From NCBI GenBank assembly GCA_024684355.1, contig JAIKXA010000026.1, positions 1 to 32,569 of the forward strand: a DNA stretch of 32,569 nt, read 5' to 3'. Of this stretch, positions 1 to 32,569 are shown piece after piece. Position 1 is the first letter of the stretch. Every line of letters begins with the position of its first letter. The stretch is from Lachnospiraceae bacterium. GTDB lineage: Bacteria; Bacillota; Clostridia; Lachnospirales; Lachnospiraceae. Below the pieces are notes generated by a model. That model ran no database searches. It saw only the letters and a list, made by a program, of their open reading frames with translations, and was not told the origin of the DNA. The position numbers and the translations under genes are program-made.

Positions 1-34
1 TAAGGCTGCTAAGGTTAAGGAAGTTATCCGTTAA
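1..34 (+). CDS. C-terminal end of an upstream CDS (...KAAKVKEVIR*)
   Basis: Open frame from the window edge to TAA at 32-34, followed by a terminator hairpin; too short to identify. Confidence 0.4.
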   Translation, partial: KAAKVKEVIR

Positions 35-61
35 TCTTATACCGGTTACGCTAATGTATAG

Positions 62-93
62 GCGCGGGTGCATGACATCCGCGCTTATTTTTT
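62..93 (+). terminator. Rho-independent terminator
   Basis: GCGCGGGTG-CATGA-CATCCGCGC stem (9 bp, one G-U) followed by TTATTTTTT. Confidence 0.8.
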
Positions 94-119
94 GACAATG
101 GGGACAGTCCCTGTTGTCA
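93..119. repeat. Palindromic GGGAC/GTCCC repeat
   Basis: TGACAATGGGGACAGTCCCTGTTGTCA: 13-nt arms around one central base, paired throughout if two G-U pairs are allowed. Confidence 0.7.
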
Positions 120-127
120 CATACATT

Positions 128-155
128 GTCATTCTGAGCGAAGCGAAGAATCTTA
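128..155 (+). repeat. Dispersed repeat TGTCATTCTGAGCGAAGCGAAGAATCTTA (copy 1)
   Basis: Near-identical to copies at 1123-1151, 1067-1095, 8265-8295 and 8309-8337. Confidence 0.85.
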
Positions 156-192
156 TAGCCTGTTCAGGATAACAAGAGGATGGGAAAATAAT

Positions 193-1062
193 ATGGCAAA
201 TAAAACGAAAATCGGCCTTGTTATGGAAGGCGGTTCCATGCGCGGCATGTTTACAGCCGGAGTAACGGATGTAATGATGGAAAACGGAATAGAATACGAC
301 GGTGCGATCGGTGTGTCTGCGGGAGCCACATTCGGCTGCAATTACAAGTCCAAGCAGATAGGCAGGGCATTAAGATACAATGTTAAGTACTGCAAGGATA
401 AAAGATACTGCAGCTTCAGAAATTTCTTAAAAGAAGGCAATCTTTTCAGTAATGAATTCTGCTATAAGAAGCTTCCGAACGAACTGGATGTATTCGATAC
501 CAAAACCTTTTCTGAAAACCCTATGGAGTTCTATATTGTAGCTACAGATATTGAAAAGGGCTGTGAAGTGTATTATAAGCTTGAAACAGGGGATGCTGAG
601 GATATAGAATTAATACGTGCATCTGCATCAATGCCTTTGGTATCAAAGATAGTGGAAGTGGACGGGACAAAGCTCTTAGACGGCGGTATAGCAGATTCAA
701 TACCGTTAAGAGGCTTTGAAAAAATGGGATACAGTAAAAACGTTGTTATCCTTACCCAACCGCTCGGATTTGTAAAAGAAAAGAATAAGCATATGAAGCT
801 TATAAAACTTAAATACAGAAAGTATCCGAATCTGGTAGGGGCAATGGCAGACAGACATGTGAAGTATAATGCCGAAACGCTCTATGTATCACGCCAGGAA
901 GCGGCAGGAAACGCATTTGTGATCAGGCCGCCGGAGGCTCTTAATATAAGTGGTATCATAAGAGACCCTGAAGAATTAAAGAGAGTATACAACATCGGCC
1001 GCAAAGTGATGACTGAGAGACTGGATGAGCTGAAAGAATTCCTTGAAAAATGTAAACTGTAA
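193..1062 (+). CDS. Patatin-like phospholipase family protein
   Basis: 289 aa; MEGGSMRGMFTAGV oxyanion-type motif, GVSAG (GxSxG) serine motif, DGG aspartate motif (LLDGGIADSIPL). Confidence 0.9.
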   Translation: MANKTKIGLVMEGGSMRGMFTAGVTDVMMENGIEYDGAIGVSAGATFGCNYKSKQIGRALRYNVKYCKDKRYCSFRNFLKEGNLFSNEFCYKKLPNELDVFDTKTFSENPMEFYIVATDIEKGCEVYYKLETGDAEDIELIRASASMPLVSKIVEVDGTKLLDGGIADSIPLRGFEKMGYSKNVVILTQPLGFVKEKNKHMKLIKLKYRKYPNLVGAMADRHVKYNAETLYVSRQEAAGNAFVIRPPEALNISGIIRDPEELKRVYNIGRKVMTERLDELKEFLEKCKL

Positions 1063-1066
1063 GAGA

Positions 1067-1095
1067 AAGATCCTTCGCATTCGCTCGGGATGACA
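1067..1095 (-). repeat. Dispersed repeat (copy 2, inverted)
   Basis: AAGATCCTTCGCATTCGCTCGGGATGACA is a variant reverse complement of the 128-155 repeat. Confidence 0.75.
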
Positions 1096-1122
1096 AAATA
1101 CCAGGCTGAAAAATGAAAAATA

Positions 1123-1151
1123 TGTCATTCTAAGCGAAGCGAAGAATCTTA
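1123..1151 (+). repeat. Dispersed repeat (copy 3)
   Basis: TGTCATTCTAAGCGAAGCGAAGAATCTTA. Confidence 0.85.
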
Positions 1152-1180
1152 AAAAAGCGCTGTGGAAAACCACAGCGCTT
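1151..1180 (-). terminator. Terminator of pilT (possibly bidirectional)
   Basis: Perfect 11-bp stem AAGCGCTGTGG/CCACAGCGCTT with a 4-nt loop; T-run on the minus strand side. Confidence 0.85.
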
Positions 1181-1185
1181 AATTT

Positions 1186-1253
1186 TGCGTCGCGCAGACC
1201 GACTGCAGCACACTTCGTATGCTGCAGTGTCAAACGTGCTTCGCACATTTGAC
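1186..1253 (-). other. Three consecutive short-loop hairpins in the pilT 3' UTR
   Basis: TGCG-TCG-CGCA (1186-1196), ACTGCAGCACAC-TTC-GTATGCTGCAGT (1202-1228), GTCAAACGTGC-TTC-GCACATTTGAC (1229-1253). Confidence 0.75.
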
Positions 1254-1256
1254 GAG

Positions 1257-2315
1257 TTACATAGCATTTACGATCATCTTCTGAAGTGTAGCAGGATCTG
1301 ATGAAACCTTAAGAGCTTCAGATCTGGTAACGATGCCGTAATGAACGAGGTTAGCAAGGTCATCATTCATGGTATGCATGCCCAGAGACTTTCCTGACTG
1401 GATCATGGAAGGAATCTGGATGGTCTTTGATTCACGAATAAGGTTTGCAATACCTGTGGTAGCAATAAGAACCTCAGTAGCAAGTACACGGCCTGTACCA
1501 TCGGCACGAGGAAGCAGGTTCTGTGTGAATACACCACGGATAACGTTAGCAAACTGAGCACGGATCTGATTCTGACCTTCAAGAGGGCAGGCATCAATGA
1601 TACGTTCAACGGTCTGAGCTGCTGAAGTGGTATGCAGTGTAGAAAGAACCAAGTGACCTGTTTCTGCAGCGGTGATAGCAGCGGAAATAGTTTCGAAGTC
1701 ACGCATTTCACCAACGAGGATGATATCAGGGTCTTCACGGAGGGCTGAACGAAGAGCTACTGAGAATGACTCTACGTCCTTACCAACTTCACGCTGATGG
1801 ATCATAGCCTTGTTATGAGGATATACGTACTCGATAGGATCCTCAATGGTCATGATGTGACGTGCTGTATTTGAATTGATATATTCAACTATAGAAGCAA
1901 GGGTGGTTGACTTACCGCTACCGGTAGGTCCGGTAACAAGGATAAGACCTCTGGGAGTATTAGCCAGATCTTTTACAGCATAAGGAAGACCAAGTTCTTC
2001 GAAAGTGGGGATCCTGTTCTGGAAAAGACGGATGCTGGCTGCCAGGTTATTTCTCTGATGATAAATGTTAGCACGGATTCTGTTTCCGCCGGGAAGCATA
2101 ACACCGACATCAAGATCCTTGCCTGAGCTAACATACTTACGCTGTTCTTCATCAAGGATGGAATAGATCATCTCTCTGGACTCATCGGCTGTAGGTACAT
2201 CGTCCAAAATCATAAGAGTTCCGAAACGTCTGATGGCAAGATTGGTACCAACTGTAATATGGATATCGGAACATTCGTTATCTCTGGCATACTTCACCAG
2301 TTCTTCAAAAGTCAT
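1257..2315 (-). CDS. pilT: PilT-type twitching motility ATPase
   Basis: 352 aa; Walker A GPTGSGKSTT, Asp box MTIEDPIEYV, Walker B RSALREDPDIILVGEMRD, His box ETGHLVLSTLHT. Confidence 0.95.
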   Translation of the reverse strand: MTFEELVKYARDNECSDIHITVGTNLAIRRFGTLMILDDVPTADESREMIYSILDEEQRKYVSSGKDLDVGVMLPGGNRIRANIYHQRNNLAASIRLFQNRIPTFEELGLPYAVKDLANTPRGLILVTGPTGSGKSTTLASIVEYINSNTARHIMTIEDPIEYVYPHNKAMIHQREVGKDVESFSVALRSALREDPDIILVGEMRDFETISAAITAAETGHLVLSTLHTTSAAQTVERIIDACPLEGQNQIRAQFANVIRGVFTQNLLPRADGTGRVLATEVLIATTGIANLIRESKTIQIPSMIQSGKSLGMHTMNDDLANLVHYGIVTRSEALKVSSDPATLQKMIVNAM

Positions 2316-2369
2316 AAGATAAACCCTCCTAATATATTTTAAATACCTTCAAAAAAACCACTAAAACGT

Positions 2370-2398
2370 ATTATAACACAAAAATCATAAAAACGAAA
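2370..2398 (-). promoter_or_regulatory. Candidate pilT promoter
   Basis: Minus strand TATAAT at 2375-2370; weak -35. SD AGGAGGG precedes the ATG. Confidence 0.4.
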
Positions 2399-2468
2399 CT
2401 ATTTTTTTATATTTTTATTATTTTTTGATACTCCAGATAAATATAAAGAGCCGTTTTACCGAAAAAAA

Positions 2469-2497
2469 TTGACTTGCATATAGGAATTTGCTATACT
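2469..2497 (+). promoter_or_regulatory. Sigma70/SigA-type promoter
   Basis: TTGACT - 17 nt - TATACT, upstream of the CDS at 2560. Confidence 0.8.
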
Positions 2498-2559
2498 AAC
2501 TATGTATGTAAAAAAATAGCTGAAGCAGGATTGCTGCTAAGTTTCGAAAGGAGAATGAC

Positions 2560-4296
2560 ATGCCGGATAAAAGATTTTCATGTTTGATTAAATTCGCCGC
2601 ATCATTTGTTTTTGTCATAGTTTTGCTTCTTTTATCAGCTGCTGTTCCCATTAAAGCTGAAAACGAAGACAAGGTTCGCGTTTCTACGGCTAAGGAGCTT
2701 AAGCAGGCCATAAAACAGTCTGATGTTAAAACTATCGTTTTCAGAACAAAAGCATACCTTACATTTACAATAAAATCCGATAAAGCAGCGGCCGGCAAGG
2801 AACTTATCATTGATGCCCCCAATGCGGTTATAACAAATAAGGCAAAATTCAAGTCGATAAATATCATAAGCGGAGATTACACTGAAGCGGTTTCGGGCAA
2901 TTCCATAACCATATCGAAATGGAATGTCAAGTTTTCGGTAGCAAAAAAGAAAACTGTGAAAGAGTTATCGTTTAAAGAAAGTCTTGATTTTGTGGACGTT
3001 ACTAAAATCGTGGTGAAAAAAGGAGCAAAGATAAAGAAAGTCATTCCTTGGATAATTGATGACGGATCGGTTGATTTTTCTTATAATTCTAAAAAACGGA
3101 CATGGACCTATTCAATCGGAGAATCCGATTTGTCAAGTTATAAACGTACATTTACGTATAAGTTTGATAAATCCGGACGTCTGATCAGTTATGTCAGAAA
3201 GACGGCGGATATCCCTTCGGGTTATATCATTATAGAAAAGAATAACTATAAATATAACTCTGACGGTTATATGATCAGATTCACCTCAGATTCTGATGAT
3301 GAACATTCAAAATCTGAATATGTATATGATGCTAAGAACAGACTTATCAAAAATGTAAATAAAGCTGACGGAAAAACCAAAGAGATCATATACTCTTATG
3401 ATTCTAAGGGCCGGTTGATACACGAAGAATCAAGAAATGCCGATGATGCTGAAGATTTTATGATCGTTGATTATAAATATGATAAAGAAGGCAGGAACAC
3501 AGAACAGATTTATAAAGACAGTACAGGCGAATTAACAGTTTCCGAAATAATTGACTCTAAAGGGTTTGCGGTTGAGACGGGTTGGAGTTTTGAAGGCGAA
3601 TATGCACCACAATACAGCATATTTAATGATAAAGGAGATCTGATAAGGGTTTACAAACCTGTTCGATTACATGTATCTTACGAAGATTATTATTATGACA
3701 TTTTCGGTGAACGTCTGTACACTGTTTATGGTGATACCGAAGAAAGTGAACTGAAAAAACCGGGATCTAGGATCGTCAATTTTGTAAATGACAGATTTGG
3801 TAAATCCGAGCTTGTTGATATTAAGATTTTGGATGAGAAGAATAATATCATTGCAGGTACATTTAAGTATCCCGATGCCGGATTTACGTTTACCGTATCA
3901 AATTCGGAGATATCCGGAAATGATGATCTGCAATATTTCTGTGATGATATTTACAGTGATTTTTTAATAAAGTATTATTCGTGGAAAAACGAACAGATTA
4001 AGGATACATTAGAATTTTTCGGCATTAAATCATATAACAGTATTGATGAAAACAATTGCAGCGATGCCAGGTGTTTTTCTATATACGAGAGTAAACTGAT
4101 CACCACTTCCGAGAAGGTAAAAGATGACATAAATCTTGTCTGTAATTTGGTGGCGGATTACAGTTCGTCGAATAGTTCTGTTCCCAAAATACTGAATAAT
4201 TATTCGGTTAAAGTTTATTTATCGGATACAGGGGAGTATCTTGGGGAAAAATCAAAATTCAGTCTTAGTTTAGATGAATTAAGGAGTTTGTTGTGA
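2560..4296 (+). CDS. Secreted protein with beta-helix-like N-terminal part and about five YD/RHS-like repeats
   Basis: 578 aa; Sec signal peptide (KFAASFVFVIVLLLLSAAVPIKAE); repeats YKFDKSGRLISYV, YKYNSDGYMIRFT, YVYDAKNRLIKNV, YSYDSKGRLIHEE, YKYDKEGRNTEQI; SD AAAGGAG. Confidence 0.7.
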   Translation: MPDKRFSCLIKFAASFVFVIVLLLLSAAVPIKAENEDKVRVSTAKELKQAIKQSDVKTIVFRTKAYLTFTIKSDKAAAGKELIIDAPNAVITNKAKFKSINIISGDYTEAVSGNSITISKWNVKFSVAKKKTVKELSFKESLDFVDVTKIVVKKGAKIKKVIPWIIDDGSVDFSYNSKKRTWTYSIGESDLSSYKRTFTYKFDKSGRLISYVRKTADIPSGYIIIEKNNYKYNSDGYMIRFTSDSDDEHSKSEYVYDAKNRLIKNVNKADGKTKEIIYSYDSKGRLIHEESRNADDAEDFMIVDYKYDKEGRNTEQIYKDSTGELTVSEIIDSKGFAVETGWSFEGEYAPQYSIFNDKGDLIRVYKPVRLHVSYEDYYYDIFGERLYTVYGDTEESELKKPGSRIVNFVNDRFGKSELVDIKILDEKNNIIAGTFKYPDAGFTFTVSNSEISGNDDLQYFCDDIYSDFLIKYYSWKNEQIKDTLEFFGIKSYNSIDENNCSDARCFSIYESKLITTSEKVKDDINLVCNLVADYSSSNSSVPKILNNYSVKVYLSDTGEYLGEKSKFSLSLDELRSLL

Positions 4297-4892
4297 GCTT
4301 TGAACCTAATTACAACCTTGACTATGACAGGCGTGAACTCAGGGATAAAATACTGCGTGTAACTGTCAAGGTTTTACTATGGGCTATAGTTCTGGGAGGT
4401 GTGATCTTCGGTGCCTGGGCTATAACCGAATATTGTATTGAAAAAACAAATATGACTGGTAACTCTATGGAGCCTGCACTTTCCGACGGAGAAAAAGTGC
4501 TTGTAAACAGACTGAGCTACAGAAGCGATGATCCGGACCGGTTTGATGTTATTGTATTTAACATTTCGGGTAAAGAACATGATTATTACGGTATCCGCCG
4601 AGTGATAGGCTTACCCGGAGAAAAGGTTCAGATTATTGACGGCTATGTTTATATCAATGATGAGTTTCTGGAAGAGATAAATGATGTTGAACCCATGCAG
4701 GTGTACGGATTGGCAGAATATCCGATATATCTGGATGATGATGAATTCTTTGTACTCGGTGATAACAGGAATGACTGTATAGACAGCCGATATACAGGTA
4801 TGGGCAATGTATCCAGAGAAAGTATAATCGGAAAAGCCTGGATCAGGCTGGATGGACTTGCCATTATAAGCGGATTAAATAAGAAAGATTAA
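4293..4892 (+). CDS. Signal peptidase I family protein (S26), non-canonical at the Lys position
   Basis: 199 aa, GTG start overlapping the upstream stop; N-terminal TM, NSMEP serine box (S58), IRRVIGLPGEKV, LGDNRNDCIDSRYTG box. Confidence 0.9.
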   Translation: MSFEPNYNLDYDRRELRDKILRVTVKVLLWAIVLGGVIFGAWAITEYCIEKTNMTGNSMEPALSDGEKVLVNRLSYRSDDPDRFDVIVFNISGKEHDYYGIRRVIGLPGEKVQIIDGYVYINDEFLEEINDVEPMQVYGLAEYPIYLDDDEFFVLGDNRNDCIDSRYTGMGNVSRESIIGKAWIRLDGLAIISGLNKKD

Positions 4893-4896
4893 GAAA

Positions 4897-6420
4897 ATGG
4901 GATTGTTTAAGCTTTCAGTTAGTTACAGCGAAAAAGAACAGGCTAAGGCATACGGTGCCAAATGGGACGCTATAAAAAGAACCTGGTATTTTATGGGTGA
5001 TGATCTGCCGAAGGAGCTTGAGAGATGGTATGAAGCACCTGAGACAGAGACTGAAGCTGCGAAAGCCTCAGGCAGTTCAGCAGCGGATGTGTTACCTGAC
5101 CGGTTTAACAAATATAAAACCGTATCGGAAGTAAATCGTCTGATAGCGGATAAATATGCTCATGTTCCGGATTTTTACGATATTCTGGTAAAGGGTGAAG
5201 TTACAAATTTCAGTGGGAAAAAGGGCAATCATTATTATTTTGATATTAAAGATGATAATTCACTTTTGCCATGCAGACTTTGGGATTCGGTGGCAGAACA
5301 GGTACTGAAATTCGAACTTGAAAAAGGGCAGTACGTTGCTATAGCCGGCAGACTTGAGTTTTTTGAAAAATTCGGACAGACTCAACTTATCGTTCGAGAA
5401 ATTGAAAACATCGGAGAAGGCGAAAGCAACCTTGCATTATTAAAGCTTAAAAACCGTCTTCAAGCGGAAGGCTTGTTTGATCTGATCCATAAGAAACAGA
5501 TACCGGGACATCCTGAACAGGTAGGTATTATAACATCTAAGAACGGACAGGCAATAAAGGATATCTGCAAGGTAGCAAAAAAGCGTAATCCGTATGTACA
5601 GCTTATACTGTTCCATGTGAATGTTCAGGGAGTTAATGCAGTAAACACCATAGTTCAGGGAATAAAAAAACTGGATGAAATGGGACTGGACTCTATAATA
5701 GTCGGACGTGGCGGCGGTTCGGATGAAGAACTGAATGTGTATAATGACGAGACGATAGTCAGAGCCGTGTTTGAAGCAAAAACTCCGATTGTTTCTGCCG
5801 TAGGACACGAAGGGCACTGGACGCTGATAGATTATGTTGCGGACAAGCGTGTGGCTACACCTTCGGAGGCGGCTGAAGAAACAATACCCGATGTGATGGC
5901 TGACATTAAAAGGGTTGAACTTCTTTCAAAAGCCATACAAGATTCCATGCAGGGACTGCTTAAAAGCAGAAAGCTGCTGCTTGATAGCATGATAGCCAAC
6001 CTTTTGAAGAATAGTCCGCAGAACAGACTTAGGGAAAACCGGGAGAGATTAAAGCATCTGTCGGAAATGATGGATTTTAATATCAGAGCTGCTTATAAAT
6101 CTTATGTCGATGCAACGGATATGCTTGCGGAAGGTATAAGCAGCCGCTTTAAGCTAATCTATCAGAGATTTAAGGACCTGCCGGATGAGTATCTTGAAAA
6201 GATCAAAATAAGCGCTGATCAGGCTTTTGAACGGAGATATCACAGACTGGAGGTTTTGCTCACGGAGCTTAACGGACTATCACCTACGGCGAAGCTTGTA
6301 GGAGGCTTCGGATATGTAACAAAGGATGGCAGACCTGTTAAAAACGCCGTCGATGTTAAGCAGGGTGATAATATTAACATTAAGATGCATGACGGAGATA
6401 TTTCTGCTAACGTTATATGA
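4897..6420 (+). CDS. xseA: Exodeoxyribonuclease VII large subunit with DUF5710-like N-terminal extension
   Basis: 507 aa; OB-fold region ILVKGEVTNFSGKKGNHYYFDIKD, GRGGGSDEELNVYNDE, VGHEGHWTLIDYVADKRVATPSEAAE; followed by xseB. Confidence 0.9.
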   Translation: MGLFKLSVSYSEKEQAKAYGAKWDAIKRTWYFMGDDLPKELERWYEAPETETEAAKASGSSAADVLPDRFNKYKTVSEVNRLIADKYAHVPDFYDILVKGEVTNFSGKKGNHYYFDIKDDNSLLPCRLWDSVAEQVLKFELEKGQYVAIAGRLEFFEKFGQTQLIVREIENIGEGESNLALLKLKNRLQAEGLFDLIHKKQIPGHPEQVGIITSKNGQAIKDICKVAKKRNPYVQLILFHVNVQGVNAVNTIVQGIKKLDEMGLDSIIVGRGGGSDEELNVYNDETIVRAVFEAKTPIVSAVGHEGHWTLIDYVADKRVATPSEAAEETIPDVMADIKRVELLSKAIQDSMQGLLKSRKLLLDSMIANLLKNSPQNRLRENRERLKHLSEMMDFNIRAAYKSYVDATDMLAEGISSRFKLIYQRFKDLPDEYLEKIKISADQAFERRYHRLEVLLTELNGLSPTAKLVGGFGYVTKDGRPVKNAVDVKQGDNINIKMHDGDISANVI

Positions 6421-6441
6421 TCTGGTATAAAGGAGTAACGG

Positions 6442-6663
6442 ATGAGTACAGCTAAGAAAAATGAAACAGAATTAAATGATGAGTTCAATATAGACAGAGC
6501 CCTGGATAGATTGGAAGAGATAAATGACAGGCTTGGAGCACAGGATATCCCCTTGAATGAATCCATTGAGCTTTACAAAGAGGGGACCATACTTGCTTCT
6601 AAATGTAAGGAACAGCTTCAGGGTATCGAGAAGGAATTGAAGATCCTTAATAAAGACGAGTGA
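6442..6663 (+). CDS. xseB: Exodeoxyribonuclease VII small subunit
   Basis: 73 aa; RALDRLEEINDRL...PLNESIELYKEGTILASKCKEQL, adjacent to xseA. Confidence 0.92.
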   Translation: MSTAKKNETELNDEFNIDRALDRLEEINDRLGAQDIPLNESIELYKEGTILASKCKEQLQGIEKELKILNKDE

Positions 6664-6677
6664 GATCGGAGTAAAAC

Positions 6678-7574
6678 ATGTCAAAGACCGATAATATAAA
6701 AGGATACGAAAACAAAACAATTAACTGGTATCCCGGACACATGGCAAAGGCCAAGAGGATGATGCAGGAAAGTATCAAACTTATTGATGTAGTGGTCGAG
6801 ATACTTGATGCAAGAATACCGTTAAGCAGTAAAAACCCTGATATAGACGAACTGGCTAATGGTAAGTACAGAGTGCTTCTGCTTAACAAATCCGATATGG
6901 CTGACGATAAAAAGACCGATGCCTGGAAGAAGTATTATGAAGACAAGGGATTCTTTGTCAGCATAGTTAATTCAAAAACCGGGGCCGGAGTAAAGGCAAC
7001 TACAGAGGTTATACAGAAAGCCTGTCAGGAAAAGATAGAACGTGACAGAAAAAAAGGCATACTTCAAAGACCTTTAAGAGCTATGATAGCAGGTATACCC
7101 AATTCGGGTAAATCCACATTTATCAATTCATTTGCGGGAAAAGCCTGCACAAAGACCGGAAACAAACCCGGAGTGACAATAGGTAAACAGTGGATCAGGA
7201 TCAATAAGAATGTTGAACTACTTGATACACCCGGTATCCTTTGGCCTAAGTTTGAGGATCAAAAAACCGGACTTCATATCGCATTTATCGGTTCAATAAA
7301 TGATGATATATTATACCCGGAAGATATGGCTTTAGAACTGATCAAGATATTGATAAATGATTACCCGGGCATATTAAAAGAAAGATACGATATAGATGCA
7401 TCGGATGACGATGCTGTCAAAATCCTTGAATCGATCGGACAAAAACGCGGCTGTCTCAAAAAGGGCGCCGAGATCGATATGGAAAAGGCATCAAAAGTGC
7501 TGATAGATGATTTCAGATCGTTAAAACTTGGAAGGATAACGCTTGAAGTTCCTCCGGAGGTGACCGAGAAATGA
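6678..7574 (+). CDS. rbgA: Ribosome biogenesis GTPase YlqF/RbgA
   Basis: 298 aa; NWYPGHMAKAKRMM start, circularly permuted G motifs NKSD...GIPNSGKST...DTPG; next to rnhB. Confidence 0.95.
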   Translation: MSKTDNIKGYENKTINWYPGHMAKAKRMMQESIKLIDVVVEILDARIPLSSKNPDIDELANGKYRVLLLNKSDMADDKKTDAWKKYYEDKGFFVSIVNSKTGAGVKATTEVIQKACQEKIERDRKKGILQRPLRAMIAGIPNSGKSTFINSFAGKACTKTGNKPGVTIGKQWIRINKNVELLDTPGILWPKFEDQKTGLHIAFIGSINDDILYPEDMALELIKILINDYPGILKERYDIDASDDDAVKILESIGQKRGCLKKGAEIDMEKASKVLIDDFRSLKLGRITLEVPPEVTEK

Positions 7575-8242
7575 CCAAAGCCGAAGAAAAAGAGCAAAAA
7601 GCACTGGCTAAGCTTGAAAAAGAGCGTGCCCGCATAGAGGGCATGAAGGAATTCGAATATAAATATGCGGAATTTCAATTTATCTGCGGTATAGACGAAG
7701 TCGGACGCGGCCCGTTTGCCGGACCTGTCGTAGCAGGTGCCGTTATATTACCGAAAGATGAAGAAATACTTTATCTGAACGATTCAAAAAAACTGTCCGA
7801 GAAAAAGAGAGAAGAGCTTTACGATATAATAATGGATAAGGCTGTAGCTGTGGGACTCGGTATGGAGACCAATGAAGTCATAGATGAGATCAATATAAAA
7901 AGAGCTACCCACAGTGCCATGAGAAAAGCAATAAGGAATCTCAAAGACCCCAAAACCGGAGAAATGTTTACACCGGATATTCTGCTGGTGGATGCAGAGC
8001 ATATTCCCGATGTTGACATCAGACAGGTTGGCATAATCAAAGGCGATGCAAAGAGTATTTCCATAGCGGCCGCCAGTATAATTGCTAAGGTAACCAGGGA
8101 CAGGATGATGGTGGAGTATGACAAGATATATCCGGGTTATGACTTCGCAGGCAATAAAGGATACGGTACCGCCGCACACATCGCCGCCATAAAAGAGCTT
8201 GGCATGACACCGATCCACAGAAGGACATTTGTGCATCTGTAG
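7571..8242 (+). CDS. rnhB: Ribonuclease HII
   Basis: 223 aa; ICGIDEVGRGPFAGPVVAGAV, DSKKLSEKKRE, SIAAASIIAKVTRD; ATGA overlap with rbgA. Confidence 0.96.
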   Translation: MTKAEEKEQKALAKLEKERARIEGMKEFEYKYAEFQFICGIDEVGRGPFAGPVVAGAVILPKDEEILYLNDSKKLSEKKREELYDIIMDKAVAVGLGMETNEVIDEINIKRATHSAMRKAIRNLKDPKTGEMFTPDILLVDAEHIPDVDIRQVGIIKGDAKSISIAAASIIAKVTRDRMMVEYDKIYPGYDFAGNKGYGTAAHIAAIKELGMTPIHRRTFVHL

Positions 8243-8264
8243 CCGGGCAGAGAGTAAGTTACAT

Positions 8265-8337
8265 TGTCATCCTGAACGGAGTGAAGGATCTTTTAGACAT
8301 AAAGGCTGTAAGATTCTTCGCTGCGCTCAGAATGACA
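8265..8337. repeat. Inverted pair of the TGTCATTCTGAGCGAAG repeat (copies 4 and 5)
   Basis: TGTCATCCTGAACGGAGTGAAGGATCTTTTA (8265-8295) and TAAGATTCTTCGCTGCGCTCAGAATGACA (8309-8337) in opposite orientation. Confidence 0.85.
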
Positions 8338-8395
8338 TAATCTTTAGCAGAGTGGAACTGCCGGTATTATATAGAAAAAAGAAAGGAGGAACATA

Positions 8396-8671
8396 ATGGT
8401 TAAAAAGGTAAAGACAGCCGTGGCACTCGGCTTTGAGCCCGGAGATCAGGCGCCGAAGATCATTGCCACAGGTAAGGGATATCTGGCCGAAAAGATCATA
8501 GAAGAAGCAAAAAAATCAAATGTTCCTCTGCATCATGATTCTAAGCTTGCGGAAACACTGTCCAGGCTTGATTTTGGAGATTACATTCCGCCTGAGCTAT
8601 ACGAGGCTGTAGTTGAAGTGCTTATGTTTGTAGATAAAGTTGATGCTATCAAGCAGAAGATGGATCTTTGA
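8396..8671 (+). CDS. FlhB/EscU cytoplasmic-domain-like protein (YlqH/FhlB-like)
   Basis: 91 aa; AVALGFEPGDQAPKIIATGKGYLAEKIIEEAKKSNVPLHHDSKLAETLSRLDFGDYIPPELYEAVVEVLMFV matches FlhB after the NPTH site; no TM region. Confidence 0.88.
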   Translation: MVKKVKTAVALGFEPGDQAPKIIATGKGYLAEKIIEEAKKSNVPLHHDSKLAETLSRLDFGDYIPPELYEAVVEVLMFVDKVDAIKQKMDL

Positions 8672-8701
8672 TAAGATCAGCAGAAACAAAAGGAGAAGTA
8701 T

Positions 8702-9055
8702 TTGAACAAAAGACAGGTAGGGTTTGATAAGGAAAATACTGCTTCGGCGTATCTGGAGAATTCCGGTTACAGGATAATACAGAAAAACTTTTACTGCAAG
8801 GCCGGAGAGATCGATATAGTTGCAGAGGATGACGGATATCTCTGCTTTGTGGAAGTTAAATACCGGGAAAATGCCGAAAACGGATTTCCGGAAGAGGCGG
8901 TTGATATCAGAAAGGCACGAAAGATAACCAGAAGCGCTATGTTTTATATGACAAGATACGGTATACCAGAGGATTACCCGGTAAGGTTTGATGTGGTATC
9001 GATCTTGGGAAAAGATATAACTGTTATAAAAAATGCATTTGATGCGGTTATGTAG
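8702..9055 (+). CDS. yraN: YraN family (UPF0102) putative endonuclease
   Basis: 117 aa, TTG start; GEIDIVAEDDGYLCFVEVKYR nuclease-like motif. Confidence 0.9.
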   Translation: MNKRQVGFDKENTASAYLENSGYRIIQKNFYCKAGEIDIVAEDDGYLCFVEVKYRENAENGFPEEAVDIRKARKITRSAMFYMTRYGIPEDYPVRFDVVSILGKDITVIKNAFDAVM

Positions 9056-9104
9056 AATACATTGACTTTATGCAGCTTTTGACATCAGTTTCCGCATAAA
9101 AGAG

Positions 9105-9974
9105 GTGAAAGACATAGACAGATTACTTAATGAACATACAATATTAAATAATTCAGATACAGTACCTTATATAACATTTAAAAGCCTTGAAAACATACCC
9201 TGGCTGAAATGCGGTTTTTCCACCAGGCTCGGAGGAGTGAGCAAGGGGATTTTTTCATCCATGAACATGAGCTTTACCAGAGGCGACGTGGAAGCCGATG
9301 TAAGGAAAAATATCGGACTGTTTTCGAAATCAGCCGGATTTAACGGTGAAAATATTGTTATGCCGCACCAGTGCCATACAACAAATGTAAGAATAGTGGG
9401 AAAAGATGACAGGGGATGCGGTGTTACAAAGCCCGGCTGCAAAGATGAGATAGACGGACAGATAACAAAGGATAAAGACACTGTCCTTTACTGCATGGGA
9501 GCTGATTGTGTACCTGTTTTTATAGCTGATATCAAAGAAAAAGTTGTTGCAGCAAGCCATGCGGGATGGAAGGGAACAGTTGAGAATATAGTAAAAGCCA
9601 CAGTAGAAAAGATGGTCTCTGAATTAGGATGCGATCCGAGGAATATGAAGGCTGTTATCGGTCCGAGTATCTGCAAGGACTGCTACGAAGTAAGCAAAGA
9701 TGTGGCGGAACGTTTTATTGAAGTGTATAATACTTCTCTTGATGTTGTAAAACCCGCATCCGGGGACTTTAACAATAATCCTTCCGAAAAATACTTTCTT
9801 AATCTTTGGGAAGCAAACAGGATCAATCTGATGGGTGCCGGACTTTCACCGGAAAGCATTGAAATTAGCGGCTATTGTACAAGGAGTCACCCCGATATGT
9901 TATTTTCGCACAGATTTCACGGAGAAAAACGCGGAGTAAATATCGGATATATATTTATTAAAGAACAGACCTGA
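9105..9974 (+). CDS. pgeF: Polyphenol oxidase/laccase-domain protein (YfiH/PgeF family)
   Basis: 289 aa; HQCHTTNV, GADCVPVF, SHAGWKGT, SGYCTRSHPDMLFSHR. Start codon (GTG 9105) uncertain. Confidence 0.9.
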   Translation: MKDIDRLLNEHTILNNSDTVPYITFKSLENIPWLKCGFSTRLGGVSKGIFSSMNMSFTRGDVEADVRKNIGLFSKSAGFNGENIVMPHQCHTTNVRIVGKDDRGCGVTKPGCKDEIDGQITKDKDTVLYCMGADCVPVFIADIKEKVVAASHAGWKGTVENIVKATVEKMVSELGCDPRNMKAVIGPSICKDCYEVSKDVAERFIEVYNTSLDVVKPASGDFNNNPSEKYFLNLWEANRINLMGAGLSPESIEISGYCTRSHPDMLFSHRFHGEKRGVNIGYIFIKEQT

Positions 9975-10023
9975 CCGGAGTATACTTGCCGGCCGGGTAA
10001 TGAAATAAGGTTATTTACAATTT

Positions 10024-11493
10024 ATGGAACGTGATAAGACTTTTAAGAAAAAGAAGAATAAAGGACATATCATATCGAAAGTAAACCCGGATTCGATAGC
10101 CGAGGAGCTTGAACTTGAGCCGGGAGATACCGTGATCAGCATAAACGGTAAAGAGATCGAGGATATCTTTGATTACAGGTTTATGATGAATGACGAGTAT
10201 ATAGTACTCGGAGTCATAAAAAAAGAAGATGGCGAGTTTTGGGAATATGAGATAGAAAAAGATTATGATGAGGACCTGGGAGTTGATTTTGAATCAGGAA
10301 TGATGGATGATTACAGATCCTGCAGCAATAAGTGTATTTTCTGTTTCATTGACCAGCTTCCGAAAGGCATGAGACCGACGCTGTATTTTAAGGATGATGA
10401 TGCCAGGCTTTCATTCCTTCAGGGGAATTATGTGACGTTGACCAATATGAGCCAGAAGGATGTGGACAGGATATGTTATTATAAGCTGTCGCCGATAAAT
10501 GTTTCTATCCATACAACAAATCCCGAGCTCAGATGTAAAATGCTGCATAACCGGTTTGCGGGTGAAGCTTTAAAGAAGATTAAGATATTCTGTGATGCGG
10601 GACTGGAGATAAACGGTCAGGTGGTTCTGTGCAAAGGCTTTAATGACGGAGCGGAACTTGACAGAACTATGAGCGACATTGAAGAGTATCTGCCGAACTT
10701 TAAAAGCATGTCGATCGTACCGGTAGGTCTCACTAAATACCGCGAGGGATTACAGCATCTTGATCCGTTTACAAAAGAGGATGCGGAAAACGTATTGCGG
10801 CAGATAGAAGCCAAACAGAAATATTATCTTGAAAAGTACGGTTCAAGGATCATATATGCTTCCGACGAATGGTATCTTCGTGCAGAGCGTGATATCCCGT
10901 CCATAGAGGAATATGAAGGTTTTCCGCAGATTGAAAACGGAGTGGGAATGCTCAGAAATATGATAGATGAGGTCGAAGCTGAGATATCATACCTTAAGGA
11001 AGAACTATCTTCGGATGTTACGGAAGAAGAACGCAGCGATGATGTTGGAGAGTTCATGGTTGATACGGTTTTCCATGTGGTGACCGGATATGCAGCATAC
11101 CGTACCATAAAAATGCTTGCGGACAGATTAGCGGAAGAATTCGGACTTAAGCACATAAAGGTGCATCCTATTATCAATGACTTTTTCGGACATGATATTG
11201 ATGTTACCGGACTTCTTACGGGACAGGATATTTTAAAGCAGCTGCAGGAGATATTCTCAAAAGAGAACGACGAAGATAAAAAGCTTGATTCATACATATT
11301 ATTACCCTGCAGTACACTGAAGAGCGGTGAAGATATCTTTCTCGATGATATGACTTTGGAATTTTTAGAAAATGCTTTACAAAAGAAGGTACGTATAGTA
11401 AAATCGAGTGGGTCTGCGTTTGTGGGTTCTTTTATGAAGGACTACGAACGGGATTATTATTCCAACGAATTAAACAAATACGAGATAGACTGA
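10024..11493 (+). CDS. DUF512 family protein (PDZ-like N-terminus, radical-SAM-like Cys motif)
   Basis: 489 aa; PDZ-like ISKVNPDSIAEELELEPGDTVISINGKEI, CSNKCIFCFIDQLPKGMRPTLYFKDDDARLSFLQGNYVTLTN. Confidence 0.92.
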   Translation: MERDKTFKKKKNKGHIISKVNPDSIAEELELEPGDTVISINGKEIEDIFDYRFMMNDEYIVLGVIKKEDGEFWEYEIEKDYDEDLGVDFESGMMDDYRSCSNKCIFCFIDQLPKGMRPTLYFKDDDARLSFLQGNYVTLTNMSQKDVDRICYYKLSPINVSIHTTNPELRCKMLHNRFAGEALKKIKIFCDAGLEINGQVVLCKGFNDGAELDRTMSDIEEYLPNFKSMSIVPVGLTKYREGLQHLDPFTKEDAENVLRQIEAKQKYYLEKYGSRIIYASDEWYLRAERDIPSIEEYEGFPQIENGVGMLRNMIDEVEAEISYLKEELSSDVTEEERSDDVGEFMVDTVFHVVTGYAAYRTIKMLADRLAEEFGLKHIKVHPIINDFFGHDIDVTGLLTGQDILKQLQEIFSKENDEDKKLDSYILLPCSTLKSGEDIFLDDMTLEFLENALQKKVRIVKSSGSAFVGSFMKDYERDYYSNELNKYEID

Positions 11494-11494
11494 T

Positions 11495-11560
11495 AAAAAG
11501 GCTTCCACCTGAAGACAAGCTGTCAGCAAAGCTGACTGATGAGGTGGAACAAAAAAGGCT
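11495..11560. repeat. Short inverted-repeat-bounded element related to the minC-minD element
   Basis: TTCCACCT...AGGTGGAA ends, internal GTCAGCAAAGCTGAC; shares AGCTGTCAGC(G/A)AAGCTGACTGATGAGGTG with 32237-32264; flanked by AAAAAGGCT direct repeats (11495-11503, 11552-11560). Confidence 0.75.
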
Positions 11561-11580
11561 GTAGCAGGAAGGAAAGAGTA

Positions 11581-12909
11581 ATGAGTAAACCTATAGTTGC
11601 TATAGTGGGAAGGCCCAATGTCGGAAAGTCAACATTATTCAATGCCCTGGCCGGTGAACAGATAGCCATTGTAAAAGACTATCCGGGCGTTACCAGGGAC
11701 AGGATATATGCTGATTCTTCCTGGCTGAACCATAATTTTACTTTGATAGATACGGGCGGTATAGAGCCCAAAACAGATGATATAATATTAAAGTCCATGA
11801 GGGAACAGGCGGAGATAGCTATAGAGACCGCCGATGTTATCATATTCCTTGTGGATGTAAGGCAGGGTCTTGTGGATTCGGATTTCGGTGTGGCTGACAT
11901 GCTGAGACGCTCCAAGAAACCGGTAGTCCTTGCCGTTAATAAAGTGGATGATTACAAGTCCCAGCAGGCGGATGTATATGAGTTTTATAATCTGGGTATC
12001 GGAGAGCCTTTCCCGATATCTTCATCCGGCAAAATGGGATTTGGCGAGCTGCTTGACGAAGTAGTTAAGTATTTCCCTGAAGATGCGAGCGAGGAGGAAG
12101 AAGATGACCGTCCGAGAATTGCCGTTATCGGTCGTCCGAATTCCGGAAAATCATCACTTATAAACAGGCTGGCCGGAGAAGAAAGATGTATTGTTTCGGA
12201 TATAGCAGGTACCACAAGGGATGCAATAGACACTTTGATAAAATATGAAGATAAGGAATATATCTTTGTTGATACCGCCGGGTTAAGACGTAAGAGCAAG
12301 ATAAAAGAGGATCTGGAAAGATATTCCATTATCAGAACGGTAGCCGCAGTTGAAAAATGTGATGTTGCGGTACTTATGATCGATGCAGTTGAGGGTGTTA
12401 CCGAACAGGATGCAAAGATAATCGGTATTGCTCACGAGAGAGGCAGAGGTATCATAATCTGTGTCAACAAATGGGATGCGATAGAAAAAGACGATAAGAC
12501 AATGTACCGATATCGCGATAAGATCGTTCAGATACTTTCCTTTATCCCTTATGCGGAGATATTGTTTATATCTGCACTTACAGGACAGCGCGTTACAAAG
12601 CTTTTTGAGTCAATAGATGTGGTACTTGAGAATCAGAGTCTTAGGATCAAGACCGGTGTACTTAACGAGATCATGTCTGAGGCAGTGGCACTCCAGCAGC
12701 CGCCCACAGACAAAGGCAAGAGACTTAAACTGTTTTATATCACACAGACAGGCATCAAGCCTCCCACATTTGTTATATTCTGTAACGATAAGGAACTGTT
12801 CCATTTTTCGTACCAGAGATATATAGAGAACAAGATCAGGGAAGCATTTGGTTTTTCGGGTACTTCGCTGAAGATCATAATCAGAGAGCGTAATGAAAAT
12901 TCAAAATAA
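11581..12909 (+). CDS. der: Ribosome biogenesis GTPase Der (EngA)
   Basis: Two G domains [12 protein letters not shown] and [27 protein letters not shown] before ATG 11581. The ORF-track start at 11539 lies in the repeat and is probably not used. Confidence 0.96.
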
Positions 12910-12936
12910 CACAGTAAACGTGATAAGGAGAATAAA

Positions 12937-13584
12937 ATGGCTCTGCAGATAATAATATGTTTAGTGCTCGGTTATGCGGTCGGGAGTTTTTCGACCGGTT
13001 ATATCATCGGGCATATGAATAATGTCGATATACGTGAGATGGGCAGTGGAAATGCAGGTACGACCAATGCATTTCGTACTCTTGGCAAAAAGGCCGGCAT
13101 TATCACTCTTGTCGGGGATATGTTAAAAGCCATCCTCGTAGTTTTACTGGTAAGATTTGTGATCTATAAGGATGTTGACTATGTTAAGCTGCTGGAACTG
13201 ATATGCGGTTTCGGCTGTGTACTCGGACATAATTTCCCCGTTTGGCTTAAATTCCACGGCGGAAAGGGTATAGCGGTTACAGCAGGAGTATTTATAGCTA
13301 TCGATCCCTGGATACTTCCTGTAGGTCTTCCTCTTTTTGCAATACTGGTGCTTACAACAAAATATGTATCGGTAGGATCACTTGCAGTACTTACTCTTTT
13401 TCCTATATGGAATGCCATAAGATTTACGGCTGAGCCTTACTACTGGGCGATCGTAGCTGTATCCTGCTTATACACCGCAATGGCGTTCTTCCAGCATAGA
13501 CAGAATATTGTCAGACTTATGAACGGTACCGAAAATAAGATCGGTCATAAGAAACATGAAGAAAATGAAAGCGTTGTGCAGTAA
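12937..13584 (+). CDS. plsY: Glycerol-3-phosphate acyltransferase PlsY
   Basis: 215 aa membrane protein; GSGNAGTTNAFRTLGKKAG, GHNFPVWLKFHGGKGIAVTAGV. Confidence 0.95.
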   Translation: MALQIIICLVLGYAVGSFSTGYIIGHMNNVDIREMGSGNAGTTNAFRTLGKKAGIITLVGDMLKAILVVLLVRFVIYKDVDYVKLLELICGFGCVLGHNFPVWLKFHGGKGIAVTAGVFIAIDPWILPVGLPLFAILVLTTKYVSVGSLAVLTLFPIWNAIRFTAEPYYWAIVAVSCLYTAMAFFQHRQNIVRLMNGTENKIGHKKHEENESVVQ

Positions 13585-13647
13585 GCAAAAAGCACGTTAT
13601 ACGTTGATAAAAATGAAAGGAAAGCCCGTTTCCGGGCGGTATATATC

Positions 13648-14670
13648 ATGTCAGTATCAGTTATGGGAAGCGGTACTTGGGGTACTGCACTAGCAATCTT
13701 GCTTGCAAACAAAGGAATCAAGGTTATTCTCTGGTCAAAGATAGAAGCTGAGATCAAGGCTCTCGGAGAAAACAGAAAAGATATCAAGAATCTTCCCGGA
13801 GCAGAATTGCCTGAGTCGGTTGAGCTTACACTTGATGAAAAATATGCTGTATCAGACAGCAATCCCGAGATAATCGTATTTGCAGTTGCGTCTCCTTATG
13901 TCAGAGATACCGCTAAACTTGTGGCTCCGTATATTAAAAAAGGCCAGATCATTGTTAATGTTGCAAAGGGTATTGAAGAAAAGACATTAAGCACATTAAC
14001 GGATATACTTCATCAGGAGATACCTGATGCTACTGTAGCCGTACTTTCCGGACCTTCACATGCTGAAGAGGTAAGCCGTCTTATACCTACGACTGTTGTA
14101 GTTGCTTCAACATCCGAAGAGGCAGCTAAAAAAATACAGGATATTTTTATGACGAAGACCTTCCGTGTATATACCAGTGATGATGTTATCGGCGTAGAGC
14201 TCGGAGGTTCGCTTAAGAACGTTATAGCACTTGCGGCCGGTATGTCGGACGGTTTGGGATACGGCGATAACACTAAGGCAGCACTTATGACCAGAGGTAT
14301 AGCCGAGATAAGCAGACTCGGAAAGAAAATGGGTGCTAATATTGAGACTCTCTGCGGTCTTTCGGGAGTAGGCGATCTTTTTGTTACAGCCACCAGTCAT
14401 CATTCGAGAAACTGGAATGCGGGCTATCTGATCGGACAGGGCATGAGTACCGAAGCAGCCATGGAAAAGGTACAGCAGGTAGTAGAAGGTGTTCATTGTG
14501 CCAAGGCAGCCAAAGCACTTGCTGATAAATATGAAGTGGAAATGCCTATAGTACAGGAAGTATATGATATACTGTTTAACGGACAGGACGTACATAAGGC
14601 TGTAGGAGAACTCTTTACCAGGGATAAGACAAATGAGCATTCCGCTGTTGACTGGGACTACACAAACTGA
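13648..14670 (+). CDS. gpsA: NAD(P)H-dependent glycerol-3-phosphate dehydrogenase
   Basis: 340 aa; GSGTWGTALAILLANKG, LSGPSHAEEV, GGSLKNVIALAAGMSDGLGYGDNTKAALMTRG. Confidence 0.96.
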   Translation: MSVSVMGSGTWGTALAILLANKGIKVILWSKIEAEIKALGENRKDIKNLPGAELPESVELTLDEKYAVSDSNPEIIVFAVASPYVRDTAKLVAPYIKKGQIIVNVAKGIEEKTLSTLTDILHQEIPDATVAVLSGPSHAEEVSRLIPTTVVVASTSEEAAKKIQDIFMTKTFRVYTSDDVIGVELGGSLKNVIALAAGMSDGLGYGDNTKAALMTRGIAEISRLGKKMGANIETLCGLSGVGDLFVTATSHHSRNWNAGYLIGQGMSTEAAMEKVQQVVEGVHCAKAAKALADKYEVEMPIVQEVYDILFNGQDVHKAVGELFTRDKTNEHSAVDWDYTN

Positions 14671-14720
14671 TATATTTAAGCCTTGCTTTTATCAACAATG
14701 TTATAAAAACGATATATAGA

Positions 14721-14745
14721 AAACCACCTTTTTGGTGGTTTTTTT
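14721..14745 (+). terminator. Rho-independent terminator after gpsA
   Basis: AAACCACC-TTTTT-GGTGGTTT plus T-run. Confidence 0.88.
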
Positions 14746-14796
14746 ATATTGTTACGAGTTTATAAGTCTTTAATGTAATTTTTACGTAACAATTTA

Positions 14797-14825
14797 TTGA
14801 CAAATTTGTAATTCAGTAGTATAAT
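14797..14825 (+). promoter_or_regulatory. Consensus SigA-type promoter
   Basis: TTGACA - 17 nt - TATAAT, exact consensus. Confidence 0.9.
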
Positions 14826-14896
14826 ACATGCTAACCTGACTAAAACTGTATCCATATGTAAAGTATATGGAAATCAATTAAGAAAAGGATGTATAT

Positions 14897-15979
14897 ATGA
14901 AGTCATATATTAAGGTCATTGCAGCAGTGCTGTTTTTGGGGCTGGCTGTAATGGCAAACACGGACACCAAGGTTAATGCGGCCGGTGTTATTACCGGTGA
15001 GAGACCTATCGAAGGACTTTCGTATTATCTTGAAAAATGTTATGAGGAAAACACTGATTTCAGTATCGCAGAACTTTTTACCGATGCGGCTGTGATTCCT
15101 GAGAATGTTGCTTTTGCAAATGTTAATGATTATCTGAACATAAGAAAGGCCGGCAATACTTCGGCCGCTATAGTTGGTTACCTTCCTAAAGACGGTATGT
15201 GCGAGGTTCTCGATACCAAAGACGGTTGGGCACATATTAAGTCCGGCAAGATCGAAGGTTATGTTTCTGAGGATTACCTCATTACCGGTGAAAAGGGTAT
15301 TGAAAGAGCTATGTGTCTTTCAACACTGATGGCTACAGTAAATGCCGGTACCGTTAATTTCAGGTCTGAACCTGATTCTTCATCCGATGATAACATCATT
15401 GCTACCGTAAAGTGCGGTATACAGCTTCCTGTTATCGAGGAATGCGTTATTTCCAAGGAAGATGATACTATCTGGGTAAAAGCTTATTGTGATGACCTTG
15501 AAGGTTATATAGCAAAAGAGTTTGTAGATGTTGCATATGATTGGGACAAGGCAGTATCACTTGCGGCAGTACTTAACGGAGAGACTACGGTCGGAGCAAA
15601 TTCATTAAGAAACCAGATCATAATCGAGGCTAAGAAGCATATCGGACTCAAGTATGTCTGGGGCGGAAACAGTCTCGTTACCGGATGTGACTGTTCAGGT
15701 TTCTGTCTGGCAGTATACAGAGCATGCGGTTATGATACCTCACAGCTTCCCAGAGCATCATACGATATAGCTGCTTCATCAAAGGGAAGAACAGTATCGC
15801 TTGCAGAAGCTAAACCCGGTGATATGGTATTCTACGGTTCATCGTCAGGTAAGATCAATCATGTTGCATTGTACATGGGTAACGGCATGATCATACACGA
15901 AAGCGGACGTAAATACGGCTGTATGGTTTCACAGGTTGATTACAGACACATTGTTAAGATTAAGAGTTTCCTTGATTAA
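14897..15979 (+). CDS. Secreted SH3-domain NlpC/P60 peptidoglycan hydrolase
   Basis: 360 aa; signal peptide, two SH3b-like segments (LNIRKAGNTSAAIVGYLPKDG, VNFRSEPDSSSDDNIIATVKCG), catalytic DCSGF...NHVALYMG...H. Confidence 0.93.
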   Translation: MKSYIKVIAAVLFLGLAVMANTDTKVNAAGVITGERPIEGLSYYLEKCYEENTDFSIAELFTDAAVIPENVAFANVNDYLNIRKAGNTSAAIVGYLPKDGMCEVLDTKDGWAHIKSGKIEGYVSEDYLITGEKGIERAMCLSTLMATVNAGTVNFRSEPDSSSDDNIIATVKCGIQLPVIEECVISKEDDTIWVKAYCDDLEGYIAKEFVDVAYDWDKAVSLAAVLNGETTVGANSLRNQIIIEAKKHIGLKYVWGGNSLVTGCDCSGFCLAVYRACGYDTSQLPRASYDIAASSKGRTVSLAEAKPGDMVFYGSSSGKINHVALYMGNGMIIHESGRKYGCMVSQVDYRHIVKIKSFLD

Positions 15980-15987
15980 TAGTTTGG

Positions 15988-16022
15988 GAAGGCCTGCCTT
16001 TAACGGCGGGTCTTCTTTTTTT
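15988..16022 (+). terminator. Rho-independent terminator after the NlpC/P60 gene
   Basis: GAAGGCCTGCC / GGCGGGTCTTC 11-bp stem (two G-U) plus T-run. Confidence 0.88.
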
Positions 16023-16171
16023 GCAAAAATTTATTAATGTTAATAGTTTTTTAAAGTTGACATCAATTTTGTTTTACTTGGACACATCACTGAGGTATAC
16101 TTTATGTGAACAGTTATATGTAAGATATGATATCATTTTTTAAAACATTAGATTAAGAAAGGGGGAACGTT

Positions 16172-16264
16172 ATGCCGTATGCAAGGAAAGCCGGTGCTGA
16201 TTCGATATGGCAGGAGGATATATCGGAGAGCTCTTTTTTAAGAGCGGTTGAAAGGTTTTTATGA
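16172..16264 (+). CDS. Candidate 30-aa small protein MPYARKAGADSIWQEDISESSFLRAVERFL
   Basis: ATG six nt after strong SD AAAGGGGGAA; stop immediately followed by a terminator; stand-alone unit. Confidence 0.5.
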   Translation: MPYARKAGADSIWQEDISESSFLRAVERFL

Positions 16265-16320
16265 TCCGTCGTACGTGCAGATCAAGGTTGATCCTTGATG
16301 ATGCGGACGACGGATTTTTT
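16264..16320 (+). terminator. Long terminator with nested stem
   Basis: ATCCGTCGT...ACGACGGAT outer stem (16264-16272/16307-16315), inner ATCAAGG...CCTTGAT, then TTTTTT. Confidence 0.82.
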
Positions 16321-16343
16321 ATGGATTTTTAATAGAAAAAATT

Positions 16344-16372
16344 TTGACTTATTTCTTGAAATAAGGTAAAAT
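16344..16372 (+). promoter_or_regulatory. SigA-type promoter for the MutS-like gene
   Basis: TTGACT - 17 nt - TAAAAT. Confidence 0.75.
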
Positions 16373-16454
16373 AATATTCTTAAGGGTCTGAAAATCGGGA
16401 CATTATCGAGACATAAGAAAAACAAAGCGAAAAGTTTGAAAAGGACTATCGGAT

Positions 16455-18173
16455 ATGGAATATATAATTGGTGCTGCCATCGTAATAATATGCATATTTG
16501 CGGGCGGATATTATCTGCAGAAAAAAGGTGAGAAAAAACTTGAAAAGCGGATAAGAGAAAACTTCGGAACTGTACCTGATATAGAGTACAAACAGGAAAA
16601 GTATGATTCAATAGGTTATTATTTCAGGGAAATGGCTGAAAGGCAGCCGGATGATAATGAGCATTATACAGTTGATGATATCACCTGGAATGACCTTGAT
16701 ATGGATGACGTTTTCCTTACTATGTGCAACACCCAAAGTTCTATCGGTGAGGAATATCTGTATTATCTTTTAAGGACACCGGTATTAAACGAGGAAACAC
16801 TTGCCAAAAGAGAAAAGCTGATAAGATTTTTTGAAAAGGATCCGGAAACAAGACTCGGATTACAGGTGGAGCTTGCTAAAGCAGGTAAGATCTCGGGCGT
16901 GTCGGTATATGAGTATGTTAGCCGCCTTGACAGTCTGAAACCGGAGAATAATTTCAAGCACTTTACCTGTATTTTACTGATGATCGCAGCTATAAGCATG
17001 ATATTTGTGTATCCTGCGATAGGTATAGTCGGTACGCTCGGAGTTTTTTTCTACAATGTAATAACATACTTTAAGCGCAAAAGCGAGATAGAGAACTACT
17101 ATCAGGTAGTTGCATATATTCTTCGTACGCTCGACCTTTCACAGAAGATATGTGCCAGGAAGAATGAAGAACTTAAGCCTTATACCGAGCTGCTTTCTGA
17201 GGAGCTTAAAAGATACAGGAATGTAACAAAAGGTGCCGGTCTTATAGTATCTAAAAAAAGCAACGGAGACATATTGGAGGTTGCCCTTGATTATCTCAGG
17301 ATGGCCACCCATATAGATCTTATAAGATTCAACATTATGCTGGCCAGACTTAAAGATAAAAAGGAAGATTTTGATAAGATATATGAGATCATAGGTATTA
17401 TAGATGCCATGATCGCCGTAACATCCTACAGAGCATTAATGGGTGACTGGTGCGAACCGGAGCTTAAAAAAGCTGAAAAAGATCCGGCATCGGGACTTGT
17501 ACGGCATAATGGGATAGAGACGGAGAATGTTTATCATCCGATGATATCGGAACCGGTAAAGAATAATTTTAAGGAATCGGGCAACGTACTGCTCACCGGT
17601 TCGAATGCTTCCGGTAAATCAACATTCATAAAGACGGTTGCTATCAACGCCATACTGGCTCAGTCAGTACATACCTGCATGGCGGATGATTACAGGGCAT
17701 CATTTTTCAAATGCATGACGTCAATGGCGCTTACCGATAACCTTTCGGGCGGAGAGAGCTATTATATCGTCGAGATCAAATCATTAAAGAGAATATGTGA
17801 CAGCTTAAATGATGATGTACCGCTGCTTATATTTGTGGACGAAGTACTTCGGGGAACAAATACCCTGGAACGTATCGCGGCATCCTCAAGGATACTGTCG
17901 TATATGGGAAACAGGAACTGCATGCTTTTCGCGGCAACACATGATATTGAGCTGACATATATATTGGAAAAAAGCTTCAGACTTTATCATTTTGAGGAAA
18001 GAGTTGAAGATGACGGCGTGTTCTTTGATTATACCTTAAGGGACGGAAGGGCTGTTACCAGAAATGCGATACTGCTTCTAAAGATGATGGGGTTTGACAA
18101 GAGTATTACTGATGCTGCCGAAAAAAGCGCAGATGAATTTGTAACTACCGGAGAATGGAAGCCGGAATCTTAA
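16455..18173 (+). CDS. Membrane-anchored MutS-family ATPase (MutS domain V-like)
   Basis: 572 aa; N-terminal TM (YIIGAAIVIICIFAGGYYL), central TM hairpin (CILLMIAAISMIFVYPAIGIVGTLGVFFYNVITYF), Walker A GSNASGKSTF, signature NLSGGESYYIVEI, Walker B LLIFVDEVLRGTNTLER. Confidence 0.85.
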   Translation: MEYIIGAAIVIICIFAGGYYLQKKGEKKLEKRIRENFGTVPDIEYKQEKYDSIGYYFREMAERQPDDNEHYTVDDITWNDLDMDDVFLTMCNTQSSIGEEYLYYLLRTPVLNEETLAKREKLIRFFEKDPETRLGLQVELAKAGKISGVSVYEYVSRLDSLKPENNFKHFTCILLMIAAISMIFVYPAIGIVGTLGVFFYNVITYFKRKSEIENYYQVVAYILRTLDLSQKICARKNEELKPYTELLSEELKRYRNVTKGAGLIVSKKSNGDILEVALDYLRMATHIDLIRFNIMLARLKDKKEDFDKIYEIIGIIDAMIAVTSYRALMGDWCEPELKKAEKDPASGLVRHNGIETENVYHPMISEPVKNNFKESGNVLLTGSNASGKSTFIKTVAINAILAQSVHTCMADDYRASFFKCMTSMALTDNLSGGESYYIVEIKSLKRICDSLNDDVPLLIFVDEVLRGTNTLERIAASSRILSYMGNRNCMLFAATHDIELTYILEKSFRLYHFEERVEDDGVFFDYTLRDGRAVTRNAILLLKMMGFDKSITDAAEKSADEFVTTGEWKPES

Positions 18174-18194
18174 AGAGTTATACGGAGACCAAAA

Positions 18195-20867
18195 GTGAAA
18201 GAACAAAAGTATGAGCTGACACCGCAGATGCAGCAATATATGGGGATCAAAAACGGATATAAGGACTGTATCCTGTTTTACCGTCTGGGTGATTTTTATG
18301 AGATGTTTTTTGAAGATGCGAAAACTGCATCAAAAGAGCTGGAACTGACCCTTACCGGAAAAAACTGCGGTCTGGAGGAAAGGGCTCCGATGTGCGGAGT
18401 GCCGTTTCACTCATCGGAAGGCTATATATCAAAGCTTGTTGAAAAAGGATACAAGGTTGCCATATGCGAGCAGATGGAAGACCCTGCTCTGGCAAAGGGC
18501 CTGGTAAAAAGAGAGGTAATAAGGGTAGTAACTCCCGGTACCAATATCAATCCTCAGGCACTTGATGAAACCAAAAATAACTACCTGATGAGCATATATT
18601 ATCTCGATGATACATTCGGCATGGCAAGCCTCGATGTATCTACAGGTGATTTCTTTATACAGGAGTTTGAAGGCCTGCAGAAAATACAGGATGAGGTTTA
18701 TAAGCTTACTCCTGCGGAGATCATATGCAATGAAGCGTTCCTTATATGCGGAATGGAGATCAACGTATTAAAGGAAAAGCTCGGAATATCAGTAGGCACG
18801 GTTTCAGAGGATTACTTTGATTTAAGAAAATGCGAAAATGTCCTTTCGGGACATTTTAAATGTAAAAACTGTGCGGAACTCGGAATAGATATTTATCCTG
18901 CAGCCAAAGCTGCAGCAGGAGCGGTACTGAGGTATGCACTTGAAACCCAGATGATCTCTCTTGATCATGTAACTCAGATCATACCTTACGTTTCCGGTAA
19001 GTTCATGCTTATAGATTCCCAGACAAGAAGGAACCTGGAGCTGACCGAAACAATGCGTGACAAGAACAAAAAGGGTTCTTTACTTCATGTGCTTGATAAA
19101 ACCGGTACCGCTATGGGCGCCAGAATGCTCAGGTCGTTTGTGGAGCAGCCGCTGCTTGAAAAAGAAGAAATAGAAAAAAGACTTGATGCCGTGGAAGAGC
19201 TTGGACAGAATGTTCTGGTACGTGAGGAGATAAGGGAATACCTTAATTCGATCTATGACTTGGAAAGACTTGCCGGCAGGATAAGTTACCGCAATGCCAA
19301 TCCGAGGGATATGATAGCTTTTTCTTCGTCAATCGCCATGATCGCTCCCATTAAGCATCTGATGTCGGATTTCAGATCCGTACTTTTGAAAGAACTTTAT
19401 GAGGGCTGCGACGTACTTGATGACTTAAAGGAAATGATCGATACCACGATCAACGACGATCCGCCGATCAGTATCAGAGAAGGCGGCATAATAAGGGACG
19501 GATACAGTTCTGTGATCGACGAGTTAAGATCTGCCAGATCCGAAGGTAAAAACTGGCTTGCCGAGCTTGAAGCAAGAGAAAAAGAAAATACCGGGATAAA
19601 GAATTTAAGAGTAAAGTATAACAAGGTATTCGGGTATTATCTTGAAGTAACCAATTCGTATAAAAACATGGTACCTGAAAACTGGATAAGAAAGCAGACT
19701 CTTGTACAGGCTGAACGATATACCACGCCGGAATTAAAGGAACTGGAAGATAAGATACTTCATGCTGAGGACAGGCTGGTATCGCTGGAGTATGATATTT
19801 TTACGGAACTGAGGGAAAAGATCGCTTCAAACATCGTAAGAATACAGAAAACAGCAAAGAAGATCGCGTATATCGACAGCTTATGCTCGTTAAGCTTTAT
19901 AGCTGAACGAAACGGATATGTAAGACCTCATCTTAATGAGGAAGGGATAATAGATATTAAAGACGGCAGACACCCTGTAGTTGAAAAAGTATTGGGTGAT
20001 ACCGGATTTATCGCAAACGATACGTATCTCGATAACGGGTCCCAGCGTATATCGATAATCACAGGTCCGAATATGGCAGGTAAATCAACATATATGCGTC
20101 AGACGGCACTGATAGTGCTTATGGCACAGATGGGAAGCTTCGTGCCTGCTTCATCGGCAGATATAGGTATAGTGGACAGGGTATTTACCAGAGTGGGAGC
20201 ATCGGATGATCTTGCCAGCGGTCAGAGTACCTTTATGGTTGAAATGAACGAGGTTTCCCAGATCATGAGAAACGCTACGGCAAAGAGCCTGCTCATACTT
20301 GACGAAATCGGCAGGGGAACCAGTACGTTTGACGGACTGGCAATAGCCTGGGCGGTAGTGGAGTACATAAGCGATGAAACAAGGCTTGGAGCAAAGACAC
20401 TTTTTGCCACACATTATCATGAGCTCACCGAACTGGAAGAAAAGCTTACATGTGTAAAGAATTTCAGTATAGCGGTAAAGGAACAGGGGGACAGCATAAT
20501 CTTTTTAAGAAAGATCGTCAAAGGCGGCGCGGATAAAAGTTATGGTATACAGGTGGCCAGACTTGCAGGCCTGCCGGAAGAGATACTTAAGAGGGCAGGC
20601 GAGATAGTTGAGGTATTGAGTCTGAATGATATCAATTCGCATGAAAGAAGCGAGATGATAAAGACAGCAAGTTCTGTCAGTGAGAAATACCGGCAGCCGG
20701 TCCAGAAAAGAAAGAAGCAGGATCCCGATCAGCTGTCGCTGTTTGCGGAAAGAAAATATGATAATATCCTTGATGACATCAGGGAACTTGATATCACATC
20801 CATAACACCGATACAGGCATTAAATAAGCTCTCCGAACTTCAGGAAGAACTGAAAAACCAGTCATAA
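18195..20867 (+). CDS. mutS: DNA mismatch repair protein MutS
   Basis: 890 aa, GTG start; GDFYEMFFEDA mismatch-binding motif, TGPNMAGKSTYMRQ, LDEIGRGTSTFDGLAIAWAVVE, C-terminal QLSLF. Confidence 0.98.
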   Translation: MKEQKYELTPQMQQYMGIKNGYKDCILFYRLGDFYEMFFEDAKTASKELELTLTGKNCGLEERAPMCGVPFHSSEGYISKLVEKGYKVAICEQMEDPALAKGLVKREVIRVVTPGTNINPQALDETKNNYLMSIYYLDDTFGMASLDVSTGDFFIQEFEGLQKIQDEVYKLTPAEIICNEAFLICGMEINVLKEKLGISVGTVSEDYFDLRKCENVLSGHFKCKNCAELGIDIYPAAKAAAGAVLRYALETQMISLDHVTQIIPYVSGKFMLIDSQTRRNLELTETMRDKNKKGSLLHVLDKTGTAMGARMLRSFVEQPLLEKEEIEKRLDAVEELGQNVLVREEIREYLNSIYDLERLAGRISYRNANPRDMIAFSSSIAMIAPIKHLMSDFRSVLLKELYEGCDVLDDLKEMIDTTINDDPPISIREGGIIRDGYSSVIDELRSARSEGKNWLAELEAREKENTGIKNLRVKYNKVFGYYLEVTNSYKNMVPENWIRKQTLVQAERYTTPELKELEDKILHAEDRLVSLEYDIFTELREKIASNIVRIQKTAKKIAYIDSLCSLSFIAERNGYVRPHLNEEGIIDIKDGRHPVVEKVLGDTGFIANDTYLDNGSQRISIITGPNMAGKSTYMRQTALIVLMAQMGSFVPASSADIGIVDRVFTRVGASDDLASGQSTFMVEMNEVSQIMRNATAKSLLILDEIGRGTSTFDGLAIAWAVVEYISDETRLGAKTLFATHYHELTELEEKLTCVKNFSIAVKEQGDSIIFLRKIVKGGADKSYGIQVARLAGLPEEILKRAGEIVEVLSLNDINSHERSEMIKTASSVSEKYRQPVQKRKKQDPDQLSLFAERKYDNILDDIRELDITSITPIQALNKLSELQEELKNQS

Positions 20868-20905
20868 GTACGAGTTTCATTTTATAGAAATAAGCGGATG
20901 ATAAT

Positions 20906-22975
20906 ATGAGCAGAATTAATATACTTGATAAAAATACGATCAATCAGATAGCCGCAGGCGAAGTTATAGACAGACCGGCCTCAATTATAAAGGAACTGGT
21001 GGAAAACTCCATAGATGCCGGCTCTACCGCTATATCCATAGAGATTAGAGGAGGCGGTATAGACCTTATCAGGATAACGGATAACGGATCCGGTATAGAC
21101 AAGGATGATGTAAAAGTGGCATTTGTAAGGCATACGACCAGTAAGATAAAAAATGCATCGGATCTGTCATATATCACATCTTTAGGGTTTAGAGGCGAGG
21201 CACTTGCGAGTATAGCCGCAGTTGCTGATGTAGAACTCATTACCAAAACCAAAGAAGAGTTTTCCGCGGTACATTATCGTATCCAGGGCGGTGAGGAGGT
21301 CCTGTTTGAAGAGATAGGTGCTCCGAACGGTACGACATTTATCATAAGGGACGTATTTTTACAGGTACCCGTAAGAAGAAAATTTTTAAAAAGCTCCGCT
21401 ACGGAAGGATCATACTGTAACGAAGCGGTAGAAAGAATAGCTCTGTCACATCCGGAGGTAAGCATTAAGTATGTCAACAACGGCAGAAACGTATTGTTTA
21501 CCAATGGCAGTGGGAAAATGAAGGATGTGCTGTTTGGCATATACGGAAGAGATATAGCTGCAGAAACAATAGAGCTTGACTATACCGGGACTAAGAATAT
21601 AAAGATCACCGGATGTATCTGCAGGCCATCGGTAGTAAGAAGCAACAGAAATACCGAAAACCATTTCGTAAACGGCAGGTTCATCAAAAGCCAGATAGTA
21701 TATAAAGCAATAGAGGATGCATACCAGCCTTTTCTCATGCAGCACAAGTATCCTTTTACGGATATTTTTATAGAGATAGACCCTGCGGCCATGGATGTAA
21801 ATGTACATCCATCTAAACAGGAAGTAAGGTTTGAAAATCCCGAGGCTGTGTATAATACTGTATTTTCCGCAGTTTCCGAAGCTCTGTCGGGAAAGGCGCT
21901 GATACACAGAGCGGAACCCGAGCTTGTGTTCAAGAAAGAAGAGAAAAAGGAACCTGTAAAGTACATACCTGAACCTTATGAGGCGAAAAGAAGAAGCGAG
22001 GAAATATCCTTCGTCAGAGAAAAAGAGCCTGAGTACAGAGGGACCGTGGGTGGTCAAATAGTTAAGCCGGAAAGTAAGCCCGAAAACAGAACCGAGAGCA
22101 GACCGGCAGTTACACAGGAAGTAAGACAGGAAGCAATACAGGCATCATTAAACACGGAAACAAAGCATGAGATATCCGATAAGACAGAAAAAAATACAGT
22201 ATCGGTACAGCAGGAAAGCACAAGTACGGTAAACGATAAAACTGATCATACTGTAAACAAGCCTGAAACCGTTTCGGAAAATAAGGACAAAGAATATCAA
22301 GAGGACAAAACAGAGGTAAGCGGTACATATACCCAGGGTTCGTTATTTGATACAGAGGAAAAGCATCTGGATACCAGACAGGAGTTTAACAATGTATTTA
22401 GCCGCGGGTATCGCATAGTCGGCCAGATATTCGGAACATACTGGATCATAGAATGTGACGGATGTGCTTATATGATAGACCAGCATGCTGCGCATGAAAA
22501 GATCCTGTATGAGAAGTTTATGGAAAATGTCGGGACCGAAAAGTCAACACAGCTGCTTTCTCCGCCGATCATTATATCATTATCGTCCCAGGAAGAGGCA
22601 GCTGCCGAAAAGTATAAAGACGTATTAAAAGATAACGGATTTGTACTCGAACATTTCGGCGGACATGAATATGCACTGTCTGAAGTGCCTTTAAACCTGT
22701 ACGGGATAGATCCCAAAAACATGCTTTTGGAATTGATAGATGAGCTGCTTAAGGATATAAAGGGAAGTGTTATAAAGGGCATAAAGGAAAAGATCGCGAC
22801 CTGTGCATGTAAGGCAGCGGTCAAAGGAAACACCGAGCTTACCGAAGCAGAGGCTAAGGAGCTTATAAAGCAGCTGCTGGCTGCCGAAAATCCTTTCAAC
22901 TGCCCTCACGGCAGACCTATAATCATTGATCTGACCAAGAGAGAGATTGAAAAGAAATTTAAGAGGATTGTTTGA
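20906..22975 (+). CDS. mutL: DNA mismatch repair protein MutL
   Basis: 689 aa; IAAGEVIDRPASIIKELVENSIDAG, GFRGEALASIAAV, DQHAAHEKILYEKF, CPHGRP. Confidence 0.98.
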   Translation: MSRINILDKNTINQIAAGEVIDRPASIIKELVENSIDAGSTAISIEIRGGGIDLIRITDNGSGIDKDDVKVAFVRHTTSKIKNASDLSYITSLGFRGEALASIAAVADVELITKTKEEFSAVHYRIQGGEEVLFEEIGAPNGTTFIIRDVFLQVPVRRKFLKSSATEGSYCNEAVERIALSHPEVSIKYVNNGRNVLFTNGSGKMKDVLFGIYGRDIAAETIELDYTGTKNIKITGCICRPSVVRSNRNTENHFVNGRFIKSQIVYKAIEDAYQPFLMQHKYPFTDIFIEIDPAAMDVNVHPSKQEVRFENPEAVYNTVFSAVSEALSGKALIHRAEPELVFKKEEKKEPVKYIPEPYEAKRRSEEISFVREKEPEYRGTVGGQIVKPESKPENRTESRPAVTQEVRQEAIQASLNTETKHEISDKTEKNTVSVQQESTSTVNDKTDHTVNKPETVSENKDKEYQEDKTEVSGTYTQGSLFDTEEKHLDTRQEFNNVFSRGYRIVGQIFGTYWIIECDGCAYMIDQHAAHEKILYEKFMENVGTEKSTQLLSPPIIISLSSQEEAAAEKYKDVLKDNGFVLEHFGGHEYALSEVPLNLYGIDPKNMLLELIDELLKDIKGSVIKGIKEKIATCACKAAVKGNTELTEAEAKELIKQLLAAENPFNCPHGRPIIIDLTKREIEKKFKRIV

Positions 22976-23931
22976 TGGATAATAAAAAACCGTTGATCAT
23001 TATCACGGGGCCGACTGCAGTAGGCAAGACAGCCCTGTCGGTTGATCTGGCGCTGAAACTGGGCGGTGAGATCATATCGGCGGACTCCATGCAGGTATAC
23101 AGAGGTATGGACATAGGTACTGCCAAGATAAAGGAAGAAGAAAAGAAAGGTGTGCCCCACTATCTGATAGATATCATAAATCCCGATGAAGAGTTTAACG
23201 TAACGATATTTAAAGATCTGGCTAAAAAACATATAAATGATATCTGCTCACGGGGGAAGATACCGATCATAGCCGGAGGTACGGGGTTTTACATACAGTC
23301 CGTGCTTTATGATATTGAATTTACAGATTTTGACGAAGAAAAGAGAAGTGAAGTCAGGATGCTGTTAGAGGATACTCTTGAAGAAAAAGGCATAGATTTT
23401 ATGTATGAGAGGTTAAAGGAAGCTGATCCTAAATATGCCGAGATCATACATAAAAACAATATCAGAAGAGTATTGCACGGTCTGGAGTATAATATAGTCA
23501 CAGGAAATAAGCTTTCCGAGCATAATGAGGAACAAAGAGAAAGAACAAGTCCTTATAATTTCCTTTATTTTGTTTTAAATGATGACAGGGCAAAGGTATA
23601 CGGACGCATAAACAGCCGCGTGGATGAGATGCTGAGAGAAGGTCTGGCAGATGAGGTCAGAGGCTTGCTTGACGCAGGATACAGCAGGGACCTTCCTTCG
23701 ATGCAGGGCCTGGGTTACAAGGAAATGGCAGATTATTTAAGCGGTGAATGTTCTTACGCAGAAGCTGTAGAGCTGATAAAAAGAGATACCAGGCATTTCG
23801 CAAAAAAACAGCTGACCTGGTTTAAAAGAGAACGCGTGACAGTGGAATTGAACAGGGAAAACCTTGAGACAAATGAAAAGATGCTGGAACATATTCTTTT
23901 TTCGGCAAAACTGCGCGGACTGGTAAGTTAG
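22975..23931 (+). CDS. miaA: tRNA dimethylallyltransferase
   Basis: GPTAVGKTALSVDLA, ISADSMQVYRGMDIGTAK, TGFYIQSVL; ATG 22975 overlaps the mutL TGA. Confidence 0.97.
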   Translation: MDNKKPLIIITGPTAVGKTALSVDLALKLGGEIISADSMQVYRGMDIGTAKIKEEEKKGVPHYLIDIINPDEEFNVTIFKDLAKKHINDICSRGKIPIIAGGTGFYIQSVLYDIEFTDFDEEKRSEVRMLLEDTLEEKGIDFMYERLKEADPKYAEIIHKNNIRRVLHGLEYNIVTGNKLSEHNEEQRERTSPYNFLYFVLNDDRAKVYGRINSRVDEMLREGLADEVRGLLDAGYSRDLPSMQGLGYKEMADYLSGECSYAEAVELIKRDTRHFAKKQLTWFKRERVTVELNRENLETNEKMLEHILFSAKLRGLVS

Positions 23932-23972
23932 ATATAATAGAAAGATCCAAGAAAAGACAAAGGATGTAGAAA

Positions 23973-25244
23973 ATGTACGAGACACGTGATTATTTAAGAA
24001 AATTCGGATTATCGGAAAAGGCGATCGAGCTTGGAGAAAAATATGAGGCCGAACTAAAGGAAAGATTTGACAAAATAGATGAAACAGCCGAATACAATCA
24101 GTTAAAAGTTATCAAAGCTATGCAGGATAACCGTCTGAGCGATATCCATTTCGCATCGTCAACCGGATATGGGTATAACGACCTGGGAAGAGAAACCGTA
24201 GAGAAGGTTTATGCATCGATATTCAATACGGAGGATGCCCTTGTAAGACCGCAGATAACATGCGGGACACATGCACTTACAATAGCGCTTTCGGCAAACT
24301 TAAGACCGGGCGATGAGCTCCTTTCACCGGTCGGAAAGCCCTATGACACACTTGAAGGAGTAATAGGCATACATCCTTCGGAAGGCTCACTTGCAGAGTT
24401 TGGCATAACATACAGACAGGTGGATCTTTTGCCTGACGGCGGCTTTGATTATGACGGGATAAAAGCAGCGATAAACGAAAAGACTAAGCTGGTAACCATA
24501 CAGCGTTCAAAAGGTTATCAGACCAGACCCACCCTTTCGGTTGAAAGGATAGGGGAACTTATAGCATTCATAAAGAACATAAAACCGGGACTTGCCGTAA
24601 TGGTAGATAATTGTTACGGAGAATTTGTGGAAAGGATAGAACCTACGGATGTCGGAGCCGATATGTGCGTCGGATCGCTTATAAAGAATCCCGGAGGAGG
24701 ATTGGTAGCTTCCGGCGGTTATATAGCAGGCAAAACCGAATATATAGAAAAGTGTGCATACAGACTTACGGCACCCGGTCTGGGCAAAGAGGTAGGAGCA
24801 ACACTCGGAATAAACCAGAGTATGTTCCAGGGGCTTTTCCTGGCACCCACAGTCGTGGCTTCGGCATTAAAGGGAGCCATATTTGCAGCCCGTATATATG
24901 AGGACCTCGGTTACAGCTGTATACCAAACGGCAAAGAGGAAAGATATGATATCATACAGGCAGTTACACTTGGCTCGGCGGAAAAGCTAATAGCATTTTG
25001 CGGGGGCATACAGGCCGCATCGCCGGTTGACAGCTTTGTAGTACCCGAGGGCTGGGCAATGCCCGGATACACAAGCGATGTCATCATGGCAGCAGGGAAC
25101 TTCATACAGGGTTCATCAATAGAGCTTTCGGCGGACGGTCCGATAACGGAACCGTATGCCGTATATTTCCAGGGCGGACTCACATGGTATCATGCAAAGC
25201 TCGGTATTTTATCAAGCCTTGACAGAGTACTGAAGGTTTCCTGA
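23973..25244 (+). CDS. Methionine gamma-lyase family / aluminium-resistance protein (YnbB-like PLP enzyme)
   Basis: 423 aa; SSTGYGYNDLGRE, CGTHALTIALSANLRPGDELLSP, VDNCYGEFVE, GSLIKNPGGGL. Confidence 0.93.
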   Translation: MYETRDYLRKFGLSEKAIELGEKYEAELKERFDKIDETAEYNQLKVIKAMQDNRLSDIHFASSTGYGYNDLGRETVEKVYASIFNTEDALVRPQITCGTHALTIALSANLRPGDELLSPVGKPYDTLEGVIGIHPSEGSLAEFGITYRQVDLLPDGGFDYDGIKAAINEKTKLVTIQRSKGYQTRPTLSVERIGELIAFIKNIKPGLAVMVDNCYGEFVERIEPTDVGADMCVGSLIKNPGGGLVASGGYIAGKTEYIEKCAYRLTAPGLGKEVGATLGINQSMFQGLFLAPTVVASALKGAIFAARIYEDLGYSCIPNGKEERYDIIQAVTLGSAEKLIAFCGGIQAASPVDSFVVPEGWAMPGYTSDVIMAAGNFIQGSSIELSADGPITEPYAVYFQGGLTWYHAKLGILSSLDRVLKVS

Positions 25245-25249
25245 TCATC

Positions 25250-25278
25250 TTTACATTATGACTTTAATGTGGTAAAAT
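25250..25278 (+). promoter_or_regulatory. Candidate promoter for radC-mreBCD-mrdA-minC
   Basis: TTTACA - 17 nt - TAAAAT. Confidence 0.6.
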
Positions 25279-25320
25279 AAACGGTGTGTGTGGTGTTTTC
25301 ATGAGTAGGAAGGAAAGAGC

Positions 25321-26013
25321 TTGAAATATCTGACAATAAAAGAACTTCCCGAAAGTGAAAGACCTTATGAAAAGTGTGAAAAATACGGTCCGCAGATACT
25401 ATCCGACAGTGAACTGCTGGCCATAATCATCAAAACGGGAAACAAAAACGAAAGATCCACAGAACTGGCTTACAGGATACTTAGGCTTAAGGAGGGCAGG
25501 TTTGGGATCAACGTACTTAATCATGTCACATTTAAGGAGCTTACATCCATAAAAGGAGTCGGCAGGGTTAAGGCGATACAGCTTTTGTCGTTGGCAGAGC
25601 TGTCCAAAAGAATGTCGGAGGATATAAAACAAGAAGGTATACGCTTTGAGGATGCAGACTCGATAGCGGTTTTTTTCATGGAACGGATGAGACATCTGGA
25701 ACAGGAACAGGCTATGCTGGTGCTGCTTGATTCAAAATTAAGGATGATCGGCCATAAGGTGATCTTTGAAGGAACCGTCGGTATGTCACCCATGGAACCG
25801 AGAGAGATACTAAGGGAAGCATTAAGAGCCGATGCGGTATATTTTATATTGCTGCACAATCATCCGTCGGGCGATCCTACTCCGAGCGATGCCGATATTA
25901 AAGCGACCATCCGGATCAAAGAAGCCGGAAATACGGTCGGGATAAGGCTTAAGGATCATATAATCATAGGTGATAACAAGTATATCAGTATGAAAACCTT
26001 AAACGTGATTTAG
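25321..26013 (+). CDS. radC: RadC/DUF2466 JAB-domain protein
   Basis: 230 aa, TTG start with AAGGAAAGAG SD; helix-hairpin-helix-like IKGVGRVKAIQLL and JAMM LLHNHPSGDPTPSDAD. Confidence 0.95.
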   Translation: MKYLTIKELPESERPYEKCEKYGPQILSDSELLAIIIKTGNKNERSTELAYRILRLKEGRFGINVLNHVTFKELTSIKGVGRVKAIQLLSLAELSKRMSEDIKQEGIRFEDADSIAVFFMERMRHLEQEQAMLVLLDSKLRMIGHKVIFEGTVGMSPMEPREILREALRADAVYFILLHNHPSGDPTPSDADIKATIRIKEAGNTVGIRLKDHIIIGDNKYISMKTLNVI

Positions 26014-26023
26014 GAGGAAAGTG

Positions 26024-27061
26024 ATGGCAAGGGTATACGGAATAGATCCCGGGACATCAACGCTGAGAATATATCAAAAAGGTGCAGGCATAATATATAA
26101 CCAGAAAAACATGATGGCTGTACTTGACGGTAAAAAGATAATAGCAACGGGTGATGAAGCCTGGGAGATGGAGGGGAGGACCCCTGCCAATATTGAGGTT
26201 GTTTCTCCGATACGTTCGGGAGTACTCGCTCAGGTAAAAAACATGCTCGCCATGCTGAATATCATATTTGACAAGCTTGGCGAAGAATATGGCAGAATGA
26301 ACGGACAGGAGTTTATAGTGGCTTCTCCGTCATATGCGACCGAAGTTGAGAAAAAAGCTCTGGTCGATCTGATAGCGGAGTGCGATATCAGACCTAAGCG
26401 CATAAGAGTGGTGGACAGTCCGCTGGCTGCAGCTCTCGGAGCCGGAGTAAACTTAAGGGAGTGTTTCGGTGCCATGGTGATCGATATCGGAGCCGACACA
26501 ACAGAAATAGCCGTGCTCTCGCTTGGCGGGACAGTAGTAAGCCGGATGCTGAAATTCGGAGGCAACAGGCTTGATGAAAGCATCATAGGTGCTGTCAGAA
26601 AGTATTATAATTTTGCAATAGGCAGAAAAACCGCCGAACAGATAAAGATAAAGCTTGGGGATGCCGAACATCCCGAAGAAGACAATACGGTTGCACTAAA
26701 GGTATTCGGTAGAGATGTTGTCAGCGGGCTCCCGAAGAGCATAGCGGTAGATTCTTTATTTGTACATCTGGCTATAAAAGAGCATCTGGATAAGATAGCA
26801 GAGGTTGTTTTTAATATGCTTGAACATATTCCGCCCGAGATGTCGGCTGATATTATGGAGTCGGGTATATACCTTACAGGAGGCGTTTCTGGGATAAAGA
26901 ACCTCGATAAGGTACTGGCCGAAATGACCGGACTGAAAGTGTATAAATGCGATAACGGATCGGAAACGGTAGCGATGGGGCTCGGAAAGATAGCCGAGGA
27001 TCCGGATTATGATTTTCTGGCGGAAAAATACAGTACGCTGCAAGTGGAAGATTTTCGATGA
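26024..27061 (+). CDS. mreB: Rod shape-determining protein MreB
   Basis: Actin-fold motifs GIDPGTSTLRIY, VDSPLAAALGAG, MVIDIGADTTEIAVLSLGG, YLTGGVSGI; GGAGG SD before ATG 26024; followed by mreC/mreD. Confidence 0.95.
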   Translation: MARVYGIDPGTSTLRIYQKGAGIIYNQKNMMAVLDGKKIIATGDEAWEMEGRTPANIEVVSPIRSGVLAQVKNMLAMLNIIFDKLGEEYGRMNGQEFIVASPSYATEVEKKALVDLIAECDIRPKRIRVVDSPLAAALGAGVNLRECFGAMVIDIGADTTEIAVLSLGGTVVSRMLKFGGNRLDESIIGAVRKYYNFAIGRKTAEQIKIKLGDAEHPEEDNTVALKVFGRDVVSGLPKSIAVDSLFVHLAIKEHLDKIAEVVFNMLEHIPPEMSADIMESGIYLTGGVSGIKNLDKVLAEMTGLKVYKCDNGSETVAMGLGKIAEDPDYDFLAEKYSTLQVEDFR

Positions 27062-27070
27062 GATCATTAA

Positions 27071-27085
27071 ATGGGGACTGACCCC
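27071..27085. repeat. Short palindrome ATGGGGACTGACCCC at the mreB-mreC junction
   Basis: GGGG(ACTGA)CCCC, similar in core to the GGGGACAGTCCC repeat at 93-119. Confidence 0.5.
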
Positions 27086-27097
27086 AAAAGGAAGAAT

Positions 27098-27958
27098 ATG
27101 GGTAGGGAAAAAAAGAGTTTTACGATCAGCTCAAAGATGATATTTACATTTCTGGTGATCATCTGTGTCGGTCTGATAATTGTGTCATATCTCTTTTCGG
27201 ATCTGCTCGCTCCGGTAAAGACAGCGGTAGGAAATTTCTTTGTACCGATGCAAAAAGGAATATCCACCATAGGGAGCGGTATATCGGATAAGCTGAGGCT
27301 TTTTTCGGATAAGGAAAAGCTGATAGAAGAGAATGACAGGCTGACTGAAGAAGTCAATGACCTGAAAATGGAAAGACAGATACTCATACATCAGAAGTAT
27401 GAGCTCGATTATTACCGTGAGCTATATGAAAACGATTCTGTATATCAGAACGCGGAAAAGGTAGCGGCGAGGATAATAAGCAGGAATCCGAACGGAACCT
27501 GCGATGTGTTTGTCATCGATAAGGGTGAAGAGGACGGTATAGTTACCGATATGAACGTGACAGCCGGAGGAGCTTTGGTCGGTATCATAACGGATGTCGG
27601 TAAAAACTGGGCAAAAGTAAGGACGATCATAGCCGACGACAGCAGTGTAAGCGGCAGATTCCAGCCCACGTCCGATACCTGTATAGTTAAGGGAAACCTT
27701 AAGCGTATGGATGACGGATACATAGATGTGGAAATGATCAATCTGAATGCTGAAGTGTATGATAATTACGAGGTACTGACCTCGTATATAAGCGACAAGT
27801 TCCTGCCCGGTATTTTGATCGGATATGTGACCAATATAAGAAAGGATCCTTCCGAACTGAACAAACGGGCATACCTTACTCCGGCAGTTGATTTTGAACA
27901 CTTAGAGGCAGTACTTATAGTAAAGACTTTGAGAGAAGAACTGGAAGGTTTTGAGTAA
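27098..27958 (+). CDS. mreC: Rod shape-determining protein MreC
   Basis: N-terminal TM, coiled coil (KEKLIEENDRLTEEVNDLKMERQILI), ...AARIISRNP...VIDKGEEDGI; start at 27098 with AAGGAAG SD favoured over 27071. Confidence 0.93.
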   Translation: MGREKKSFTISSKMIFTFLVIICVGLIIVSYLFSDLLAPVKTAVGNFFVPMQKGISTIGSGISDKLRLFSDKEKLIEENDRLTEEVNDLKMERQILIHQKYELDYYRELYENDSVYQNAEKVAARIISRNPNGTCDVFVIDKGEEDGIVTDMNVTAGGALVGIITDVGKNWAKVRTIIADDSSVSGRFQPTSDTCIVKGNLKRMDDGYIDVEMINLNAEVYDNYEVLTSYISDKFLPGILIGYVTNIRKDPSELNKRAYLTPAVDFEHLEAVLIVKTLREELEGFE

Positions 27959-28530
27959 TGTTTTTGGTAAAATCTGTAATTATCATTGTTGAGATAATAA
28001 TTGCATATCTTCTGCAGACAAGCGTATTTACAGGGCTCAGACTGGCAGATGTGGTACCGGACATACTGATGATACTTACCGCGTCTTTGGCTTATATCTT
28101 CGGGAAAAAATCCGGAGCACTTACAGGCTTTTTATGCGGTATGATACTTGATTGTACGTTTGGATCGCTTATAGGTCTTTATGCTCTTTTATACTGCACG
28201 GTAGGATATATCTGCGGATATGCTCATCCTGTATATGATGAGACAGATTATACACTCCCTTATTTTGTGATCGGCGGAGCGGAATTTTTACTAAACCTTT
28301 TGTATTATGTATTGTTCTATTTCTTAAAAGGAGACCTCGATATAGGATATTTTATGGTAAGATACCTGTTCCCGAGGGTGATCTATACTGTAATAGTTTC
28401 AATACTGCTGTACAGGCTTATTAACCTTAACAACAACTTGTTTACCAAGCTGATGAAGAAAAAGAATACTCCGAAGGAAGCAATAATCTTCAAAGGCTTT
28501 GATGTAATAGGCGGCAGGCGGGATATATGA
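27958..28530 (+). CDS. mreD: Rod shape-determining protein MreD
   Basis: 190 aa, multi-TM, ATG overlaps the mreC stop; operon position. Confidence 0.9.
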   Translation: MFLVKSVIIIVEIIIAYLLQTSVFTGLRLADVVPDILMILTASLAYIFGKKSGALTGFLCGMILDCTFGSLIGLYALLYCTVGYICGYAHPVYDETDYTLPYFVIGGAEFLLNLLYYVLFYFLKGDLDIGYFMVRYLFPRVIYTVIVSILLYRLINLNNNLFTKLMKKKNTPKEAIIFKGFDVIGGRRDI

Positions 28531-31409
28531 AGATATACAAGTATTTACTTTCAAGGATAAAAAAGATTCCTGCCAAGATCAGGGAAACTCTCCGAATACG
28601 ACTGGTTTTCCTGAATATTACTGCTGTTGTATTGTTTCTGATCCTTTTGATAAGGCTTTATAACCTTCAGGTTTTAAAGGCACAGGAGGATTATGTGGCT
28701 ACCGGTTCGTCTGTAAAAACCATGCAGACGAGATATATGGAAAGTGCCAGAGGAGAGATATACGACAGAAACGGGAATCTGCTGGCATACAATGTGCAAA
28801 GCTATTCGGTGGTCATGACCAACTCTGCACTGACAGCTACCAACGCACAGAAAAACGAGATGATAGTAAAGCTCTTAAAGATACTGGACGAACACGGTAA
28901 TGAACCGGAGATGAGCTTTGCTATAGAACAGGATGAAAACGGCAAACTGGTATTTAACGTATCGGGTAATGCCGAGCTCAGATTTAAGAAAAACGCTTAC
29001 GGCTTGCAGCGTATCTCCGATCTTTCAGAGGAACAGAAAAACGCTACTGCCGAAGAAGTATATGAGTTTTTAAAGAACGGAAGCAAAAATGTTACAATGT
29101 TCAGTATACCTGACGAATATCCGACGGATCTGGCATTAAAGGTTATGATGTTCAGGTATACCTTGTTTAATCTTTATCCGCAATATACCCAGTTTACGGT
29201 ATGCAGTAATGTGGATGAAAGACTTATAGCCATTATTATGGAAAATGCAGGGGATCTGCCCGGAGTGGAGATAAAGCAGCAGACATCCCGTGTATATAAT
29301 GACAGCACCTATTTTGCACATATTCTCGGGTATACCGGTATGATGAATGAGGATGAAGCCGAGGAAATGAATGCCGGGTATGATACTCCCATATATACAA
29401 CCTCGGATGTTATCGGAAAAACCGGACTTGAAAAGGAATATGACAGTATCTTAAGAGGTACAAAGGGTGAAGTGAGACTTACGGTCAACTCCGGCGGTAA
29501 AGTCCTTTCAAGCGAGGTATACAAAGACCCCAAAGCCGGAAACGACGTATATCTTACCATAGACCGCGAAATGCAGATCGCATGCTATCATATACTTGAA
29601 AACAACATAGCTGCGATCCTGATATCGAAGATAGTCAATTCGGACGATTACGGAGGAAAAGGTACTTCCGCAAATAAGATTAAGATACCCATATATGAGG
29701 TATACAATGCATTTTTTGATAATGCCATGATAGACATACCTCATCTTTCGGCTGAAAATGCCACTACGGTTGAAAAAAGAACTTACAAGACCTTCTGCGA
29801 CAGAATGGATCTTATATACAGCAGGCTTGAAACCGTTATGGCGTTCGGCTCAAAGGATGCAAACAACAGCCTGTCTGATGAGCTGCAGGGGTATCTGGAT
29901 TACATCTACCAGTATTTAAAGAGAGAAGAGATAGTCTTAAAAAACAAAGTCGATTCAAATGACGAGATGTACAAGAAGTTTGCGGACGGAAAGATATCTC
30001 TCGCAGAGTTTTTAAGCTACTCCATAAATGCCGGCTGGATAAATTTGGAGCTTCTCGGTATAAAAGACGATTATAATACCAACGAAGAAATATATAAAAA
30101 GATCTATGATTTTGCCATAGAAAGCCTGAAGGACAATACAGAGTTTGAAAAGCTCGTATACAGGCAGCTGATATTCAATCATAAGATATCCGGAAGAGAC
30201 TGCTGTCTGCTCCTTTACGATCAGGGATTCTTAAAGATGAATACCAGTGATTACAACAGACTGGCAAACGGCAACATTTCTCCATATGAGTTTGTTATAG
30301 ACAAGCTTAAAAACCTGGAGATCACGCCCGGTATGCTGGCACTTGAGCCGTGCAGCGGTTCACTGGTCATCACGGACGTTAAGACCGGTGACATCAGAGC
30401 ACAGGTCACATACCCCACTTATGATGTCAACAAGCTGGCAAATAAGATCGACTGGGATTATTACCAGAAGCTGCTGAACAACCAGGCAGCTCCGTTACTT
30501 AACAGGACCACTCAGCAGATGACCACCACGGGTTCGACATTTAAACCTCTTATGGCGCTGGCGGGTCTCGGAGAGGGCGTTATAACCACATCTACTCTGA
30601 TAGAAGATAAAGGTATATTCGAGGAGGTAGATCCTTCACCTAAGTGCTGGAAATATCCCGATAACCACGGTAAGATCAACCTTACTTCCGCGATACAGCA
30701 TTCATGTAACTATTTCTTCTATAAGGTCGGATATGAAATGTCCCTTGATTCTAAGGGAGAATACAGCGACAGCTTAGGTATATCAAAGATCCAGAAATAT
30801 GCTACCATGTTCGGCTTAGCTGAAAAATCCGGAGTAGAGCTTCCAGAAAGCATGCCTACCATATCAGGTACGGATGCTGTACGTACAGCTATCGGTTATT
30901 ATCACAGCTTTGCACCTATACAGATATCAAAGTATGTGACTGCCATAGCCAACAGAGGTACCGTATATGACCTTACACTTGTCGACAGGATAAACAACAA
31001 GGATAAGGGTATGATAGTCGATAACCAGGCTTCGGTATATAACAAGATAGATATTTATTCCCAGTCACAGTGGAATGCGGTACAGCTCGGTATGTACAAC
31101 GTGGTAAATACCTCTGCCAATTCACTTAACAAACTATACGGGGATCTGGGATTCAGCGTAGCGGGAAAAACAGGTACCGCACAGGTAAGCCTGACACACC
31201 CCAGCCACGGTCTGTTCATATCGTTTGCACCGTATGAAAACCCTGAGATAAGCGTTACGGTAGTACTTCCCAACGGATATGCTTCTGCCAATGCGGCTAA
31301 GCTGGCAAGGGAAGTATACGGACTGTATTTCAACGGAGAAAATAAAGAGGGACTGCTTTCGGGTGATATAAAGACCACAACGGTAACAAATATCGACGTT
31401 TCCGACTAA
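28527..31409 (+). CDS. mrdA: Penicillin-binding protein 2 (PBP2/MrdA family) with large insertion
   Basis: 960 aa; single N-terminal TM, ARGEIYDRNGNLLAYN, TTGSTFKPL, HSCNYFFYKVG, AGKTGTAQ. Confidence 0.95.
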   Translation: MKIYKYLLSRIKKIPAKIRETLRIRLVFLNITAVVLFLILLIRLYNLQVLKAQEDYVATGSSVKTMQTRYMESARGEIYDRNGNLLAYNVQSYSVVMTNSALTATNAQKNEMIVKLLKILDEHGNEPEMSFAIEQDENGKLVFNVSGNAELRFKKNAYGLQRISDLSEEQKNATAEEVYEFLKNGSKNVTMFSIPDEYPTDLALKVMMFRYTLFNLYPQYTQFTVCSNVDERLIAIIMENAGDLPGVEIKQQTSRVYNDSTYFAHILGYTGMMNEDEAEEMNAGYDTPIYTTSDVIGKTGLEKEYDSILRGTKGEVRLTVNSGGKVLSSEVYKDPKAGNDVYLTIDREMQIACYHILENNIAAILISKIVNSDDYGGKGTSANKIKIPIYEVYNAFFDNAMIDIPHLSAENATTVEKRTYKTFCDRMDLIYSRLETVMAFGSKDANNSLSDELQGYLDYIYQYLKREEIVLKNKVDSNDEMYKKFADGKISLAEFLSYSINAGWINLELLGIKDDYNTNEEIYKKIYDFAIESLKDNTEFEKLVYRQLIFNHKISGRDCCLLLYDQGFLKMNTSDYNRLANGNISPYEFVIDKLKNLEITPGMLALEPCSGSLVITDVKTGDIRAQVTYPTYDVNKLANKIDWDYYQKLLNNQAAPLLNRTTQQMTTTGSTFKPLMALAGLGEGVITTSTLIEDKGIFEEVDPSPKCWKYPDNHGKINLTSAIQHSCNYFFYKVGYEMSLDSKGEYSDSLGISKIQKYATMFGLAEKSGVELPESMPTISGTDAVRTAIGYYHSFAPIQISKYVTAIANRGTVYDLTLVDRINNKDKGMIVDNQASVYNKIDIYSQSQWNAVQLGMYNVVNTSANSLNKLYGDLGFSVAGKTGTAQVSLTHPSHGLFISFAPYENPEISVTVVLPNGYASANAAKLAREVYGLYFNGENKEGLLSGDIKTTTVTNIDVSD

Positions 31410-31438
31410 TATCGAGATTATATAAAGGATGGATTATT

Positions 31439-32104
31439 ATGAACGGTTCAGTAATGATCAAAGGCTCAAAAAACGGAATAACACTGGTTCTTTCAGAAAC
31501 GGAAGAATATGATGTCCTGAAAGAAAAAGTTGAGAAGAAATTTGCGGAAAGTGCTAAGTTTCTGGGGAATGCTAAAACTGCCATAGCTTTTGAAGGCAGG
31601 AAGCTGACGGAAGAGCAAAAGGAAGAGCTTATAAAGTGCATTATGGATAATACCCAGTTGGAAATAGTATGTATACTGGACAATTCGGAAGAGGGAAATG
31701 CCGTATTTAAGCAGGCTGTAGAGAAAAAGATCAACGAGCTTACTGCGGCAAATGCCAGGATATATAAGGGCAACCTCCGCTCAGGGCAGGCACTTGAAAG
31801 CGATACCGGCCTTATAGTACTCGGAGATGTAAATCCGGGTGCGAGCCTTGTATCGAAGGGAAATATCATAGTGCTCGGAGTGCTCAGGGGTACAGCATGG
31901 GCAGGTGCAGGCGGAAATGAAAACTGTTTCGTTATCTGTTCGGATATGATGCCCATGCAGATAAGGATAGCCGATATCATAGCCAGATCGCCCGATCATC
32001 AGGACAGTAAGTCCGGCAAGGATATAAGGATCGCATATCTTGAAAACGGTTCGATATGTATATCACCTTTAAGTAAGGATATAATTACCGGACTTGTTTT
32101 ATAA
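31439..32104 (+). CDS. minC: Septum site-determining protein MinC
   Basis: 221 aa; C-terminal beta-helix YKGNLRSGQALESDTGLIVLGDVNPGASLVSKGNIIVLGVLRGTAWAG; upstream of minD. Confidence 0.96.
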   Translation: MNGSVMIKGSKNGITLVLSETEEYDVLKEKVEKKFAESAKFLGNAKTAIAFEGRKLTEEQKEELIKCIMDNTQLEIVCILDNSEEGNAVFKQAVEKKINELTAANARIYKGNLRSGQALESDTGLIVLGDVNPGASLVSKGNIIVLGVLRGTAWAGAGGNENCFVICSDMMPMQIRIADIIARSPDHQDSKSGKDIRIAYLENGSICISPLSKDIITGLVL

Positions 32105-32106
32105 AA

Positions 32107-32267
32107 TACACCTCATCCGTCACGCTAAAGCGTGACACCTTCCCCTCGAGGGGAAGGCTTATAAAAAGACATTCTCTGGCTTCCCCTTGAGGGGAAGGCT
32201 TATAAAAAGACATTCTCTGGCTTCCCCTTGAGGGGAAGCTGTCAGCGAAGCTGACTGATGAGGTGTA
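32107..32267. repeat. MITE-like palindromic element between minC and minD
   Basis: Perfect 11-bp terminal inverted repeats TACACCTCATC/GATGAGGTGTA, internal palindromes (GTCACGCTAAAGCGTGAC; CCTTCCCCTCGAGGGGAAGG; CTTCCCCTTGAGGGGAAG x2) and a tandem unit containing GGCTTATAAAAAGACATTCTCT. Confidence 0.88.
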
Positions 32268-32282
32268 AAACAAAAAAATATC

Positions 32283-32310
32283 TTGAATATTTTACCAAAT
32301 TTAGTATTAT
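32283..32310 (+). promoter_or_regulatory. Candidate minD promoter
   Basis: TTGAAT - 16 nt - TATTAT just downstream of the repeat element. Confidence 0.45.
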
Positions 32311-32406
32311 ATATATTAGGGTATTTTAGACTATTATACAGGAATAAGAACCCGGAAGTATTTATATACTTCAGTAATACGTAACACGTAATGGAGGAAT
32401 AGGAAA

Positions 32407-32569
32407 ATGGGTGAAGTAATAGTAGTAACTTCTGGCAAGGGAGGTGTAGGAAAGACTACCACTACGGCAAATGTCGGAACAGGTCTTGCAAAGCTTGACA
32501 AAAAAGTAGTACTTATCGATACCGATATAGGTCTTAGAAACCTTGATGTAGTTATGGGTCTTGAGAACA
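32407..32569 (+). CDS. minD: Septum site-determining protein MinD (5' part, truncated by window end)
   Basis: [54 protein letters not shown]; deviant Walker A; GGAGG SD. Confidence 0.98.

What the first reader, a model, noticed from the sequence alone, without database searches (positions are those of the whole stretch)
4293..4892. Signal peptidase I paralog with Arg at the catalytic Lys position
The Ser box is intact (NSMEP, S58), but the second box reads YGIRRVIGLPGEKV (CGC at 4596-4598, R102). In canonical SPase I (E. coli Lep IKRAVGLPGD; B. subtilis SipS VKR-IIGLPGD) the first residue of that KR pair is the general-base Lys. Lys-to-Arg should impair a Ser/Lys dyad. This is either a pseudo-protease or chaperone-like SPase paralog (degenerate paralogs such as S. 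aureus SpsA and the streptococcal pilus SipA are known), or it uses another residue. The substitution is seen directly; the loss of function is inferred.
Basis: partly seen in the sequence, partly recalled or inferred. Interest (0 to 1): 0.65.

Follow-up and report, generated by a model that had tools for sequence, protein, structure and literature searches.

The report
Probable dead signal peptidase, kept by selection
This gut bacterium carries, at the usual chromosomal site of the enzyme that trims signal peptides, a copy that has lost a key catalytic residue, yet relatives keep the gene under strong selection, which suggests that the enzyme fold has a second job without cutting.

Summary
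Window 4293-4892 encodes a membrane-anchored type I signal peptidase (SPase I, family S26) with the nucleophile Ser58 intact and Arg102 (CGC) where the general-base Lys should be. It is not a sequencing error: a syntenic ortholog occurs in all 24 genomes of the genus, and at this position 19 have Arg, 1 Gln and 4 Lys. Five of the Arg orthologs have also lost the nucleophile (4 Gly, 1 Ala). All 35 other S26 paralogs fetched from these genomes keep Ser and Lys. The gene sits at the conserved site upstream of rbgA-rnhB. In about 130 Lachnospiraceae genomes, mostly one per genus, the SPase upstream of rbgA is degenerate in 12 of 116, in scattered clades; the copy between rbgA and rnhB is degenerate in 2 of 91. 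Outside the family, all 17 upstream copies checked are intact. dN/dS is 0.02-0.08, so this is not a decaying pseudogene. Best reading: a SPase I pseudoenzyme that still folds, with cleavage left to a canonical paralog. What it now does is inferred, not shown: probably non-catalytic binding of exported or membrane clients, as proposed for streptococcal SipA. No protein was assayed.

The parts
4293..4892 (+). SPase I (S26) homolog, 199 aa, with Arg at the catalytic Lys position; probable pseudoenzyme
   Evidence: Pfam/NCBIfam hits; 24/24 genus orthologs; AlphaFold model mean pLDDT 93.4 with Foldseek matches to SpsB, SipA and Lep
4320..4436 (+). Long N-terminal helix (residues 10-48 in the model) containing the single hydrophobic membrane span; one-span topology typical of Gram-positive SPase I
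   Evidence: DSSP of the AlphaFold model; membrane span read from the sequence, not predicted with a dedicated tool
4464..4466 (+). Codon 58 (TCT), Ser nucleophile position; Gly in 4 and Ala in 1 of 24 orthologs
4578..4580 (+). Codon 96 (CAT), His invariant in 24/24 orthologs including those without Ser; also present in many intact copies at this site, so not a replacement base
4596..4598 (+). Codon 102 (CGC), Arg at the general-base Lys position (E. coli Lep Lys145 equivalent), in strand 98-106 of the model
4776..4778 (+). Codon 162 (TGT), Cys at the Lys-stabilising Ser of the GDNRxxSxDSR box (E. coli Ser278 equivalent)
   Evidence: role of Ser278 from PMC4049620
4897..6420 (+). xseA (exonuclease VII large subunit with N-terminal DUF5710), next gene; found between the SPase and rbgA only in the window's sub-clade
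6678..8242 (+). rbgA (6678-7574) and rnhB (7571-8242), the conserved neighbours that mark this as the ancestral SPase I site; here they overlap with no second SPase between them

Best explanation
The gene is the resident SPase I of the SPase-rbgA-rnhB locus that has become a catalytically dead but selected protein. The signal-peptidase fold, the membrane anchor and the conserved boxes are kept; the general base Lys became Arg, after which the nucleophile Ser is dispensable and has been lost at least twice in the genus. Signal peptide cleavage is done by a canonical Ser/Lys paralog encoded elsewhere in the genome. The dead copy most likely works by binding, not cutting: it offers the peptide cleft of the SPase fold at the outer face of the membrane to exported or membrane clients. 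The first part (dead and selected) rests on comparison; the binding role is inference by analogy with SipA.
For: Arg in 19, Gln in 1 and Lys in 4 of 24 syntenic orthologs; Gly or Ala at the nucleophile in 5, all of them Arg at the Lys position; 35/35 other S26 paralogs fetched from the genus are Ser+Lys (20/24 versus 0/35 degenerate, Fisher p = 4e-12). In 130 family loci, mostly one genome per genus, Ser loss goes with Lys loss: 5 of 11 Lys-less versus 3 of 196 Lys-bearing copies, p = 8e-6. Strong purifying selection: dN/dS 0.023-0.047 for close Arg/Ser pairs and about 0.08 for the Ser-less pairs, against 0.12-0.22 for the Lys/Ser orthologs. Arg is kept while its codon changes among five synonyms. 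All genus genomes at least 90% complete have two or more S26 matches. The model is confident (pLDDT 93.4, pTM 0.83) and matches SpsB (active) and SipA (inactive).
Against: No enzyme was assayed. Ser58 is still present in this protein and in 15 of 20 Lys-less orthologs, so residual or unusual activity is not excluded. The window's own genome shows only this one S26 gene, but it is only 66% complete, so the canonical partner is inferred from relatives. Nothing here shows a client or a partner. The relatives' genomes are mostly draft, probably metagenome, assemblies. dN/dS by Nei-Gojobori is rough where synonymous sites are near saturation.
Confidence: 0.66

Rival explanations
1. A still active but specialised SPase in which Arg102, or another residue such as His96, activates Ser58, giving slow or narrow cleavage of particular substrates.
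For: Ser58 and most of the GDNR...DSR box are kept in the window; Arg is strongly conserved rather than random at the site; Arg is more frequent than mutation alone would give (10 of 11 Lys losses in the survey are Arg, p about 3e-6 under a simple mutation model).
Against: Arg is also kept in the orthologs that have lost Ser (Gly or Ala), so its conservation does not depend on catalysis. His96 is present in Ser/Lys-intact relatives and in Ser-less ones. The Arg side chain has a pKa too high for a good general base (general chemistry, not tested).
Confidence: 0.14
2. A regulatory subunit: the dead copy pairs with the active SPase I and tunes its activity or placement.
For: In 9 of the 12 degenerate family loci an intact SPase lies just downstream of rbgA, so the two are likely to be expressed together.
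Against: In the window's genus the intact copies lie elsewhere in the genome, not in this operon; bacterial SPase I is regarded as active alone (general knowledge); no interaction was tested.
Confidence: 0.12
3. Relaxed constraint only: after a second SPase took over, this copy is drifting and will be lost, with no new function.
For: Degeneration arises in scattered lineages of one redundant copy, and both catalytic residues and the Ser278 equivalent erode.
Against: 24 of 24 genomes of the genus keep an open, full-length gene at the same site and dN/dS is 0.02-0.08; drift would give frameshifts and a ratio nearer 1.
Confidence: 0.06

Closest known systems
Streptococcus pyogenes SipA (PDB 4n31, 4k8w)
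   Same: SPase I fold and peptide cleft with the Ser/Lys dyad replaced (Asp and Gly) and no detectable peptidase activity (PMC4049620); found by both sequence and fold search.
   Different: SipA is needed for pilus polymerisation; here no sortase or pilin was found among the neighbours scanned, the gene is at the housekeeping rbgA-rnhB site, Ser is kept, and Lys is replaced by Arg.
Staphylococcus aureus SpsA
   Same: Dispensable inactive SPase I lacking two conserved catalytic residues, in a genome with an active one, SpsB (review PMC12445088).
   Different: Not aligned here. In the window's genus the dead copy is at the ancestral site and the active copies are elsewhere; the Arg signature and the repeated losses are what was seen in Lachnospiraceae.
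S. aureus SpsB (PDB 4wvg-4wvj)
   Same: Best Foldseek match at 27-30% identity; same SPase I catalytic-domain fold.
   Different: SpsB uses Ser36/Lys83 and is essential (PMC12445088); here the Lys is Arg.

Membership tests
Type I signal peptidase homolog (Pfam PF10502, S26) | Profile match over the catalytic domain | tested here: met
   111.7 bits, residues 31-184, profile 5-165 of 168; TIGR02227 120.2 bits
Active SPase I (Ser/Lys dyad enzyme) | Ser nucleophile in the SM box | tested here: met
   Ser58 present in the window; lost in 5 of 24 orthologs
Active SPase I (Ser/Lys dyad enzyme) | General-base Lys in the KR box | tested here: not met
   Arg102; Lys in 35/35 paralogs at the same column
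Active SPase I (Ser/Lys dyad enzyme) | Signal peptide cleavage | not testable with these tools
   needs an assay
SPase I fold | Predicted structure matches solved SPases | tested here: met
   Foldseek probability 1.00 to SpsB, SipA, Lep; E 4e-9 to 3e-4. Query-normalised TM-scores are modest (0.32-0.57), in part because the solved chains lack the long anchor helix or are fusions
SipA-type SPase-like protein | Both Ser and Lys replaced | tested here: not met
   Ser58 is kept in the window, though 5 genus orthologs lack both
SipA-type SPase-like protein | Located with sortase and pilin genes | tested here: not met
   Neighbours are xseA, rbgA, rnhB; no sortase or pilin among the window genes scanned
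S. aureus SpsA-type inactive SPase | Orthology with SpsA by sequence | not tested
   SpsA sequence was not fetched or aligned

The most novel reading that the evidence does not exclude
In Lachnospiraceae the SPase I at the rbgA locus carries a second, non-catalytic function (for example holding or sorting exported proteins at the membrane) that is older than the loss of cleavage. This would explain why the dyad has been lost many times independently while the protein is kept under strong selection, and why Arg, a charge-preserving residue, takes the place of Lys.
Probability: 0.3. Interest if true: 0.72.

Novelty: new variant of a known kind. Interest (0 to 1): 0.5.

Why it matters
Inactive SPase I homologs are known as single cases (SpsA, SipA). 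Here is a whole family of gut bacteria in which one SPase gene has repeatedly lost catalytic residues at a fixed site while, at least in the window's genus, the protein is kept by selection. That gives natural replicates, including intact, Arg-only and Ser-less orthologs within one genus, to ask what SPase I does besides cutting. It also warns that annotation pipelines name such genes 'signal peptidase I' (TIGR02227 equivalog) although cleavage is doubtful.

Tried and rejected
Sequencing error: rejected, since 19 genomes have Arg and CGC is three changes from AAA or AAG. Decaying pseudogene: rejected by full-length orthologs and dN/dS. Replacement Lys or His in the pocket: no column gains a conserved Lys in Lys-less orthologs; His96 is not specific to them. 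Pilus factor like SipA: no sortase or pilin nearby. Link to the upstream 578-aa gene: no homolog of it was found beside the orthologs, so it is not a conserved partner. Paper searches found no description of SPase I pseudoenzymes in Lachnospiraceae; a paper on S. aureus type I signal peptidases cited by the review is not held.

Full report
The observation. The ORF 4293-4892 encodes a 199-residue protein with an N-terminal hydrophobic helix and a full S26 domain. Ser58 sits in GNSMEP; codon 102 is CGC (Arg), in YGIRRVIGLPGE, and in the alignment it occupies the column of the general-base Lys. The reading is correct as stated.

Is it an artefact? No. The window is one contig (C45) of a genome of 1.94 Mb in 182 contigs, 66% complete. 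All 24 genomes of the genus, the window's included, have this gene, the other 23 at 49-86% identity, in each case followed by rbgA and rnhB, with xseA inserted before rbgA in the window's sub-clade. The Lys column reads Arg 19, Gln 1, Lys 4; the Ser column reads Ser 19, Gly 4, Ala 1. The 35 other S26 proteins fetched from the same genomes all read Ser and Lys. The named contigs behind L088 and L092 have the same lengths as two of the genus contigs and are titled Lachnospiraceae bacterium, so the family is taken to be Lachnospiraceae.

Order of events. On a FastTree tree of 252 SPase domains the 24 orthologs form one clade (support 0.97). The four Lys orthologs form one clade inside it (0.99); Gly at the Ser position is confined to one group of four (0.74) and Ala is one tip. 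Both Ser losses lie within Arg lineages. Because outgroup copies at this site are mostly Ser/Lys, Lys is taken as ancestral; whether it was lost once with a reversal, or two or three times in the genus, is not resolved, as the deep nodes are weak.

The wider pattern. In many Lachnospiraceae the order is SPase (U), rbgA, a second SPase (D), rnhB. In 130 family loci taken around rbgA, mostly one genome per genus, U is Ser/Lys in 104 and degenerate in 12 (5 Ser/Arg, 4 Ala/Arg, 3 Ala/Lys); D is intact in 89 of 91 (Fisher p = 0.025). The named and best-scoring loci, chosen by similarity and so not an unbiased sample, add Asn/Ala, Tyr/Glu, Tyr/Gly, Asp/Asp, Ser/Ala, Ser/Ser, Ser/Leu and more Arg cases, among them Hominisplanchenecus faecis. 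On the tree, degenerate copies fall into 20 separate clades, one of them a D copy; this number depends on a tree with weak deep nodes and on a partly selected sample, and should be read as 'many'. Outside the family, 17 of 17 SPases found upstream of rbgA in other Clostridia are Ser/Lys.

Is it selected? For close pairs, dN/dS is 0.023 (G007-G020), 0.025 and 0.047 in the window's group, and 0.078 and 0.081 for Ser-less pairs; the Lys-type pairs have 0.215 and 0.120. Pairs with the window itself are saturated at synonymous sites and give no ratio. Arg102 is encoded by five different codons and stays Arg, also in the Ser-less orthologs. So Arg probably has a role of its own, structural or in ligand binding; this is inference.

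How it may work. The AlphaFold model is confident (pLDDT 93.4) and has the SPase strands, with Arg102 in strand 98-106. Foldseek finds S. aureus SpsB, S. pyogenes SipA and E. coli Lep. SipA keeps the peptide cleft without the dyad, shows no peptidase activity, and is proposed to bind a key component at the cell surface (PMC4049620). By analogy the protein here probably binds exported peptides or proteins at the outer face of the membrane. Shown: sequence state, conservation, selection, predicted fold. Inferred: loss of cleavage. Proposed by analogy: the binding role.

Who does the cutting? All genus genomes at least 90% complete carry two or more S26 matches, and those examined outside this locus are Ser/Lys. 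In the window's own incomplete genome only this gene was found, so the partner is presumed to lie in the missing third.

Comparison with the known. It is an SPase I homolog by profile and fold, but it fails a defining feature of active SPase I (the Lys). It resembles SpsA and SipA in kind and differs in location, in the Arg signature and in the repeated, family-wide occurrence.

Noticed in passing
window 4897-6420: Exonuclease VII large subunit with an N-terminal DUF5710 domain, inserted between the SPase and rbgA only in the window's sub-clade of the genus.
   Followed up: partly
window 2560-4296: 578-aa secreted-looking protein with weak RHS-repeat similarity, its stop overlapping the GTG start of the SPase gene by 4 bases; no homolog seen beside the orthologs.
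   Followed up: partly
window 8396-8671: Stand-alone 91-aa protein matching only the C-terminal part of FlhB (PF01312, profile 261-335), in the rnhB-yraN region.
   Followed up: no
window 1257-2315: PilT-like T2SSE ATPase gene on the opposite strand, 90-97% identical in several neighbours of the sub-clade, next to the SPase locus.
   Followed up: no
window 16455-18173 and 18195-20867: A 572-aa protein matching only MutS domain V in Pfam, directly before the mutS and mutL genes.
   Followed up: no
L115, L194, L144, L130, L099: A group of Lachnospiraceae with SPase U copies in which dyad positions are replaced by unlike residues (Ser/Ala, Asn/Ala, Tyr/Gly, Asp/Asp, Tyr/Glu), with an intact SPase copy in the same locus.
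   Followed up: partly
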